From Paenisporosarcina sp. FSL H8-0542 (GTDB taxonomy: Bacteria; Bacillota; Bacilli; Bacillales_A; Planococcaceae): a stretch of 64,000 nt of DNA. Below, piece after piece: positions 1 through 64,000 of this stretch; position 1 is the stretch's first letter, and the number at the start of each line of letters is the position of its first letter. The notes under the pieces are model-generated. The model searched no databases and was not told the origin of the DNA. It saw nothing but the letters and a program-made list of their open reading frames with translations. The position numbers and the translations under genes are program-made. Location of the stretch: positions 361,501 through 425,500 of the forward strand of contig NZ_CP152050.1 in NCBI RefSeq assembly GCF_038632915.1. The letters are read 5' to 3'.

Positions 1-3000
1 AAGGGTAAAACATTTACAACAGATAGCCCTACAACTCCAAATAATACAATGGCGTATGCTTTTATCAACCCGTATTATGCCGTGACGATGGATGTAAGTA
101 ATTCACCATATTCTGTCGAAGCGAATGTACCAGGTCACTTCAAGGGATATGGGCAAACACCAGTCATTGGTCAAAATAAATTTGGATATCAATCAGGAAC
201 TGTAAAAGATCTCCCAGGTCTTTTCCCGATTCTTTTAGGTGGAGATTTCAATGAGGATAACGTCATCGACATGAAGGATTTGACGGATGAAATCAATGTT
301 TATTATCAATATAAGAACCTAAATACACCTAGTAATCCGGCCAATACGTTAGCCAACAAAACGGCATTCCTTAACAGCAACAGAAATGCTGATATTTATT
401 GGATAAAACCAGGATCTCCCGGTTATGGAATTGATTATAATGACTTCTATTTCATCTTCAAAAACTTTGGTAAACAAAATCAAAATGCGATTGATGCAGG
501 GTTAACGGTTCCAACCGCCCAAATGACGGTGGATCAAGATGTGACCATTACGACTCAGTATGGCGGATCCATCACGTTAAATGCGGGAGACACACTACAA
601 CAAGTCATGAAAAAGCTAAATTTTGCAGGACCAAAACAAAAAACGTTAGAAACGACCATTCCAAAGTTACAAGACTTACAAAATGGTGCGACAGTTTCCG
701 TCATCCCATTTAGCGATGTGTTCGTAGATGATGTGGTATGGAGAAAAGCGATTACAAAAGTTATGCTCGGTTCAACCGATGTAACAAGTGCAGTAAATAT
801 TAAAGAAGCGTATACGTATCGTGACCAAAATGGTGCAACACAGACTATGCCTTCTAAAATTACGTTACCTGGTTCTTTATTCACGACGGCAGCTAATTAC
901 ACAGTTACAGTTAAGGCTGCTGACTATCAAGATGTAACTACTAGCTTTACGGTTTCGGCGGAACAAATTCTGACGCCTACGATTCCTTTGGTTACCGACC
1001 CGCAAAAAGCGCATGTAGGTAAAGATTTAACCTTAACCTTCGAAGATGATGCTAATTGGCGAAATGGGATTGATAAAATCGTAGTTAAGACGTTAAACTA
1101 CCCAGCGGGTGTAACGATCCTTGATAAGACAAATCCAAGTAATATTATTGATTTGACAGATGGCAGTGGTAACAAATATTACGATATAAGCGTACCAGGA
1201 CAAATTACATTTAAGGCAGATTTATTTAAGACGAATGCATCACCTGTTGGTCCTTCTTCGGCAATAAATCCTAGTGGAACGAACTGGTTGCCTCAGTTGT
1301 ATAAGTTTGAAATCAACTCAACAGGTGTAGATAATACGATCTACCCGCTTAAAGCGGTAGGAGTAGATTCAAACGGCAGTGCTGCACAGGCCCTTGGATT
1401 TGGCATTACTTTTGATAGTCAAGGTGGTGCTCCAGTTGACTCAGTAGCGGTTGGGTACAGAGCAGATAGAACAAAGGTTGGTAATGAGCTTATATACAAT
1501 AATATTGGTAACTTCATTAATCCAAGTAGTACAAGACCAGGATATAAATTTATCGGTTGGTTTAAAGATTCAGCAGGTACAAGTTATTGGGCCACAAGTG
1601 AGACTCTAAATGCAGATCAAACTGTCTATGCTAAATGGCAAATGGACTTTACACAAAGCTATTCACCTGTTGATGTAACGAAACCCAATGGTATCAAGTT
1701 CGACAGTACAAGTGGAGCTAACGGAACTGGTTGGGTGCTTGGTGAAGGAGATCTTAAAATCAACATTCCAGATTATGCAACTAACATTCCTTGGTTAACA
1801 AATAAGGATAAAATTGCTAAAATCGATGCAACTTATTATAAAATCAAGAGTGATGGAACAACGGAAGATAAACCTACAACTTATACGTTAGATCCAAGCA
1901 CATATGAAATGTCAACTAACGATAGAATTGGAACGCTTTCATTTACGACAGCGACTGAAAGTTATGCTACTGGACATCCAAATGAAAAGTTTGCTTTTAG
2001 TGAAGCACCAAGTATATCGAATGGACAAATTAAAGGTTACAAGTTAATAGTGACAGCAACAACTGGTGAAACGATTGAGATTCCGGATGTTAAACTAGGT
2101 TACAGAAGCCACATTGACTTAAACGGCGGAACGTTAAAGAATTCAAATGATTTATATTTGGCTGATGTATTAATCAATGGAAAAGCTACTTCACCTAATA
2201 TGCAAACAGCTGGTTCTCATGTAACTAATGGACTATTATCGCTAAGCGATAAACTCTATTTGGACCGTGAAAACTCAAGTGATAAGGTTGTTGATTTTTC
2301 AAAAAATGGTAGCTTAACAGATAATGCAACTTACTATTTAGGTTGGATTAAAACTCCTCCTACCGTTTTGAAAGATACAGTTGGAAACATTGTAGGTAGT
2401 GATATTACTTTAACATTTACGGATGATGGAACATGGAAAAATAATATCAAACAAGTGAAGATTGGTTCAAAAGAATTAGTTTTAGATAAGGATTATACGA
2501 TTACAAATAGCTCCATTACGCTAAACCATGACTTATTTACAGCAGGACAAAAGGTCAATGTGATGATTGTTTCTGAAGGTTATGCGGATGCAATCGTTAC
2601 GGATCAGGTTATAGGATATAAAGTAACATTTGAATCAAATAGCGGAGATCCTGTACCGTCTCAAATCGTAGATCGAAGTGCAACGAAGCCGATCGATCCA
2701 ACAAAAGTCGGCTATAAGTTCTACGATTGGTATACAGATCAAAATTTAACAATACCATATGATTTTGCAAGCATTGTGACAAAACCAATTACGCTTTATG
2801 CTAAATATGCTTTAGTAGGTTCTCTTGTACTAACAGATACTACAGATAACGCTCTTGGAAACGATATTACACTTGAATTCATTGATTCTGAGTGGGCAAA
2901 TTCTATTTCGAGAATTAAGGTTGGTGCAGTTACTGTAGATGGAACGAAATTCAAAGTAGATATGGCTGCACATACGATTACATTGGATAAGAGTGTCTTC

Positions 3001-4440
3001 ACAAAAACTGGAGAATTCACTATCAATATTAGCGCAACTGATTATGCAGATGTAACCGTAACCCAAAAAGTAGTGAATGGATATAATGTGCATTTCGAAG
3101 TGAAAGATAATGCTCCATTTGAAGTAAAAGACCAAATTGTAGCACGCAGAATAACAGCACCGACTGTTTATGGTTATGATTTAGCTTGGTTCGCAGATGA
3201 AGCATATACAATTCCTTGGGATTTCACGAGCTCGATCTATTCTGCAAAAACACTTTATGGAAAATGGTCACCTACTAAATTCACTGTTATTTTTGATGGT
3301 CAAGATGGTGGCTTAGTACAGACTAAGACAGCAGAATATAATACAACAATCACAGCGCCTACAGCGACAACAAGACCTGGTTATACTTTTGTTGGTTGGT
3401 ATAAGGATGCTGCAGGGCAAACTGCTTGGAATTTTGCGACAGATAAAGTAAGAGAAAACACCGTTCTTTATGCGAAATGGAGTATCAACTCGTATGCAGT
3501 ATCATTCGATAGCCAGGGTGGAAGTGCAGTAGATTCTAAAACAGCAATCTTTAATACTACTGTTGGAGAACCAACAGCACCAACAAGAAAAGGATACACA
3601 TTTGCTGGTTGGTATAAAGATGCTGCAGGTCAAGTAGCATGGAATTTTGCAACAGATAAAGTGACAGGTAATGTAACGCTTTACGCAAAATGGTTACTAA
3701 ATAGTCCAGTTATTAATCCAATCGATGACAATGATACAAAGATTTCAGGAACGACTGTAGCAAATACAACGATCACTGTAAAAATCGGTAGTGTTGTCAT
3801 TGCAACAGGAAAAGCTGATTCTAATGGGAAATTTAGTATCAAGATTAAACAACTAAAAGCAGGTACAGAGTTATCTGTATATGCTATAGATAAAACTGGA
3901 ATTCAAAGTGCGGATACAAAAGTCAAAGTTTTAGATCGTAAAGCACCAAATAATCCGAGTGTCAACAAGGTTGATAATAATGATACAGTTGTAACTGGTA
4001 AGGCAGAATCTGGAGCTATGGTTACAGTTAAAAGTGGTAAGACAGTAATAGGAACTGCAAAAGCAACTTCTAAAGGAGCTTTCTCAACAAAAATAGCTGT
4101 TCAAAAAGCAGGCACAAAGTTAGTAATCACAGCTAAAGATAGTGCTGGAAATGTGAGTACAAGTGTGACAATAACTGTTTCAGATGTTGTTGCACCAAGC
4201 AAGCCAACGGTTAATAAAGTAGATGATAACGATACAAAGGTAACAGGAAAAGCTGAAGCGAACTCAACTGTTAATGTGAAAGTAGGAAGTAAATCTCTTG
4301 GCGCAGCTACTGCTGATTCAAAAGGGAACTATTCAGTTAAGATAAAAGTACAGAAAAAAGGAACTACAATTACTGTAACTGCAAAGGATAAGGCAGGAAA
4401 TAGTAGTCAAGCGGCAACGTTCAAGGTTGTAAAACATTAA
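1..4440 (+). CDS. Partial large secreted repeat protein (dockerin-like, DUF1533, InlB-type and Ig-like repeats)
   Basis: The reading frame is open from base 1, so the start lies upstream of the window; the first internal ATG is at base 49. Counting from base 1, a dockerin-like module spans about residues 80-160: the first calcium loop is canonical (GDFNEDNVIDMKD) and the second is interrupted by an insertion. DUF1533-like blocks follow (DDANWRNGIDK, DDGTWKNNIKQ). Several InlB-type (Listeria-Bacteroides) repeats end in the typical LYAKW signature, the best at about 1093-1160 and 1163-1232. Three Ig-like repeats starting with a DDNDTK or DNNDT motif fill the C-terminus. There is no LPXTG motif, SLH domain or C-terminal membrane segment, so I infer a secreted protein, perhaps held through the dockerin-like module. 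The PGHFKG...GDFNED arrangement echoes the end of the protease gene at 5169, suggesting related architecture; the missing N-terminus could itself be enzymatic. Confidence 0.85.
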   Translation, partial: KGKTFTTDSPTTPNNTMAYAFINPYYAVTMDVSNSPYSVEANVPGHFKGYGQTPVIGQNKFGYQSGTVKDLPGLFPILLGGDFNEDNVIDMKDLTDEINVYYQYKNLNTPSNPANTLANKTAFLNSNRNADIYWIKPGSPGYGIDYNDFYFIFKNFGKQNQNAIDAGLTVPTAQMTVDQDVTITTQYGGSITLNAGDTLQQVMKKLNFAGPKQKTLETTIPKLQDLQNGATVSVIPFSDVFVDDVVWRKAITKVMLGSTDVTSAVNIKEAYTYRDQNGATQTMPSKITLPGSLFTTAANYTVTVKAADYQDVTTSFTVSAEQILTPTIPLVTDPQKAHVGKDLTLTFEDDANWRNGIDKIVVKTLNYPAGVTILDKTNPSNIIDLTDGSGNKYYDISVPGQITFKADLFKTNASPVGPSSAINPSGTNWLPQLYKFEINSTGVDNTIYPLKAVGVDSNGSAAQALGFGITFDSQGGAPVDSVAVGYRADRTKVGNELIYNNIGNFINPSSTRPGYKFIGWFKDSAGTSYWATSETLNADQTVYAKWQMDFTQSYSPVDVTKPNGIKFDSTSGANGTGWVLGEGDLKINIPDYATNIPWLTNKDKIAKIDATYYKIKSDGTTEDKPTTYTLDPSTYEMSTNDRIGTLSFTTATESYATGHPNEKFAFSEAPSISNGQIKGYKLIVTATTGETIEIPDVKLGYRSHIDLNGGTLKNSNDLYLADVLINGKATSPNMQTAGSHVTNGLLSLSDKLYLDRENSSDKVVDFSKNGSLTDNATYYLGWIKTPPTVLKDTVGNIVGSDITLTFTDDGTWKNNIKQVKIGSKELVLDKDYTITNSSITLNHDLFTAGQKVNVMIVSEGYADAIVTDQVIGYKVTFESNSGDPVPSQIVDRSATKPIDPTKVGYKFYDWYTDQNLTIPYDFASIVTKPITLYAKYALVGSLVLTDTTDNALGNDITLEFIDSEWANSISRIKVGAVTVDGTKFKVDMAAHTITLDKSVFTKTGEFTINISATDYADVTVTQKVVNGYNVHFEVKDNAPFEVKDQIVARRITAPTVYGYDLAWFADEAYTIPWDFTSSIYSAKTLYGKWSPTKFTVIFDGQDGGLVQTKTAEYNTTITAPTATTRPGYTFVGWYKDAAGQTAWNFATDKVRENTVLYAKWSINSYAVSFDSQGGSAVDSKTAIFNTTVGEPTAPTRKGYTFAGWYKDAAGQVAWNFATDKVTGNVTLYAKWLLNSPVINPIDDNDTKISGTTVANTTITVKIGSVVIATGKADSNGKFSIKIKQLKAGTELSVYAIDKTGIQSADTKVKVLDRKAPNNPSVNKVDNNDTVVTGKAESGAMVTVKSGKTVIGTAKATSKGAFSTKIAVQKAGTKLVITAKDSAGNVSTSVTITVSDVVAPSKPTVNKVDDNDTKVTGKAEANSTVNVKVGSKSLGAATADSKGNYSVKIKVQKKGTTITVTAKDKAGNSSQAATFKVVKH

Positions 4441-4450
4441 ATCTAATGAA

Positions 4451-4480
4451 AAAGTCAAGGGTTAATCCCTTGGCTTTTCA
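4451..4480 (+). terminator. Rho-independent terminator of the large surface gene
   Basis: The hairpin AAGTCAAGGG / CCCTTGGCTT with a 5-nt loop is followed by TTTTCATTG and sits 10 nt after the stop codon. Confidence 0.8.
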
Positions 4481-4542
4481 TTGTAGACAAAAAATAAAGA
4501 AGCATTATTAAAAAACCCTTAATAGTCCACAAAATTTTACTA

Positions 4543-4710
4543 CCACATACATTTCAAGGCTCTCATCGATTCTTCTATCGGATCTACAATATAACTCTGT
4601 TGTATTTTGTGAAGTGGAATAAGGTGATGGACATGAATAAAATCTTTCCCTAGTTCTCCATATGTGTTTTCAAAATTCAAATCACAAACTTGGTAAAGGA
4701 ACATTTTCAG
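4543..4710 (-). pseudogene. HNH endonuclease remnant (McrA-like)
   Basis: On the minus strand the frame reads a fragment with YGELGKDFIHVHHLIPLHKI and then YIVDPIEE. This is the characteristic core of HNH restriction-type endonucleases, where the HH pair is catalytic and a following CPNCH-type zinc knuckle is expected. The knuckle is absent: the frame stops at 4540 after a few unrelated residues. Upstream, the ORF degenerates into a hydrophobic stretch with no ribosome binding site. I read it as the decayed tail of a defence or mobile-element nuclease. It lies in the otherwise non-coding 4441-5168 gap between two large surface-protein genes. Confidence 0.7.
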
Positions 4711-4859
4711 TGAAATTATCAAAAGTAAGTAAAGTAATAATAAAAAAACATTACAAGAAATTGATAAAGCTGGAAATAAAAGCAATGAAGTAAACCGTTA
4801 TGTAACAATTAGGGTGGGGGTAGGTGGTTCAAATCCCTCACAGGTCATCATATCTGGAA

Positions 4860-4899
4860 GGCTGAAATTCTTGATCTATCAAGGGTTTCAGCCTTTCTT
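4860..4899 (+). terminator. Orphan terminator-like hairpin
   Basis: The stem GGCTGAAA / TTTCAGCC with an irregular loop is followed by TTTCTT. No intact gene precedes it on the plus strand; just upstream is a tRNA 3'-end-like string (see findings). The rest of the gap, 4900-5168, holds only a 74-residue frame with no recognisable family. Confidence 0.5.
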
Positions 4900-5168
4900 C
4901 ATGCCCGGTGCATGGTACCATTTCTATACGCAAAAGATGAATGATTAAATAAAAAGTTGTGGAGTAGTGCTTTTGTTTTATTCTGGTATAGAACCAATAA
5001 CAGCAAAATATACATCCTATGCTCAATTTTCTGAAAAGTATAAATATGGGATGATGAAAGACAGAATCGAGTTAACTAGTTTCATGGATTCTTCTTTAAA
5101 AGACTTGTTTGTAAAAAATATAAGTAAAGCTAGAAAAAAACAATTACAAAAGGACAAGGGGATGCGGT

Positions 5169-8100
5169 ATGAAGAGGAAAAAAATCAATAAGGTTCTTAC
5201 AGGAACGTTAGCTGTTGGCATGTTATTATCTCAAGGTGCTCCATATAACGTATTGGCGAAAAGCCCGTTTGAGCTGAATCCAGTTGAAAATGCGGAAGAG
5301 ATCTTAGCGAGCCTGTCTGTAGAACAAAGAAAGGCATTAGAGCAATTAGAAACAAATACAACCTTTATCATTTCACCGGATATTGATGCGAATAGCACTG
5401 AATTAGTCAAAGTCATAGTCGAATTTGAACAGGCGCCGGCGAAAATTGAAGTGATGAAACAAGCAGCGAAAGGAAAGAAACTATCTTCTGCTGATGCGAA
5501 TGAGAAAGTGGAAAAAGCTCACAAAGATTTTAAACAGCATGTGCAATCATTGAAAGTGCAGAAGAACTTGACCGAATACAAAGTGGAAGATGTAAACATT
5601 ACAAGAGAGTATAAAAAAGCCATCAACGGTGTAGCGATGACACTGCCTGGTGTGGCAGTTAATGATTTGCTGCAATCCGGTGTAGTTAAACATGTCTTTA
5701 AAGATTACGAGGTAAAAGTGGATCCCTCGGTAGAAACGAAAGTAGCCATAGATCCTAAAATGGCGGATAGTATTCCGCAAATTGGCGTGGACAAGCTTCA
5801 TGCCGAGAATATTAAGGGGAAAGGCATTAAAGTCGGTGTGCTGGATACAGGGATTGACTACAATCATCCAGACTTAAAAGATGTTTATAAGGGCGGATAT
5901 GATTTTGTAGATGATGATGCAGATCCGATGGAAACAACCTATCAGGATTGGATCGATGCTGGCGAGCCAGTATTTCCGGGTCGTGTGTATTACACGAATC
6001 ATGGAACGCATGTCGCAGGGACGATTGCAGCCCAACAGAAAAACGTTGTGGATTACGCTGTAAAAGGGGTAGCACCGGAAGTAGATTTATATGCTTATCG
6101 AGTATTGGGAGTTTGGGGTGGAGGAGATACTGCGGGAATCCTTGCTGGAATCGATCAAGCGATTACAGATGGCATGGACGTCATCAATATGTCGCTCGGC
6201 GCCGCGACGAACAATCCTTTATATCCCACTTCTGTTGCAGTAAATAATGCCATGCTTTCAGGTGTGGTAACCGTCGTTGCTGCAGGTAACGCCGGACCGA
6301 ACGAAAAAACGCTTGGTTCTCCAGGTGCAGCGGCTCTCGGTATTTCAGTAGGGGCAAGCGATGTTTCCATGACCATTCCTACATTTAGTGGAAGCGTTTT
6401 CACTAATGAAAATGATAATTTGCAACGTCTCGGCGATGACCTTTCTCCTCAACTAGAAGATTCAAAACGTCTTGGCAAAGATTTTTCTCCTAAAATAGAA
6501 GATAAGAGGAAGGGCTTGTCTCACCAATTAGAAGATTTGCAACTTCTGGGCAAAGACTTTTCCGACCAATTAGAAGATTTACAAGGACAATCTTTACCAA
6601 TTGTATTTGCGGGACTTGGTAAAGCAACTGATTTTGCCGGGAAAGATGTCAGCGGGAAAATTGCGTTGATTCAGCGCGGGGAAATTGCATTTGATGAAAA
6701 AATCAAAAACGCCAAAAACGCTGGGGCTAAATCAGTGATTGTGTATAACAATGTCGACGGGCAAATACCTTCCTACTTGGGCGAGGTCGTCGGTTTAATC
6801 CCTTCTTTCCGTCTGTCAAAAGCAGATGGTGAGCGGTTAAAGGAGCTAGAAGAAGGTTCTTTCACATTTGAAACGTTAAGTAATACAAAAACAGAAGGCG
6901 ATCATTTAGCAGATTTCAGTTCACGCGGGCCGGTAGAAGGAAATTATGATATCAAGCCGGATGTAGTCGCTCCAGGTGTGTCCATATTCTCCACGACACC
7001 GGAATTCATCAATGATCCACAGGATGGCATGAATTACGAGAATGCCTACGTACGTATGTCGGGGACATCGATGGCCTCGCCACATGTGGCAGGTGCAGCC
7101 GCATTGATTTTACAGGAGCATCCGGAATACACGCCTTTCGATGTGAAGTCGGCACTCATGAATACTTCGGATGATTTACAAGGGGATAATTCTGTATACG
7201 AAGTGGGCGCAGGACGAATCGATGCCTATCAAGCGGTTCATACAGATACCTCCATCAAAGTATGGGATAAGACACAAAATATCGAAAATGGAAACGTCGT
7301 AGAAATTGATGAACTAACAGGCTCCATTGTATTCGGCAGATATTATAAAAAAGGTAATGAACCAATTGAAGCAAGCAAAAAGGTGACGGTTCAAAACAGC
7401 AGCGAAGAAGAAAAATCTTTTACACTAGAAGTGGAGTATCACGGTGAGCGCAAAGGTATTCAAGATGCTGTGAATAACGGTGTTACAGTGGATGTACCTT
7501 CATCGATTACAGTGGGAGGCGGCCAAGTAAAGGAGCTCCAGCCAAAAATAACGATTCCAACCAGCGCTGCGTCAGGAAGATATGAAGGGTATATTCATGC
7601 GACCAATACCAACAATCCAGACGAAACCTATCAAATTCCATTTGCTGTGATGGTGACGGAAAAGGGAATTGCTTATCTCAAAACGACTAGACCATCCGTG
7701 ACAAATATGAATCCTAACTGGCTAAATCATGACCCAATCATTCATGGCATCATGAAGTTGAATAGCCCAATGAAAACCATGGATGTGCTTGTAAAAGACA
7801 GTGAAACAGGAAAAGCTGTAGGGTTCCTAGGAACAGCGAATATGAGTAAATTACTAGTAGACGTAGATACATTTCTTGTGGGTGCGTTCGCCGGTTCGGT
7901 CTATCCATTTACAAATGATCCTTCCAAGCCGATCAGTGATTATGCTGTAAAGCTTCCAGCAGGCGATTATATACTGGAAACAATTGCACACGATGAGGAA
8001 GGTGGATCATATGTTACACACAATCCGCTTATCGTGGACAACACAGTACCAGAAGTGAACATGAATATAAAACCGGGTGTAATCGAAGTTAATGATTCGA

Positions 8101-9434
8101 TGTATACAGTAGAAGATGGCCAAAAAGCAGTATGGCTACATGGAACAGCTAAGGATGCGACAGTGGATCTATTACAGTCTAAAGGATTGGACTTCGATCA
8201 ATCGACCAACACGATGGCTTACTATGCAAACGATACACAAATAAGCGGGTATTTACCGGTTGAAGCAAATGGAGAGGTGAAAGTCGGAATTGAACCGAGT
8301 GATATTGCAAGACAACCTTTAAGTTTGAATTTGAGAACGTGGGATATTGCAACGGTAGATGATACACAAATGTATACCTTCTTGAAAGAAGGGACGGAAT
8401 ATACGACTTCTAGTTATGATAAGACCAGTATAAAAGTCGGCGATAATGTTACGATGACACTCAGCCTTAATAATGTGAAGCAGCTTGTATCCGGAGAATT
8501 TAATCTACAGGTCCACAATATATTCAAGTTTGCGAATGTAAAGCTGAACAATTCAGTAAAAAAATATGCCAAGGAAAAAGGCTTACAGGTATCACTCCAT
8601 GAGCCTGTCGTGAAGGAAAGCTCTTCCTGGAATAGTTTGAAAATCGGTGCTTCCATTACTGGAAATGCATACAGAGGTCTGGATGGAGATATGCCATTCC
8701 TCGATGTAACTTTTAAAGTAGTGAATGATGAATACTACAATTATACACCTGGATTTTTGGTACAGAAGTCTTCTTATAAAAAATCGGGACAAACAACAGA
8801 CACGGCCATTCCTTATTACTACAGTGAATACTTTACGATAATTTCTAAACATACACAGGTATATGGAAACATTACGCCAGAAGCATTTTATATATCTGCA
8901 GGACCAGGGCAAGGAGAATATTTGAAAAAGGCGGATTATTCGAAAATAGGTGCACAAGTATATGCTCTCTCCAGAAGCGGTAAAAAATATCCAGGAACAA
9001 TTAATAATAAAGGAGCTTACACAATCAATGATATCCCGGCTAGCGATCAAGAATATTCGGTTGTTGTCGAGATTCCGGGGCATCTCAAAGCAATTCAGAA
9101 GTTCATTCCTGGATATAATGAAAAAGGTGAGTTACGTGGGCAAGCTATAAGAATTACTCAGAGAAATCTTGCAGGGGATTTGAATGGTGACAAAATGATT
9201 GATATCCTCGATATCCAGAGTGTCGTCGATGCATACGGTATGAAGGATTCATCTATTGTGCCGCAAGATATCAATCAAGATGGTGTGGTAGACGAAGCGG
9301 ATGTTCGTTTGATTGAGAAAAACTTCTTAACGAAGGGACCTGACGCACCTGCCAACAAACAGCCGAAAGAAATGATTGGCAAGAAAGGGCTGGAATACTT
9401 CCTGCGTCTTATCGGTCTTGAGCCGAAACAATAA
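5169..9434 (+). CDS. vpr: Vpr-type secreted subtilisin-like serine protease with cohesin-like and dockerin modules
   Basis: A 1421-residue extracellular S8 peptidase. The start follows an AAGGGG ribosome site. Order: signal peptide (1-31, ending near VLAKS); I9-type inhibitory propeptide (about 60-185); catalytic domain with Asp226 (VLDTGID), His278 (NHGTHVAG), Asn374 (AAGNAGPN) and Ser634 (GTSMASPHVAG); a PA domain (about 475-575) inserted between Asn and Ser, as usual in Vpr/C5a-peptidase-like enzymes; Fn3-like domain (about 715-835). A cohesin-like beta domain follows (about 1084-1195, KVGDNVTMTLSLNNV ... GDMPFLDVTFKV), then a carboxypeptidase-regulatory-like domain (about 1236-1320) and a dockerin with two calcium loops (GDLNGDKMIDILD; QDINQDGVVDEAD; 1336-1394). 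B. subtilis Vpr is about 800 residues, so the tail is an elaboration. The catalytic triad is complete, so activity is expected. A degenerate repeat tract lies before the PA domain. Confidence 0.93.
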   Translation: MKRKKINKVLTGTLAVGMLLSQGAPYNVLAKSPFELNPVENAEEILASLSVEQRKALEQLETNTTFIISPDIDANSTELVKVIVEFEQAPAKIEVMKQAAKGKKLSSADANEKVEKAHKDFKQHVQSLKVQKNLTEYKVEDVNITREYKKAINGVAMTLPGVAVNDLLQSGVVKHVFKDYEVKVDPSVETKVAIDPKMADSIPQIGVDKLHAENIKGKGIKVGVLDTGIDYNHPDLKDVYKGGYDFVDDDADPMETTYQDWIDAGEPVFPGRVYYTNHGTHVAGTIAAQQKNVVDYAVKGVAPEVDLYAYRVLGVWGGGDTAGILAGIDQAITDGMDVINMSLGAATNNPLYPTSVAVNNAMLSGVVTVVAAGNAGPNEKTLGSPGAAALGISVGASDVSMTIPTFSGSVFTNENDNLQRLGDDLSPQLEDSKRLGKDFSPKIEDKRKGLSHQLEDLQLLGKDFSDQLEDLQGQSLPIVFAGLGKATDFAGKDVSGKIALIQRGEIAFDEKIKNAKNAGAKSVIVYNNVDGQIPSYLGEVVGLIPSFRLSKADGERLKELEEGSFTFETLSNTKTEGDHLADFSSRGPVEGNYDIKPDVVAPGVSIFSTTPEFINDPQDGMNYENAYVRMSGTSMASPHVAGAAALILQEHPEYTPFDVKSALMNTSDDLQGDNSVYEVGAGRIDAYQAVHTDTSIKVWDKTQNIENGNVVEIDELTGSIVFGRYYKKGNEPIEASKKVTVQNSSEEEKSFTLEVEYHGERKGIQDAVNNGVTVDVPSSITVGGGQVKELQPKITIPTSAASGRYEGYIHATNTNNPDETYQIPFAVMVTEKGIAYLKTTRPSVTNMNPNWLNHDPIIHGIMKLNSPMKTMDVLVKDSETGKAVGFLGTANMSKLLVDVDTFLVGAFAGSVYPFTNDPSKPISDYAVKLPAGDYILETIAHDEEGGSYVTHNPLIVDNTVPEVNMNIKPGVIEVNDSMYTVEDGQKAVWLHGTAKDATVDLLQSKGLDFDQSTNTMAYYANDTQISGYLPVEANGEVKVGIEPSDIARQPLSLNLRTWDIATVDDTQMYTFLKEGTEYTTSSYDKTSIKVGDNVTMTLSLNNVKQLVSGEFNLQVHNIFKFANVKLNNSVKKYAKEKGLQVSLHEPVVKESSSWNSLKIGASITGNAYRGLDGDMPFLDVTFKVVNDEYYNYTPGFLVQKSSYKKSGQTTDTAIPYYYSEYFTIISKHTQVYGNITPEAFYISAGPGQGEYLKKADYSKIGAQVYALSRSGKKYPGTINNKGAYTINDIPASDQEYSVVVEIPGHLKAIQKFIPGYNEKGELRGQAIRITQRNLAGDLNGDKMIDILDIQSVVDAYGMKDSSIVPQDINQDGVVDEADVRLIEKNFLTKGPDAPANKQPKEMIGKKGLEYFLRLIGLEPKQ
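6420..6590 (+). repeat. Degenerate in-frame repeat tract inside the protease
   Basis: Residues about 418-474 contain four copies of a 10-15 residue unit related to LGKDFSPQLEDLQ: RLGDDLSPQLED, RLGKDFSPKIED, a shortened KGLSHQLED, and LLGKDFSDQLED. DNA-level similarity between copies (GGCAAAGA, TTAGAAGAT) shows duplication within the gene. The tract is highly charged and sits just before the PA domain. Confidence 0.8.
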
Positions 9435-9450
9435 CAAGGGATGTTGATAG

Positions 9451-9486
9451 AAGGGGAGGAATGCGAAAGCATTTCTCCCCTTTTTA
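9451..9486 (+). terminator. Rho-independent terminator of vpr
   Basis: The stem AAGGGGAGGAATGC / GCATTTCTCCCCTT with loop GAAA runs into a T tract. The next gene converges from the right. Confidence 0.85.
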
Positions 9487-9540
9487 CTATATGGGCTAAT
9501 CGTTTCAGTGTTTGGCATTTACCGAGTTAACCTATTGCCA

Positions 9541-10734
9541 CTATGGAAGAGCAAGACGATTTACTGAAACAATCAGGAAGAGAGAAATGATTAACATAAA
9601 AAGGGAACCACCGATTACGACTGCTTGAACCGAAAATGAGTGTGCCGCTATCCCAAAAATCAGAACAGCCAACAGTTGCAAAGAATGGATGACCATTCCG
9701 TATAAACTTGAGATTCTTCCCATCATGTCTATCGGAATGTTTTCTTGGATATAGGTCGTGAATCCCGTATTTGCCAACGCAAGTGCAAAACAAAGGATAA
9801 AGAAACCGCTGCTGGCCATCAAATAATTCATTGAAAAACTGTAGATGACATACCCGGTGGATACCAAAATGGTCCCACTGCACATCAAATGTTTGGCCGA
9901 CATGAATTTAACGAGTAGATTTGTGTAAATTGCCCCTACTAAAAAGCCGATTCCTGCCACACTGACGAGTGAACCATATGCCGCATCCGTTAAATGAAGA
10001 ACTTCTTTCGCAAAAGCCACTTCTGTTGAATCAAGCGCAGCCGTTAACAGCATGACCACTTGAAAGACCATATACACGACAACAAAAGGGAAAGCAATTT
10101 TACTGAACTTCCAGACTAAATGCCAATCCTGTACGATTGTTCCCCAAGTAAAGTTTGTAGATTCAGATGAGTCTATACGGTTTTGTCTCGGAAGCAAATA
10201 TATCAATCCAGCTGATAATAAAAACGTACCAGTATTCACAAACAACGCCATTTCAAGAGAGCCTAGCATAAATAATATCCCCGCAAGAGCAGGTCCCAAG
10301 ATGAACGCACCAGAATGAACAAAACTGAGCATGGCGTTGAATTGTTTTCGCTCGTCTTCCGGCAATAGCAACGTCATATAGGTAAAAGAGGCAGGTCCAA
10401 ACATTGCGCCTGCCATTTGAATAATCATCACAACCGCATAGATGCCCCATATGGAATCTAGAAAAGGAATGAACAGAATAAGTGATGCCCGCACTACATC
10501 AAGGACAATCATCAAATGCTTCGTCGATACACGATCAATCACACTGCCCGACCAAAATCCCATCAGCATAAACGCAAACGGTTTAATCATATACAGTACC
10601 GCAACTGCAAATGCGGAACCAGTCGTGTCAAAAATCATTAAGTTGATGGCCAATAAATAAATCCATCCTCCAATATTCGCTATTCCTACAGCACTTAAAT
10701 AATAAGCGCGGAATTTCCATTTAGATAATTCCAT
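9541..10734 (-). CDS. MFS transporter under T-box control
   Basis: A 12-helix major facilitator protein of 397 residues; hydrophobic segments run throughout, with a central basic/serine-rich loop near residue 190 (LPRQNRIDSSES). The longest frame begins at 10752, but a GGAGGT ribosome site lies inside it, 8 nt before the ATG at 10734, so translation probably starts there (MELSKWKF). Overall character resembles drug-type or enterobactin-exporter-type MFS proteins of about 400 residues; the substrate cannot be read from sequence. The gene stands alone behind a T-box leader, so expression should rise when one uncharged tRNA accumulates, pointing to an amino acid or a related compound as cargo. 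It converges on vpr. Confidence 0.85.
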   Translation of the reverse strand: MELSKWKFRAYYLSAVGIANIGGWIYLLAINLMIFDTTGSAFAVAVLYMIKPFAFMLMGFWSGSVIDRVSTKHLMIVLDVVRASLILFIPFLDSIWGIYAVVMIIQMAGAMFGPASFTYMTLLLPEDERKQFNAMLSFVHSGAFILGPALAGILFMLGSLEMALFVNTGTFLLSAGLIYLLPRQNRIDSSESTNFTWGTIVQDWHLVWKFSKIAFPFVVVYMVFQVVMLLTAALDSTEVAFAKEVLHLTDAAYGSLVSVAGIGFLVGAIYTNLLVKFMSAKHLMCSGTILVSTGYVIYSFSMNYLMASSGFFILCFALALANTGFTTYIQENIPIDMMGRISSLYGMVIHSLQLLAVLIFGIAAHSFSVQAVVIGGSLFMLIISLFLIVSVNRLALP

Positions 10735-10768
10735 TTCATATACCTCCGACATGTTTTTTGGGCAAACA

Positions 10769-11066
10769 AAAAAATCCCACCTCCAAGACGATTTGTCTTG
10801 GGGACGAGATTGACATGTCGTGGTACCACCCCAGTTTGTCCTGATGTCACCATCAGAACCTTTTCAAGTACGGCATATATTTCATGCTTATACTGTAGCT
10901 CGTTAACGGGAGCATCCGTCACACCATCCCCCTAAAATTCAAGGTTCCCATGTGAGGCTCAGAGACTTGTTTCAATCAGTGAATGCTTACCCTTTTTCAG
11001 CTGCGGGGCTCTCTGTTCAAGAATTCAGATGATTTACTGTTCTCATCATAGCTTTTAATTTTCGCT
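10769..11066 (-). promoter_or_regulatory. T-box leader (tRNA-sensing riboswitch) for the MFS gene
   Basis: On the minus strand the leader has an AGTA loop-E element, a GCTGAAA apical motif, a candidate specifier loop near 10960-10975, the conserved T-box core TGGGGTGGTACCACG (10820-10834) and a terminator (CCAAGAC / GTCTTGG then TTTTTTT, about 10769-10805). The specifier is not certain. By analogy with the proS T-box in this window, where the codon directly follows GAA, the triplet here is ACA (Thr), but the distance to the next conserved element is one base longer and CAA (Gln) is possible. Confidence 0.9.
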
Positions 11067-11196
11067 ATCATAACATAAGGAATCTCTTCTTGGAATCTAT
11101 TTTATCTAATTATTAAAATAAATAAAAAATATTATTGTAAATAAATAACAGTATATGCCACAATCTTAGTAAGTGTATTTTTTATGGAGGGTTTTT

Positions 11197-11814
11197 ATGG
11201 AATTATTAATCATAAGGCATGGAGAATCAGAGGCAGATTTATTGGAGGTACATGAAGGTAGGGCAGATTTTCCTCTAACAGAACTGGGGGAACAACAAGC
11301 TAGCATAATGGCAACATACATAGAACAACATTATAGACCAAACATCATCTTAACTAGTCCTTTAAAAAGGGCTAGAAGGACCGCAACCATTTTACAAGAA
11401 TCTATTGGCTGTGGATTAATTGTAGAGAATGATTTGATGGAATTTAACAATGGAATCCTTGCAGGACTATCTAGAAATGAAGCTGCAATTAAATATCCCT
11501 TACCACAAGGAGGGAGACCAATTCATATCCCTATTCAAGATGGTGAATCTGAATTAGAATTCCGTTTCCGGGCAGATAGCATCTTCCATAAAATCTTATT
11601 TGAATATCAACATTATGACCGAGTAGCTATTGTCTCTCACGGAGGAATGATTTCAAACATATTAAAAGCATTTCTCAAACAACCGATGAATCAGGAATTT
11701 GCTTTTCCGACGGGAGATACCGGAATTCATTTGCTCGAAATAAAAGCGAGCACTCGTATCATCAGGTTTCTCAATAAGCAGGAACATCTTCAGCTAATAG
11801 AAGACGAGAATTAA
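11197..11814 (+). CDS. Histidine phosphatase (phosphoglycerate mutase-like) family protein
   Basis: The 205-residue product begins MELLIIRHGESEAD, containing the RHG catalytic motif of the histidine phosphatase superfamily; the phospho-accepting His is at residue 8. A second catalytic His lies in VSHGGMISN, and LTSPLKRARRTA is the usual SP-x-RA-x-TA element. The frame is open from 11173, but a GGAGGG ribosome site precedes the ATG at 11197. Such enzymes dephosphorylate small phosphorylated metabolites in the cytoplasm; the substrate is not determinable here. It appears monocistronic. Confidence 0.88.
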   Translation: MELLIIRHGESEADLLEVHEGRADFPLTELGEQQASIMATYIEQHYRPNIILTSPLKRARRTATILQESIGCGLIVENDLMEFNNGILAGLSRNEAAIKYPLPQGGRPIHIPIQDGESELEFRFRADSIFHKILFEYQHYDRVAIVSHGGMISNILKAFLKQPMNQEFAFPTGDTGIHLLEIKASTRIIRFLNKQEHLQLIEDEN

Positions 11815-11851
11815 GTTCACTGTGACTGGGAGCGGCTTTCTCGTTTAATCC

Positions 11852-12235
11852 TCAGTCTTTTCTGAAGTCATACGTATCTTTGCGAACATCAAGTTCCATT
11901 CCATTTATGGAGACAATATGATCATTAATCCACTTGATTTCTCCTTCTTCAATTCGGTAAGCCCAATACAGATTTCGTTTGTTATCGTTCTTATTATGAT
12001 AGATCACTTCGCCTCTGACGGCAGGTGCAACTGTTGAGTGACCGTTACTTACATAAGTCAGGACCGTATAGTCTCCGGTGGGGGAAACTTCCTCAGCAAG
12101 CAAATCACCCTTAGGAACCCGCTCAATACTGAAGAACAAATGATTTACGACCAGTACTATTCCAAATATAAGGGAACCGAAAAGCAAAATAAAATATCCA
12201 GCTACTTTGAAGACTGTCCTTTGCTTATTAGACAT
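11852..12235 (-). CDS. DUF5412-type membrane-anchored protein
   Basis: A 127-residue protein with one N-terminal transmembrane segment (about 10-33) and an outside domain. The signatures SPTGDYTVLTYVSNG, AVRGEVIY and a terminal DTYDFRK match the DUF5412 pattern as I know it. GTG at 12244 extends the frame, but GGGAG lies 8 nt before the ATG at 12235, which is preferred. Function unknown; no operon partner on this strand. Confidence 0.7.
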   Translation of the reverse strand: MSNKQRTVFKVAGYFILLFGSLIFGIVLVVNHLFFSIERVPKGDLLAEEVSPTGDYTVLTYVSNGHSTVAPAVRGEVIYHNKNDNKRNLYWAYRIEEGEIKWINDHIVSINGMELDVRKDTYDFRKD

Positions 12236-12367
12236 GGATTCCACTCCCTTTATCTAAAAAACGTATTGGAAAGAAATTGGTTCCGCCGTTAAGAAAATAA
12301 CTAATAGTATTATGGTTTGTCTGATTAAATGAGATAAATCCAATAAATAAAATTAGGGGTGAAGTTA

Positions 12368-12694
12368 TTGAATCATAGTGTTTACTGTGAGAGATGCAGG
12401 AAAGAAATTAAGTATCGAGATGATTTAGTGACGACAACTTTTTTATTTCAATTAGTACCATATCATGATGAATGTTATTCAAAAGATATAAAAGGTATGC
12501 GGACATTTTTTGTTGGAAATCAACCACTCAACGGGTTGTCCGGTAATATTCTGACGTTAATAGCTTTCATATTAGGAATAGCTGCTTTCTTCTTATTAGA
12601 TGAAAATGGGAGATTGACTGGTTTGTTGGCTTTTGTCGTCCTTGGATATCGTCTTTATTCATATTTTAAGTTTGAAAAAAAGTTGGCACCTTAA
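12368..12694 (+). CDS. Small membrane protein with N-terminal cysteine motif
   Basis: A protein of about 108 residues with CERCRKEI near the N-terminus and a third cysteine (YHDECYSKD), possibly a treble-clef or rubredoxin-like zinc site. Two hydrophobic helices follow (about 53-70 and 77-92), then a basic tail. The AGGGGTG site fits a TTG start at 12368; a GTG at 12359 is the alternative. I do not recognise a named family. The gene stands alone. Confidence 0.6.
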   Translation: MNHSVYCERCRKEIKYRDDLVTTTFLFQLVPYHDECYSKDIKGMRTFFVGNQPLNGLSGNILTLIAFILGIAAFFLLDENGRLTGLLAFVVLGYRLYSYFKFEKKLAP

Positions 12695-12711
12695 AACTAA
12701 TGTGGAAGAGA

Positions 12712-12771
12712 AGAAAACAATATTTTCTGCCCTTCATTCATAAAAAGTGCGGGGCTTTATATTGTTTTCTA
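12712..12771. repeat. Imperfect inverted repeat between genes
   Basis: Arms AGAAAACAATAT and ATATTGTTTTCT are separated by about 35 nt. No T tract follows, so it is not a clear terminator. Nothing else is seen in 12695-12860 apart from AT-rich promoter-like sequence before dacC. Confidence 0.5.
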
Positions 12772-12872
12772 GGCATTTCGACCGCATGTAATAGATAGGT
12801 AATTATAGACGATATTATCTGATAATTCCATGGTAATATAGGAATATCTTATTTAATTGTTGGAGGTAGGAA

Positions 12873-14366
12873 GTGAAAATAAAACGAAAGATTTTAATTG
12901 GAATGACGACATTGGTCATGTTCACTGGGACGAGTTTGATAACTTTGCCCGAGAAGGCATCTGTACAGGCTGCTTCTTCTTATACAAGTTTACAGAACTC
13001 AGTGAATACGATTATGAGAGACAGTAGAATGACCAGTGCTTCATCGAGTGTGACGATTCGTAAAGCGACTACAGGTGAGATTGTCTATCAAAAAGATGCA
13101 AATAAAGGCATTACTACCGCTTCAACTCTAAAATCCCTCACCGCATCTGCCGCTTTGGAAACACTTGGAGAAAACTATCGCTTTTCCACAGATGTTCTTA
13201 CAAATGGAACTGTTTCAAACGGAACTTTGTATGGAAATCTGTATCTTCGTGGAAAAGGGGATCCAACTCTACAAAAAAGCGATTTCGATCATTTTGCTTC
13301 AATGCTAGCTAATCGTGGAGTAAAGCGACTGTCTGGACACATTATCGGGGACGACAGTTGGTACGATGCTGACCGGCTTTCACCGGGGATTGCAAGAGAA
13401 GACGAATCCTATTATTACGCTGCACAAATTTCTGCATTAAGCCTTTCACCGAATACGGATTATGATGCAGGCTCTGTCATTGTGAGTGCCAAACCTTCCG
13501 TGAATGGACGAGCTGCACAAGTTACGTTAACACCTGCTACGGGTGTCGTACGCATTGTTAATTTATCTAAAACAGTTCCTAAAGGGTATAGCAATACGTT
13601 GAAAATCAAACGTGAAGTCGGCACGAATAAAGTGGTGATAACAGGAAATGCTCCAATCGGTTCTGCAGGCAGTAAAGAATGGATTGCCGTTTCCAACCCA
13701 ACTGCGTATGCGATGGATGTTTTCAAGAGATCTTTATCTTCTAAAGGGATATCGTTTGTTTCAACATCTAAAGTGGTACAGGGCACTACACCTAGGACGG
13801 CACGCGTTCTTCTTTCCAAAAAATCGATGCCATTAAAAGATTTAATGATTCCATTTTTGAAGTTAAGTAACAATACGCACGCGGAAGTTTTGGCAAAGGA
13901 AATGGGTAAAGTTACATATGGAAAAGGCAGCTGGGATGCCGGACTTAGAGTCATGCGAAATTATGCAGCTTCTATCGGCTTAGATGTGAACCAATGGGTA
14001 TTTGAAGACGCATCTGGAATGTCGCATGCAAATAAAGTACCTTCAAGCCAGATGTCCAAGTTACTGTATCTAGTCAGGTCAGAACCTTGGTATGGAACAT
14101 TCCGTAAAGGATTGCCAATAGCGGGCGGCTCTGAGCGATTTGTTGGCGGAACGTTACGAACGCGAATGAAGACAGCACCTGCTAAAGGAAATGTAATTGC
14201 CAAGACGGGCAGTTTAGACGATGTAAGTGCTCTAGCGGGCTATGCTAAAACAAGAAATGGTGAATGGCTGATTTTCAGCGTTCAAACTCAAAATACAAAA
14301 TCTAGCACAGTTCCTGTCATTGATCGCTTGGCAACCGCCATTGCGAATACCAATACATCCCAATAA
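12873..14366 (+). CDS. dacC: D-alanyl-D-alanine carboxypeptidase / endopeptidase (PBP4 type, peptidase S13)
   Basis: The 497-residue product has a signal peptide (1-34, cleavage near VQAAS) and the three penicillin-binding motifs of class C low-molecular-weight PBPs: Ser84-x-x-Lys87 (STLK), Ser332-Asn-Asn334 and Lys444-Thr-Gly446. Length and spacing fit the DacC/DacB S13 family, which trims or cleaves peptidoglycan stem peptides outside the membrane; B. subtilis DacC is of similar size. The start is GTG behind GGAGGTAGGAA. The gene is monocistronic, with its own terminator. Confidence 0.93.
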   Translation: MKIKRKILIGMTTLVMFTGTSLITLPEKASVQAASSYTSLQNSVNTIMRDSRMTSASSSVTIRKATTGEIVYQKDANKGITTASTLKSLTASAALETLGENYRFSTDVLTNGTVSNGTLYGNLYLRGKGDPTLQKSDFDHFASMLANRGVKRLSGHIIGDDSWYDADRLSPGIAREDESYYYAAQISALSLSPNTDYDAGSVIVSAKPSVNGRAAQVTLTPATGVVRIVNLSKTVPKGYSNTLKIKREVGTNKVVITGNAPIGSAGSKEWIAVSNPTAYAMDVFKRSLSSKGISFVSTSKVVQGTTPRTARVLLSKKSMPLKDLMIPFLKLSNNTHAEVLAKEMGKVTYGKGSWDAGLRVMRNYAASIGLDVNQWVFEDASGMSHANKVPSSQMSKLLYLVRSEPWYGTFRKGLPIAGGSERFVGGTLRTRMKTAPAKGNVIAKTGSLDDVSALAGYAKTRNGEWLIFSVQTQNTKSSTVPVIDRLATAIANTNTSQ

Positions 14367-14371
14367 TTTTT

Positions 14372-14404
14372 GGCTGCATCCTTTAAACGGTGCAGCCTTT
14401 TATT
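14372..14404 (+). terminator. Rho-independent terminator of dacC
   Basis: The stem GGCTGCA / TGCAGCC is followed by TTTTATT, 6 nt after the stop. Confidence 0.85.
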
Positions 14405-14482
14405 ATGCTATTTCGTTTAATATAAAGGAATATGAAAAGATAGATAGAATATTCAAGTAGAGACAAAAATTGGGGGAACAAC

Positions 14483-15874
14483 ATGAAATTACGAATTTTA
14501 CATACCAATGACCTACATAGCAACTTTGACAATTTTTCACGAATGGCCACACTGATTTCAACATATAAAAATGAAAATACCATTGTGCTCGATGGTGGGG
14601 ATTTTGCAGACTTTAAAAGCATTGAACTGCAGGGCACAAAAGGCATCGCAGCTATTGAGCTGTTAGAAGAAGTGGGATATGACGCCTTAACCATAGGAAA
14701 CAACGAGATGTTCAATGGTGTGGGAACTCTCGAGCATATGGCGAGTCATAGCTCCGTTCCTTTTATCAGCAACAATTTGGTGAAAAAAGATTTGAGTATC
14801 ATTCAAGGAGTTGTTTCCAGCGCTATTGTGGTGAAAAATGGTCTCCGCATTTTGATTACCGGTTCATCTCCGGATATGGGGGTTTTCAATGAGGGTCTAG
14901 GAATCCATGTATATTCTTATAAAGACATGATAGCAAACGAAATCAAACGCAATGAAGGTCAGTATGACCTGTGTATTCTACTGAGCCATATAGGCACGGT
15001 AGCCGATGAGGAAGTGGCAGAGGATATTTCGGAAATAGATATCATTCTGTCTGCACATGATCATCAGCTGTATAATGAAGCGAAAATTGCCCATGGCACC
15101 ATCATGAACAGTGCTGGCAATTACGGTGAATACTTAGGGATTGTGGACATTGAAATAAACGAAAATAAACAAGTAGAACTGATTTATTCGGCCACTCTCC
15201 CAACAAAAAACGAAGAAATTGATGAACGTATAACGACCATTTTGAAAGAGAATAAAGCAAAAGCCATAATGACATTGAGTCGTCCCCTCTATCATCTTGA
15301 ACAACCACTTTGGCATGATGTCCTGGAAGAAAATCCGCTGACAAATCTCATTGCAGACGGATTGAAAGATATGTTAAAGTGCGAGATTGGATTAATCAAC
15401 AGTGGCATTGCGAATTCAGGTGTTTTTCACGATCTATCCCATAAAAAGTTAATCGAGGTATGTCCGTCCCCCCTAAACCCCACATCATTTGAAGTGAAAG
15501 GCAAAGACATCAAGTTAGCGTTGGAGCAATCACTAGATGCCCAGGTTTGTTTGGCAGATGGCAGAGGACCTGGCTTCAGAGGGAAATTCGTTGGCAGGCT
15601 GCACATTTCCGGAGCTGACATAATTCACGACGGCAAAACAATTGAAGGTGTAATGATTGGCAAAAGGCTAATGGAAGACGAGGTTTGGTATTCAGTCGCT
15701 AGTTCCGATTATTTACAGCGCGGTTCTGGCTACCCATCACTTGCCCATAACCGAAATGATCAGTATAGCCCGGATGAAATCAAAGATGTTATACGTCAGT
15801 ATGCAAATCAACCCGACTTTGTAGAGCGTGCAATGATGAATCGATGGAAACAAGTGGCGAGTGTGAGTGTGTGA
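14483..15874 (+). CDS. yunD: YunD-type bifunctional metallophosphatase / 5'-nucleotidase
   Basis: A 463-residue cytoplasmic protein: no signal peptide, start at MKLRILHTNDLHSN with a GGGGGAA ribosome site. The N-terminal calcineurin-like metallophosphoesterase domain (about 1-200) shows the metal ligands in HTNDLHSN, DGGDF, GNNE, LSHIG and SAHDHQL. The GNNE in place of the usual GNHE is, to my knowledge, typical of the YunD subgroup. The C-terminal 5'-nucleotidase domain has NSGIANSGVF and the substrate-clamping SDYLQRGSGYPS. The expected reaction is dephosphorylation of nucleotides or related phosphoesters. It is monocistronic and ends in a terminator shared with the convergent fhs gene. Confidence 0.87.
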   Translation: MKLRILHTNDLHSNFDNFSRMATLISTYKNENTIVLDGGDFADFKSIELQGTKGIAAIELLEEVGYDALTIGNNEMFNGVGTLEHMASHSSVPFISNNLVKKDLSIIQGVVSSAIVVKNGLRILITGSSPDMGVFNEGLGIHVYSYKDMIANEIKRNEGQYDLCILLSHIGTVADEEVAEDISEIDIILSAHDHQLYNEAKIAHGTIMNSAGNYGEYLGIVDIEINENKQVELIYSATLPTKNEEIDERITTILKENKAKAIMTLSRPLYHLEQPLWHDVLEENPLTNLIADGLKDMLKCEIGLINSGIANSGVFHDLSHKKLIEVCPSPLNPTSFEVKGKDIKLALEQSLDAQVCLADGRGPGFRGKFVGRLHISGADIIHDGKTIEGVMIGKRLMEDEVWYSVASSDYLQRGSGYPSLAHNRNDQYSPDEIKDVIRQYANQPDFVERAMMNRWKQVASVSV

Positions 15875-15910
15875 ATTTAGTAAACCCTTAAGCTCCACGG
15901 AGGGCTAAAT

Positions 15911-15977
15911 AAAAAAGCACGAGTTTTCGAAGATCCCTTTAAATTAGAAGAGATTCTGCGAAAGCCGTGCTTTTTCT
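15911..15977. terminator. Bidirectional terminator between yunD and fhs
   Basis: A long stem with outer arms AAAAAAGCACG and CGTGCTTTTT and inner TTTTCG / CGAAAG pairing. It has T tracts on both strands and lies between convergent genes. Confidence 0.75.
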
Positions 15978-16059
15978 TATTCATGCGGAACGTGCGGCAA
16001 GAGCGAATGTACGATAAACAACCGTCCCGTTTAACAGAGTCATTTATTCAAATCAGAGG

Positions 16060-17724
16060 TTAAAACAACCCGACAGCATTTCCTTCTGCATCAATATCCA
16101 TTTTTAACGCTGCTGGTTGTTTTGGCAATCCGGGCATCGTCATGATATCACCCGTCAGGCAGACTAGGAACCCTGCACCCAGTTTTGGGATGATATCGCG
16201 AATGGTAATAACGAAGCCTTCAGGGCGACCAAGAAGGGACGGTTGATCCGAAAGGGAATATTGTGTTTTGGCCATGCAAATAGGCAAAGCATCCCAGCCG
16301 TATTTCTTCAATTCGGCCAGCTTTTTCTTCGCGCTGTCCGTTAACTGTACGCCAGCTCCACCGTATACTTGTTGAACAATCACACGTAGTTTTTCTTCGA
16401 CGGAGTCCATTTCGTCATACAGTAACTTGAAGTCAGTAGGTATGTCCAGTTCTTGTTTGACGAGCTTCGCCAATTCAAGCCCACCTTTGCCACCTTGCTC
16501 CCACACATTTGTCAGGGCAATATTCACGCCTTGTATTTGAGCCCACTCCATAATTTCTTGCATTTCCTCTTGTGAATCGGTAATAAAACGGTTCAAAGCA
16601 ATCACCGGCTCAATGCCAAACTGACGGACGGTATCCACATGCTTCGCCAAATTGGTCATGCCTCGTTTAACTGCATCAGCATTTGGCTGTGTCAGCTCGC
16701 TTTTCAAGACGCCACCATGCATTTTCAATGCACGAACCGTTGCGACTATGACAACGGCATCAGGATGGAAGTTACCTTTTCTTGATTTTATGTGCATGAA
16801 TTTCTCCGCACCTAGGTCTGCTCCGAATCCTGCTTCTGTTACGACGATATCAGCAAGTCTTCTTGCTGTGTTGGTTGCCATCAAGGAGTTGCAGCCATGT
16901 GCAATATTGGCAAAAGGACCACCGTGAATAATGGCGGGTGTTCCTTCTATGGTTTGGACCAAGTTCGGCTTGAAGGCATCTTTTAAAAGCATCGTCAAGG
17001 AGCCTTCTACGCCTAACTGACGAACCGTTACGGGTTCTTTATCGTATGTATACGCAATGACCATTTGCGCAAGCTTCTCCTTCAAATCTTCCAAAGAAGT
17101 GGCAAGGCAAAGAACGGCCATGATTTCAGAAGCTACAGTGATATCGAAACCATCTTGTCTAGGGATTCCTTGCATAGGACCGCCCAATCCAATGGTAATT
17201 TGTCTTAATGCACGGTCATTCATATCGAGCACTCGTTTCCATGCAATTCTTCGTGGGTCGAGATTCAATTCATTTCCTTGATGTAAATGATTATCAATAA
17301 ATGCGGATAATGCGTTATTGGCAGTCGTGATGGCATGGATATCTCCCGTAAAATGTAGGTTGATATCTTCCATTGGCAATACTTGCGCAAATCCACCACC
17401 AGTGGCACCACCTTTTACACCCATTACAGGACCTAAAGACGGTTCACGCAATGCAACAATGACCGATTCATTCAACTGGTTGAACGCGTCAGCCAATCCT
17501 ACTGTCACGGTTGATTTTCCTTCTCCTGCGGGCGTCGGACTGATGGCGGTAACTAAGACAACTTTTCCATTTTTCGTTGCAGGTGGCAGGGAAGAAACGT
17601 CAATTTTGGCTTTGAAATTGCCGTAAAGTTCAAGTGCTTTTCTAGGAATCCCTGCTTTGTCTGCGATTTCCTGGATTGGTAACATGGTTGCATTCGTTGC
17701 GATGGATAAGTCTGTAAATGTCAT
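16060..17724 (-). CDS. fhs: Formate-tetrahydrofolate ligase
   Basis: The 554-residue product catalyses ATP-dependent formylation of tetrahydrofolate to 10-formyl-THF. The ATP-binding loop TPAGEGKST is at residues 64-72. Other family landmarks include [35 protein letters not shown] and the C-terminal [13 protein letters not shown]. Length matches the usual 550-560 residues. Start at the ATG behind AAGGAAGG. It is transcribed towards yunD; the only gene behind it on the same strand is a transporter remnant. Confidence 0.97.
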
Positions 17725-17792
17725 GAATTTCCCAACCTTCCTTGTTCCTTTTATTGATCCTGATGAGTAAACTTTTTCTCAGTTACCTTTGC

Positions 17793-18090
17793 TTACGATT
17801 TAACAACAAAATCTCGTTGCTGTGCATTTAATTGGCGAAGCTTTTGAATATCTAATCGAAATAACAGTGAAATGGTTAAAGCGACTAAAAAAAGAAGCGA
17901 GAATACGATTAGCGTACCTTTGTAACTGCCGGTTGTTTCACGAATCCATGATACAACTATCGGGCTTACCAATCCTGCTGCAGCCCAAGCTGTTAATATA
18001 TAGCCTTGAATTGCACCAAGCTGTTTTGTACCAAAAAGGTCCCCTATAGCGGATAATGCAATCAACCAACGATTTTTAGTTTTCATGATC
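17793..18090 (-). pseudogene. C-terminal remnant of an OFA-family (oxalate/formate antiporter-like) MFS transporter
   Basis: The frame carries DLFGTKQLGAIQGYILTAW followed by two hydrophobic helices and a basic tail. This matches the last part of OFA/YhjX-type MFS proteins of about 400 residues. Only about 95 residues align; upstream the frame runs into unrelated sequence to 18161 with no ribosome binding site. The rest of the gene is gone. Position next to fhs hints that formate or oxalate uptake and formate assimilation were once neighbours, which is inference. Confidence 0.75.
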
Positions 18091-18383
18091 TGCTTCAATT
18101 GTAATAATATTTGTGTGAATGGGAATTCGCAAATTGATTCCCTTAAATCTATATTTGACAATAGTAACTTACAAAATTCATGGATTCAAGTGGATATTAA
18201 GTTAAAAATCGAACGATTTTAATAATAAAATTAAAAAACATTCGTCTTTTTGCGATTACATCCGAGTGAAAATAAAATGGTTGTGATCCTTGGGAAAAAA
18301 TCTCCCCTAGTACTTGAAGGGTGTGATAAAAGTGAATTGCGGGTATACCTATATCTAAACAAACATATTGAGGGGGTGTACCT

Positions 18384-18548
18384 ATGTTTGAACCAAAGAA
18401 CAAAGATAAACAAGATGAAAGAATCATGACACATAAGGAAACTGAGAAAAAGAATGTAAAGCTTTCCTCAAATGATGTATCGGAAGAAAAAAATGAAAAT
18501 ACAGAGACTGTGGTCACACAACCACGTATCAGTACTGAAGGTCTCTAA
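18384..18548 (+). CDS. Small hydrophilic protein of unknown function
   Basis: A 54-residue frame starting MFEPKNKDKQDERIM behind a strong GAGGGGGTG site. Composition is dominated by Lys, Glu, Asn and Thr, with no cysteine or tryptophan and no hydrophobic segment, so it is likely unstructured. A GU-rich hairpin and T tract follow directly, supporting an expressed unit. I do not recognise a family. Confidence 0.6.
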   Translation: MFEPKNKDKQDERIMTHKETEKKNVKLSSNDVSEEKNENTETVVTQPRISTEGL

Positions 18549-18556
18549 AACAAAAG

Positions 18557-18583
18557 GCGGGCTCTGATGGGGTTCGCTTTTTT
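18557..18583 (+). terminator. Weak terminator after the small hydrophilic gene
   Basis: The stem GCGGGCTC / GGGTTCGC includes several G-U pairs and is followed by TTTTTTTG. Confidence 0.55.
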
Positions 18584-18730
18584 GTTGGCATTTCTGTTGT
18601 CACCCGAATGAGATTTCACTCGAAACTTTTATGTCTCTTGGTGTATAATGCAACAGTAAGCAAGTGCATAAGCGGTCATTTTAGTAATAGTATGATATAG
18701 ATACATATACGTGAAAGAGAGTGAAACGAT

Positions 18731-19450
18731 ATGGGACGTAAGTGGAATAATATTAAAGAAAAGAAAGCTTCAAAGGATTCAAATACAAGTCGGATTTATG
18801 CAAAGTTTGGTCGCGAAATTTATGTGGCAGCTAAACAAGGTGAGCCGGATCCAGAATCAAACCGTGCACTTAAAGTTGTACTTGAGCGTGCGAAAACGTA
18901 CAGTGTGCCAAAAACTATTATTGATCGTGCGATTGAAAAGGCAAAAGGCGGTTCGGAAGAAAACTACGATGAACTTCGTTATGAAGGTTTTGGTCCAAGT
19001 GGATCGATGGTTATCGTTGAAACACTGACGAACAACGTAAACCGTACAGCTTCGGATGTACGCGCGGCATTTGGTAAAAATGGCGGGAACATGGGTGTAA
19101 GTGGATCGGTTGCCTACATGTTTGACGCAACGGCTGTCATTGGTATTGAAGGCAAATCAGCAGACGAAGTATTTGAACTTTTAGTAGAAGCGGACGTTGA
19201 TGTACGTGACGTATTAGAAGAAGAGGAATCAGTGATTGTATATGCTGAGCCTGATCAGTTCCATGCTGTGCAAGAAGCATTCAAAAACGTAGGAATTACT
19301 GAATTTACAGTTGCTGAACTGACGATGCTAGCACAAAATGACATCACGCTTGAACAAGATGCACAAGCGCAATTCGAGAAAATGATTGATGCGATTGAAG
19401 ACCTAGAAGACGTTCAACAAGTCTACCATAACGTGGATTTAGGTGAATAA
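18731..19450 (+). CDS. yeeI: YebC/PmpR family protein (YeeI type)
   Basis: The 239-residue protein starts [16 protein letters not shown], the N-terminal signature of the Bacillus YeeI branch of the YebC/TACO1 family. It includes [18 protein letters not shown], the AIEKAKGG hinge and an acidic second half ([11 protein letters not shown]). Family members are described as transcription regulators and, more recently, as factors easing ribosome stalling at proline stretches; which applies here is open. It has its own terminator. Confidence 0.92.
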
Positions 19451-19457
19451 ATAATAG

Positions 19458-19506
19458 AAAGCCGCACCGAGTCCAGGGGAACCTGGCAGTAGGTGCGGCT
19501 TTTATT
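19458..19506 (+). terminator. Rho-independent terminator of yeeI
   Basis: Outer arms AAAGCCGCACC and GGTGCGGCTTTT enclose an inner hairpin CCAGG-GGAA-CCTGG. Confidence 0.85.
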
Positions 19507-19529
19507 GTGATTTCAAATTAAAATTGGAA

Positions 19530-19812
19530 AAGGGACATACCCGATTGGGCATGTCCCTTATATAGATAAGATAACATAAAGTCTGAATGATAATTTTTCA
19601 TCCCGAATATTCGGGGAATAATTTCCTAAGAAAGTGTTCCTTGCTTTCCGTGCCGCGGTCATTTGTCCACTGGGTGTCTTCCTTAAGCAACGTAAACCCT
19701 ACCTTCTTTTACGTCCTTGCGACCCTATAGTCGCGCCAGTGTGAATAAGTTTAATCAAAAACATCGAGTAGATGCCAGAATTTCAAAACTTAATTGTTAC
19801 CTTACATGTTAA
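19530..19812 (-). ncRNA. Candidate free-standing structured RNA of about 280 nt, family unidentified
   Basis: No protein frame of note occupies 19510-19980. On the minus strand a good sigma-A promoter (TTGACA at 19843-19848, TAATAA at 19821-19826, 16-bp spacer) faces this interval. A clean hairpin closes it at 19530-19560 (AAGGGACAT / ATGTCCCTT, followed on the minus strand by TTCCAATTTT). In between, successive stem-loops can be drawn: TAAGTTT / AAACTTA capped by CATC-GATG; GCGAC / GTCGC with loop TATAGG; ACGTAAA / TTTACGT with loop AGAAGGTAGGG; TTGCTT / AAGCAA; and CCCCGAAT / ATTCGGGG. It does not match what I remember of 6S RNA, SRP RNA, RNase P, tmRNA or common riboswitches, and the next minus-strand gene is far away, so it is probably not a leader. 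Confidence 0.6.
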
Positions 19813-19983
19813 CTTGACTATTATTACACACACAATGGTCTTTGTCAAAGAATATCCTATAAATTGTAAAAGGAATCATCATTTCAGTAAACAAAAAAGC
19901 TCATTTACTCCGCTAAATCCCTAGGTCCTTCATCATCCCCTTCATATCATATAAGAATCTTTGAAGGAAAGGGGGACTTTATC

Positions 19984-20148
19984 ATGGATTATTACGGCGG
20001 CGGTTACGGTCAATGTGGTGGCTATGGACCATGTGGTGGTCAATACGACCACTGCTCTCGTAGAGGCGGGAGTACTTTTGCAATAATTGTAGTTCTTTTC
20101 ATTTTACTAATTATCATCGGTGCATCTTTCCACCATAGAAAATGCTAG
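19984..20148 (+). CDS. yjcZ: YjcZ-family small sporulation-associated protein
   Basis: A 54-residue product beginning MDYYGGGYGQCGGYG. Gly/Tyr/Cys-rich N-terminal half, then one hydrophobic helix (STFAIIVVLFILLIIIG) and a short basic tail. This is the standard layout of the YjcZ family found in spore-formers. The ribosome site AAAGGGGG lies upstream. Supports a sporulating host. Confidence 0.88.
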   Translation: MDYYGGGYGQCGGYGPCGGQYDHCSRRGGSTFAIIVVLFILLIIIGASFHHRKC

Positions 20149-20223
20149 TAAAATAGGAAATTCTCTCGCAAGTAAGATGGTTATATACACTCGAATTTCC
20201 CCTGAAAAATACCGACTGATTTA

Positions 20224-20250
20224 AGGAGTGCCTAAACAGCACTCTTTTTT
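20224..20250 (+). terminator. Rho-independent terminator of yjcZ
   Basis: The hairpin GAGTGC / GCACTC with a 7-nt loop is followed by TTTTTT. Confidence 0.8.
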
Positions 20251-20304
20251 AATGAAACTCGAATATTGCTCCACCTTCGCTACTTCTGGGGAAACAGAAT
20301 GTGG

Positions 20305-20467
20305 TCTAGGTAGACAGTTTGTGTGTCCAGGTAGACAGAGTCGCATTCCAGGTTGTATAAAATACATTTCCCATTCATAGTGGCGAAGGGTTTGGGGTAT
20401 TTTCAAATAGCATACCTCCAGGTAGATAGTTTGTGTGTCCAGGTAGACAGAATCGCATTCCAGGTTG
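20305..20467. repeat. Pair of about 51-bp direct repeats in a non-coding gap
   Basis: Two copies with about four mismatches start at 20305 and 20417 (period 112 bp). Each contains CAGGTAGACAGA, TTTGTGTGTCC and GCATTCCAGGTTG, and the AGGTAGA string recurs within each copy. The minus-strand 90-residue frame across them reads the copies in different frames, so it is not a gene. Otherwise 20251-20520 is empty. Confidence 0.85.
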
Positions 20468-20562
20468 CACAAAAATATAAATTCCTTTTGCAAAGTTTCA
20501 GGATATGTTGTTTTGATTAAATGATCTACGGGAACAGTTACATAAAAAAAGGAGGTTTTCGC

Positions 20563-20730
20563 ATGCCTTGGAACAACAATGATTATCCGGATTCATTGAA
20601 AAACCTGGACACGTCTGTCCGCAAGAAAGCTATCGAAGTTGCCAACGCACTTCTTCAGGATGGAATGGAAGAAGGATGTATGACTATGATTGAAGCTTAT
20701 TTACATAAAAACGCCCACTTCATTTCATAG
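20563..20730 (+). CDS. Small MPWxxNDYPxS-type protein with a divergent C-terminus
   Basis: A 55-residue product starting MPWNNNDYPDSLKNLDTSVR behind AGGAGG; the ATG at 20521 is further upstream without a site. The N-terminal 40 residues match the small ChaB/DUF2188-like proteins common in bacilli, which continue EGRAIxIAxxQA. Here the frame instead reads EGCMTMIEAYLHKNAHFIS and terminates inside the transcription terminator hairpin. A frameshift or deletion has probably replaced the native end. Function unknown. Confidence 0.65.
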   Translation: MPWNNNDYPDSLKNLDTSVRKKAIEVANALLQDGMEEGCMTMIEAYLHKNAHFIS

Positions 20731-20746
20731 ATGAAGTGGGCGTTTT
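20707..20746. terminator. Bidirectional terminator
   Basis: The stem AAAACGCCCACTTCAT / ATGAAGTGGGCGTTTT is perfect and overlaps the stop codon of the small gene. It serves both that gene and the convergent permease. Confidence 0.9.
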
Positions 20747-20751
20747 GGGTA

Positions 20752-22152
20752 TTAAATGTTGTTGTTTGCTTTTTTAACTCGACTGTAAAACAGAATCCCG
20801 CTGGCTAATAGGATTACACCAAATGTAAAAGTCTTGAGGTCGGCTGTACCTGCATAAATAACCCAAATGGAGTAAAGGGTAGCAAGAACTCCTATAATCC
20901 CATCCGTAATTCTACCTCTTCCATTTTTATATGTTTCACCAGTAAAGACCAGCTTCAACTGGAAAGCAGAAGAAATGAAATAAGGAACTAAATATGACAG
21001 CGTTGCGACGATAATGATGAAATCAAAGGCGGCTGCTATCGTATTTGATACCGTGGAGAATATGAACACCTGTGCAACTAAATTAGTGATGACTAAAGAA
21101 AAGACAGGTATCCCATTCTTATTTACTTTTGCGAATGAAGGGAGAAATAAACCTTGTTTAGCTGCCTGGTAAGGAATTTCAGCACTCAGCATAACCCAAC
21201 CAATTGTGGAACCAAATAAACTGACCAGACCGATGGCGGCAAGAATTTTTCCACCGACTGGTCCCAACACAGTTGAAATGGCATCGATAAGTGGTTTATC
21301 AGAAGCGATTAGTGCTTCATGGCTTAACATTCCTAAAACTAGCGTGCTGATCCCTACATAAATGGTAAGAGCAATAAGTAGTCCAATCGTCGTTGCACGC
21401 TTAACATCGATTGGTTTTTTAGCACGAGATGCAAATACTACGGCAGATTCAACACCAACGAATGCCCAAAGAGTTGCTACTGCTGCACCATTAACTTGCC
21501 CCAAAAGACCAATAGATTGTCCAAGCTCATCATATCTCGGCGCTACAAAAGGAAGAATGTTCGCTTTTTGAAATGCAAATAGACCAATTACAATAAATAA
21601 TATGAATCCAATTACTTTCGTGGCAGTGGCAACAAAATTTATCTTCCCGGCATTTTCTAGACCGTTTAGGATGATATAATGCACACCCCATAACAATAAT
21701 GTACAAACTGTAAAGGTAAGTGCATTCCCCATTTTTAAAGTGAAGTTACCAATGGTAAACAGTTCAGCCTGATTAACTAAAATAGGGAAGAACGTGGACA
21801 AATAACCTGCAAAAGTGGTGATGATGGCAACATTACCAGCAACATTACCAATCCAATATCCCCAAGAAGACATAAATCCTGACAACGTGGAAGCGTTACT
21901 GCCCGGCTTAAACAATTCCTTTGCATAAATCTGTGGACCACCAGTTAAATTTGGTTTTCTCAATGCAAGATTGCCAAACACGAGTGCAATCATCAACACT
22001 CCAAATCCCGTAATCAACCAAGCGGATAATACACCGGCAGGGCTTGCAACTTCACTCAATGTGCGGGGGAGCATAAAAATGCCGGATCCCACCATATTTC
22101 CAACTACTAACGCAGTTAAAATCCATAAACCTAGTTTTTTGTTCGTGTTCAT
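20752..22152 (-). CDS. yvsH: APC-family permease, probable lysine transporter (YvsH type)
   Basis: A 12-helix amino acid/polyamine antiporter-family permease of 466-468 residues beginning NKKLGLWILTALVVGNMVGSGIF; the GNMVGSGIF motif is the unwound TM1 substrate site of APC transporters. TM6 carries WAFVGVESAVVFA. AAAGGAG better fits the ATG at 22152 than the one at 22158. Length and type match B. subtilis YvsH, known to be under a lysine riboswitch, and an L-box is visible here. Direction of transport (uptake or exchange) is not shown by sequence. Confidence 0.9.
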   Translation of the reverse strand: MNTNKKLGLWILTALVVGNMVGSGIFMLPRTLSEVASPAGVLSAWLITGFGVLMIALVFGNLALRKPNLTGGPQIYAKELFKPGSNASTLSGFMSSWGYWIGNVAGNVAIITTFAGYLSTFFPILVNQAELFTIGNFTLKMGNALTFTVCTLLLWGVHYIILNGLENAGKINFVATATKVIGFILFIVIGLFAFQKANILPFVAPRYDELGQSIGLLGQVNGAAVATLWAFVGVESAVVFASRAKKPIDVKRATTIGLLIALTIYVGISTLVLGMLSHEALIASDKPLIDAISTVLGPVGGKILAAIGLVSLFGSTIGWVMLSAEIPYQAAKQGLFLPSFAKVNKNGIPVFSLVITNLVAQVFIFSTVSNTIAAAFDFIIIVATLSYLVPYFISSAFQLKLVFTGETYKNGRGRITDGIIGVLATLYSIWVIYAGTADLKTFTFGVILLASGILFYSRVKKANNNI

Positions 22153-22204
22153 AAGCATATGCTCCTTTCGTTCATCTTCTATCTACCCCCAAAATATGAT
22201 TTGT

Positions 22205-22460
22205 AAAAAAAAATACATAAAACGCATTCAGAAACGGTGTGCAAAAACCGAATCAGACAAAAAGATAGTTTTCATGGTCAATTACTTTGACAGTTCTGCA
22301 CATATTCAGTGCCAGTCCCAGCAACAGTAATCAGAGCGATCAGTGCTTCTGCGAAAAATCCTTTCGCTTGAAATCAGCAAGTTCAGTTCTCTGACTTTCT
22401 TTCAAGTAACTATTATTTATCGCGATCTCTACCTCATCTTAAGCTGATGAGGGCTATATT
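22205..22460 (-). promoter_or_regulatory. Lysine riboswitch (L-box)
   Basis: The minus strand shows the L-box landmarks in order: GATGAGGTAGAG, CGCGATAAATAATAGT, GAAAGG...TTTTTCGCAGAAG, GCTGGGACTGGCACTGAAT and GAACTGTCA. A weaker hairpin with a long T run (about 22205-22250) precedes the permease start, as expected for transcription termination when lysine is bound. Confidence 0.93.
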
Positions 22461-22567
22461 TATTCACTGTACTAATATAGATACGTTTAAATGATTAGTC
22501 AATTGAAATGATTTACTATAGTAGTGTACGAAAGTTCAGCTTATTGCAAGTTTTTTAGATTTTCCAA

Positions 22568-22598
22568 TTGACCTTGACGCAACGTCAAGGTGTACGAT
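22568..22598 (+). promoter_or_regulatory. MerR-type promoter with operator dyad in a 19-bp spacer
   Basis: -35 TTGACC (22568-22573) and -10 TACGAT (22593-22598) are 19 bp apart. The spacer and edges form an inverted repeat, ACCTTGACG and CGTCAAGGT. This over-long, dyad-filled spacer is the hallmark of MerR-family activated promoters; here it drives the regulator itself. Confidence 0.9.
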
Positions 22599-22620
22599 GA
22601 AATCAAGAGGAGGTGACGAG

Positions 22621-23385
22621 ATGGAATACACAGTTCAAAAATTAGGGAAAATGTCGGGAATCAGTTCACGCACATTGCGATACTATGACGAGATGAATCT
22701 TCTCAAGCCGGCGAGAATCAATTCATCAGGATATCGGATATATGGTCAAGCGGAAGTCAATAAGTTACAGCAAATCTTGTTTTATAGAGAACTAGGTTTG
22801 AGTCTCGAACACATCAAACAAATCGTGAACAATCCTTCATTTGATGGTGTGAAAGCCTTGAATGATCATCGTTCACAACTCCTCGACAAACGAAAGCAAC
22901 TAGATCTACTGATTGCCAACGTGGAAAAAACGATTTCTTCAACAGAAGGGAGAAGTACCATGACGAACGATGAGAAATTTGAAGGCTTCAAACAAAAAAT
23001 GGTAGATGATAATGAACAACAATACGGCAAAGAAATTCGTGCGAAATATGGAGATGACACGGTCAATCAATCAAATAGCAAATTAAAAAACATGACGCAG
23101 GCACAACATGATGAAGTAACAAAGCTTGCCAATGAAATTGCCATGACTTTAGCGGAAGCTTTCAAGACGGGAGATCCCGCAAGTGAGAAAGCCCAAAAAG
23201 CCGCTGAACTGCATAAACAATGGCTTATGTACTATTGGCCAAAGTATAGCAAGGAAGCACATGCAGGACTTGGGCAGATGTATGTGGATGATGAACGCTT
23301 TACTGCCTACTATGATAAAGAACAGTCAGGAACGGCTGCATTCTTCAGAGATGCCATTCAAATTTATACCGGTATGAAGTCATAA
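22621..23385 (+). CDS. MerR-family regulator with TipAS-type drug-binding domain
   Basis: A 254-residue protein starting MEYTVQKLGKMSGISSRTLR behind AGGAGGTGACG (the frame extends to 22597 without a better site). Residues 1-70 are the MerR winged helix-turn-helix (RTLRYYDEMNLLKPARI, SGYRIYG); about 75-110 form the dimerisation coiled coil; about 115-254 are a TipAS antibiotic-recognition domain (GLGQMYVDDERFTAYYDK, AAFFRDAI). This is the Mta/TipAL class, which activates multidrug responses on ligand binding. No transporter is adjacent, so targets lie elsewhere. Confidence 0.93.
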   Translation: MEYTVQKLGKMSGISSRTLRYYDEMNLLKPARINSSGYRIYGQAEVNKLQQILFYRELGLSLEHIKQIVNNPSFDGVKALNDHRSQLLDKRKQLDLLIANVEKTISSTEGRSTMTNDEKFEGFKQKMVDDNEQQYGKEIRAKYGDDTVNQSNSKLKNMTQAQHDEVTKLANEIAMTLAEAFKTGDPASEKAQKAAELHKQWLMYYWPKYSKEAHAGLGQMYVDDERFTAYYDKEQSGTAAFFRDAIQIYTGMKS

Positions 23386-23386
23386 C

Positions 23387-23432
23387 AAAAGAGCAGATTG
23401 AGTCAATTCGACTTCAATCTGCTCTTTCTTTC
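23387..23432. terminator. Bidirectional terminator between the MerR gene and asnB
   Basis: The stem AAAGAGCAGATTGA / TCAATCTGCTCTTT has T tracts on both strands. Confidence 0.85.
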
Positions 23433-23442
23433 GTTGAAATAA

Positions 23443-25290
23443 TCAATCAATCAATTGAATATTGTTATCTTTATACCAAACGTGCATTTGAGCGAGATGG
23501 GCAAGAAGCTGTGGCCCAGACATCAATTGACCAAACCATGGAACTTTGAATGCAGTTCCTTTCGACTCAACCAATTCATTCAACCGGTCACGGTCAAATA
23601 GTTCATGCAGAATCGAATTTTTGTCAATCAGAATGTCTTTCAGCCAGCCTTGGACACGGTCGGTGTAATACGGATTATGGGTTTTAGGATAAGGGCTTTT
23701 TTTGCGGTAAAGGACTTCGTCTGGTAACATGCCCTCTAATGCTTTTCGCAAGATACCTTTTTCCCGATTTCCCGCCATTTTTATTTCCCAAGGAATATTC
23801 CAGGCATATTCGACAAGCCGGTGATCGGCAAATGGTACCCGCACTTCCAAGCTAGCTCCCATACTCATTCGGTCTTTACGATCAAGAAGTGTTGTCATGA
23901 ACCAAACCATGTTCAGATAAAACATTTCTCGCCGTTTTGCTTCAAGACTTGATTCGCCATCGAGACGAGGAGTTTCGGCAACACTCTGTTCATAGGCCTG
24001 ACGTGCGTAATCTTCGAGTTTGAGTTTTTTGCGCCAATCATCTTTTAATAAGGAGACTCGCTCGGTTGTGGAGCGCATCCACGGAAAACCAGTGCCATTT
24101 AAATCATTTGCATTGTGAAACCATGGATAACCACCAAAAATTTCATCCGCGCACTCCCCGGACAAGCCAACTGTGAAATCCTCTTTTATTTCTCTGCAAA
24201 ACCACAACAAGGAAGAGTCAACATCCGCCATACCAGGTAAATCACGGACATGCACAGCTTCAGTCAGATAATCTATTAGTTGATCTTGCGTAATGATGGA
24301 AGAGTGATGCACGGTTCCGAATGTATTGACGACTTTATCAATCCAAGGTCCGTCGGCATTCGGCTGAAATTCATTCGCTTTAAAAAACTTGGCATTGTCT
24401 TCATAGTCAATGGAATAAGTATGAAGAGGTCCTTTTGCTTCTAATTTGTAACGATTGGCTGCTATGGCCGTAATGGCACTGGAATCAACCCCACCTGATA
24501 AAAAGGAACAGAGTGGAACGTCTGATACAAGTTGACGTTCGACGGCATCCGTTACGAGGAAACGAACTTTTTCTGCCGTTTCATCCACTGAATCTGTGTG
24601 ATGTTCACTTTTGACGTTCCAGTAGCGCCAAATTCGAAGACCTTGGCGTGAAACGGTTAATGCGTGAGCAGGTCGCAATTCCTTCACTCCATGGAATACC
24701 CCGGAACCGGGTTTTCGGGATGGCCCCACAGCCAGAACTTCTGCTAATCCTTCTCGAGACAGTTGCGTTTTCATATCTGGATGGGCAAGAAGAGCTTTAA
24801 TTTCTGAAGCGAAAAGCAAGCCCCCGCCATGTTCCGTATAAAACAGCGGTTTTACGCCTAAACGATCGCGAGCAATAAACACTTTTTGATCCTTTTCATC
24901 CCAAATGGCAAAGGCAAATATGCCATTGAAATATTCCACACACTTTTCTTGCCATTCAATGTAGGAAGTCAGTAGTACTTCTGTATCGGAGTGTCCAGAG
25001 AAGGTATAGCCTTTTCGCAGTAATTCCTTCCGAAGATCTTCCGTGTTATATAATTCTCCGTTATAGCAAAGTGTATAGCGGGTATCATGCTGTACTTTCG
25101 TCATTGGCTGCCTGCCACCTATAGGATCAACAACTGTCAATCGTCGGTGCCCAAATACTGCATGTGATTCTAACCATACATTTTCATCATCGGGTCCGCG
25201 TTTGGCCAATGTTTTTGTCATGTTTTCAACTACAGATGCTTGTGTTCGCAAGTCGCGTTCAAAGTGAACCCATCCTGTAATTCCACACAT
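23443..25290 (-). CDS. asnB: Glutamine-hydrolysing asparagine synthetase (AsnO-like)
   Basis: A 615-residue class II amidotransferase: nucleophile Cys2 (MCGITGW), glutaminase signature RGPDDE and YNGELYN, and synthetase domain P-loop SGGVDSS at 265-271, with GECADEIFGGYPWF further on. It makes Asn from Asp, ATP and Gln. The length (614 in B. subtilis AsnO, the sporulation-linked paralogue, against 632 for AsnB) and the extra SYAxQ-free N-terminal half suggest the AsnO subgroup, with moderate confidence. It is monocistronic and convergent with the MerR gene. Confidence 0.93.
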   Translation of the reverse strand: MCGITGWVHFERDLRTQASVVENMTKTLAKRGPDDENVWLESHAVFGHRRLTVVDPIGGRQPMTKVQHDTRYTLCYNGELYNTEDLRKELLRKGYTFSGHSDTEVLLTSYIEWQEKCVEYFNGIFAFAIWDEKDQKVFIARDRLGVKPLFYTEHGGGLLFASEIKALLAHPDMKTQLSREGLAEVLAVGPSRKPGSGVFHGVKELRPAHALTVSRQGLRIWRYWNVKSEHHTDSVDETAEKVRFLVTDAVERQLVSDVPLCSFLSGGVDSSAITAIAANRYKLEAKGPLHTYSIDYEDNAKFFKANEFQPNADGPWIDKVVNTFGTVHHSSIITQDQLIDYLTEAVHVRDLPGMADVDSSLLWFCREIKEDFTVGLSGECADEIFGGYPWFHNANDLNGTGFPWMRSTTERVSLLKDDWRKKLKLEDYARQAYEQSVAETPRLDGESSLEAKRREMFYLNMVWFMTTLLDRKDRMSMGASLEVRVPFADHRLVEYAWNIPWEIKMAGNREKGILRKALEGMLPDEVLYRKKSPYPKTHNPYYTDRVQGWLKDILIDKNSILHELFDRDRLNELVESKGTAFKVPWFGQLMSGPQLLAHLAQMHVWYKDNNIQLID

Positions 25291-25433
25291 TGATTCTCAT
25301 CCCTTCTAACTCTAAAACTCTTCTATTTGCATCTTTCTAGCCTATGCAAAAAAATCATTAATGCTCATACGATAGGAAATTATCGACTGATTGGCGAATT
25401 ACTTATTTAAGTGAAAGAGAAAGGAGAATACAG

Positions 25434-25916
25434 ATGAAGACATTTTTTCAGTACAACTGGATTGTAAGAGAAGAATGGTACAAATGGTGTGAAGACGTAC
25501 CTCAGGAGGAATTATTAAAAGGCCGGACAGGTGGAGTGGGGGGGATTTTGCACACATTATTCCATATTATCGATGTGGAGTGGAGCTGGATTCGTGTCTT
25601 GCAAGGTAAGCCTGATTTCCAGGAGAGTTTTGACGAGTATCAAAGTCTGGAGCGGGTGAAGGAATTGGATGCACTCTTTCAAAAAGACGTAAGAGAGTTT
25701 GTCCATGCATGGGATAACCATATGGAAATGAACGAATTACAAGAAACCAGACAGGATGGAAGCATCGAAATTCTCACATGGGGAGAAGTGATGCGTCACA
25801 CCATTGCGCACGAAATCCACCATATAGGCCAGTTATCCGTTTGGTCTCGTGAGTTAGGGAAAAAACCGGTATCTGCAAATTTGATTAGAAAAGGACTCGC
25901 AACTTTAAAACCTTGA
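25434..25916 (+). CDS. DinB-family protein
   Basis: A 160-residue four-helix-bundle protein of the DinB/YfiT-like superfamily. The three-histidine metal site is visible: one in LHTLFHIIDVEW (about residue 47) and two in HTIAHEIHHIGQ (about 128-132). It starts MKTFFQYNWIVREEW behind AAAGGAG. Family members include damage-inducible and thiol-transfer proteins; the role here is unknown. It lies divergent from asnB. Confidence 0.85.
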   Translation: MKTFFQYNWIVREEWYKWCEDVPQEELLKGRTGGVGGILHTLFHIIDVEWSWIRVLQGKPDFQESFDEYQSLERVKELDALFQKDVREFVHAWDNHMEMNELQETRQDGSIEILTWGEVMRHTIAHEIHHIGQLSVWSRELGKKPVSANLIRKGLATLKP

Positions 25917-25926
25917 GTAGCTCATT

Positions 25927-26436
25927 TTACTCAGGGTTAGTTTCATGGAAGAGGAAATATTCACCTGTTCTTGGATTGAAAGTGTAGTATAAGATCTTTT
26001 CATCTTTAATAGCCGCGATAAAATAAAGTTCATTGTTGCCGTGTGTAGGAACTTTTTTTGTGTGTTTCCATCCAAAATCATCTGCATTGAATTCCTCATC
26101 ATTGTCTTTGTTCGGAAGCTCTACTTTTTCTTTTTGTTCAATTAACAATTGAGCATCATGAAATGAATATTGAGGATGTATGATGAAGTAGTAAATCGGT
26201 AAACCAATCAATATCCCGTATAGAAATAAAAGTACCCGATTCTTGCGTTTTTGTTGAGTAGACTCTACCAGAAAAACGTGCAAAAAAAACGTTTGAAAAA
26301 TGACCATGGTTAAAAGTGAAATGTGAATCATGTAGTCTTCCATATAAACATAATCCCTTGCCTCGAATGTATAATAAATTCCTTCAGAAATTGCTAGAAG
26401 AAATACACCGAGAGTCAGCTTTTCATTCTCAAACAT
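25927..26436 (-). CDS. Membrane protein of unknown function
   Basis: A 169-residue protein when started at the ATG at 26436, behind AAGGGTGGTG; the longer frame to 26568 has no site. Three hydrophobic segments (about 8-24, 36-55, 66-83) precede a hydrophilic C-terminal domain containing KDEKILYYTFNPRTGEYF. No family recognised. It converges on the DinB gene and diverges from the GNAT gene at 26520. Confidence 0.65.
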   Translation of the reverse strand: MFENEKLTLGVFLLAISEGIYYTFEARDYVYMEDYMIHISLLTMVIFQTFFLHVFLVESTQQKRKNRVLLFLYGILIGLPIYYFIIHPQYSFHDAQLLIEQKEKVELPNKDNDEEFNADDFGWKHTKKVPTHGNNELYFIAAIKDEKILYYTFNPRTGEYFLFHETNPE

Positions 26437-26519
26437 CTGTTGCACCACCCTTATTAAAGTATATGGATAAATCATACAACAATGCAAAAAGTAAACATAT
26501 ACAAAATTGAGGTAATAAC

Positions 26520-26924
26520 ATGAAACCTTCCATACTAATCCGCCCATACAAACCGAGTGACTATCCATTCATCAAGCAATTGAACCAGCTAGAAGGATGG
26601 AATAATCTTGTAGAAAAAGAAGAAGACACAAAAAAAGCGTGGGATCATTCCAATATTGCATATGTTGCAACAATCAATGAAGTAATAGTTGCCTATGTGA
26701 GGGGAATGACCGATCAAGCAATCACCCTTTATATTTGTGAAATCCTCGTCAGTGAACAGGTACGAGGTCAGGGAGTTGGGCAACAGTTGCTCAAGTTTGT
26801 ACATAACCAATACTCAACAACCAGAATGGAAATGTTGGCAAGCTCCACATCACATACTTATTATGAACAACATGGCTTCAGACCTTTTTATGGATTCCGT
26901 AAAACATTACCTGAATGGAATTAA
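26520..26924 (+). CDS. GNAT-family N-acetyltransferase
   Basis: A 134-residue single-domain GNAT. Acetyl-CoA pyrophosphate-binding motif A is EQVRGQGVGQQLL (about 80-92), preceded by the beta-4 strand ITLYICEILV; motif B ends YYEQHGFRPF. Start behind TTGAGGT. Substrate unknown. Confidence 0.85.
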   Translation: MKPSILIRPYKPSDYPFIKQLNQLEGWNNLVEKEEDTKKAWDHSNIAYVATINEVIVAYVRGMTDQAITLYICEILVSEQVRGQGVGQQLLKFVHNQYSTTRMEMLASSTSHTYYEQHGFRPFYGFRKTLPEWN

Positions 26925-26949
26925 CTAACTACAAAGGATGTTTTAAAAG

Positions 26950-27195
26950 ATGAGCAATATAGATAAACGAAATCGTCTGGATGAAGAGGTTTTTAGTTAT
27001 CGAGTGAGTAAAAATAATTCGGTCTTTATTGACTTTAAGGGGAAAGAAATCAAAATTGTAAAAGGCAAGGAAGCAGAGAGGTTGATTTCAAAAATTCAAG
27101 CTGCTGAAACAGATAAAGAAATCCAATTGGCTCTTGCGAAGAATACAGGAAACTTTAAACATGGTAATGAAAAAAACAGTAAAAAGAAGGCATAG
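26950..27195 (+). CDS. Small conserved basic protein
   Basis: An 81-residue cytoplasmic protein rich in Lys, starting MSNIDKRNRLDEEVFSYR, with VFIDFKGKEIKIVKGKEAER in the middle and a lysine-rich end. I recall similar unnamed proteins in the B. cereus group but no function. It follows the GNAT gene by 25 nt and may be co-transcribed. Confidence 0.65.
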   Translation: MSNIDKRNRLDEEVFSYRVSKNNSVFIDFKGKEIKIVKGKEAERLISKIQAAETDKEIQLALAKNTGNFKHGNEKNSKKKA

Positions 27196-27222
27196 TTATC
27201 TAATTTTCAAGGTAACTATGCC
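27176..27222 (-). terminator. Terminator of the flavoprotein operon
   Basis: The perfect stem GGCATAGTTA / TAACTATGCC is followed on the minus strand by TTCTTTTTACTG. Confidence 0.75.
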
Positions 27223-27230
27223 AAGATGCA

Positions 27231-27428
27231 TCACTTATTAATTTCACCAGTTGCCTGAATAAATGACTGATAGGTTACTGGACCAAAGTGGTTCGGATTT
27301 CCTTTAAAGAATTTTTCGAGCATGTATTGTTGTGCACAGATAACGGAGCATTGCTTCGCTTGGATAATTAAATTTAGATAAGCGATAAAATAGGCTATTG
27401 ATAGATTCCCGCCATTGTTTACGACCAA
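27231..27428 (-). CDS. Small cysteine-containing protein in the ars-like cluster
   Basis: A 65-residue frame with a TTG start 6 nt after a perfect GGAGGG site, 19 nt downstream of the flavoprotein gene, so it is probably translated. It reads MVVNNGGNLSIAYFIAYLN, then AKQCSVICAQQYMLEKFFKG. The two cysteines in CSVIC echo the cysteine pairs of its neighbours. No family recognised. Confidence 0.6.
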   Translation of the reverse strand: MVVNNGGNLSIAYFIAYLNLIIQAKQCSVICAQQYMLEKFFKGNPNHFGPVTYQSFIQATGEINK

Positions 27429-27446
27429 TTTAAACCCTCCATATTG

Positions 27447-28775
27447 TTAACAACATGAACTCTTCCCAAAGATATTTGTACTGCAAACACCCGTTTCAGG
27501 TAAATCCAGTTCCACACGTTTTGCTGCATCCTGATCACCTGTTAAGTGTGCAACAATGGAACGGACTTGTTCGTAGCCAGTGGCCATCAAAAATGTCGGC
27601 GCACGCCCGTAACTCTTCATGCCCACAAGATAAAAGTTCTTTTCTGGTTGCCGAAGTTCGGCTTCTCCGTGAGGACGAACGGTCCCGCAGCTGTGAATAT
27701 TCGGGTCAATAAGTGGTGCCAAAGCAGATACACTCTCGATAGCAGAATCAATGTCGAGTCTAATTTCACGCAGGAAACTGAAATCAGGTCGAGAGCCAGT
27801 GTTTGCAATGATTTCATCGATATTATCAATTGAGTATCTCTCGTTTTTCATAGTGCCATGAATGGTTAACTTGCCATTCTCTTTAGAGATTTCGTTTACC
27901 AGGAAAGGGGTATGAACGCTAATTTTGCCGCTGTCCACCAGTTGATGAATACGTGAACCTAATTGACCTCTTGCTGGAAGTGCATCCCGGGATTCTCCAC
28001 CATAAACTTCCTCGACACGATTCTTACGCAGAATCCATACGATTTCCGTTCCTTCCAATTCAGCTAATTCCAAGATTGTATTGATTGCAGAATGACCACT
28101 ACCGACAACCGCAACACGTTTTTGTTCAAATTTAATACGTTCTGTTTCTTTTATATTTGGAATGCCGTATTTGATATGAGGTGAAAGCAATTCTTCCCCC
28201 TTTGTCCACACGTTATCTGCATTCACAGGATTTGGTTGTGCCCAAGTACCAGTGGCATCTATGACTGCTTTTGCTTCAATTCTTTCAGTTGTGCCTTCTT
28301 TTTCGATATACAGGATGAAAGACTGTCCGTCTCTTTTGGCATCTTTCATTTTGTCCATTCCCTGTTTACTGATTGCCACTACTTTTGCATTTAATTTGAT
28401 GAATGGGTTAATTTGAGGCAGATTGGCTAAAGGGATTAAATAGTCTTCCACAAGATCTTTACCAAAAGGTAATCTCTTCATGACAGGTGCCTTCCAGTGG
28501 CTTTCTTCCAATAGCTTCAAAGCCACTTTGTCGATATTATATTGCCAAGGGGAAAATAATCGGACGTGACCCCATTTTAAAATATTATGTCCTACCGTGG
28601 ATCCGGCTTCGATTATCAAAAACTGTTCGTTTTTAGCTGCCAGATGCGCAGCTGCAGCCAAACCGACCGGCCCTGCTCCGACGATTACCGTTGGCAAATT
28701 CGTTTCCTCAAGTATAGATTCAGGAGAACTACAGCAATTCGTCAAAATGCTAAAACTCATTTTTTCATTGTTCAT
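27447..28775 (-). CDS. FAD/NAD(P)-binding monooxygenase-like flavoprotein (ArsO-like)
   Basis: About 442 residues with two Rossmann dinucleotide sites: FAD-binding VIVGAGPVGLAAAAHLA near the N-terminus and NAD(P)-binding VAVVGSGHSAINTI near residue 210, plus ATGTW as in flavin monooxygenases. It resembles ArsO-type enzymes found in arsenic operons. Unusual cysteines: NCCSS at residues 13-17 and a tail CSTN...KSSCC. The ATG at 28793 has no ribosome site and lies just after the operator; the ATG at 28775 behind GAAAGAGAG is preferred. The small gene at 27231 follows in the same transcript. The substrate, possibly an arsenical or other thiophilic compound, is inferred from context only. Confidence 0.8.
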   Translation of the reverse strand: MNNEKMSFSILTNCCSSPESILEETNLPTVIVGAGPVGLAAAAHLAAKNEQFLIIEAGSTVGHNILKWGHVRLFSPWQYNIDKVALKLLEESHWKAPVMKRLPFGKDLVEDYLIPLANLPQINPFIKLNAKVVAISKQGMDKMKDAKRDGQSFILYIEKEGTTERIEAKAVIDATGTWAQPNPVNADNVWTKGEELLSPHIKYGIPNIKETERIKFEQKRVAVVGSGHSAINTILELAELEGTEIVWILRKNRVEEVYGGESRDALPARGQLGSRIHQLVDSGKISVHTPFLVNEISKENGKLTIHGTMKNERYSIDNIDEIIANTGSRPDFSFLREIRLDIDSAIESVSALAPLIDPNIHSCGTVRPHGEAELRQPEKNFYLVGMKSYGRAPTFLMATGYEQVRSIVAHLTGDQDAAKRVELDLPETGVCSTNIFGKSSCC

Positions 28776-28797
28776 CGTTAGTCTCTCTTTCATTTAT

Positions 28798-28810
28798 TTG
28801 CAAAATGCAA
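28798..28810. promoter_or_regulatory. Putative MarR operator, copy 1
   Basis: The palindrome TTGCAAAATGCAA lies just upstream of the flavoprotein gene and is identical to the copy at 29328. Half sites TTGCA / TGCAA flank a 3-bp centre. Confidence 0.75.
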
Positions 28811-28845
28811 GTATATAGTGAATAAATAAGCAAGATTTCTCTTGC

Positions 28846-29292
28846 TCATATAATAGGCGTACAGCACACACTTGATTTTGCCATAGCATTATTCAATAAT
28901 TTAATAGATCTCAAGACTGTTTCTTGTTCAAATTCATTCATATGTGAAAAAATTTCATCTAAGTAATTATTCATGGAAGTTTCAATGGCAGTAGCCATGA
29001 ATTTACCTTGAGTAGTTAAGGATAAAATATAATACCTTTTATCATCAAGGGAAGGGGATTTTGTGACCAGTCCCATTTTGATTAATGTTTGAATCTGTCT
29101 ACTGAATGTCGTTACATCAATTGCCAAAAGCTCTGCAATTTGTTGCATGGTTGGTTCATGTTGTTTATCAATTTCGTATAGAATATGACTATGCACAGCT
29201 GAAATATCAATGCCACCAATGGTGCAACAATTTTTATTCAAAAGGCCGAAGCGGCGGGTCAATACTTGAAATAACTCACGTTTGTTTTCCAT
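28846..29292 (-). CDS. MarR-family regulator with paired cysteines
   Basis: A 148-residue winged-helix repressor. The recognition region reads TMQQIAELLAIDVTTFSRQI, followed by the wing SLDDKRYYILSLT. Atypical for MarR are two vicinal cysteine pairs, Cys22-Cys23 (NKNCCTIGG) and Cys143-Cys144 (SSVCCTP), the kind of site that could bind As(III), Sb(III) or a similar soft metalloid. It sits between the flavoprotein (same strand, downstream) and the divergent acetyltransferase; both control regions contain the same palindrome, the presumed operator. Confidence 0.88.
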   Translation of the reverse strand: MENKRELFQVLTRRFGLLNKNCCTIGGIDISAVHSHILYEIDKQHEPTMQQIAELLAIDVTTFSRQIQTLIKMGLVTKSPSLDDKRYYILSLTTQGKFMATAIETSMNNYLDEIFSHMNEFEQETVLRSIKLLNNAMAKSSVCCTPII

Positions 29293-29327
29293 GATTCACC
29301 TCTTTAATATAGTTATATGTTAATTGT

Positions 29328-29340
29328 TTGCAAAATGCAA
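29328..29340. promoter_or_regulatory. Putative MarR operator, copy 2
   Basis: A second exact TTGCAAAATGCAA in the 91-bp gap between the marR-like gene and the divergent acetyltransferase gene, placed to control both. Confidence 0.75.
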
Positions 29341-29383
29341 CTAAAAACTAAGATAAAATTAAATTGATAAAGAAGGTATAAAA

Positions 29384-29881
29384 ATGTCCGTAAAAATTCG
29401 TCCCATGCTGGCAACTGACTGGCAAGAAGTAAAAGAGATTTACGAAGAGGGCATCAAATCAAAAAATGCCACTTTTGAAACACAGGCACCCACGTATGAA
29501 AAATGGATGGAAACCTCTCATCCTGAGTGTCACATGGTTGCAGTAGAAAATAATCACGTGTTGGCTTGGGCGAAGGTGCTGTATACTTCGGCACGTCCTG
29601 TATATGCAGGGGTGGGTGAAGTTAGTATATACGTACATCCAGATGCGAAAGGTAGAGGTGTAGGCAAGCGTTTACTACAGGAACTAATCAAAACATCTGA
29701 ACAAAAGGGTTTTTGGACATTAAAAGCAGTCATTTTCCCTGAAAATGTAGCGAGCCTCAAACTTCATTTGTCCTGCGGTTTTCGGGAAGTCGGATTTCAT
29801 GAGCGAATGGGTAAGATGGACGGGGTCTGGCGTGATAATACGGTATTGGAAAGACGCAGCACACTTGTAGGTATTGACTAA
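29384..29881 (+). CDS. GNAT acetyltransferase of the phosphinothricin/arsinothricin type (ArsN1-like)
   Basis: A 165-residue GNAT. The substrate-side strand FETQAPTYEKW, motif A VHPDAKGRGVGKRLLQEL and the C-terminal HERMGKMDGVWRDNTVLERR match the PAT/ArsN branch, whose members acetylate phosphinothricin, methionine sulfoximine or the arsenic antibiotic arsinothricin. Divergent from the cysteine-rich marR-like gene with a shared operator, which favours the ArsN1 reading; YwnH-like PAT activity is the alternative. It starts behind AAGAAGG. Confidence 0.8.
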   Translation: MSVKIRPMLATDWQEVKEIYEEGIKSKNATFETQAPTYEKWMETSHPECHMVAVENNHVLAWAKVLYTSARPVYAGVGEVSIYVHPDAKGRGVGKRLLQELIKTSEQKGFWTLKAVIFPENVASLKLHLSCGFREVGFHERMGKMDGVWRDNTVLERRSTLVGID

Positions 29882-29897
29882 TACCTTTTTATTTAAA

Positions 29898-30142
29898 GGC
29901 TTTGTTAAACACTACTGTTGATTAGACACTCCGGCGGAATTACGTGCGGGCAAGACCTCGCAGCGAGGACAAAGGAACGAAAGCTAGAACGCCACCTCCC
30001 TGCTCCTGCGGTTACTCGTCGCAAAATGCAATTTTGTGGAAACGCCATCTTGAGCAACATCCTGTTGGCCCGAGGAGGCTTGCCTGTTCGTCCGCGGAAA
30101 GGGAGCAAATTCCCTAAATCAACATTAAAAGTTAACAGAGCC
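29898..30142. mobile_element. MITE-like repeat element, 245 bp
   Basis: Imperfect terminal inverted repeats of about 26 bp: GGCTTTGTTAAACACTACTG... at the left, and the reverse complement of the right end reads GGCTCTGTTAACTTTTAATG..., both ending TTGATT. Internal GC-rich dyads (CTCCGGCGGA / TCCGCGGA; CGGGCAAG / CTTGCCTG) allow a large foldback. It has no coding capacity and the base composition differs from neighbours. No clear target duplication was found. Confidence 0.75.
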
Positions 30143-30165
30143 TATATAAAAAAATGATCGGACAA

Positions 30166-30206
30166 AAACGTGACGCCTGAACTTAGGTGTCACGTTTTCA
30201 TTTTAA
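30166..30206. terminator. Bidirectional terminator
   Basis: The stem AAAACGTGAC / GTCACGTTTT, with CCT / AGG inside, lies just before the convergent VOC gene. Confidence 0.8.
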
Positions 30207-30215
30207 ATCATGATT

Positions 30216-30587
30216 TCATTTTTCCAACCACTCCAAAAATTCTAAGCGGTTTCCGAAAGGGTCATTAACATAAAAGCGGTTGGCTCCTGGTAATCTATCA
30301 TCCGTCAGTACCGATATGCCTTTACTACGAATATGATCAGCCAATGCTTCAAGTTCACTTACTTCGAAGGCAGGATGCGCTTTTTTTGCAGGAACAAAAG
30401 ATTGTTCTACGCCTATATGAATATGAACACTCCCATTTGAAAACCAAACTCCGCCATTCTGTTTCAGGCTATCAGGCTTTTCAACTTCTTCTAAAGAAAG
30501 AACGTCCCGATAAAAAGAGCGTGCTGTCTCTTCACTTCCTATTGGAGCAGCCAATTGAATATGGTCGATTTGTTTAATTAATATCAT
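30216..30587 (-). CDS. VOC-family (glyoxalase/dioxygenase-fold) protein
   Basis: A 123-residue single VOC domain: HIQLAAP (metal-ligand His in strand 1), FYRDVL, VHIHIGV, HPAFEV and the C-terminal FYVNDPFGNRLEFLE with the Glu ligand. The start at 30587 overlaps the end of the upstream MFS gene by 14 nt, so they are translationally coupled. The long frame to 30608 lacks a better site. Substrate unknown; candidates are a detoxified aldehyde or an antibiotic. Confidence 0.85.
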   Translation of the reverse strand: MILIKQIDHIQLAAPIGSEETARSFYRDVLSLEEVEKPDSLKQNGGVWFSNGSVHIHIGVEQSFVPAKKAHPAFEVSELEALADHIRSKGISVLTDDRLPGANRFYVNDPFGNRLEFLEWLEK

Positions 30588-31755
30588 TTTTAGTTTCCAA
30601 CCTTTCATGCTTGATTAAAGGCAATAAGAAGAGTGCACCGACAAACACTACAGATGCTGCACAAGAAATTGCTAATGCATAACTTTCGGTCTCGGCAGTT
30701 AAAACTCCTGCTATAGAGGGACCGAACATTTGTCCTAGTGCATAAATAGTGGTCATGATTGCGATAACTCTAGCACTGCCATGGGGATTTTTGTTACGAG
30801 CAAATGCTGTGGCAAGAGTGGTAACCCCCATAAAAGTAGCTCCAAATAAAACAGCACTCACATAAAAGCTTGTAGAAGATTCAGACAGGGCTGGCAAAGC
30901 GATACCAATCGACTGGATAATCAATAAAATCATCAGTGACAACATGTAGCCAAATTTACTGCCAAAATAAGCCCATATAATACACGAAGGAATTGCAGCC
31001 AAACCGACTAAAACCCAGACACTCGTAGCGTTTCCACTGAAAGCGGGAGTCATTTCAGCGATGGCTACAATAAATGTGCCTGTCACGATATAACCTAATC
31101 CTTCCAACCCATACGCTACGAGTAACCATGGTAGCCATTTTGGTGTTTTGGATGGTGTTGAGATGTTCGCGGCTGAACTAATAGTCGGTTCAGCGTGGTC
31201 TTCTTTAACAGTTGAGAAGACTACGATACTTAATACTGCTGCCAAACACGCAAGTCCTATCCAGGCACCTTCGTACTGAAACTTGTTTATTAATAGTGGA
31301 ACAAGCATGCCTGATACGAAAATTCCTAGACCAACTCCTCCATACATGACACCGACCAGACCGAGTTTACTTTGTTTGGCCAACTGATCCAATATCAAAC
31401 TGGAAGCAAGGACGAAGACGAATGCACTTGTAATGCCGGACAGGAATCGCCAGACCATCCATGCGGTATGATTATATGTAAGTCCCATGACTAACGTTAA
31501 TAAAATACTGATGACAATAGAGATACGCAAAAAAATGGCCCGGTTGCGCTTTAAAGGAACGACGCTTGCAATCACGGCACCTACCAAATAACCAGCATAA
31601 TTACTTGATGCCAAATATCCGGCAAATCGGGTAGAGAAGCCACTTTCATGTTGCATAAAAGGTAGAATTGGCGTGTAGGCAAAGCGGCCGATACTCATGG
31701 CAATAAACAGAGCAAAAACGCCTCCGGTAACAAGTAAATAAGGATTTTTAGACAA
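30574..31755 (-). CDS. YbfB/YjiJ-family MFS transporter
   Basis: A 393-residue, 12-helix MFS protein. The N-terminal GRFAYTPILPFMQ and SSNYAGYLVGA are the signature of the YbfB/YjiJ family. The start is a TTG 8 nt after GGAGGGGG. It forms an operon with the downstream VOC protein. The family is uncharacterised; context suggests export or uptake of the VOC substrate. Confidence 0.88.
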   Translation of the reverse strand: MSKNPYLLVTGGVFALFIAMSIGRFAYTPILPFMQHESGFSTRFAGYLASSNYAGYLVGAVIASVVPLKRNRAIFLRISIVISILLTLVMGLTYNHTAWMVWRFLSGITSAFVFVLASSLILDQLAKQSKLGLVGVMYGGVGLGIFVSGMLVPLLINKFQYEGAWIGLACLAAVLSIVVFSTVKEDHAEPTISSAANISTPSKTPKWLPWLLVAYGLEGLGYIVTGTFIVAIAEMTPAFSGNATSVWVLVGLAAIPSCIIWAYFGSKFGYMLSLMILLIIQSIGIALPALSESSTSFYVSAVLFGATFMGVTTLATAFARNKNPHGSARVIAIMTTIYALGQMFGPSIAGVLTAETESYALAISCAASVVFVGALFLLPLIKHERLETKNDIN

Positions 31756-31881
31756 GGCGAATTCCCCCTCCAGTTTTCTTCTATAATCATACGCCTTTCA
31801 TTCAAAATTTCAAAAGAAGGTTTGATTTCCACAATAAAGGAAATAGATAGGGAAAGCGAAAAGAACTTGGAGGAACTATTT

Positions 31882-32400
31882 ATGAATGATCAACAATTGA
31901 AACAACTAAAAGACCAACTTACTCAAGACCTGGAAGATGTGAAAAACCGTCTTCATGAAGACCATCATTTAGAAACAACGGAGTTATCCAATTATGATAA
32001 TCATCCGGCTGATAACGCGACGGATTTAACTGATCAAAATACAGAAATGGCAATTGAACACCATAAAGAAGAGGAAGTCGAACAAATTGAATCAGCTTTG
32101 CAGGCTATCGAAAATGGAACATATGGTATTTGCACCGTATGTGGGGAAGATATTCCGTTTGAACGACTGGAAGCATTGCCGACTGCACGTACGTGCATTG
32201 AACACGCAAATCATGATTTTGGCACGGACGGTCGACCATCTGAAGAAGACATTCTTGGTTCTTCGACGGAACACCCAATAAAAGATACAGGTGGCGTCCG
32301 AGATTACGAAGATAGCTTTGATGATGTTAAGAATTTCGGTACTTCAGATTCACCGCAGGATGCAGTGAAAAGCGATCAAAAAAACTTTTACAAAAAATAA
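31882..32400 (+). CDS. yteA: YteA-family DksA/TraR-type zinc-finger protein
   Basis: A 172-residue protein. The ATG at 31882 follows TTGGAGGAA. The N-terminal half is an acidic coiled coil (LKDQLTQDLEDVKNRLHEDHH) and the C-terminal part is the DksA/TraR finger YGICTVCGEDIPFERLEALP followed by TCIEHA, so the fourth metal ligand would be His. This is the YteA layout seen in Bacillus, associated with sporulation or stress; target unknown. Confidence 0.88.
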   Translation: MNDQQLKQLKDQLTQDLEDVKNRLHEDHHLETTELSNYDNHPADNATDLTDQNTEMAIEHHKEEEVEQIESALQAIENGTYGICTVCGEDIPFERLEALPTARTCIEHANHDFGTDGRPSEEDILGSSTEHPIKDTGGVRDYEDSFDDVKNFGTSDSPQDAVKSDQKNFYKK

Positions 32401-32408
32401 AATGCACG

Positions 32409-32442
32409 CGAGGATTCCTAGAGAATCCTCGTTTTTATTTTT
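32409..32442 (+). terminator. Rho-independent terminator of yteA
   Basis: The stem CGAGGATTC / GAATCCTCG with a 5-nt loop is followed by TTTTTATTTTTTC. Confidence 0.9.
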
Positions 32443-32582
32443 TCAATCGCAAACAGATTGGACTCTATTCAAAAGTGGTGCTTTTCACATATAATGAGAG
32501 AAATGAGAATATTTAAATTATCCTGAAAAGTATCTGTAACTATTTTTTTGATTAAACGTTTAATTGATTTGGAGGAACATGA

Positions 32583-33086
32583 ATGAGATTAGTCAAACCA
32601 TCACTTGAGTGGAAACAACAACATGAAAATTTCATGGTGAAGTGGGGTTCCGATCGAATGGTTCCGAGTAGTATGGATTTATCGGGATTTGATACATATG
32701 AAGAGTTTTTATTCGCATTGGACTTACGTGCGAAGGGAGAACATCCATGGGTTCCAAGTTCCCATTATTTTTTAATAGATGGTAAAGATCAAATAATCGG
32801 CATGGTTGATATTCGGCATGAACTGAACGAATTTTTGCGGAACATCGGAGGACATATCGGATATGGTATTCTTCCAAGTGAACGCAAAAAAGGGTACGCA
32901 ACCTACTTGTTAAAAGAAGTTTTAACAAAATGTAAAGAGCTACAGATTGATCAAGTTCTAATCACCTGTGATGAAGACAATATAGGTTCTGCTAAAGTGA
33001 TTATGAATAACGGAGGAATAGAGGACGATTTATTCATCACGGAAGAAGGCGTGATGAAGAGAAGATTTTGGATTTCTATTAAGTAA
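32583..33086 (+). CDS. GNAT-family N-acetyltransferase
   Basis: A 167-residue GNAT. The core includes IGMVDIRHELNEFLRNIGGH and motif A GYGILPSERKKGYATYLLKE, then a CoA-side DEDNIGSAKVIMNNGG. This layout is typical of the acetyltransferases that resemble COG3981. It starts behind TTGGAGG. The gap 33087-33380 after it is AT-rich with no ORF, hairpin or clear terminator. Confidence 0.87.
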   Translation: MRLVKPSLEWKQQHENFMVKWGSDRMVPSSMDLSGFDTYEEFLFALDLRAKGEHPWVPSSHYFLIDGKDQIIGMVDIRHELNEFLRNIGGHIGYGILPSERKKGYATYLLKEVLTKCKELQIDQVLITCDEDNIGSAKVIMNNGGIEDDLFITEEGVMKRRFWISIK

Positions 33087-33383
33087 TAATAGAATTTTTT
33101 ATGCTAGGTAAAAAGATAGAAAAAGCGAGAAGAAAATATAATTTTTTTTGCAATGAAGAACATAATACTAATTATTTTAGATAAAACTCTTAAAAATCAT
33201 TGATATTTGCATTAAAAATGGTAAATATATGTTTTCATTCATGAAATTATCAGTTACAATATATATAATTAAGCGAAAATTCATATTAATTAGATATTTA
33301 ATTTGAATAACTATCAATTTGTAACGGTTTTTTTAGATATCCTTCACATATTTGCCCAGTCCAATGTAGAATGGAGCGGAATC

Positions 33384-34451
33384 ATGAATCAAGTGTTAGA
33401 GTCTATGGAATCGAAAGTAAATAGCGAAATAATGTACAGTCAGATAATTGAATACTCTGTAGAAACCATCATTATTCATGTTAATCAAGAAGTTCTTTAT
33501 ATTAACCAATCCGGCTCGAATTTTCTAAGAGGTACAAAAGAAGAGTTCATTGGCAAGGATTTCTTAAACATTTTTCAGCTCGACATGAAGGACATGATTC
33601 GGGAAAAAATTCAAAAAACCATGATTGGAAATGAACCGACTCGCATGATCGAACAAACCATTACGCGTTTTGATGGGACGCTGGTCGATGTCGAGCTATA
33701 CTGTCATCCGGTACAATTCGGTGACAGAAGAGCCATTCAAACCGTATTGCGGGATATCACAGTTCGAAAAGAAACTGAAAAAATGTTAAATGACCGACAA
33801 AAATTGGCTTCAATTGGGCAAATTGCTGCTGGAATCGCACATGAAGTAAAAAATCCTCTTACATCAGTAAAAGGTTTCCTGCAATTATTGAAAGAACATA
33901 ATTCACACCCTTATTTATTCACGATGGAAAGCGAACTAGAGAAGGCAATCGACACATTGCAAAATTTACTTCAAGTATCCAGGCCGAACCTTTACGAAGA
34001 ACAGCTAGTCGAGATCGACGTATGTAAAGAGTTGAATTCAATCGTCTTCTTATTTCAAGACAAGCTATACAATATAGAACTTGAAATGGATATAAGGGAT
34101 TGTAGGAAACATATTTATGGCAAGAAAAATCTATATTTGAAAGCGTTTTTTAATTTGATAAAAAATGCAATCGAATCGATGCCGTCAAAAGGAAAGCTCC
34201 GAATAGAGCATTACTTTCAAGATGACCTAGTCCATGTGAAAATCAGTGATAATGGAGTGGGCATTCCGAAAGATAAACTAAACTTGCTTGGAACTCCTTT
34301 CTATTCAAGTAAAAGTGATGGCACTGGCTTAGGGTTAACACAAGTATTTACCACAATTAATGATCACGGTGGACAAATGACTGTGAACAGTGTGATTGAT
34401 CAAGGAACCACATTCCACCTGAAATTGCCTCAATATCCGGTTGGTATGTAA
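33384..34451 (+). CDS. PAS-domain sensor histidine kinase (sporulation-kinase-like)
   Basis: A protein of about 355 residues with no transmembrane segment: PAS domain (about 20-135, IIEYSVETIIIHVNQEVLY ... VLRDITVRK), HisKA with phosphorylated His in GIAHEVKNPLTSVKGF (about residue 160), and HATPase with NLIKNAIESM, DNGVGI and DGTGLGL. This is the KinA/KinB/KinE-type core that feeds the Spo0 phosphorelay in bacilli. No response regulator is adjacent, in line with an orphan phosphorelay kinase. TTG at 33303 extends the frame but lacks a ribosome site, while TGGAGCGG precedes the ATG at 33384. Confidence 0.88.
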   Translation: MNQVLESMESKVNSEIMYSQIIEYSVETIIIHVNQEVLYINQSGSNFLRGTKEEFIGKDFLNIFQLDMKDMIREKIQKTMIGNEPTRMIEQTITRFDGTLVDVELYCHPVQFGDRRAIQTVLRDITVRKETEKMLNDRQKLASIGQIAAGIAHEVKNPLTSVKGFLQLLKEHNSHPYLFTMESELEKAIDTLQNLLQVSRPNLYEEQLVEIDVCKELNSIVFLFQDKLYNIELEMDIRDCRKHIYGKKNLYLKAFFNLIKNAIESMPSKGKLRIEHYFQDDLVHVKISDNGVGIPKDKLNLLGTPFYSSKSDGTGLGLTQVFTTINDHGGQMTVNSVIDQGTTFHLKLPQYPVGM

Positions 34452-34462
34452 AGGAGAATATG

Positions 34463-34771
34463 ATGAACAGATTTGGTATGTTTGGAGAAATCACGACCAT
34501 TGAAGGTAAACGTGATGAATTGGTCGGTATATTGTTGGAAGCTGCAGAGGCGATGAACACACTGGAAGAATGTGAGCTTTATATCGTTAGTGTAAAAGAA
34601 GAAGTACCAGATGGGATTTGGGTTACTGAAGTTTGGCAAAACGCAGAAGCACATAAAGCTTCTCTATCACTTGATGCAGTAAAAATGTTGATACAAAAAG
34701 GCCGCCCTCTTATTAAGGGAATGAATACGATGAATACGTTTTCCCCACTAGGCGGAAAGGGTCTATCATAA
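34463..34771 (+). CDS. ABM-domain putative quinol monooxygenase
   Basis: A 102-residue ferredoxin-like ABM protein: FGMFGEITTIEGKRDELVGIL and ELYIVSVKEEVPDGIWVTEVWQ. Relatives oxidise quinols or degrade haem or antibiotics; the role here is unknown. AAGGAG spacing favours the second of two adjacent ATGs (34463). It starts 11 nt after the kinase stop, so probably co-transcribed. Confidence 0.82.
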   Translation: MNRFGMFGEITTIEGKRDELVGILLEAAEAMNTLEECELYIVSVKEEVPDGIWVTEVWQNAEAHKASLSLDAVKMLIQKGRPLIKGMNTMNTFSPLGGKGLS

Positions 34772-34823
34772 AATTCTTGTCATCCTTCCGTTCTAATCAG
34801 AGAATGGATTTTTTTTATTAATT

Positions 34824-34855
34824 GAAAAAAGCACCAATCCATGAAAGACTGGTGC
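34824..34855 (-). terminator. Rho-independent terminator of the OsmC-SDR operon
   Basis: On the minus strand GCACCAGTC / GATTGGTGC is followed by TTTTTTC. Confidence 0.85.
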
Positions 34856-34861
34856 GAAAAG

Positions 34862-35653
34862 TTATAACGCTTTTAACATACCGCCGTCAATCACCAGAGA
34901 TTGACCGGTCAAATATGTATTTAAGGGGGAAGCTAAGAATAATACGATTTTGGCAAATTCCTCTGGCTGTCCATAACGCCCCATAGGAATAAGACTCTCA
35001 CTGTATTTGACAATGTCTTCTATAGAGACATTCTGGCGACTAGCTACCAGATGGTCAAGTTCTGCCACACGGTCAGTAGCGATGCGTCCAGGACCAATCG
35101 TATTCACTAAAATATTATATTTTGCATATTCACGGGCCAGACTTTTCGTCATTCCGACCATTCCGGAACGGAACGTATTGGAGAGAATCAATCCATCAAT
35201 CACTTCTTTTGTTGAAGAAGAAGAAATATTGATGATGCGTCCAAAATCGTTTGATTGCATGTGAGGCAAAACAGCACGAGTCGTACGGATATAACTCAGT
35301 AAGTTTTTCTCAAATGCCGCCATCCAATCCGAGTCTGTTACATCTTTGAATCCTCCAGCTGTTGGTCCACCTGTATTGTTAACTAAAATATCCACACCAT
35401 TGAATTCTTTTGATACCCATGAGAAAAGAGCATGTAGGTCTTCTACAGAAGACATGTCACATTTCTTGTAATAGACTTTCGGATTATTTGTCAGCTGCTG
35501 GATTTCTTTAACAGTGCTATCCAACGTCTCTACATTACGGCTCGATAATAGGACGGTTGCGCCTTCTTTTGCAAATTCCAAAGCCGTTGCTTTTCCCAAA
35601 CCTTTACTCGATGCGGTCACGAGAACAATTTTATCTTGTAACTGTAAATCCAT
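34862..35653 (-). CDS. SDR-family oxidoreductase with an atypical active site
   Basis: A 263-residue Rossmann-fold protein: TGxxxGxG equivalent TASSKGLG (cofactor binding), NNTGG, and the NISSSS strand. The catalytic YxxxK is not present: the aligned position reads SNTFR (ILSNTFRSGMVGMTKS), replacing Tyr with Ser and Lys with Arg. Similar S-N-x-x-R variants exist among SDR proteins as I recall, so this may be a coherent subfamily with altered chemistry. It follows the OsmC gene by 24 nt in one operon. Confidence 0.88.
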   Translation of the reverse strand: MDLQLQDKIVLVTASSKGLGKATALEFAKEGATVLLSSRNVETLDSTVKEIQQLTNNPKVYYKKCDMSSVEDLHALFSWVSKEFNGVDILVNNTGGPTAGGFKDVTDSDWMAAFEKNLLSYIRTTRAVLPHMQSNDFGRIINISSSSTKEVIDGLILSNTFRSGMVGMTKSLAREYAKYNILVNTIGPGRIATDRVAELDHLVASRQNVSIEDIVKYSESLIPMGRYGQPEEFAKIVLFLASPLNTYLTGQSLVIDGGMLKAL

Positions 35654-35677
35654 CTGATCCCTCTTCTCTAATAGAGT

Positions 35678-36115
35678 TTAATTAACTTCCAGGATTACTT
35701 CTAATTCGATTTCCACATTTCCTTTTAATGCTCGACTGATCATACATGAGCTTTCGGCTTTCTGTGACAGTTTCCGAGCTAAATCCAAATCCTTTTCGGA
35801 ACATAAAATAAGATGGGGACGATGAATGATTTTTTTATATGTGATGATTCCATTGGTAATATAAACGATGCCTTCAGACGTCATCGTCAAACTTTCTTTT
35901 TCAATATTGCTTCGTTCGAGCATAGCTGCGAGTGTAATAATGTAACAGGTAGCGGCTGCACCCAATAACATTTCATCGGGATTTGTTCCAATACCTGGTC
36001 CATCCATTTCTGGTGGAATCGAAACTTCGGTATGTAAGTTTGCGGTATGAATGGTGCCTACGTCATTACGGAGACCGGGCCAATTTGCGGTTAAATGAAA
36101 TGAATGAAGTGCCAT
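35678..36115 (-). CDS. OsmC-family peroxide/thiol reductase
   Basis: A 145-residue protein starting MALHSFHLTANWPG behind AAGGAGGAA; the frame reaches 36238 only through the neighbouring repeat. It carries the two redox cysteines of OsmC/Ohr-like proteins: ATCYIITLAAMLER (peroxidatic) and ESSCMISRALKG (resolving). It probably reduces organic hydroperoxides or handles reactive sulphur species. First gene of an operon with the atypical SDR. Confidence 0.87.
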   Translation of the reverse strand: MALHSFHLTANWPGLRNDVGTIHTANLHTEVSIPPEMDGPGIGTNPDEMLLGAAATCYIITLAAMLERSNIEKESLTMTSEGIVYITNGIITYKKIIHRPHLILCSEKDLDLARKLSQKAESSCMISRALKGNVEIELEVILEVN

Positions 36116-36194
36116 GATGAACTTCCTCCTTGATGTTGTTTTTTTCAGTGTAAAGGAATTTAACGGAAATAGCAGGAAACGAATAGTGCAAATG

Positions 36195-36400
36195 TAAGTT
36201 TTCGTTTGCGACGAAGCTAGCGAAGCGATGCAACGCACTTTCGTGTTTCGAAGCTAGCGAAGCGATGTAGAAACAGAAACAGGAGCAATGTATACTGCGT
36301 CGAGTAACCGCAGGCGCACCGGTTTTTCTATTGTCGAGGAGACTGAAGCCGTGCCCGAAAAGCGCGTCCGCCGCAATGGAAATCAACATTTTCTTGCATC
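36195..36400. repeat. Decayed GC-rich repeat related to the MITE-like element
   Basis: It shares with the 29898 element the strings CGAGGAG, CGTCCGC and AAATCAACATT near one end and CGAGTAACCGCAGG-type sequence inside, but lacks the other terminus. It also contains two copies of CGAAGCTAGCGAAGCGATG at 36212 and 36249 (period 37). Non-coding. Confidence 0.6.
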
Positions 36401-36460
36401 CGATCTTTTTCAATAGTATACAGGTATATTAACTCATATTATTGTTTGGCTACAGTCTGA

Positions 36461-36492
36461 ACATCTTTCCACATGGAAAGATGTTTTTCTTT
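36461..36492 (+). terminator. Orphan strong terminator
   Basis: The perfect hairpin ACATCTTTCC / GGAAAGATGT with a 4-nt loop is followed by TTTTCTTT. No plus-strand gene precedes it within 1.6 kb. The remaining gap to 36700 is AT-rich with CAATTG repeats and no riboswitch I can confirm. Confidence 0.8.
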
Positions 36493-36728
36493 ATATAGAA
36501 GGAAATCGCAATTTTTACAGAGTCTTTATGTGAAAACGTATTTTTAATAAAAAATAGATGATGTTGGATGTTATCCATAAAATATGGACATAAATGTATA
36601 TATTACAAATATAACAAGGTGTCGAATCCTGTCACGCAATTGAAAACTTCTACACACGGCTTTGCAATTGATCTGCAATGCGGGGGTGGTATGCTTGTTT
36701 TCGTTAGTGAAAAGGAGGAAATTCATTT

Positions 36729-37502
36729 ATGAAAAAGCAAATCGTTGCACTAACTGCAATTGCAGCACTATCAGTAGGGGCGGCAGGGCAAGCATCTGCA
36801 TCTAGCGTCCATACGGTACAATCAGGAGATACATTGTGGTCTATTTCCCAGGACAACAATGTTAGCGTACAAGATTTACAAGATTGGAACGACTTAGAGT
36901 CTACTCTTATATATCCATCAGAAGAACTTATAGTAGCAGACAAAGTAAACAAACATGTTGTTGTAAAAGGTGATTCACTTTTCAAAATCGCTAAAAAGCA
37001 CAACTTAACAGTTAAGGAATTAAAAACTTGGAATAATATTTCTGGTGATTTAATCTTCCCAGGTGACCAGTTAGTATTGGAAGGAACAAAAGTTGCTTCT
37101 GCGCATACAACGGCTAAACCTGCTTCTAATAAAGCAAAAGCTCCAGCTCAATCTCAATCAACTGCTAAAGCATCTGCTCCGGCACCAGCTGCCGTACAAA
37201 CTTCAGCTTCAGTTAAAGAGATGACAGTAACAGCAACAGCATACACCGCTTATTGCTCGGGATGTTCTGGTACTACAGCAACGGGTATTGACTTGCGTGC
37301 AAATCCGAACCAAAAAGTTATCGCGGTAGATCCATCTGTCATTCCGTTGGGATCACGTGTATGGGTTGAAGGTTATGGTGAAGCAATCGCCGGCGATACT
37401 GGTGGTGCAATTAAAGGTCAAACTATTGATTTGTTCATGGCTAAAGAGCAAGATGCAGTAAATTGGGGTCGTAAAACAGTCAAAATTAAAATCTTAGATT
37501 AA
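36729..37502 (+). CDS. yocH: Secreted LysM and 3D-domain cell-wall protein (YocH-like)
   Basis: A 257-residue exported protein: signal peptide 1-25 (cleavage after ASA), two LysM domains (about 27-70, VHTVQSGDTLWSISQ; 75-118, HVVVKGDSLFKIAK), an Ala/Pro/Ser/Lys linker, and a C-terminal 3D domain (about 160-257) with the aspartates of AGDTGGAI, IDLFM and VDPSVIPLG. Relatives are peptidoglycan-active enzymes of the lytic-transglycosylase-like barrel. It starts behind AAAAGGAGG. Confidence 0.93.
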   Translation: MKKQIVALTAIAALSVGAAGQASASSVHTVQSGDTLWSISQDNNVSVQDLQDWNDLESTLIYPSEELIVADKVNKHVVVKGDSLFKIAKKHNLTVKELKTWNNISGDLIFPGDQLVLEGTKVASAHTTAKPASNKAKAPAQSQSTAKASAPAPAAVQTSASVKEMTVTATAYTAYCSGCSGTTATGIDLRANPNQKVIAVDPSVIPLGSRVWVEGYGEAIAGDTGGAIKGQTIDLFMAKEQDAVNWGRKTVKIKILD

Positions 37503-37512
37503 TAGTGTTAGA

Positions 37513-37541
37513 AAAGATGAGTCTTGTACTCATCTTTTTTT
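37513..37541 (+). terminator. Rho-independent terminator of the LysM-3D gene
   Basis: The stem AAGATGAGT / ACTCATCTT is followed by TTTTTTAT. Confidence 0.9.
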
Positions 37542-37661
37542 ATGCAATGACATGGGACGATAGGATATCGGACATTTCTTCTGAAAACACAACATTGACG
37601 TATGAAAAGTAACTTAGAACGAAAAAGCCTGGACAGAAAAATGCCCAAGCTTTTTTGGTAT

Positions 37662-38327
37662 TTACAGTGGACAGCTTTTACACGGTTTGCTGGCAATTTC
37701 CGTTTGGTAATACAGACAACATGTTTTGCGTGTTGTCCCTTGATGACATGCGTAAAAAGAGATGGGATGTTGTTTGACAATCCCGTATTCCTCGGCTGGC
37801 AAATCGATTAACCGCTGAAAGGTATCGTGATCTTTGAGTACGGTTTCCAAAATCCATTTTACATAGGTAAAGATATTTTCGAACAATACGACACGGGAAA
37901 TGCCTTTTTCTTTTGCAAGCATTTCAACCATCGGAACTAATAAAGAAGCATATAGATTTTTTGAAATCCACTGAACGGTTGTATGAAGTGGTTCAGTAGT
38001 ATTGATTGGAAACGAATAAACTGGCAGCCAACTAGAATTTTTGGAATTATCCTCGATGGTAATAAATCGGCATTCGTTTGCCTTAACAACAACCCCATAT
38101 TTAATTCGGGCATAAATCATGAGAGCTGCCATATAACCGATTCGTTTTGCTGTCATCGAAGCGGCATGCCCTCTTGAAGGACTTCCATACTCACTCATTA
38201 AACGTGAAAAAAGGTGCTCACGGACTTGTGGATCAAATAATTGATCAAAGGTCAGTGTGTACAATGCGTCTTCGTCCATATGCCATCGGAAACTGGATGC
38301 CAGGTCTTTCGTTATGAGGCTCTTCAT
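37662..38327 (-). CDS. FhuF-type siderophore-iron reductase
   Basis: A 221-residue protein whose C-terminus RKTCCLYYQ...KPCKSCPL has the four-cysteine [2Fe-2S] motif (CC-x10-C-x2-C) of FhuF-like ferric-siderophore reductases. The start ATG shares one base with the permease stop (TAATG), a sign of translational coupling. It would reduce iron released from the imported siderophore in the cytoplasm. Confidence 0.88.
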   Translation of the reverse strand: MKSLITKDLASSFRWHMDEDALYTLTFDQLFDPQVREHLFSRLMSEYGSPSRGHAASMTAKRIGYMAALMIYARIKYGVVVKANECRFITIEDNSKNSSWLPVYSFPINTTEPLHTTVQWISKNLYASLLVPMVEMLAKEKGISRVVLFENIFTYVKWILETVLKDHDTFQRLIDLPAEEYGIVKQHPISFYACHQGTTRKTCCLYYQTEIASKPCKSCPL

Positions 38328-39364
38328 TATGAGCTACCTTTTTTCCGTTGGGTCATTAATAAGAAAATGAAATACGGTGCACCTACAGCTGCAGTCCAAA
38401 CACCTGCGGGCACTTCAATTGGGGCAAATGCAACACGTGCAATCCAGTCTGCAATGAGGACAAGCAATGCGCCAACACCTGCTGAAAATAACACCATCGA
38501 TTGAAATTTAGGTCCCACGATTCTTCTGGCAATATGGGGAGCAAGCAATCCAACAAATCCGATTCCTCCAGCAAACGCAACTGCCACACCGGTCAATCCG
38601 GTACTTATCAGTAACAAAACAACTCGATTTCGTTGAACCTTCGAACCTACCCCCGTTGCAATATCATCGCCAAGTTCCAAAATATTCATTTGTCGACGAA
38701 GCAAAAGAGAAATAATAATCAACAATAGAGCCCAGGGCATTATTACTGAAACTTGAGACCAGTTGGCTCCATAAATACTACCTGTCGTCCAGATTGTCGC
38801 CTGGTTTGCTCGATAAATAGGACCCATCAAAATCCAGATGGTTGTCCCAGCTTGCATAAAAGCAGCAACTGCAATCCCGATCAAAAGAAGTCGGAACGGC
38901 GCGATGCCGTTTTTCCATGATAGTGCAAAGACAATCAGTGCGGTCAGCGTAGCACCTAAAAAGGCGAATAAGGGTAACCACTGAATACTGACGGTGAGGG
39001 CATTATTTTCATCTGAAAATAGAGATAGAAATAAAACTACAGCGAATGAAGCTCCGGCTGTTACTCCTATTAAATCAGGAGATGCCAGTGGGTTTTTCGT
39101 GATGCCCTGCAGGATTGCGCCAGATACTGCCAGTGCCATACCTACAAAAAGGGCCATCATAATACGAGGTAATCTAAAATCTATCAATATGATGCGGTCG
39201 AACTCTTCTCCATAACCAAATAAAGCAGCAAGTACTTTGCTCGGAGATAGTGGGAATTCCCCAGACCCCGCAGAAAGCAGCATTACCGTAATAACTGCAG
39301 CAAACACAAGGATAGTGGCGATCACAGGATGGCGTGTAAAATCTATTCGTTTGAAAATTTTCAT
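38327..39364 (-). CDS. FecCD-family iron-siderophore ABC permease
   Basis: A 345-residue, about 10-helix permease of the BtuC/FecCD family. It shows the typical DFRLPRIMMALFVGMALAVSG start region, QGITKNPLASPDLIGVTAGA and GFVGLLAPHIARRIVG, the latter forming the ATPase coupling helix. Second permease of a heterodimer, 3 nt after the first. Resembles YfhA of B. subtilis. Confidence 0.93.
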   Translation of the reverse strand: MKIFKRIDFTRHPVIATILVFAAVITVMLLSAGSGEFPLSPSKVLAALFGYGEEFDRIILIDFRLPRIMMALFVGMALAVSGAILQGITKNPLASPDLIGVTAGASFAVVLFLSLFSDENNALTVSIQWLPLFAFLGATLTALIVFALSWKNGIAPFRLLLIGIAVAAFMQAGTTIWILMGPIYRANQATIWTTGSIYGANWSQVSVIMPWALLLIIISLLLRRQMNILELGDDIATGVGSKVQRNRVVLLLISTGLTGVAVAFAGGIGFVGLLAPHIARRIVGPKFQSMVLFSAGVGALLVLIADWIARVAFAPIEVPAGVWTAAVGAPYFIFLLMTQRKKGSS

Positions 39365-39367
39365 TTG

Positions 39368-40366
39368 TTAAATCCCCAGCTTTCTGCGAGCCACAAAAAT
39401 AAAGAACGGCACACCAATTAGAGCCGTCATGACACCAACTGGTAGTTCCTGAGGCATGAGTACATAGCGACTTCCTATATCCGCCAACAATAGAAGGATG
39501 GCTCCCCCTATGGCTGAATAAGGAAGAATCCAGCGATGGTCAAGTCCGACTAGAGAGCGGATTAAATGGGGAATAATAATGCCGACAAAGCCAATAGGGC
39601 CAGCGACAGCAACGGAGCACCCTGCTAAAACCACAGCACAAGCACCAAAGAAAAATTTAATCCAAATTGTCCGTTGACCAAGCCCGACTGCCACATCGTC
39701 TCCAATACTCAACACATTAAGTTCTTTAGCACGCAAGAAAGTTGCTGCCAAAGCGATAGCCATATAGGGCAATGCAGTGATTAGTAATTCGATTGGTCGA
39801 TTTGCCACCGAACCGGCAAGCCAAAATAATACTTGATCAAGTGCAGTCTCATTTAATACCAATAGTCCTTGTGTAAAGGAAGCAAATAAAGCGGTAATGG
39901 CGGAGCCCGCTAATGTCAATTTAAGCGGTGTCAGTCCCTCACGACCTGCGCTACTCAAAACGAACACGAGAATAAAAGCAAAACTTGCTCCGGCAAAACT
40001 TAGCCACATATAGGACTGCAGACTTTGCACGGAGAAAAACACAACGCCCACAACTACAAAGAAACTTGCACCTGCATTCACACCAAGAATACTCGGTGAG
40101 GATAGTGGGTTTCGTGTGATTGATTGCATGATGGCACCAGAAACACCAAGACATGCACCGACGAATGCGGCGATTAAAGAACGGGGAAATCGTACATCTT
40201 TGATAATAAGATGTTCATTTGAACCATTTGGATTGAAAAAAGAAAGGTATGCATCCCGCCAGGTCGTATCGGTGTAGCCGTAAACCAGACTGGCGCTCAT
40301 GAGAAAAAGAATGGCAAACACGCCAATTGCAATTCCCCATCCGCGTTTACTATTTGTATGTATCAT
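39368..40366 (-). CDS. FecCD-family iron-siderophore ABC permease
   Basis: A 332-residue partner permease: DVRFPRSLIAAFVGACLGVSG, QSITRNPLSSPSILGVNAGA and GFVGIIIPHLIRSLVG. First gene of the leftward Fur-controlled operon; resembles YfiZ of B. subtilis. The start follows CAGGGG. No ATPase gene is present; in B. subtilis the YusV ATPase encoded elsewhere serves several such systems. Confidence 0.93.
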   Translation of the reverse strand: MIHTNSKRGWGIAIGVFAILFLMSASLVYGYTDTTWRDAYLSFFNPNGSNEHLIIKDVRFPRSLIAAFVGACLGVSGAIMQSITRNPLSSPSILGVNAGASFFVVVGVVFFSVQSLQSYMWLSFAGASFAFILVFVLSSAGREGLTPLKLTLAGSAITALFASFTQGLLVLNETALDQVLFWLAGSVANRPIELLITALPYMAIALAATFLRAKELNVLSIGDDVAVGLGQRTIWIKFFFGACAVVLAGCSVAVAGPIGFVGIIIPHLIRSLVGLDHRWILPYSAIGGAILLLLADIGSRYVLMPQELPVGVMTALIGVPFFIFVARRKLGI

Positions 40367-40400
40367 AAAAGACCCCTGAAATTTTTATTTAAAACACTGG

Positions 40401-40456
40401 TTGACAAATAAAATCGTAGCATATAAAGTACTAGTTGTAAATGATTTTCATTCTCA
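40401..40456. promoter_or_regulatory. Divergent promoters with Fur box
   Basis: The Fur-like box TGATTTTCATTCTCA (40442-40456) matches the 7-1-7 consensus TGATAATNATTATCA at 11 of 14 fixed positions by my count. Rightward promoter: TTGACA (40401) with TATAAA or TAAAGT. Leftward promoter: TTTACA and TACGAT with a 17-bp spacer. The box overlaps the start region of one and the -35 side of the other, so iron repression of both is expected. Confidence 0.8.
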
Positions 40457-40482
40457 ATTGAATGATAAAAGGAGAAAGAAAC

Positions 40483-41436
40483 ATGAAAAAATTAGGTCTT
40501 TTATTAATGGCTTTCATGCTAGTCACTTTAGCTGCATGTGGCAAAACAGATGAAAAAACACCAACTAGTGGTGAAGACAAAGATAAAGTAAAAGAAGAAA
40601 GCTACACTGTGACTCATGCAATGGGTGAAACAACAATTAAAGGCGAACCGAAACGTATTGTTGTTTTAACTAACGAAGGTGTGGAAGCTTTACTTGCAAT
40701 GGGTGTCACACCTGTAGGAGCTGTCGAAGCGTACACTGGAGATACTTGGTATGAACACACAGCTGAACAATTAAAAGACACGAAGCCAGTAGGTAAAGAG
40801 TCTGAACCTTCTCTTGAAGCGATTGCAGCACTTAAACCGGATTTGATTATCGGTAATAAAATGCGCCATGAAAAAGTATACGAGCAGTTAAGCAAAATTG
40901 CGCCAACTGTTTATTCGGAAACGTTGCGTGGCGACTGGCAGGAAAATTTCGAACTGTACTCAAAAGCAATCAATAAAGAAGAAGTAGGCCAAGAAAAATT
41001 GGACGCTTATAATAACCGGATTGAAGACATGAAAGCGTCTTTAGGCGATAAAACACAACAAGAAGTATCAATGGTTCGTTTTATGGCTGGCGATGTGCGT
41101 ATTTACCATAAAGATACTTTCTCGGGTGTCATTTTGGAACAGCTTGGATTTGCACGTCCTGCTGAGCAAGATGTTGCTGATTTCGCTGAAAAGGGCGTAA
41201 CAAAAGAGCGAATCCCTGCAATGGATGGAGATATCTTGTTCTATTTTACGTATGAAACTGGTGACAAAGAAGCAACAAAATTAGAAGAAGAATGGATTAA
41301 TGATCCATTGTTCCAAAACCTTGAAGTTGCGAAAGCAAATAAAGTATTCAAAGTGGACGATACAATTTGGAATACAGCTGGTGGTTACATAGCTGCCCAG
41401 TTGATGTTGGATGATTTGGAGAAACATTTCGAATAA
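40483..41436 (+). CDS. Iron-siderophore substrate-binding lipoprotein
   Basis: A 317-residue lipoprotein: signal peptide with lipobox LAAC (lipidated Cys19), then a FepB/FhuD-type helical-backbone domain (RIVVLTNEGVEALLAMGVTPVG; LEAIAALKPDLIIG; AGGYIAAQLML). The ATG at 40483 follows AAAGGAG; the ATG at 40462 overlaps that region. It delivers ferric siderophore to the divergent permeases. Resembles YfiY (schizokinen/arthrobactin), a tentative match. Confidence 0.92.
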   Translation: MKKLGLLLMAFMLVTLAACGKTDEKTPTSGEDKDKVKEESYTVTHAMGETTIKGEPKRIVVLTNEGVEALLAMGVTPVGAVEAYTGDTWYEHTAEQLKDTKPVGKESEPSLEAIAALKPDLIIGNKMRHEKVYEQLSKIAPTVYSETLRGDWQENFELYSKAINKEEVGQEKLDAYNNRIEDMKASLGDKTQQEVSMVRFMAGDVRIYHKDTFSGVILEQLGFARPAEQDVADFAEKGVTKERIPAMDGDILFYFTYETGDKEATKLEEEWINDPLFQNLEVAKANKVFKVDDTIWNTAGGYIAAQLMLDDLEKHFE

Positions 41437-41445
41437 GAAGGATAA

Positions 41446-41492
41446 CACTGCCCTATGAACAAGATCGAATTGTTCAAGGGCAGTTTTTTGTG
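41446..41492 (+). terminator. Rho-independent terminator of the binding protein
   Basis: The stem ACTGCCCT / AGGGCAGT with inner TGAACAA / TTGTTCA is followed by TTTTTTG. Confidence 0.88.
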
Positions 41493-41539
41493 CTTTTTTA
41501 CAGCTATAAGTTTAAAATGGAAGCTCCCACCCAAGATAT

Positions 41540-41839
41540 TGCATCGGCGATGTTATCAATAAAGTGACTGAATATAAAAATCACAAAAATGTTATCGGTT
41601 ATACGTTCCGTTTTTTCTTTACAGAAATGGTGAAAAATAAGAATATACGATTGCTGGAGGTGGATGGGGTCCATCCTGATAAAGAATCCATTCGCTCAGG
41701 GACAAATCCAATAACAGCGGAATTCTACGCAATTACTGCTGGAACAAACAATCCAAATACCCAAGACTTCATTGATTGGATTCTTTCGGATGAAGGACAA
41801 GAGTTGGTAGAAAAAACGGGATACGTACCCATCAAATGA
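41540..41839 (+). pseudogene. C-terminal remnant of a PstS-like phosphate-binding protein
   Basis: The frame reads GDVINKVTEYKNHKNVIGYTF ... DFIDWILSDEGQELVEKTGYVPIK to a stop at 41839. It closely resembles the last 90-100 residues of PstS-type solute-binding proteins. The N-terminal two thirds, signal peptide and ribosome site are missing, and no Pst permease or ATPase is nearby. Confidence 0.8.
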
Positions 41840-41884
41840 TAATCGGTCCGCCGTTTGTAGACTAAACTGTGGTTTATCTAAAAG

Positions 41885-41932
41885 AACATGCACTTTGACA
41901 ATTCTGAATTGTCGGAGTGCATGTCTTTTTTT
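41885..41932 (+). terminator. Strong terminator before ywbE
   Basis: The stem ACATGCACT / AGTGCATGT, with inner GACAAT / ATTGTC, is followed by CTTTTTTT. Confidence 0.9.
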
Positions 41933-41967
41933 ATGATAAAATAAATCAAAAGAAAGGGTGATGACTC

Positions 41968-42180
41968 ATGGCAAATGGTCAAAATCGTGCAGATGTAAAA
42001 CCTGGGTTAGAAGTGAACGTTATTTTAAAAGAAGATCAACGTACAGGAGTGAAAACAAAAGGGATTGTGAAGAATTTGCTAACCAATTCTGCCCATCATC
42101 CTCATGGCATTAAAGTCCGTTTAGAAGATGGTCAAGTTGGTAGAGTATGCGATATTTTATCTTCAGATAAATTAGTATGA
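41968..42180 (+). CDS. ywbE: YwbE-family protein
   Basis: A 70-residue protein MANGQNRADVKPGLEVNVIL... with the conserved QRTGVKTKGIVKNLLTNS and HPHGIKVRLEDGQVGRV of the YwbE (DUF2196) family, a small KOW/SH3-like barrel of unknown role. The start follows AAAGGGTGATG. Confidence 0.92.
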   Translation: MANGQNRADVKPGLEVNVILKEDQRTGVKTKGIVKNLLTNSAHHPHGIKVRLEDGQVGRVCDILSSDKLV

Positions 42181-42403
42181 AATTTTATGTAGCATCCAGT
42201 TTTCAAAACAAGGAGATTGTAAGGGCAGTGAGCGGAAAACTCACGATGCTGGGGTTGCTTTAGACTATATCGATGAAGAATTGCATAAAATTGTAAGCTC
42301 ACGTGTTAATGCTAAAGGGTATCGAGTAGACAAAGAAAAAGATGCAATTTTAACCACTCACTATTCAGGTGTGAAAATAGTGGGCACTGCTAAAAGAAGG
42401 TAG
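42177..42403 (+). pseudogene. Fragmented remnants downstream of ywbE
   Basis: An ATG overlapping the ywbE stop opens MKFYVASSFQNKEIVRAVSG and stops at 42263. This resembles the start of nucleoside 2-deoxyribosyltransferase-like proteins. In another frame a piece ending LTTHYSGVKIVGTAKRR runs to the TAG at 42401. Neither has a ribosome site of its own. I read the interval as the two ends of decayed genes joined by deletion. Confidence 0.5.
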
Positions 42404-42412
42404 GGAAAAATT

Positions 42413-43033
42413 ATTTACATTCCATCATATTTTGAAATGATTGATCGACAAGAAATCAATGAAGTAATAGAGACCTATGGATTTGCGACACTTACCTCAA
42501 TTCATGAAGGTTCATTGACGGCTTCACAACTGCCGCTGTTATTGAGTGAGGATAAAACGGAGCTCATTGGGCACTTTGCAGTAGGAAATAAACAATGGGC
42601 AGATATTGAGAATCAACAAGTATTGGTTTTGTTCCAGGGCCCACATTGTTATATTTCACCATCATGGTATGAGACGCAAAATACAGTCCCGACATGGAAT
42701 TATGTAACGGTTGAGATTACAGGAAAAGTGAAACTCCTAAAAGAAGGCGATTCGCGATTATGGCAATCTATGGTTGCTTTAACAGAAAAGTACGAGGAGC
42801 CTACTAGCACATACAATTTAATGGGTGTGGACCCCTCCTATATTTCTTCTTTATCGAAAGGAGTAATGGGTTTTACGATTTCTATCGATAATATCAAAGG
42901 GAAAGCAAAACTAAGTCAAAATCATCCAACAGCTCGTGTGGAGCGCGTAGTTGAAGCGCTTCGGGAAACAAATAAGTCTGATGAAAAAGCCATTGCAAAA
43001 TGGATGGAGAAAAAAATGAGTGTGGATAAATAA
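42413..43033 (+). CDS. paiB: PaiB-type FMN-binding protein, probably starting at ATT
   Basis: About 206 residues. The conserved PaiB opening is M-Y-I-P-x-Y-F; here the frame reads Y-I-P-S-Y-F preceded by ATT at 42413, and between the in-frame TAG (42401) and the first ATG (42437) no ATG, GTG or TTG exists. GGTAGGG sits about 7 nt before the ATT, whereas the ATG has no site and would remove the conserved start. The body has FATLTSIHEG, HFAVGNKQW, GPHCYISPSWY and PTWNYVTVEITGKV, the FMN-binding split barrel. PaiB is linked to protease and sporulation control in B. subtilis. First gene of a five-gene run. Confidence 0.88.
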   Translation: MYIPSYFEMIDRQEINEVIETYGFATLTSIHEGSLTASQLPLLLSEDKTELIGHFAVGNKQWADIENQQVLVLFQGPHCYISPSWYETQNTVPTWNYVTVEITGKVKLLKEGDSRLWQSMVALTEKYEEPTSTYNLMGVDPSYISSLSKGVMGFTISIDNIKGKAKLSQNHPTARVERVVEALRETNKSDEKAIAKWMEKKMSVDK

Positions 43034-43045
43034 AGGGGAAACCAA

Positions 43046-43549
43046 ATGGAAATTCGTAAATTGACAGGTGAAGATGCGTTTAAATATTGGGAGTTAAGAT
43101 TGGAAGCATTGCAGCAAGATCCTGATGCTTTTGCAACGACTTACGAAGATGCAATCGCCCGTAAAAATCCAGTGGAGCGAGTAGCAAACAATCTAGAGGC
43201 AGTAGGAAGTTCGACACTAGGAGCATTTATCGATAATGAATTGGTAGGTGTGATGACCGTATCAGGTGAAGGAGCTTCCAAACTACGCCACCGAGTGAAC
43301 TTGTTGGCTGTCTATGTGACCCCTCGAGTACGTGGTAAGCAAATCGGAAAGGTGTTATTGGAAGCGACGATTGATCATGCAAAGACTTGGCAGGGGGTAG
43401 AAAAAATGAATTTAACGGTTGTATCCTCTAATGGAGCTGCCATTCGGTTGTATGAAAAAGTCGGGTTTAAAACTTTCGGTCAAGAGCATCATGCAATGAA
43501 ATCAGATAATAGATATGTGGATGAATTGTATATGAGCCTCAAGTGGTAG
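43046..43549 (+). CDS. GNAT-family N-acetyltransferase
   Basis: A 167-residue GNAT with motif A VTPRVRGKQIGKVLLEATI and motif B GAAIRLYEKVGF. It starts behind AAAGGGG, 12 nt after paiB. In B. subtilis paiB pairs with the polyamine acetyltransferase gene paiA; this protein looks more like YkkB-type GNATs, so equivalence is not claimed. Confidence 0.88.
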   Translation: MEIRKLTGEDAFKYWELRLEALQQDPDAFATTYEDAIARKNPVERVANNLEAVGSSTLGAFIDNELVGVMTVSGEGASKLRHRVNLLAVYVTPRVRGKQIGKVLLEATIDHAKTWQGVEKMNLTVVSSNGAAIRLYEKVGFKTFGQEHHAMKSDNRYVDELYMSLKW

Positions 43550-43558
43550 GTGATTAAA

Positions 43559-44038
43559 GTGACTAATTTAGAACGGGCTATTCAATTAAGAGAAAATGGG
43601 CATGCTCTGGAAGCATTGGTTATATTAAAGAGTTTATTATTGAATGACTCAAATAATCCAGCTATTCTCTACCAATGTGCATGGGCTTGCGACGTCCAAG
43701 GCATGGAAAGAGAAGCGGTTCCATATTATGAACAAGCACTTGATAATGGATTGACAGGACACGAGAGAGAAGGAGCTTTTGTTGGACTTGGCAGTACTTA
43801 TCGCGTGATTGGAGAATACGCTAAATCACGGAACGTATTTGAAAAAGGAATGGCTGAATTTCCGGAAAATAAAGCAATGCCGGTGTTTTTTGCTATGACG
43901 TTACATAATTTAAAAGAATATGAACTTGCTATGGAAACATTGCTATGCGTGGTATCAACCACAACTCGAGATAAAGACATCGAACGATATGTAAATGCCA
44001 TTCGTTTCTATAAAGACAAATTAAATAAAACTTGGTGA
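43559..44038 (+). CDS. Tetratricopeptide-repeat protein
   Basis: A protein of about 159 residues, all helical, with TPR-like pairs: AIQLRENGHALEALVILKSLL, AILYQCAWACDVQGMEREAVPYYEQAL (split here as two helices) and AFVGLGSTYRVIGEYAKSRNVF. GTG starts at 43550 and 43559 are both possible; TAGGTG spacing favours 43559. It follows the GNAT gene immediately. Probably a protein-interaction adaptor. Confidence 0.8.
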   Translation: MTNLERAIQLRENGHALEALVILKSLLLNDSNNPAILYQCAWACDVQGMEREAVPYYEQALDNGLTGHEREGAFVGLGSTYRVIGEYAKSRNVFEKGMAEFPENKAMPVFFAMTLHNLKEYELAMETLLCVVSTTTRDKDIERYVNAIRFYKDKLNKTW

Positions 44039-44044
44039 TATGAC

Positions 44045-44647
44045 TTGGAACATGAACTTCTGACAGTCTTTAATGAAAAGCATCAAAAGGTCGGGGAAAA
44101 CACGAGAGCTTTTATTCATCAAGAGGGGCTATGGCATGAGACATTTCATTGCTGGTTTGTCCAACAGATTAATGGAGTGCCGCACCTCTATTTTCAACAA
44201 AGAAGTAATGCCAAAAAAGATTTCCCAGGCCTTTTTGACATAACAGCTGCTGGGCATCTCCTTGCTACTGAAACGGTAAACGAAGGAATCCGAGAGGTGA
44301 AAGAAGAGCTCGGTGTTAATCTTAGTATGGAAGACCTTCGACCCATCGGCATTTTGAAAGACAGTATTGTGCTAAGGGATTTTATTGATAATGAATTTGC
44401 ACACACGTATGTCTATATAATGGTAGGCGGTAGTCCTTACTTCCATTTACAGGAAGAAGAAGTCAGTGCCATTTATTCAGCACCTATTTCTGAAGTGGTA
44501 AGGTTATACGAGCGTGAAGTTGATCAAATATCTTTGGGGTGCATACTATCAATTGATAAAGATCGATTAGAAATCAAGGTGTCACTTGAAGACTTCGTAC
44601 CTCATGGCGGTGACTATATGAAGCAAGTCTTGAAGGGAATCCGATAA
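44045..44647 (+). CDS. NUDIX hydrolase (IPP-isomerase-like)
   Basis: A 200-residue NUDIX protein. The box GHLLATETVNEGIREVKEEL (about residues 77-96) fits Gx5Ex7REUxEExGU. The opening VFNEKHQKVGENTRAFIHQEG with HCWFVQ is shared by isopentenyl-diphosphate isomerase-like NUDIX proteins such as YfcD. TTG start behind GGTGATATGAC. Part of the paiB run, 6 nt after the TPR gene. Confidence 0.87.
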   Translation: MEHELLTVFNEKHQKVGENTRAFIHQEGLWHETFHCWFVQQINGVPHLYFQQRSNAKKDFPGLFDITAAGHLLATETVNEGIREVKEELGVNLSMEDLRPIGILKDSIVLRDFIDNEFAHTYVYIMVGGSPYFHLQEEEVSAIYSAPISEVVRLYEREVDQISLGCILSIDKDRLEIKVSLEDFVPHGGDYMKQVLKGIR

Positions 44648-44659
44648 AGGAGGCATAAT

Positions 44660-45604
44660 ATGAAAGTAATCGATTTACATTGTGATGTTCTCTATAAATT
44701 GTCGATAATGGATGAATTACCTCCATATGAAATTGCAGACTGTCTGCAAGCGAATAAAAACAGATTGATTGCTGGAGAAGTCCAAGTGCAGTTTTTTGCC
44801 ATATTCATTTCTCCTGAAGTGCCTCAGAATGAAAAGTTTATGGCTGCCCTTCGTCAGATTGAATTGTTCCATACACACGTGCTTGCACCGAATCCAGAAA
44901 TTGTCCACATTACAGATTGGACCCAGATTGAACATCTCGGAGAGAATGAAATCGGTGCTGTGCTGACACTTGAAGGTGCAGATGCATTTGGCGAAGACCT
45001 TGGCAAGTTGAGCGCTTTGCTGGATGCAGGGGTGAAGCTTGTAGGGCTTACATGGAATCATGCGAATGCATTGGCGAATGGAGCGGATGAACCATCCCAT
45101 TTAGGCTTGACGCCATTTGGGTACGAAGTGGTGGAAATGTTGAATGAACATAATGTTTTAATCGATGTATCCCATTTGAACGAACAGTCATTTTGGGATG
45201 TGGTTGCACAAGCGAAACACTCAATTGCCAGTCATTCGAATGCAAGAAGCCTTTGTGACCACCCGCGGAATTTAACCGATGAACAAGCCGAAGCATTGGT
45301 CGAAAAGGGAGGACACATCCACGTCGTGTATTATCCACCGTTTATCCACAATGAGGGGAATCCAGTTACTCTTGAACACTTGATGCAACACCTTACTCAT
45401 TTCTCGAAGTTAGTAGGTGTTCAGCATTTGGGACTTGGCTCAGATTTTGATGGCATTAGTGTGTTTGTCGAAGGTTTGTGTGATGCGAGTGATACACAAA
45501 ATGTGGTTAATATTTTAAGTAGACATTTTACTGAAGAAGAGGTTCGGGGGATTACCTCAAACAATTTCAAAAACTATATTCAAAAAGTGATTGCTACCAG
45601 TTAG
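44660..45604 (+). CDS. Peptidase M19 (membrane/renal dipeptidase family)
   Basis: A 314-residue zinc dipeptidase. Metal ligands: His7 and Asp9 (DLHCDVLY), Glu in LTLEGADAFG, His residues in DVSHL and IASHSNARSLCDHPRN, and LGSDFDG near the end. No signal peptide, so cytoplasmic. It starts behind AAAGGAGG, last gene of the run. Expected to hydrolyse dipeptides. Confidence 0.93.
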   Translation: MKVIDLHCDVLYKLSIMDELPPYEIADCLQANKNRLIAGEVQVQFFAIFISPEVPQNEKFMAALRQIELFHTHVLAPNPEIVHITDWTQIEHLGENEIGAVLTLEGADAFGEDLGKLSALLDAGVKLVGLTWNHANALANGADEPSHLGLTPFGYEVVEMLNEHNVLIDVSHLNEQSFWDVVAQAKHSIASHSNARSLCDHPRNLTDEQAEALVEKGGHIHVVYYPPFIHNEGNPVTLEHLMQHLTHFSKLVGVQHLGLGSDFDGISVFVEGLCDASDTQNVVNILSRHFTEEEVRGITSNNFKNYIQKVIATS

Positions 45605-45618
45605 CAGTCACTTTTTTG
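45583..45618 (+). terminator. Terminator overlapping the M19 stop codon
   Basis: AAAGTGATTGCTA / TAGCAGTCACTTT followed by TTTG; the TAG stop is in the descending arm. Confidence 0.85.
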
Positions 45619-45637
45619 TATGTAAAAACACATGCGG

Positions 45638-45663
45638 TGAAACTTTTAACCATTTCACCCGTA
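45638..45663 (+). promoter_or_regulatory. Sigma-W-type promoter
   Basis: TGAAAC (45638-45643), a 16-bp spacer and CGTA (45660-45663) match the extracytoplasmic-function sigma-W consensus exactly, as at 58450 upstream of yuaF. Confidence 0.82.
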
Positions 45664-45701
45664 TTAAAGAGGAGAATACATCTAAGAAATGAGGAGTTCA
45701 A

Positions 45702-47369
45702 ATGGGATTAACTTTCCTTTATAGCATCATCATTGCAATCGTTGTTGCAGTTCTAATTATGCCGCTGACATTGCCTAAAGAAAAACGCAAAGAAATTGCC
45801 GCTGGAATTATTGGAACTGCAATTGGGTTGGCAATTATAATCTTCACATTCTATTACGTAACGAATATAGATCGAAATCTATCTGCTCTTTGGCCGCTTG
45901 CCATTTTGGCGACAGGTCTTGGCGTATTTTCAGCAACAGGTAAAGAACGTCAAATTAAAGGAGTACTTTTCCTTGCTTCCCTTGTATTTGGGGGCTACAT
46001 GTTAAGCGCTTTGTTGTTTAATGCAGATGAAAAATTCGATTCCGCAAAAATGAAGCAAGAAGTTGAAATCGAAGCCTTTGATGAAAAGGAAACGCCTGCA
46101 AGTGTTCCACCAAAATTTGCACGCAATAAAATGAAAAAAGCATTCGGTCAAGTACCGAATACGAGTTACTACGAATTAGGCAGATTGCAAATTCAAAAAG
46201 TGGATGATGCCTTTGTTTACATTGCACCAGTTGAGTTTTCCGGTTTCTTTAAATGGGTGAATGGGGACACCACCCCAGGATATTTCATGATGAGTGCAAC
46301 CGATTCAACGGACAATCCGAAGTTTGTAAAAGCAGAAATGTCGTATACACCATCATCATTCTTCCAAAAAAATGTTGCACGCCATTTACGTCTGGAGTTG
46401 CCAGAAACAATTTTCCATGGTGACATGCAGCTTGAAATTGATGACGAAGGTAAGCCGCATTATATCCGTTCATTCGGGAAGTTCGTATCTGCACGTAATG
46501 GTTTTGAGGTAACAGGAGTAGCTGTGGTGAATCCACAATCCGGTGACGTCAAAACGTATGCATTGAACGAAGTCCCTGACTTCATTGATGGAGCTGTATC
46601 GCCAGAAGTGGTGAGTTTGCAAAATGGTTATTTCGGAAACTACGTTCATGGATTCTGGAACAGTAAGTTTGGTAAAAAAGATGTGAAGCTCCCTTCCGAT
46701 GAAGGAACAGAAGCGAATGTCAGCCCTGTTTTTAATGAGAATGGGGAAATGTATTACTTCACTGATTTCACAAGTCCAAAAGAAGGCGTGGATTCCATGC
46801 TTGGGTATTCATTAACGGATGCACGAACAGGCGAAGCCACTTATTATACAGGTAATATGGAAGAGTCCTATATGGATTCATATGGTGCACTTCAAATCGT
46901 TGAAAAGAAATTCATCGAGAAAAAATGGTTTGGTGAGATGCCCATTCTGTACAATTTCTACGGGGAAGCAAGTTGGTTGACTCCGGTTCTTGATGCCAAT
47001 GGATTTTTGCAAAACTACTTTATCGTGTCTGCGGCAAATCCCGAAATTTCCGCTTTTGCCAATACACCAAACGAAGCATTGAAGTTGTATAAAACAGCAT
47101 TGCAACGTGGTGGCAGCAGTGTAGATGGAAGTTCTAGTTCAGAGGAAGCTACAACTACCGGTAATGTCGAGCGCGTCTACAAAGAACGAGTAGGAGATTT
47201 CACACTTGTTTCGTTCATGTTAATGGACGGTACCAATTACTTAGTATCCACAGAAGTGGAGCCTTTGGCGGTCTACTTGAAAGAGGGAGATCAAGTGAAC
47301 GTGACTTATTTGAATACTGGCGAAATGTTCTTGCCTGTTAAAGAAATGAAGATAACCGGATTGGAATAA
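45702..47369 (+). CDS. Four-helix membrane protein with large outer domain, sigma-W controlled
   Basis: A 555-residue protein with four N-terminal helices (about 4-22, 32-53, 61-78, 84-105) and then about 450 hydrophilic residues. The soluble part contains repeated beta-type segments (GVAVVNPQSGDVKTYAL; MYYFTDFTSPKEG) that recall PepSY-like or membrane-stress sensor folds, and ends in an OB-like strand set (LVSFMLMDGTNYLVSTEVEP). I do not recognise a named family. The gene is monocistronic, with its own sigma-W promoter and terminator, suggesting a cell-envelope stress role. Confidence 0.8.
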   Translation: MGLTFLYSIIIAIVVAVLIMPLTLPKEKRKEIAAGIIGTAIGLAIIIFTFYYVTNIDRNLSALWPLAILATGLGVFSATGKERQIKGVLFLASLVFGGYMLSALLFNADEKFDSAKMKQEVEIEAFDEKETPASVPPKFARNKMKKAFGQVPNTSYYELGRLQIQKVDDAFVYIAPVEFSGFFKWVNGDTTPGYFMMSATDSTDNPKFVKAEMSYTPSSFFQKNVARHLRLELPETIFHGDMQLEIDDEGKPHYIRSFGKFVSARNGFEVTGVAVVNPQSGDVKTYALNEVPDFIDGAVSPEVVSLQNGYFGNYVHGFWNSKFGKKDVKLPSDEGTEANVSPVFNENGEMYYFTDFTSPKEGVDSMLGYSLTDARTGEATYYTGNMEESYMDSYGALQIVEKKFIEKKWFGEMPILYNFYGEASWLTPVLDANGFLQNYFIVSAANPEISAFANTPNEALKLYKTALQRGGSSVDGSSSSEEATTTGNVERVYKERVGDFTLVSFMLMDGTNYLVSTEVEPLAVYLKEGDQVNVTYLNTGEMFLPVKEMKITGLE

Positions 47370-47372
47370 TAG

Positions 47373-47407
47373 AAAGGCTGTCTCGATGAATTCGAGACAG
47401 CCTTTTA
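47373..47407. terminator. Bidirectional terminator
   Basis: The stem AAAGGCTGTCTCG / CGAGACAGCCTTT lies between convergent genes. Confidence 0.9.
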
Positions 47408-47408
47408 C

Positions 47409-48353
47409 TTATTTATCTCTTGTTTTTAATATGGCCATCTGCTTTTCGTCACGCATTTGCGCAAGTTCATCAATGGTTGAACGGCCGTAGGATTCGCGAG
47501 ATTTAGTCGATAGGCGGGAAATAGTTTCCTCATCCATTTTGAGATTTCCTTGTGCATCCCAGCTCTTTTCCATGGTCGGACCGAGATGGCGCATGAATGA
47601 TTCCATACCACCCTGACCACCACCTAGATGCATTCCGAGCATCGGTCCGGTTGCTGCCCATCTTAACCCGATTGAATCTTTGACGATTTCGTCCACATCT
47701 TCCATTGCAACTACGCCTTCATCAACTAAATACATAGCTTCCCTCAGCATAGCAAACTGCAATCGGTTCGCTACAAAACCAAAAACTTCTTTTTGGATAT
47801 GTTGTGGGGCTTTGCCCAGTGTTTTGTAAAACACGAGCGCATCTTCTACTGCTTCATTTGATGTGAATTGACCTGGTACGACTTCAACTAAAGGCATTAC
47901 AAGTGGAGGATTGAATGGATGGCCAATTAACATGCGGCTCTTGTCCTTCATGAATGCCGAAATATCACTTGCAGGGATTGTTGAAGAAGAAGACAGTAAT
48001 AAAGTATGTGCTTCCACATACTTTTCGATTTCAGCGAAGAGTTCCTGTTTCAGAGCCAATTTTTCAGGTCCATTCTCCTGAAGCACTGCTGCCCCCGTTA
48101 CGGCTTGTTGTAAGTTGGATGTAAGAGTCAAACGTGATTCAAAACCTGTTGCCGGCAGGTTGAGTAAAGTTAACGTAGAGCCAATTGAATTGAAATGCTG
48201 TTCTGATACTTCGTTCAAATCTGGCCTAGGATCGTATAATCTTACCGTCAATCCGTGTGCTAAAAATAAAGTTGCCCACGAAATTCCAATCGTTCCTGCC
48301 CCAATTACTGTCACGGGGTCGAAGCGTTGTAAATCACTATGTATGCACGTCAT
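47409..48353 (-). CDS. 3-hydroxyacyl-CoA dehydrogenase-family protein (carnitine dehydrogenase-like)
   Basis: A 314-residue NAD-dependent dehydrogenase: N-terminal Rossmann motif VIGAGTIGISWA, LSSSSTIPASDI, the catalytic-region IGHPFNPPLVMPLVEVVP, and C-terminal helical domain with GFVANRLQFAMLREAMYLVDEG. Length and the HPFNPP motif fit the L-carnitine / L-gulonate dehydrogenase group as well as short 3-hydroxybutyryl-CoA dehydrogenases; the former is slightly preferred. It starts behind AGGAGGATG. Single gene. Confidence 0.85.
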   Translation of the reverse strand: MTCIHSDLQRFDPVTVIGAGTIGISWATLFLAHGLTVRLYDPRPDLNEVSEQHFNSIGSTLTLLNLPATGFESRLTLTSNLQQAVTGAAVLQENGPEKLALKQELFAEIEKYVEAHTLLLSSSSTIPASDISAFMKDKSRMLIGHPFNPPLVMPLVEVVPGQFTSNEAVEDALVFYKTLGKAPQHIQKEVFGFVANRLQFAMLREAMYLVDEGVVAMEDVDEIVKDSIGLRWAATGPMLGMHLGGGQGGMESFMRHLGPTMEKSWDAQGNLKMDEETISRLSTKSRESYGRSTIDELAQMRDEKQMAILKTRDK

Positions 48354-48447
48354 GGCTCATCCTCCTAGTTTTAACTAAAACCATGTTATCATATTTAAAT
48401 AGTTCTATTGTGTGAATTTTGTGAATGAGTAGAGGATGTGGACGATG

Positions 48448-48540
48448 ATGAGTTTTGGTGGCGTTCCCGAGTGGTTTTACATATTAGCATTTGCCGTGGT
48501 CATAGGAATTGTTGTATTCACGGAATGGTGGACTCGTTGA
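48448..48540 (+). CDS. Tiny single-helix membrane protein
   Basis: A 30-31 residue frame, MSFGGVPEWFYILAF... ending FTEWWTR, with one transmembrane helix, behind AGAGGATGTGG with two adjacent ATGs (48445 and 48448). It precedes the SDR gene by 28 nt and may be co-transcribed with it. Confidence 0.5.
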   Translation: MSFGGVPEWFYILAFAVVIGIVVFTEWWTR

Positions 48541-48568
48541 ATTATAGTGTGAAAGAAGGTTTTCAATC

Positions 48569-49303
48569 ATGAATCAAGCACAAGTCGTTATTGTAACTGG
48601 TGCTTCACAAGGCATTGGACGCGGAATTGCGGAAGCTTATGTGGCAAAAGGTGCACAAGTAGTTCTGGCTGATGTGAAAGAGAAGCTAGGTAAAGAAGTG
48701 AGCAAACAGCTTGTTGGCAGTGTTTTTGTTAAAACAGATGTAAGAAAAGAAGCCGACATCAAAAATTTAATGCAAGAAACATTAAAAAAATTCGGTCGTA
48801 TCGATATTTTGATTAATAATGCAGGGAAGAGCAACTTCAAACCATTATTCGATTTATCGATAACGGAGTGGGATGAAGTCATCAACACGAATTTACGCAG
48901 TGTCTTTTTGTGTTCACGTGAAGCTGCAATGCAAATGCGTCAGCAGGAAAGTGGAGGTTCAATCGTCAATATCGCTTCTACGCGCGCAACCATGTCCGAA
49001 CCGAATTCAGAAGCATATGCGGCAACAAAAGGTGGAATCGTCGCTATCACTCATGCCCTCGCGGCATCTCTTGCGGAGCATCATATAACGGTGAATGCAA
49101 TATCTCCAGGCTGGATAGAGACAGGGGATTACAACGAACTTCGAGATGTTGACCACAAACAGCATCTCTCTGGGAGAGTGGGCAAGCCATCAGATATTGC
49201 CAAAGCATGTCTGTATTTAACCGATCCTCAAAACGATTTTGTCACAGGCATTAATTTGGTTGTGGACGGTGGCATGACGCGCAAAATGATTTACGAACAT
49301 TAA
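48569..49303 (+). CDS. SDR-family oxidoreductase
   Basis: A 244-residue classical SDR: TGASQGIGRGIAEAYV cofactor motif, NNAG, catalytic Ser in VNIASTRA, and YAATK for the Tyr-Lys pair. It ends with the family signature INLVVDGGMTRKM. It probably uses NAD(P)H on a sugar, acyl or alcohol substrate. It starts behind AGAAGG. Confidence 0.9.
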   Translation: MNQAQVVIVTGASQGIGRGIAEAYVAKGAQVVLADVKEKLGKEVSKQLVGSVFVKTDVRKEADIKNLMQETLKKFGRIDILINNAGKSNFKPLFDLSITEWDEVINTNLRSVFLCSREAAMQMRQQESGGSIVNIASTRATMSEPNSEAYAATKGGIVAITHALAASLAEHHITVNAISPGWIETGDYNELRDVDHKQHLSGRVGKPSDIAKACLYLTDPQNDFVTGINLVVDGGMTRKMIYEH

Positions 49304-49327
49304 GTTGGATGTAAGAGGAGGTTTATT

Positions 49328-49747
49328 ATGTTTCATTGGAAAGGTGCCGCGGGTGTGTGCATCAATGAAAACAATCAAATATTGATGGTGTTGCAAGCTG
49401 CACCAGATGAAGAGCCGAAATGGACGATTCCTTCAGGCGGAATCGAAGGTAGGGAGACGTATGAGGAAGCTTGCCTACGAGAGTTCGAAGAAGAAACTGG
49501 TTTGACTGTTGAAATTGTGTCGAAACTTCAGGACAAAAACGGAGTGAATGCACAGTATGGGATTTATTATGATTTGCAATACTTTTTGGTGGAGCAAATA
49601 AGTGGGGAGTTGACCTTGCAGGACCCTGATGATTTTATTTTAGAGATAGCCTGGAAATCTGCCGATGAATTGGATTCGTTAGAAATGAGTTATCCCGAGG
49701 ACGTGGCGTTCTTGAAGGGACTGCTGGTTAAGGCGACTGAAAGTTGA
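49328..49747 (+). CDS. NUDIX hydrolase
   Basis: A 139-residue NUDIX protein; box GGIEGRETYEEACLREFEEE (about 39-58) is complete. It starts behind AGAGGAGG, 25 nt after the SDR gene, probably in the same transcript. Substrate unknown. Confidence 0.88.
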   Translation: MFHWKGAAGVCINENNQILMVLQAAPDEEPKWTIPSGGIEGRETYEEACLREFEEETGLTVEIVSKLQDKNGVNAQYGIYYDLQYFLVEQISGELTLQDPDDFILEIAWKSADELDSLEMSYPEDVAFLKGLLVKATES

Positions 49748-49765
49748 ATTAGGAGATAATTGGTT

Positions 49766-49849
49766 AGTTGCCCCTATAAGGTGGAAAGTTGCCCCTATAT
49801 GACCAAGAGTTGCCCCAATAACACCAAAATTTGCCCCAATAACTTCAAA
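49766..49849. repeat. Four tandem 21-bp repeats
   Basis: Units start at 49766, 49787, 49808 and 49829, each beginning with AGTTGCCCC or ATTTGCCCC, followed by TATA or AATA and a variable AC/AG-rich half. The exact 21-bp period makes a minisatellite between the NUDIX gene and the proS terminator. Confidence 0.9.
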
Positions 49850-49860
49850 TGATGACATGA

Positions 49861-49896
49861 AAAAAGCCTACCCAACCTAGCAGGGAAGGCTTTTCA
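49861..49896 (-). terminator. Rho-independent terminator of proS
   Basis: On the minus strand AAAAGCCTTCCC / GGGTAGGCTTTT is followed by TTC. Confidence 0.85.
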
Positions 49897-49902
49897 CTAC
49901 TT

Positions 49903-51333
49903 TTAATATGCTTTTGCCCAGTAAACCATCTTGTCAGCTGGTTTTTCGCAGCAAACGCATGTATCGCTTAACTTTTCTTGTTCAAATGGGATGCAACGTG
50001 ACGTCGCGGAAGTATCTTCTTTAATGAACTCTTCACATGCTACATCTCCACACCACATGGCTTTGATGAAGCCTGGTTTTTCAACCAGCACACTCTTGAA
50101 ATCTTCAAATGATTTCGCGACAGACGTATGTTCTTCCCTGTGAGACAAGGCTTTGTTGAACAAATTATTCTGTATGTCTTCAAGTAATCCAGTCAGTTTA
50201 GCTTCAAGCTCATCCGCAGACACCACAATTTTCTCACCAGTGTCACGTCTAACCAGCACGACTTGACCTTGCTCAATATCTTTTGGTCCAACTTCCAGGC
50301 GAATTGGAATTCCTTTCATTTCATACTCATTGAATTTCCAACCTGGTTTTTTGTCCGATGCGTCTATGCCGACTCGCACACTGCCAGATAAGCGCTCTTT
50401 TAGGTCGTACGCATAATCCAATACACCTTCTTTATGTTGTGCAATCGGCACAATCATCACTTGTGTAGGTGCAATTTTTGGAGGCATGACAAGGCCGCGA
50501 TCGTCACCGTGCACCATAATCATGGCCCCGATAATACGAGTAGTGAATCCCCATGATGTTTGGTGGACATATTGTTGCTTGCCTTCTTTATCTAGATATT
50601 TGATATCGAATGCTCGGGCAAAGCCATCTCCGAAATGATGTGAAGTGCCGGATTGCAAAGCTTTTCCGTCATGCATCAATGTTTCAATCGTATACGTGGA
50701 TTTCGCTCCGGAAAATTTCTCTTTTTCTGTTTTCTGCCCTTTAACGACTGGAATGGCAAGCCACTCTTCACATAACTGTGCGTATTCATCTAACATTCGG
50801 ATGGTTTCAACTTGTGCATCCTCATCTGTCGCGTGCGCAGTATGTCCTTCTTGCCATAAGAACTCTAGCGTGCGTAAAAACGGGCGTGTCGTTTTCTCCC
50901 AACGGACAACGTTTGACCATTGGTTATATAGCTTAGGCAAATCACGGTAAGAATGAATGATATTGCTGAAATGCTCACAAAATAATACTTCTGAAGTTGG
51001 ACGTACACATAAACGTTCAGCTAATTTCTCGTCTCCACCATGCGTCACCCATGCGACTTCAGGTGCAAATCCTTCTATATGATCTTTTTCTTTTTGTAAT
51101 AAAGATTCTGGAATGAACAGTGGCATATAGACATTTTCATGGCCGGTTGCTTTAATACGTGCATCCAATGCTTCTTTTACATTGTCCCAAATTGCGTAAC
51201 CATAAGGACGGATAATCATCGAACCGCGCACGCTTGAATAATCGGCCAGTTCCGCTTTCGTCACAACATCCGTAAACCACTGAGCGAAGTCTTCATCCAT
51301 CGCCGTCACACTTTGCACAAACTCTTTTTTCAT
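49903..51333 (-). CDS. proS: Prolyl-tRNA synthetase, ProS type 3 (short form)
   Basis: A 476-residue class II synthetase without the editing insertion of the long bacterial form, i.e. the archaeal/eukaryote-like ProS3. Motif 2 is [20 protein letters not shown] and the motif 3 region lies in [18 protein letters not shown]. It ends with the characteristic C-terminal MVYWAKAY and zinc-type cysteines (CVCCEKP). AAAGGGGTG points to the ATG at 51333, not the GTG at 51342. Regulated by the T-box immediately upstream. Confidence 0.95.
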
Positions 51334-51424
51334 TGAAAACACCCCTTTATTGTTGTTTATCGTACATTTGCGCTAGCTGCATATTCCACAAGAGCCAACA
51401 AGAAAATCATTATTAAAAGTTGCC

Positions 51425-51660
51425 TAATAAACAAAAAAGCTCTGCAACAAACGAGGGACCATGTCTCCATGGCGGTACCACCCTCATTTGAAGCAAAGCT
51501 TCACACTCATACATGTTAACGACTGTCGCCGCGAATATCTTTCGAGATCGAACTCAAAGGTAGGTTCAAGAAGTGGTCTTTAGGAGTCTTTCACCGTACA
51601 ACTCCCTCTCTAAAAAAACACACGTTTCTTTACTGGTCCTTCTCAACGTTGTTTAACTAT
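51425..51660 (-). promoter_or_regulatory. T-box leader of proS with a proline specifier
   Basis: On the minus strand: CAGTAAAGAAAC (loop-E side), the specifier context TTGAACCTACCTTTGAG with CCT (Pro, 51562-51564) directly after GAA, the T-box core GAGGGTGGTACCGCC (51471-51485) and a terminator ending GAGCTTTTTTG. Confidence 0.95.
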
Positions 51661-51760
51661 TTCTGTGATTATATCGGGTAAAGTTTTAAAGTGTCAACAA
51701 ATTTATTTTGGGCTCATGTGATATAATGAGCCAATGAAACATTATGAAAAGAGGCGCACT

Positions 51761-52231
51761 ATGCTAACATTTGAACAAAAACAAGAAATCATTGAATCGT
51801 ACCCTGAGCTGACAAAAAAAGAAGTATCATTAAAACGTTTGAACTATCATTTCGAAGACAGCCTATATGACAAAAAAACGGTCGTATATCACTTGCACCC
51901 AAACGGCAACGGCTTTGTTTTTGTTGGGGATTTAAAAAAATATGATTCAGATAGTAAAGGCATGATCAACATTCGTGAAGCGACGGAAGCTGAGTTACGC
52001 GAAATGATTACAGATTCCATTGGGATTTTATCTGAAGAAGAACATTATGAAGAAGAAGTACTCAACGTAGAGCAAGTATGGAAAAATCGCGAAGGACAGG
52101 AATTGAAGCTTGTTCAGGAAGATACATTGTGGAATATTTATCACACGCACAACCTGGAAGAAAGCTACGGTTCATTTGAAGAAGCAGAAGAGTATTTATT
52201 GAGTGAAGGATTCCGCACATCGACTAAATGA
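51761..52231 (+). CDS. Acidic cytoplasmic protein of unknown function
   Basis: A 156-residue protein from the ATG at 51761 (AAAAGAGGCG upstream; the frame reaches 51734). It reads MLTFEQKQEIIESYPELTKK, VVYHLHPNGNGFVFVGDL, many Glu residues, and ends in a helix EEAEEYLLSEGF. It is unlike any family I can name. Its stop overlaps the next GNAT gene, so they are coupled. Confidence 0.75.
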   Translation: MLTFEQKQEIIESYPELTKKEVSLKRLNYHFEDSLYDKKTVVYHLHPNGNGFVFVGDLKKYDSDSKGMINIREATEAELREMITDSIGILSEEEHYEEEVLNVEQVWKNREGQELKLVQEDTLWNIYHTHNLEESYGSFEEAEEYLLSEGFRTSTK

Positions 52232-52689
52232 TGATTATCCGAAAAATAACAAAAGGGGAAACGCCGCCGTGGGCATTATTGCTTTTGGCGGATCCTTCCC
52301 GTGCAGTTGTAGAAGAATACGTAAAGAGTGGAAATGTTTATGTTGGCGAAGAGTCAGGCAAAGCCATCGCTGTATATGTTCTGAAAGAGACGGGGAAAAT
52401 TGTCGTTGAAATTATGAATGTTGCTGTCCATGAAGACTTCCAAGGAAGAGGACACGGCAAACAACTAATTTCTCACGCAATAAGTGAAGCTTCTAAACGA
52501 GGATACGCTCAAGTTGAAATCGGGACTGGCAATTCTAGTATTCTCCAATTGAAGCTATATCAGCAATGTGGATTTCGTATAATCGGCATCGATTTCGATT
52601 ATTTTACACGTAATTATGATGAACCGATAGTTGAAAATGGTTTGTTGTGTCGCGATATGATTCGCCTATGTTACACATTTGAGGACTAG
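52228..52689 (+). CDS. GNAT-family N-acetyltransferase
   Basis: A 153-residue GNAT similar in layout to YvbK: IMNVAVHEDFQGRGHGKQLI (motif A) and LYQQCGFRIIGIDFDYF. The start ATGATG overlaps the preceding stop. Substrate unknown. Confidence 0.88.
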   Translation: MMIIRKITKGETPPWALLLLADPSRAVVEEYVKSGNVYVGEESGKAIAVYVLKETGKIVVEIMNVAVHEDFQGRGHGKQLISHAISEASKRGYAQVEIGTGNSSILQLKLYQQCGFRIIGIDFDYFTRNYDEPIVENGLLCRDMIRLCYTFED

Positions 52690-52779
52690 GATTTTATTTC
52701 CTGGTTCTTTTTGCTTTGGAAGTATTTATTTTTTATCGATATACTAGTAGAAACAATTATCGATAGGTGGTGTACGAGG

Positions 52780-54081
52780 TTGAATATTGAATATAAAGAC
52801 AAGGTGACGAACAAGCTGTATCGGGAAGTTATCGCATTTGCCAATGGAACCGGTGGTACGCTGAAAATAGGAATGGAAGACGAAATGAGCATCATGGGAT
52901 TGGAAAATCCTTTAGCAGAGGAAAATGCCTTATATGATCAGTTAAGTAAAATGGTCGAACCTTTGCCGTTGATTGATGTCAAACACGTAATTATAGATGG
53001 AAAAGTAATTTTAGAGGTAACAGTGAAAGCAACTGAACATGTGTATCGTAAACGATCTACATTGTTCGAGGAGCTTTATGTTCGGTATGGTTCGAAAAAA
53101 CGCTTATTGAGAACAGCAGAAGAAGTGCAACGTTTTATACTCTTGCGCCAACTTGATGAAACTGAAAATGCGCTGACTACTATCAAGTTCCAACGTGAAG
53201 ATTTTTTGGGATTTGTCGATTTTGTACAAACCTTAAATAGTGAAATGTTAAGATTTTCAAATGTGGAAGAAAACCTAGAAGATGTATTGGCATCGTACAA
53301 TGCAATTCGTTGGAATAATGGTGAATTTGTTTTAACACGATTGGGTACGTGGTTGTCAGATTCTTCTCAAACCCGTGGCGTCTTGTTACAATACAGTGGA
53401 GACCGATCTACTTCTTTTTGCCAGCAAGCGAGTGATTTTTCAGGGTCGATTGTAACCCAATTCAGTCGAATTATGGCCGGGTTGAGGGAAATTCAATCAT
53501 CTTATCCAGATGCATTACTTCAGGATAGTGTAGTGAATGCATTCGTTCATCGAGATTACTCGATGGAGGGTGACGTATCGATTGTTCGGTTTGCTAACCG
53601 CATTGAAGTAGCTTCACCAGGAACGCTAGTGGAGGGCTTGTCGATAGAGTCTATAAAAAAAGGATCTCGAATTGTTCGCAGAAATCCGCGTTTGCATGCA
53701 ATGTTTGTCGATTTGGGTTTAACGGATGGACGTGGTAACGGAATCCGTCGTATTTTCGATACTTATCACGATGGAGACGAGAAGCCAAAAGTTTCTGTCC
53801 AAAAAGATAGTGTAATCGTTAAGCTTCCTCGTATAGAACAAATAGAAAAAGTAAACAACCGAACAAAGTTACATTTTGAGTTGACTCATGAAGAAGCAAT
53901 CATGAATTACTTGCTGGAAAACAACCAAGCGAAAAATGTAGATTTTCAACAAATCTTAGGCGTTTCCCCATCTCGTGTGACACAAATCGTGCGTGACATG
54001 GTGACAAAGAATTTACTGGTAGCTGAAGGGGAACGTAAAGGGCGTATTTATACCTTGGCCATTAATAAACAGGAGGAATAA
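52780..54081 (+). CDS. AlbA_2 (Schlafen-type) DNA-binding protein with divergent ATPase domain
   Basis: A 433-residue protein from TTG at 52780 (AGGTGG, 8-nt spacing); the frame goes back to 52711 without a site. The N-terminal AlbA_2 domain (about 1-110) opens NIEYKDKVTNKLYREVIAFA with GGTLKIG. The middle has DALLQDSVVNAFVHRDYSM and GRGNGIRRIF, typical of the HATPase_c_4 region of RecG-like/AlbA_2 proteins. A C-terminal winged helix (FQQILGVSPSRVTQIVRDMV) follows. Such proteins are often regulators or defence-associated; no partner toxin or nuclease is adjacent. Confidence 0.85.
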   Translation: MNIEYKDKVTNKLYREVIAFANGTGGTLKIGMEDEMSIMGLENPLAEENALYDQLSKMVEPLPLIDVKHVIIDGKVILEVTVKATEHVYRKRSTLFEELYVRYGSKKRLLRTAEEVQRFILLRQLDETENALTTIKFQREDFLGFVDFVQTLNSEMLRFSNVEENLEDVLASYNAIRWNNGEFVLTRLGTWLSDSSQTRGVLLQYSGDRSTSFCQQASDFSGSIVTQFSRIMAGLREIQSSYPDALLQDSVVNAFVHRDYSMEGDVSIVRFANRIEVASPGTLVEGLSIESIKKGSRIVRRNPRLHAMFVDLGLTDGRGNGIRRIFDTYHDGDEKPKVSVQKDSVIVKLPRIEQIEKVNNRTKLHFELTHEEAIMNYLLENNQAKNVDFQQILGVSPSRVTQIVRDMVTKNLLVAEGERKGRIYTLAINKQEE

Positions 54082-54085
54082 AGTT

Positions 54086-54472
54086 ATGAAAGGCAAGAAA
54101 GCCGTCATATTAATTAGCACGACAGCGGTCGTAGCTATAGCTGCCGTCGTATTATCGATTTCCATGTTTTTCCAAAGTAATCAAACGCAAAACAAAAATG
54201 CTATTTGGATAGAAGGAACAGTAGCTAAAAAAGAAGCTGCACGTATTTTGGTCGTCAGCGGAAAAGATGAAACTGAGTTAAAAGGTTTAACTGAGGAAGA
54301 AATGGTGGAAGGTGCAAGTGATGCCATTTGGTTTTCATTATCGATTGATCAAGTGAAAAACGTGAGTGAGTTCGACAAAGTTCGAATTTCATATAGCCAT
54401 GTGTCGGAATCTTATCCTGGAAAAGCAAGTGCTAATAGTGTTCGAATCCTGGATGAAGAGTCTCAACATTAA
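54086..54472 (+). CDS. YobA-like DUF3221 membrane-anchored protein
   Basis: A 128-residue protein with an N-terminal membrane anchor (about 6-28) and an outer OB-like DUF3221 domain: IEGTVAKKEAARILVVSG, AIWFSLS, VRISYSHVSESYPGKASA. It starts behind AGGAGG 4 nt after the previous stop, so same operon. Function unknown. Confidence 0.8.
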   Translation: MKGKKAVILISTTAVVAIAAVVLSISMFFQSNQTQNKNAIWIEGTVAKKEAARILVVSGKDETELKGLTEEEMVEGASDAIWFSLSIDQVKNVSEFDKVRISYSHVSESYPGKASANSVRILDEESQH

Positions 54473-54516
54473 AGCATAAAAATTAAATGTTAAGCCTGAT
54501 GAAAGGTGGAGCAAGA

Positions 54517-55158
54517 ATGAAAATTGATAAGCCAAAAATACCTGAACAACTCGAACAACAATTAGACATTGCAACTTTAATTGAAGTCGAAGAAGAACGA
54601 TTTATTTCCCGGGGAATGGTTTCGTCTTGGAATGTAGTGGAATTACCTGAGAGCAAAGTTAGTTTTGATCAAGTGCATTTCAAGGATGTTTCATTTGAAG
54701 GGGTATGTTTCGATCAAGTGGAATTCATTGATTGTAAGTTCGAGAGATGTGATTTATCCAATGTTGATTTTGGAGATTCGGTATTTCATCGAGTGGAATT
54801 TCATCATTCAAAACTAGTCGGTGTGCAGTGCACGGAAAGCCGCTTCGGACATACTGTGATCAATAACTGTGTAGCCAACTACACAGTATTTAGTTTTAGT
54901 AAAATGAAGCGAGTGAAGTTCCAACAAACCGCATTGAATAAAGCGGACTTTTTTAATTGTACATTTGATAAGGTTTTGTTCAATGATTGTCAATTGGACG
55001 GTGCTAATTTTACTGATACAAGTTTAGCGGATGTGGATCTCAGCACGTGTACATACGAACAAGTAACAGTAAGTGTTGATAAATTATCGGGCTGTACCGT
55101 TTCAACTGAACAAGCGCTCGGTTTTGCAAAATCTCTAGGTCTTATCGTTAAACACTAA
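54517..55158 (+). CDS. Pentapeptide-repeat protein
   Basis: A 213-residue protein from the ATG at 54517 (AGGTGGAG). Residues about 45-185 form a right-handed quadrilateral beta helix of A/C-x-F-x-x units (VCFDQVEFIDCKFERCDLSN; NKADFFNCTFDKVLFNDC). Relatives include Qnr/McbG-type gyrase protectors and proteins without known role. Last gene of the run 51761-55158. Confidence 0.88.
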   Translation: MKIDKPKIPEQLEQQLDIATLIEVEEERFISRGMVSSWNVVELPESKVSFDQVHFKDVSFEGVCFDQVEFIDCKFERCDLSNVDFGDSVFHRVEFHHSKLVGVQCTESRFGHTVINNCVANYTVFSFSKMKRVKFQQTALNKADFFNCTFDKVLFNDCQLDGANFTDTSLADVDLSTCTYEQVTVSVDKLSGCTVSTEQALGFAKSLGLIVKH

Positions 55159-55196
55159 AAGCTGTCCACTCGTAACTTGAGTGGACAGCTTTTTAA
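55157..55196. terminator. Bidirectional terminator
   Basis: The perfect 15-bp stem AAAAGCTGTCCACTC / GAGTGGACAGCTTTT lies between convergent operons. Confidence 0.93.
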
Positions 55197-55198
55197 GT

Positions 55199-56197
55199 TT
55201 AAAAGAATAAGTTAAGAATTTGGTAAAAGATACCGGCAAGGACTGCGCAAATTGGAAGTGTAATAACCCAAGTTAATACAATTTTTCGTGCAACGCCCCA
55301 TTTAACGCCTTTTACACGCTGAGCAGAACCAACACCCATAATCGCAGAAGAAATAACGTGAGTTGTTGAAACTGGCAAATGAATCGTCGTCGCTCCGAAA
55401 ATAATTAATGCGGATGATAAATCAGCTGCCGCCCCGTTAACTGGACGAATCTTCATGATTTTACCACCAACAGTTTTGATGATTTTGTATCCACCGATAG
55501 ATGTTCCAAGTCCCATTGCAAGTGCAGCACAAACACGTACCCACATTTGGATATCGTCTGTTGTTTGTAAATCAGCAGCGATTAAAGCCATCGTAATGAT
55601 ACCCATTGCTTTTTGTGCATCATTTGTACCGTGAGTAAATGATTGTAATGCCGCTGTACCGATTTGGAAAATACGGAAGCCTTTGTTCGTTTTGTAGAGA
55701 GTGTTTTTCTTGAATAATACTTTAAACAACGACATCATCAAGAATCCGACAGCAAGAGCTAAGAATGGTGAGATTAGTAGTGCTTGCAGAATTTTTATGA
55801 ATCCTTCGTAATTTAATACACCTAAACCAGCAGCCGAAACAGCCGCACCCGCAATCGAACCAATCAATGCATGTGATGAGCTGGAAGGAATACCAAAATA
55901 CCATGTAATTAAGTTCCAAGCAATTGCGGACAATAGTGCTGCTAGAATAATGAGTGAGCCGTTTTGAAGCGTGAACGGATCTACGATATCTTTCGAGATC
56001 GTCTTAGCAACTCCAGTGAAAGTTAATGCGCCGATAAAGTTCATGGTAGCTGCTAGTATTACTGCAACTCGTGGCGAAAGTGCCCGTGTAGAAACTGAAG
56101 TTGCAATCGCATTTGCTGTATCATGAAAACCATTTATAAAATCAAATCCCAGTGCGAAAATGACGACTAGTATTGTTAATATGAGTACTGCATCCAT
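55199..56197 (-). CDS. pit: Low-affinity inorganic phosphate transporter (PiT family)
   Basis: A 332-residue PiT permease with GFDFINGFHDTANAIATSVS at the N-terminus and its repeat-unit counterpart FTHGTNDAQKAMGIITMAL in the second half, both family hallmarks (GANDVAN-type motifs). About 10 helices. It follows the YkaA gene by 14 nt. Confidence 0.95.
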   Translation of the reverse strand: MDAVLILTILVVIFALGFDFINGFHDTANAIATSVSTRALSPRVAVILAATMNFIGALTFTGVAKTISKDIVDPFTLQNGSLIILAALLSAIAWNLITWYFGIPSSSSHALIGSIAGAAVSAAGLGVLNYEGFIKILQALLISPFLALAVGFLMMSLFKVLFKKNTLYKTNKGFRIFQIGTAALQSFTHGTNDAQKAMGIITMALIAADLQTTDDIQMWVRVCAALAMGLGTSIGGYKIIKTVGGKIMKIRPVNGAAADLSSALIIFGATTIHLPVSTTHVISSAIMGVGSAQRVKGVKWGVARKIVLTWVITLPICAVLAGIFYQILNLFF

Positions 56198-56211
56198 GTA
56201 TTTTTCAGCTC

Positions 56212-56832
56212 CTATGCATTACGCATGATGATTGTCTCAATCGTGTTTGCCACGTTTTGAGAGTAATCTGCGATGTCTTCAAGCTGCTCGTAAATATCCT
56301 TGAACTGAATAATACGTATCGGATCTTTTTCGTTTATGAAAAGTTGTTTGATTGAAGTACGTAATACTTCATCACATTTGCGTTCATAGTCTTTGATCAA
56401 GATTGCATGCTCACGCATTTGAAGCAGTTTCTTGTTTGCCAATAACTCCATTGCTTTAACGATTTCATCAGTACTTTTCACAATGTAATGTAGGAAAGTA
56501 CGCATTGAATCGTCGATGTCAATCAAAGAATACATCTCCAAATAAGCTGCGAAAGCTTCCACGCCATCTAAAATATCATCCATTTTATTAGCTAAATAAA
56601 GAATGTCCTCTCGCTCAATTGGAGTCATGAAAGATTTATTCAACTTGAGAATCAAATCATGTATTAATTTATCGCCTTCTGTTTCATAGTTTTTCAACTT
56701 GATGCTAAGCTCTTTCAAATCCGAAACACTGACAATTTTAAAATCATCCGCGTAATGAGTAGCTTCTCTTACTGTTTCTGCGATTCCGAGTAAAGCAGCG
56801 AAGAATGGGTCTTGTTTTTTTGGACTAAACAT
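56212..56832 (-). CDS. ykaA: DUF47 / PhoU-like Pit accessory protein
   Basis: A 206-residue all-helical PhoU-like protein (YETEGDKLIHDLILKLNKSF, EREDILYLANKMDDILDGV, QLEDIADYSQNVANTI) with the metal-binding E/DxxxD patterns. It forms the conserved ykaA-pit operon with the transporter and probably controls its activity. The start follows GGAGG. Confidence 0.95.
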   Translation of the reverse strand: MFSPKKQDPFFAALLGIAETVREATHYADDFKIVSVSDLKELSIKLKNYETEGDKLIHDLILKLNKSFMTPIEREDILYLANKMDDILDGVEAFAAYLEMYSLIDIDDSMRTFLHYIVKSTDEIVKAMELLANKKLLQMREHAILIKDYERKCDEVLRTSIKQLFINEKDPIRIIQFKDIYEQLEDIADYSQNVANTIETIIMRNA

Positions 56833-57044
56833 AGAAAGCCTCCTGGACTTTAAATAAGATAGGTTATATAAATAACCTCAAACATCATATCAAAATCTAT
56901 ACTAAATCTAAACACTTTTTACTCAAGATTGAGAATCTTTACATTCCCGTAACATAAAAATTTTAAGTGAACATTCAGCTTTGATTGTCGTAAACCTTAT
57001 TATTCATTACAATTCAAGAATTATACAACTTGCATTCTGTGTAA

Positions 57045-57068
57045 ACAATAAGTATTATTGTCTATAAT
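57045..57068 (+). promoter_or_regulatory. Palindromic operator abutting a -10 box
   Basis: ACAATAA-GTA-TTATTGT (57045-57061) is a perfect 7-bp inverted repeat immediately followed by -10 TATAAT (57063-57068), 29 bp before the start codon. It is a natural site for autoregulation by the downstream HTH protein. Confidence 0.65.
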
Positions 57069-57096
57069 AAATAAAACAAAACAAGGAAGTGTTTAT

Positions 57097-58179
57097 ATGC
57101 ATTCGTTGATTGATGCAAATTTATATGAAATGAAAAATGGATTTACAGAAACTGAAGAATCATATAAGTGTCTAATGTGTCACAAATCTATTGAGAAAGG
57201 TCTGATATACCCTGTAGGTGAACAGTTTTACGAGGCTTCAAAGTATATGCAATTACATATTAGAGAAAAGCATGTATCAGTATTTTCCTATTTAATGGAA
57301 CAAAATAAAGAAATTACAGGGTTATCCGATCAGCAGAAGGCCGTGCTTCACCTTCTGTTTGAAGGGAAATCAGACCGTGATATACAAGATTCTTTGAAAA
57401 TCGGGAGTGCATCTACAGTTAGGAATCACCGTTTTTCTTTAAAAAAGAAAGAACGGCAAGCGAAAGTATATTTAACCTTAATGAGCTTGATGGAAGAGGG
57501 ACACAAACTTAGCGCTCAAAATAAAGAAGATTCCCTATTATTTGAGGAACCATTCGAAATAACAGAAAAAGAATACGAGGAAGTATTGAAGAAGAACTGG
57601 TCGAATGGAAAGTTACGAACATTTAAATTACAGGAAAAGCATCGATTCATTGTCTTATGTGAAATCGTAAAGAAGTTTGAAATAGGAAAAATCTATACGG
57701 AAAGAGAAGTAAACGCACTTATTAAAGAAGTGTTTGATGACCATACATTTGTAAGAAGATATTTAGTGATGTATCACTTTTTGGCAAGAAAAACGGATGG
57801 ATCCGCTTATTGGAGAAAAGAAAAAGAAGGGGCGGATATTGACCGGAAGAAAGAATTAAAGCAGCAAGTGAAGGAAGAGAAGACAATTGCGGGTGTGTAT
57901 TGTGTAACGAACAAACAAAATGGCAAAATGTTCATTGCTGCAGCGCCTAACTTGAAAAGACAAAATGGTTTGAAGTTCGAATTGAATGGCGGTACTTTAT
58001 TGAATAAGGACTTGCAGAAAGATTGGGAACAATTCGGTGAAGAGTCATTTCAGTTTGAAGTGTTAGAGTCCATTGAAACGGAAGGGAAATCTGCTGTGCA
58101 GTTAAAAGAAGAACTAGCAGATGCAAAAGAAAAATGGTGTGTTGAAAAACAGCCTTATGGTGAACGTGGATATAATTGA
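57097..58179 (+). CDS. Zinc-finger / LuxR-type HTH / DUF2087 / GIY-YIG regulator-like protein
   Basis: A 360-residue, four-part protein from the ATG at 57097 (AAGGAAGTG). Residues 25-59 form a likely zinc finger (Cys25, Cys28, His54, His59). About 75-125 is a LuxR-type HTH (SDQQKAVLHLLFEGKSDRDI). About 158-250 is a DUF2087 domain (KLRTFKLQEKHRFIVLCEIV ... FVRRYLVMYHFLAR). About 262-345 is GIY-YIG-like (GVYCVTNKQNGKMFIAAAP; DWEQFGEESFQFEVLE). In the last domain the YIG triplet is FIA and the usual Lys-Arg-Arg is KRQ, so nuclease activity is doubtful. Single gene; role unknown, transcriptional control likely. Confidence 0.85.
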   Translation: MHSLIDANLYEMKNGFTETEESYKCLMCHKSIEKGLIYPVGEQFYEASKYMQLHIREKHVSVFSYLMEQNKEITGLSDQQKAVLHLLFEGKSDRDIQDSLKIGSASTVRNHRFSLKKKERQAKVYLTLMSLMEEGHKLSAQNKEDSLLFEEPFEITEKEYEEVLKKNWSNGKLRTFKLQEKHRFIVLCEIVKKFEIGKIYTEREVNALIKEVFDDHTFVRRYLVMYHFLARKTDGSAYWRKEKEGADIDRKKELKQQVKEEKTIAGVYCVTNKQNGKMFIAAAPNLKRQNGLKFELNGGTLLNKDLQKDWEQFGEESFQFEVLESIETEGKSAVQLKEELADAKEKWCVEKQPYGERGYN

Positions 58180-58182
58180 AAG

Positions 58183-58232
58183 TAGCACATGTGCGGACTC
58201 AAGATTGAGTAGCACATGTGCTTTTATTTTTG
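58183..58232 (+). terminator. Rho-independent terminator
   Basis: The stem AGCACATGTGC / GCACATGTGCT with inner ACTCAA / TTGAGT is followed by TTTTATTTTT. Confidence 0.85.
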
Positions 58233-58239
58233 GCTAGAA

Positions 58240-58400
58240 GTGCGGTTGTAATCTGCTTCACACAAGTAGAGATATCTTCAATACTCGTATCAACTTCCAC
58301 ATCATGCAGAATTTGGTCGACAACCAGATTCACTCCATTATCGAGAAACATTTGAATGGTACTATGAAAAAAATTCTGTAGGCATATGGCAGTTCCTGTA
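58240..58400 (-). pseudogene. Remnant of a chloramphenicol-phosphotransferase-like kinase
   Basis: The minus strand reads FFHSTIQMFLDNGVNLVVDQIL, resembling the central part of CPT-like P-loop kinases (FLDNGxNxIVD). The P-loop and C-terminal half are missing and there is no ribosome site. About 45 residues align by eye, so the call is tentative. Confidence 0.45.
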
Positions 58401-58449
58401 TTCATTCAATTCATCTCAGCTAATAGTATCAAAAAAATATTTGGAAAAA

Positions 58450-58475
58450 TGAAACTTTTCTTTTTGTCCTCCGTA
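58450..58475 (+). promoter_or_regulatory. Sigma-W promoter of yuaF-floT
   Basis: TGAAAC (58450-58455), exactly 16 bp, then CGTA (58472-58475). The B. subtilis yuaFGI operon is a known sigma-W target. Confidence 0.92.
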
Positions 58476-58518
58476 GTAATAGGTGCGACTAAAGAATTCA
58501 TTAAATGGGAGTGATTGG

Positions 58519-59043
58519 ATGTCCATTGAACAAATCTACATGTATGTGCTCCTCATTACGGGGGCAGTGACTGTTCTGTATGTATTTTTTGGAGATGTTG
58601 CTGAAGGGATTGGGGAAGGCATTCCTTTTTTAAACCCTACCGTTATAATGGCATTCGTCACTTTTGTTTCAGCCAGCGGGTATGTGCTTGAAGTCTCCAC
58701 CAACTGGAATAGCTGGATTGTCTTGTTTGCGAGTCTCGCAGTGGGAGTGGTTCTCGATATTTTACTGTACTTTTTTATTTTACTACCCATGGCATCAGCC
58801 GAAGTGTCAATCGCCTATACGGATGAGTCGTTAGCAGGTTTAGTTGGCAAAGTCATTACGCCCATACCATCTGACGGTTATGGTGAGATTGTGATTGAAA
58901 CCGTTGGCGGGCTTCTATCCAAGAGAGCAGTAGGCTATGACAATGAAGAGATTGCCTATGGCAAAGAAGTGTTAGTAATTGAGATAGAGGAAGGAACGTT
59001 TCTTGTCAGGGAATACGAACCTTTCGTTTTTAATAAAAAATAG
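58519..59043 (+). CDS. yuaF: YuaF, NfeD-like membrane partner of flotillin
   Basis: A 174-residue protein, the same length as B. subtilis YuaF, from the ATG at 58519 behind GGGAGTG (the frame extends to 58483). Three helices (about 5-23, 38-56, 63-87), then an OB-fold domain (LAGLVGKVITPIPSDGYGEI ... ALVIEIEEGTFLV-like end). It works with FloT in membrane microdomains. Confidence 0.92.
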   Translation: MSIEQIYMYVLLITGAVTVLYVFFGDVAEGIGEGIPFLNPTVIMAFVTFVSASGYVLEVSTNWNSWIVLFASLAVGVVLDILLYFFILLPMASAEVSIAYTDESLAGLVGKVITPIPSDGYGEIVIETVGGLLSKRAVGYDNEEIAYGKEVLVIEIEEGTFLVREYEPFVFNKK

Positions 59044-59058
59044 ATGGGGGAAATGAAC

Positions 59059-60600
59059 ATGGATATGAGTATGTTAGTTGTAGTGGGGATAGTGGCGTTT
59101 GTGTTGGTTGCTATTATTGGTGTGTATGTAACGAAATACAAGACTGTTGGTCCTGATGAAGCATTGATTGTAACAGGTAGTTATTTAGGGGCGAAAACGG
59201 TTCATACAGATGAATCAGGCAATCGTATAAAAATCATTCGTGGTGGCGGTACATTTGTATTTCCAGTTTTTCAGCAAGCACAGCCATTAAGTTTACTATC
59301 AAGTAAGCTGGAAGTTACGACTCCTGAAGTTTATACAGAGCAAGGTGTGCCGGTAATGGCAGACGGAACGGCCATCATTAAAATTGGTGGATCCATTTCC
59401 GAAATTGCAACGGCTGCTGAACAATTTTTAGGGAAGTCAAAAGAAGATCGTGAAAATGAAGCAAAAGAAGTACTGGAAGGTCATTTGCGCTCCATTTTGG
59501 GATCGATGACAGTGGAGGAAATCTACAAAAATCGCGACAAATTCTCGCAAGAAGTACAACGTGTCGCTTCTCAGGATTTAGCGAAAATGGGTCTAATCAT
59601 TGTTTCATTTACCATCAAAGATGTACGTGACAAAAATGGCTACTTGGATTCACTTGGTAAACCACGTATTGCACAGGTCAAACGTGATGCTGATATTGCA
59701 ACAGCAGAAGCAGATAAAGAAACACGAATCAAGCGTGCTGAAGCTGCAAAAGAGGCACAGCAATCCGAAATTGAACGTGCGACTGAAATTGCTTTGGCTG
59801 AAAAAGAGAATTTGCTGAAAGTCGCTGAGTATCGTCGCGAGCAAGATATCGCGAAGGCGCGTGCTGACCAAGCTTACGAACTCCAGACTGCAGTCTCGAA
59901 ACAAGAAGTTATGGAACAGGAAATGCAAATCCGCATCATTGAACGTCAAAAGCAAATCGAACTTGAAGAAAAAGAAATTTTACGTCGCGAGAAACAATAC
60001 GACTCTGAAGTTAAAAAGAAAGCGGACGCGGATCGTTATGCTATCGAGCAAAACGCGGCAGCTGCAAAATCCCGTGAAATGGCTGAAGCGGATGCGGAAA
60101 AATACCGTATCGAGGCAAGAGCGAAAGCGGATTCTGAAAAAGTACGACTTGATGGATTGGCGAAAGCTGACTCCGAACGTGCACAGGGTGAAACAGAAGC
60201 TGATATTATTCGCTTGAAAGGTCTTGCAGAAGCGGAAGCGAAACGAAAAATTGCGGAAGCATTCGAACATTACGGTCAAGCTGCAGTGTTGGATATGATT
60301 GTACGCATGATGCCGGAATATGCGAAACAAATTGCAAGCCCATTAGCAAATATCGACAAGATTACAGTGGTGGATACTGGCGGTGGAGAAGGTGGCGGCG
60401 CAAATAAAGTTACGTCGTATGCCACGAATTTAATGTCTACCCTTCAGGAAACATTGAAAGCTTCTTCTGGTATCGATGTGAAAGAAATGCTTGAAAACTA
60501 CTCGGGCAAAGGAACATTGCGTCCAAGTTTAGACCGGATTTCCTATGAGATGCAAGACAAGAAAACGCAAGAAAAAGTGGAAGATCACGTATCAATTTAA
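59059..60600 (+). CDS. floT: Flotillin FloT (YuaG)
   Basis: A protein of about 513 residues: N-terminal membrane hairpin (about 3-25), SPFH/PHB domain (KYKTVGPDEALIVTGSYLG ... KDVRDKNGYLDSLGKPRIAQ), long Ala/Glu-rich coiled coil (about 195-405) with the EAEA/EADA repeats typical of flotillins, and C-terminal TVVDTGGGEGGGANKVTSYA oligomerisation region. Several ATGs open the frame (59044, 59053, 59059); GGGGG spacing favours 59059. Scaffold of functional membrane microdomains, under the sigma-W promoter with yuaF. Confidence 0.96.
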   Translation: MDMSMLVVVGIVAFVLVAIIGVYVTKYKTVGPDEALIVTGSYLGAKTVHTDESGNRIKIIRGGGTFVFPVFQQAQPLSLLSSKLEVTTPEVYTEQGVPVMADGTAIIKIGGSISEIATAAEQFLGKSKEDRENEAKEVLEGHLRSILGSMTVEEIYKNRDKFSQEVQRVASQDLAKMGLIIVSFTIKDVRDKNGYLDSLGKPRIAQVKRDADIATAEADKETRIKRAEAAKEAQQSEIERATEIALAEKENLLKVAEYRREQDIAKARADQAYELQTAVSKQEVMEQEMQIRIIERQKQIELEEKEILRREKQYDSEVKKKADADRYAIEQNAAAAKSREMAEADAEKYRIEARAKADSEKVRLDGLAKADSERAQGETEADIIRLKGLAEAEAKRKIAEAFEHYGQAAVLDMIVRMMPEYAKQIASPLANIDKITVVDTGGGEGGGANKVTSYATNLMSTLQETLKASSGIDVKEMLENYSGKGTLRPSLDRISYEMQDKKTQEKVEDHVSI

Positions 60601-60605
60601 AATCT

Positions 60606-60636
60606 TGAGCTCTCCGATTTTTGGGGAGCTTTTTTA
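60606..60636 (+). terminator. Rho-independent terminator of yuaF-floT
   Basis: The stem AGCTCTCC / GGGGAGCT is followed by TTTTTT. Confidence 0.85.
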
Positions 60637-60751
60637 GTAGAAAAAAGATATAAATGAACGTAATAATTAGATAATTTTGCCGAGTTTTAATGACAAATTA
60701 AGGTGGTAAAGGTAAAGTGAATAAAAGTATAAGTACGGTGGGGAGGTACCT

Positions 60752-61690
60752 ATGGCATTAACAAGCGAACAAATCATTGATATAAAAGAAAAAACTTCCC
60801 TTGATCGAATTAATGTAGGACATGCAATTTCAACGTGCATAGGTAAATCTGAAGAAATAGGCTACAGTCTTTTCTCTTTGTTTCCCCGTCGTTCGTTCTG
60901 GGTGCGCTATACCACTGAAGACGTTCATTCAGCGATTGAAAAATATACAGTTGTTCAAGGAGTGCTTGAAGTCCAATATGAAGGAGACACCTTCTTTTTG
61001 CATGCAGGTGAGACCTTGGATGCATCCGAATATCCAGAGCTATTATCTTTTTATGGGGAAGAAGCTGTAGAAATCCTCGTCGAAATGACAGCGAGCATAT
61101 TTGAAAGGAATTTTAGTAACACCGAAATCGTGCAACGTGACGCTGCTGCAATAGAGCATGTGGATGGTTACACTTTTCATCATTGCTCGCGAATCAAAGA
61201 TTATTCCATTGAATTATGGAAGAAACTGGGTCAACCCGTTGAGCGCGTGAGATTGCTCAGATGGGGTGCTTATTTTCATGACATAGGAAAGCTAGCGATT
61301 CCCCTTGAAATTTTAAATAAAAAAGGGAAATTCACCCCTGAAGAGTGGGTAATTATGAAATCTCACACAACATTAGGTGCTAAGATGATGCGTGAACATG
61401 AAATTGAATGGTTGAGAGATTCAGCATTTATTGTTGAAGAACATCACGAACGTTACGATGGAAAAGGATATCCTTTCGGTTTAAAAGGAGATGAGATTTC
61501 ATTGGAAGCGGCGATTGTTTCCGTTGTTGATTCATTCGATGCGATGACCACTGATCGTGTTTATCGTGATTCATTGACAATTGAAGAAGCAATACAGGAG
61601 ATTATTCGTGGTAGGGGAACTCAGTTCCATCCAGTCGTGGTTGATGCTTTTTTAAAACTGTTGCATGAGCAGCAATTTAAATGGAGATAG
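60752..61690 (+). CDS. HD-GYP phosphohydrolase
   Basis: A 312-residue protein. The C-terminal HD-GYP domain (about 135-310) has HCSRIKDYSIELWKKLG, catalytic HD in YFHDIGKLAIP, HTTLGAKMM, EEHHERYDGKGYPFGLKG (GYP motif) and DSFDAMTTDRVYR. The N-terminal about 120 residues form a separate domain, possibly a sensor. Complete motifs predict c-di-GMP (or related nucleotide) phosphodiesterase activity. It starts behind GGGGAGG. Confidence 0.92.
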   Translation: MALTSEQIIDIKEKTSLDRINVGHAISTCIGKSEEIGYSLFSLFPRRSFWVRYTTEDVHSAIEKYTVVQGVLEVQYEGDTFFLHAGETLDASEYPELLSFYGEEAVEILVEMTASIFERNFSNTEIVQRDAAAIEHVDGYTFHHCSRIKDYSIELWKKLGQPVERVRLLRWGAYFHDIGKLAIPLEILNKKGKFTPEEWVIMKSHTTLGAKMMREHEIEWLRDSAFIVEEHHERYDGKGYPFGLKGDEISLEAAIVSVVDSFDAMTTDRVYRDSLTIEEAIQEIIRGRGTQFHPVVVDAFLKLLHEQQFKWR

Positions 61691-61756
61691 AAGGTCTGGT
61701 ATGACTTTCCAAGCCTTTTGCATTTGCACAACGCCTAATTGAAAGGAAGTAATTTG

Positions 61757-62221
61757 GTGAATTACATACAGACAATGAGAAAGATGATTGGACATGAACC
61801 ACTCCTGACTGTTGGATGTGGTGTCATCATTGAAAGAGGGAATCAAATTCTACTACAACATCGAACAGATGCGGATGTGTGGTGTATTCCTGGAGGAGTA
61901 ATGGAATTAGGCGAGAAAGTTGAAGAAGCAGCTCGAAGAGAGACGGAAGAAGAAACAGGCTTGAAAATTGGTGACCTGGAATTTTTCGGCATCTATTCAG
62001 GACAGGAAGGTTTTACTAGATATGCTAGCGGGGATCAGGTGTATAGCATTCAAATTATTTTTAAAGCATCCTGTTTTTCAGGAAATCTAATTCAAAAAAG
62101 CGATGAAACACGTGCCCATGCCTTTTTTGATAAACAAAATTTGCCTGCCAATTTAAATTCTCACCAATCCCGATTCATTATGGATTGGGTTCAACAAATG
62201 CCTTTACCTATCATTAAATAA
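61757..62221 (+). CDS. NUDIX hydrolase
   Basis: A protein of about 154 residues from GTG at 61757 (AAAGGAAG upstream; a TTG at 61754 is closer than usual). It starts MNYIQTMRKMIGHEPLLTVG. NUDIX box GGVMELGEKVEEAARRETEE (about 50-69) is intact; the opening resembles YtkD/MutT-like proteins with an N-terminal helix. Substrate unknown. Confidence 0.88.
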   Translation: MNYIQTMRKMIGHEPLLTVGCGVIIERGNQILLQHRTDADVWCIPGGVMELGEKVEEAARRETEEETGLKIGDLEFFGIYSGQEGFTRYASGDQVYSIQIIFKASCFSGNLIQKSDETRAHAFFDKQNLPANLNSHQSRFIMDWVQQMPLPIIK

Positions 62222-62258
62222 GCCAAAACACATTAAACGTGTTTTGGCTTTTCTTTTT
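62221..62258. terminator. Bidirectional terminator
   Basis: AAGCCAAAACAC / GTGTTTTGGCTT is followed by TTCTTTTTG; it lies between the NUDIX gene and the leftward decayed cluster. Confidence 0.88.
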
Positions 62259-62409
62259 GAATACCCATTCCCGTTGAATAACAAAAACCGACCAATAACA
62301 ACACGCTATCCACAATGACCTTGATGATCATTTCACCTCTTCATGTTAAGAAAAAGAGACCGTGAACCATACCGGCAAATAGTGCCATGATGAGTCCGGC
62401 AAGAATCAT
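62233..62409 (-). other. Two very small hydrophobic frames behind the GtrA remnant
   Basis: Minus-strand frames MILAGLIMALFAGMVHGLFF (62341-62409, 22 residues) and MIIKVIVDSVLLLVGFCYST (62233-62331, 32 residues, GAGGTGAA before its ATG). The second ends inside the terminator stem. They may be leaderless membrane peptides or leftovers; coding is not established. Confidence 0.3.
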
Positions 62410-62755
62410 CTACTTTAGAAACGACTTTTCGTCGCCTTCTTCAAACACTTTCTTTCGGTTGATTGAGTAGTTGAAACTAGCTGAAATGACCCTTGCTATA
62501 ATGGTGGCCAGAAAAATATACATTTGGGGTGCATCATCTCTCCATGTCCAGATAAATAAAGCAAATAACCCCATATCTAAGCCAAAGGAAGCGGTAAATT
62601 TCAGAAACACTTTATAAATCTGCAGGGAGGATCGAATAGGTTGAAAATGCGAAGATTTATTGCCGTTTAAATATACAGTATCAATTTCCACTTCATGAAT
62701 CGTCAAGCCTGCCTTTTTTGATTCAGCTAGCATATCCCGAATTTTTTCTCATTCA
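62410..62755 (-). pseudogene. C-terminal remnant of a glycosyltransferase-2/GtrA fusion
   Basis: The frame reads DMLAESKKAGLTIHEVEIDT...NKSSHF, the end of a GtrB-like (DPM-type) family 2 glycosyltransferase, and continues directly into a GtrA-type membrane domain (FTASFGLDMGLFALFIW ... SASFNYSINRKKVFEEG). The glycosyltransferase catalytic part is absent; upstream the frame is closed by a stop near 62755. Intact fusions of this kind make and flip lipid-linked sugars. Confidence 0.8.
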
Positions 62756-62841
62756 TGCAAAATGGAAGGAAACTAGATGACTTTGTCGAATTTAAACAGT
62801 AAGTCTATTCAGTAGTAGGGAGAAGTATTTCTTATGTCATT

Positions 62842-63096
62842 TCAGGATTCGATGATGTACAAAGTGAGAATCAATAATGAAATGATGAGTGTATTCATCA
62901 AATAGTATGTATTTCGGGAAATTTGTCTGTCGAAAAATGTAGAGCGGTCGACAAGTTTATAACTTAAAACCATGATACCGATCAGAATGATCACTGACAC
63001 AAAAATAGGCATATCGTAAATTTTTTAATCGATAAATCGCACAAAAATAAGTGAAGCAGTCATAATTACTCCATAAGCAACGCGTTTTAATTCCAT
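62842..63096 (-). pseudogene. Small membrane protein gene with an internal stop
   Basis: AAGGAG precedes MELKRVAYGVIMTASLIFVR; after 23 codons there is a TAA (63025-63027), and the same frame continues KIYDMPIFVSVIILIGIMVL to a stop at 62842 (84 codons in all). The two halves each carry a hydrophobic helix. Continuity of frame suggests one gene broken by a single CAA-to-TAA change, although reinitiation at the internal ATG is possible. No family recognised. Confidence 0.6.
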
Positions 63097-63204
63097 GGAT
63101 TAACTCCTTTACTTTTTTATCAAGTATAGCAAATAGCTAAAAAGATAGATAAGAACTGCAGAGTAGGGAGTTGCATGAAAAATAACCAGTAAGGGGGAGT
63201 TAAC

Positions 63205-64000
63205 ATGATTCAATTTGTAGGACTAGACGAACAGTATTACCCGGCAATGGCTTCGCTATTGTCAAAACGACACCAAGTAGAACGAATTCGATATTCATTC
63301 CTCCCAAAACGTTTTGAGGAGGCAGCGGAAACTGAGAACCTGCTTCGTGAAATTGCCAAAAACCCTTTCGTTAATGGTATTGTGGCTCTCCGTGATCAGC
63401 AAGTAATTGGGTATATGCTGTATGAATTCAAGGAAGATGCAAAAAAAGGCCGCCACATTATTATTGATTATCCATGCTTGGCCATTTCAGAAGATGCACA
63501 TCCACGTTTGATACGTCTATTGTATGCAGAGGCAGGTGCGGAATGGATTGCCGGGGGATATTTCCAACATATCATTTACGTTCCGATTGGCTACGATCGC
63601 TTAGTTTATGAATGGCTGGAGCAAGGTTTCCGTTTTGAACAAAAATATGCAATGCTCGACATAAAAAACTATGAACCGAAAGCAAAACATACAGATACTA
63701 GCGCAATTAACATACGCCGATTGGCAGAAAACGACACGGAAATGCTTAAAAGTATGTCGCGTTGGAACAGCATTCATCAAGCTTCCGCGCCATCATGGAA
63801 TCCGATTACAAAAGAATCACTCCAGGATGTGAAAAGTGGCTATGCAGCTCTCGCAAAAGATGCAGAGGCAATTGTCATGATTGGTGAACAGGAAGGAATT
63901 CCAGTTGGTTTCCATGTTTACTACGAAGCGGATACTTCATCCAATATGTATACACCTAATCAAACAGTGGATCTTCCGGCGGCTTCTACCAACCCGCAGT
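63205..64000 (+). CDS. GNAT-like acetyltransferase, cut by the window end
   Basis: The frame is open from the ATG at 63205 (AAGGGGGAG upstream) to the last base, 265 codons so far. It starts MIQFVGLDEQYYPAMASLLS; the first half has GNAT-like VNGIVALRDQQVIGYMLYEF and PRLIRLLYAEAGAEWIAGG, and a second GNAT-like unit begins near residue 167 (INIRRLAENDTEMLKSMS). It resembles two-domain GNAT proteins of bacilli. The C-terminal part is outside the window. Confidence 0.85.
   Translation, partial: MIQFVGLDEQYYPAMASLLSKRHQVERIRYSFLPKRFEEAAETENLLREIAKNPFVNGIVALRDQQVIGYMLYEFKEDAKKGRHIIIDYPCLAISEDAHPRLIRLLYAEAGAEWIAGGYFQHIIYVPIGYDRLVYEWLEQGFRFEQKYAMLDIKNYEPKAKHTDTSAINIRRLAENDTEMLKSMSRWNSIHQASAPSWNPITKESLQDVKSGYAALAKDAEAIVMIGEQEGIPVGFHVYYEADTSSNMYTPNQTVDLPAASTNPQ

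Follow-up and report, generated by a model that had tools for sequence, protein, structure and literature searches.

The MarR family of regulators is not normally linked to arsenic, and its E. coli namesake recognizes an operator made of two 5-bp arms with a short spacer between them. Arsenic resistance belongs chiefly to a different family: PMC11868830 places most arsenic operons under ArsR control, and the repressors discussed there include SpArsR, which lacks the third cysteine and responds to MAs(III) but not to As(III), and CgArsR, a vicinal-cysteine ArsR. Among the enzymes, ArsV is a flavin monooxygenase that oxidizes methylarsenite, according to the review literature. A MarR regulator of arsenic genes was not among the literature matches listed, which consisted of titles and the beginnings of abstracts and covered few subscription journals.

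Here we consider a four-gene locus of the soil-type bacterium Paenisporosarcina sp. FSL H8-0542, contained in a 64,000-nucleotide stretch of chromosome (referred to below as the window; coordinates are positions within it unless prefixed by C1). An earlier note, made from the letters of this stretch, had proposed an arsenical or metalloid resistance module at this site. Much of that reading survives, namely the arsenical module, the MarR regulator with cysteine pairs, the shared palindrome, and the undescribed small partner, while several details had to be given up. It is in our judgment probable that the locus is an organoarsenical-resistance module and that the repressor controlling it is a MarR-type protein carrying two pairs of vicinal cysteines.

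Results

Four genes and their conserved cysteines

The four open reading frames and their cysteine motifs are present in the sequence as the earlier note had described them. The regulator (28846-29292, minus strand, 148 aa) is a member of the MarR family (PF01047, 42.5 bits against a cut-off of 24.6), and ArsR/SmtB profiles score below their cut-offs on it (HTH_5, 16.8 versus 22 bits; NF033788, 20.1 versus 55 bits). Its cysteines form two adjacent pairs, C22-C23 and C143-C144, at opposite ends of the chain. We followed these residues in two sets of relatives: 80 loci fetched by the flavoprotein, of which 60 contain this MarR and 20 do not, and 60 loci retrieved through the MarR, containing 62 MarR genes and 36 ArsR genes. 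In the flavoprotein-drawn set, C22, C23, and C143 are each kept in 60/60 regulators and C144 in 59/60; in the MarR-drawn set (plus loci L212 and L215), all four are kept in 57 of 62 MarR reading frames, so that the vicinal pairs are both present and conserved among relatives. Within the genome, a CC dipeptide of any kind occurs in just one of 20 MarR-family frames, that of the locus. The match between cysteines and arsenic genes is not perfect: among the 57 MarRs with all four cysteines, four lack a recognized arsenic gene in the fetched stretch, and three MarRs with incomplete cysteines do have one.

The flavoprotein (27447-28793, minus strand) is an FAD/NAD(P) protein matching PF13738 at 87.1 bits (cut-off 30). 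Its start is probably the ATG at 28775 rather than that at 28793, since only 4 bp separate the latter from the palindrome described below. All 25 NCBIfam matches listed for it lie below their cut-offs, the best being YpdA (65 versus 339.9 bits), and the ArsO-like identity first suggested for it had to be abandoned on score (NF040505, 51.7 bits versus a cut-off of 425); closer ArsO relatives are separate neighbouring genes in related loci, at 283-284 bits and themselves below the cut-off. A relative with 46.6% identity lies on an Ensifer plasmid between ArsR and ArsK. Cysteine pairs had been pointed out at both ends of the protein (NCCSS near the N-terminus, SSCC at the end). By alignment column across the 80 loci, the C-terminal pair is nearly universal (76/80 and 75/80), as are C369 (80/80) and C437 (78/80), whereas the N-terminal pair is not (59/80 and 58/80).

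Eighteen base pairs behind the flavoprotein gene lies the small reading frame (27231-27428, minus strand, 65 aa), with its own GGAGGG ribosome site and a TTG start. No Pfam or NCBIfam family matches the product, but homologues adjoin the flavoprotein in related loci, and dN/dS falls between 0.08 and 0.35 in the 9 sequence pairs, of 15, that allowed its computation, with dS often above 1. As judged from these comparisons, the frame is coding and represents a real family without a name, in agreement with the proposal of an undescribed partner. The CSVIC motif singled out in it does occur, but its cysteines are not conserved (of 36 homologues, 20 have C27 and 8 have C31), and we have therefore rejected a thiol role for this protein.

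Divergent from the MarR gene is a GNAT acetyltransferase (29384-29881, plus strand), previously placed by eye in the ArsN branch. Its best family is indeed ArsN1 family A (NF040503, 150.5 bits), 76 bits ahead of the runner-up ArsN1b (74.5 bits) and well ahead of phosphinothricin acetyltransferase (52.6 bits), but the score remains under the equivalog cut-off of 170; the conceivable alternative of a clustering with unrelated GNATs is not what the profile scores give. Two further candidates in the surroundings were discarded: the VOC protein at 30216-30608 has no ArsI match among NCBIfam profiles, and the second GNAT at 26520-26924 reaches 23 bits on ArsN2 against a cut-off of 125. Rfam (at the gathering threshold) and tRNA scans gave no match at the locus.

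A palindrome that accompanies the MarR gene

Two identical copies of the palindrome TTGCAAAATGCAA are confirmed, one between the MarR and flavoprotein genes (candidate operator 1, 28798-28810) and one in the divergent region between the MarR gene and the acetyltransferase (candidate operator 2, 29328-29340). The second contains the -35-like TTGCAA of a promoter-like TTGCAA-16-TATATT (29333-29306) for the MarR gene, which is a consensus match only, of a kind found 13 times in the region against 7.3 expected. Counts in the window alone are unremarkable, with 11 occurrences of TTGCAAAATGCAA at two or fewer mismatches versus 6.8 expected, a number reached by 7 of 100 shuffles. The whole genome holds 14 places of the form TTGCA-N3-TGCAA, three of which are TTGCAAAATGCAA; because the third copy (C1:2663086) belongs to a dispersed-repeat fragment, the only two copies outside that repeat are those at the locus. 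Both this copy and a one-mismatch palindrome at 30019 were rejected as further operators, as both fall within dispersed-repeat pieces. None of the other 11 genomic TTGCA-N3-TGCAA places lies directly before a recognized arsenic-related gene, with neighbours judged by sight. One of the genomic places (C1:917567) is intragenic, approximately 1.2 kb before a flavoprotein of CzcO/ArsO-like appearance.

It is conservation among relatives, rather than counting in the window, that raises the palindrome above chance. Across the 80 flavoprotein-drawn loci, 60 sites fall in 30.6 kb of MarR and flavoprotein start regions, compared with 9 in the 1012 kb elsewhere. Of the 60 loci with the MarR, 44 have a site close to the start of the MarR or flavoprotein gene, compared with 0 of the 20 without it (Fisher p 2e-9, ignoring the relatedness of the loci); the remaining 16 MarR loci have no exact site in either place. 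The association is with the MarR gene in particular: in the same set, 36 of 60 MarR genes and none of 65 ArsR genes have the site at their own start; counted by locus, 37 of the 60 MarR loci have one near the MarR start and 23 have one near the flavoprotein start. In the MarR-drawn loci the site accompanies 34 of 62 MarR and 9 of 36 ArsR genes, all nine of the latter being divergent from a MarR gene within 400 bp. When the MarRs are thinned to 59 representatives sharing less than 80% identity, an exact site is nearby in 36, a 9-of-10 site in 14, and nothing better than 8 matching bases out of 10 in the other 9, compared with 3.1% (exact) and 3.9% (9-of-10) for control windows. The palindrome also stands before the MarR gene in all four plasmids examined.

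Organoarsenical genes as MarR partners

A neighbourhood survey of the double-cysteine MarR with arsenic genes, as had been suggested, reveals a recurrent association across many Bacilli. Directly behind the 62 MarR genes of the MarR-drawn set we find an ArsP-type permease in 17 cases (three of them, plus L212, over the curated cut-off of PF03773, the ArsP family), a flavoprotein in 11, ArsM in 8 (four over the cut-off), an ArsO-like protein in 6 (named on scores under the ArsO cut-off), ArsN in 5, and ArsI in 2 (both over the cut-off), for a total of 49/62 organoarsenical-type genes and no ArsB. Eleven MarRs have no gene behind them (8) or an unrecognized one (3). The unrecognized genes include beta-lactamase-fold and LPG-synthase-like proteins. 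For the ArsR genes of the same loci, ArsB comes next in 17 of 36 and other genes in 16, some of the latter being of a size compatible with an Acr3 pump. Not counting ArsR, an arsenic gene lies within 1.5 kb of 54 of the 62 MarRs, versus 0 of the 19 other frames of this family in the genome. In the NCBI annotation of two named Paenibacillus plasmids, MarR, an arsenite methyltransferase, and ArsN1 family A stand in succession.

Canonical arsenic genes are also common in these surroundings: within the fetched stretch, ArsB or ArsC occurs in 51 of 80 flavoprotein loci and some canonical ars gene in 57 of 80. The claim that the usual ArsB and ArsC genes are lacking holds locally but not for the genome, which carries arsR-arsB-arsC at C1:466178-468194, 41 kb beyond the window.

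Discussion

The frequency of canonical genes bears on what the MarR might sense. Some canonical ars gene is present in 38 of the 60 flavoprotein-drawn MarR loci, so that As(III) could be the signal, and one may suppose a MarR that detects inorganic As(III) or Sb(III) in the manner of ArsR, with the module auxiliary to a general ars response in which, for example, the flavoprotein would oxidize Sb(III) or As(III). The four cysteines per subunit could supply three As(III) ligands, and ArsR stands directly before the flavoprotein in 9 of the 20 loci without the MarR, an apparent swap of regulators, which we also count in favour of the main reading. We nevertheless regard this explanation as unlikely, given the division of partners between the two regulators: ArsB, the next gene for nearly half of the ArsR genes, never follows the MarR, behind which organoarsenical-type genes prevail, and if both proteins sensed As(III) they would be redundant.

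Less probable still is that the acetyltransferase is a phosphinothricin-type or other GNAT that has come to lie opposite an arsenic operon by chance. Its score short of the ArsN1a cut-off and the phosphinothricin acetyltransferase labels of several of its closest solved structures would fit such a case, but ArsN1a leads the phosphinothricin profile by about 98 bits, 47 of the 80 relative loci contain a member of the acetyltransferase cluster, and a gene that NCBI itself names ArsN1 family A follows MarR and ArsM on the two plasmids. We give very little weight to a general thiol, redox, or electrophile switch responding to quinones, sulfane sulfur, or oxidants, in which the flavoprotein would reduce disulfides or quinones and the arsenic genes would be neighbours by coincidence. 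MarR sensors of sulfane sulfur or quinones are known (PMC11211675 and PMC6798810), and YpdA is the best, if far from sufficient, NCBIfam match of the flavoprotein; but the flavoprotein sequence has no CxxC, and neither the confinement of nearby arsenic genes to this kind of MarR in the comparison above nor its ArsM, ArsI, ArsP, and ArsN partners would be expected of coincidence.

On these comparative grounds we conclude that the MarR would act in parallel with ArsR, as a vicinal-thiol repressor of an organoarsenical regulon. With slightly more confidence than doubt, we extend this to the Bacilli lineage of such MarRs as a dedicated sensor of trivalent organoarsenicals, which would govern through one operator an exchangeable regulon of ArsP, ArsM, ArsI, the ArsV-like flavoprotein, ArsO-like proteins, ArsN1, and the 65-aa protein. 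The gene set, the conserved cysteines, the tie between site and MarR, and the MarR preference for organoarsenical partners are established at the level of sequence; from there we infer DNA binding, the inducer, the enzyme reactions, and the role of the small protein. At rest, a MarR dimer would occupy TTGCA-N3-TGCAA, one bound site covering the -35 element of its own promoter in the region divergent to the acetyltransferase and the other lying between the MarR and flavoprotein genes. The inducer would be an arsenical that is trivalent and binds thiols, methylarsenite or a related compound being the likeliest, with As(III) or Sb(III) possibly acting as well; by bridging the cysteine pairs it would release the repressor and allow expression of the flavoprotein, small protein, MarR, and acetyltransferase. 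SpArsR, with its response to MAs(III) but not to As(III), offers a precedent. The flavoprotein may then use NAD(P)H to oxidize the trivalent arsenical, with C369, C437, and the C-terminal CC as a catching site, while the acetyltransferase would inactivate arsinothricin-type amino-acid arsenicals and the small protein would serve as an accessory that is not thiol-based.

A sensor of this kind, if real, would to our knowledge have no MarR-type predecessor dedicated to organic arsenic. Were Bacilli to possess, beside ArsR, another family of regulators that has an operator to itself and repeatedly adjoins organoarsenical genes but not the gene for the ArsB pump, this would explain how their response to methylarsenite and arsinothricin, both regarded in the literature as antibiotics, could be kept apart from that to inorganic arsenic. 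In practical terms, the locus offers a biosensor candidate, a conserved small protein, and a 13-bp site with which to find organoarsenical genes that have escaped recognition.

Comparison with known systems

The closest described regulators are the ArsR/SmtB repressors SpArsR and CgArsR (PMC11868830), which share with the locus MarR a winged-helix build, cysteines as the arsenical site (a putative one in the MarR), and a position beside arsenical-resistance genes; one ArsR described there has an operator overlapping the -35 element, as we propose here. The locus MarR differs from them in belonging to PF01047, in carrying cysteine pairs at both chain ends, and in its site, TTGCA-N3-TGCAA. On the enzyme side, ArsV and the locus flavoprotein are both flavoproteins in an ars context, a likeness drawn from description, and ArsO shares with it the same broad flavoprotein class and an ars neighbourhood, though at the low score given above. 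For the acetyltransferase, ArsN1 family A, represented by PpArsN1 (PMC6465285), is the nearest family and likewise has an arsenic context, at a score below equivalog level. Finally, E. coli MarR has the same fold and a palindromic 5-3-5 site of similar build, while the regulator described here is set apart by other operator arms, by its vicinal cysteine pairs, and by its arsenic gene neighbours.

The MarR-type regulator and its palindrome

The MarR-family regulator (28846-29292, minus strand) is first in transcription order, followed on the same strand by an FAD/NAD(P) flavoprotein (27447-28793) and then by a 65-residue protein (27231-27428), while a GNAT acetyltransferase (29384-29881, plus strand) diverges from it. 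Two copies of the palindrome TTGCAAAATGCAA flank the MarR gene: one at 28798, on its flavoprotein side, and one at 29328, in the gap to the acetyltransferase. The latter contains a -35-like TTGCAA on the MarR side, 16 bases from TATATT (a consensus match only). By count, the palindrome is not enriched within the window (11 matches with up to two mismatches versus 6.8 expected); that it is more than chance is apparent instead from its conservation across loci.

To this end we compared 80 named flavoprotein loci, the best 80 of 122 confirmed relatives, the closest being that of Paenisporosarcina sp. HGH0030 (flavoprotein 98% identical). An orthologous MarR is present in 60 of them, with C22, C23 and C143 kept in all 60 and C144 in 59; in this genome, the present MarR is the only one of 20 MarR-family frames with CC anywhere. 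Of the 60 MarR-bearing loci, 37 have the site, TTGCA-N3-TGCAA, near the MarR start, 23 near that of the flavoprotein and 44 near one or the other; none of the 20 loci lacking this MarR has it near the flavoprotein start (44/60 versus 0/20, Fisher p 2e-9, with kinship among loci ignored). Across all 80 loci, 60 sites fall in 30.6 kb of start regions and 9 in the 1012 kb elsewhere. After reduction of 119 MarR genes to 59 representatives (<80% identity), the best nearby site was exact for 36, matched 9 of 10 bases for 14 and at most 8 for 9, as compared with 3.1% exact and 3.9% 9-of-10 in control windows of equal length from these loci; some of the control windows may contain true sites of their own. 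The extended footprint in the flavoprotein-drawn loci approximates TAnTTGCAwwwTGCAAnTA.

Several further features deserve mention. Positions 29896-30150 hold a 255-base element, one copy of a dispersed repeat of which the genome has at least 60 matching pieces (from 40 scored candidates among 98). Some of them form tandem arrays with a 26-base core at 34-base spacing (near C1:2650019-2650316, contig coordinates), and the only other exact copy of the palindrome in the genome sits inside one such piece. Rfam matches elsewhere in the window are two T-box leaders (10797-11058 and 51451-51655), a lysine riboswitch upstream of a permease-like gene (22258-22439) and BsrC (19677-19764). Proteobacterial plasmids encode distant MarR relatives (H101, H102 and H105, approximately 25-27% identical) whose annotation is that of helix-turn-helix/GNAT fusion proteins.

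Genes accompanying the MarR

Because a flavoprotein query would bias neighbor counts, we used the MarR alignment as query against 398 Bacilli genomes, obtaining matches at 1e-30 or better in 83 genomes (95 places in total); 60 of the 95 places were taken with flanks. These 60 loci hold 62 MarR-type genes (60 by profile and 2 more distant by BLAST; L273 gave no MarR ORF). Directly behind these 62 lie an ArsP-type permease (17), the flavoprotein (11), ArsM (8), an ArsO-like gene (6), ArsN (5), ArsI (2), ArsR (1), an MFS transporter (1), another gene (3) or none (8), and never ArsB or ArsC. These loci also hold 36 ArsR genes, which are followed by ArsB (17), other genes (16), an ArsO-like gene (1) or none (2). 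The profiles confirmed ArsM in the 4 of 8 tested (351-369 bits, cut-off 263), ArsI in both cases (157 and 167 bits, cut-off 116) and PF03773 in 3 of the 17 permeases and the L212 permease; ArsC, ArsA and ArsD cluster names were assigned by sight, and for ArsB and ArsR a representative each passes the respective model.

Adding two further loci, L212 and L215, for the cysteine count, all four cysteines are kept in 57 of 62 MarR ORFs, 53 of these 57 have an arsenic gene (ArsR counted) in the fetched stretch, and the palindrome lies within 700 bp of MarR in 42 of the 62 loci. L212 and L215 themselves run MarR, ArsP-type permease, ArsN and small protein, with no flavoprotein; here the palindrome is between MarR and permease, at the permease start. 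In all four plasmids examined by name it lies upstream of MarR, and in two additionally just behind it. NCBI annotates a Paenibacillus bovis plasmid as MarR, arsenite methyltransferase and arsinothricin N-acetyltransferase ArsN1 family A, and a P. polymyxa plasmid in the same order, with a small hypothetical gene inserted behind MarR. For Cohnella herbarum and Paenibacillus sp. Cedars, MarR is followed in the gene list by an arsenite methyltransferase approximately 1.35 kb on, beyond an unlisted stretch.

Could the palindrome belong to ArsR, the usual regulator of such genes? In the MarR-drawn loci, 34 of the 62 MarR genes have it at their own start, as do 9 of the 36 ArsR genes, and all nine of the latter diverge from a MarR no more than 400 bp away; in the flavoprotein-drawn loci the figures are 36 of 60 and 0 of 65. 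We consider it very likely that this MarR regulates the module via TTGCA-N3-TGCAA, and nearly as likely that the module serves arsenical resistance.

Possible further regulon members following a cysteine-pair MarR are a beta-lactamase-fold protein (L282:3531-4370) and an MFS transporter (L309:4841-6190), as well as an LPG-synthase-like protein 297 bases from one (L286:3169-4137).

The enzymes and the small protein

The acetyltransferase scores best against ArsN1a (150.5 bits, below the cut-off of 170); ArsN1b follows with 74.5 and phosphinothricin acetyltransferase with 52.6. A usual arsR-arsB-arsC operon at C1:466178-468194, approximately 41 kb past the window end, indicates that the cell also has an inorganic system elsewhere in its genome. 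The genome further encodes an ArsP-family (PF03773) protein at C1:840163, and C1:562637 gives a shorter match; no protein reached the cut-off for ArsM.

The flavoprotein is a pyridine-nucleotide/flavin oxidoreductase (PF13738). The earlier note had called it ArsO-like; its NCBIfam score rules out ArsO itself, and none of the 25 matches listed exceeds its cut-off. Counted by alignment column, all 80 sequences retain C369 and 78 retain C437; the two C-terminal cysteines are present in 76 and 75, and the N-terminal two in 59 and 58. CC falls within the last eight residues in only 58/80, since many relatives have longer tails; this CC tail resembles that of mercuric reductase. Among the 20 loci that lack this MarR, 9 have ArsR directly upstream of the flavoprotein. 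An Ensifer plasmid carries a relative between ArsR and ArsK, with an ArsN1b-like GNAT before ArsR (137.7 bits, cut-off 210). Our best guess is an activity like that of ArsV, to which reviews ascribe methylarsenite oxidation. An MFS cluster in 15 of the 80 loci (L057:7656-8903 and 14 others) may represent an exporter of the ArsW or ArsK kind; at 1e-8 its representative matched no NCBIfam model.

The small protein is real, as judged from its ribosome site, a dN/dS of 0.08-0.35 in 9 of 15 pairs, and homologues near the flavoprotein (a cluster in 27/80 loci). Scanning 36 members yielded no Pfam family, the three families listed each matching a single member (best E 0.015); F14, F41 and G49 are invariant in all 36, and no cysteine is conserved among them. 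At a threshold of 1e-6, 26 of the 398 Bacilli genomes have a match to it. Three Staphylococcus plasmids have it ahead of ArsR and a permease (checked against PF03773 in one case), on one of these with an ArsM-like methyltransferase next (345 bits to NF040538, cut-off 500), and on a fourth it precedes the flavoprotein. Of 29 neighborhoods, 7 lack a recognized arsenic gene, 3 of these near phosphate-uptake-like genes (by sight). This mixture ties the small protein to organoarsenical genes without confining it there, and the most that can be said is that it is a non-thiol accessory protein. In L222-L224, relatives near 5030-5290 adjoin PstS-like (phosphate-binding) and permease genes, by sight, away from ars genes. 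Plasmid SAP008A (L140; Staphylococcus sp. 693-2, poultry litter), a 10-kb mobilizable plasmid, carries small protein and flavoprotein beside ArsR, and encodes a SLATT-domain protein, then a reverse-transcriptase-domain protein.

Comparison with known regulators

As natural signal we lean toward a trivalent organoarsenical rather than As(III). According to PMC11868830, SpArsR is a precedent for selection of MAs(III) by a site of two cysteines, and in CgArsR the vicinal cysteines belong to a single monomer. No MarR regulator of arsenic genes appeared among the matches listed from the open-access literature, a scope that does not prove priority. What is apparently new is the unexpected regulator family in charge of an otherwise familiar type of resistance regulon, together with one unnamed small protein.
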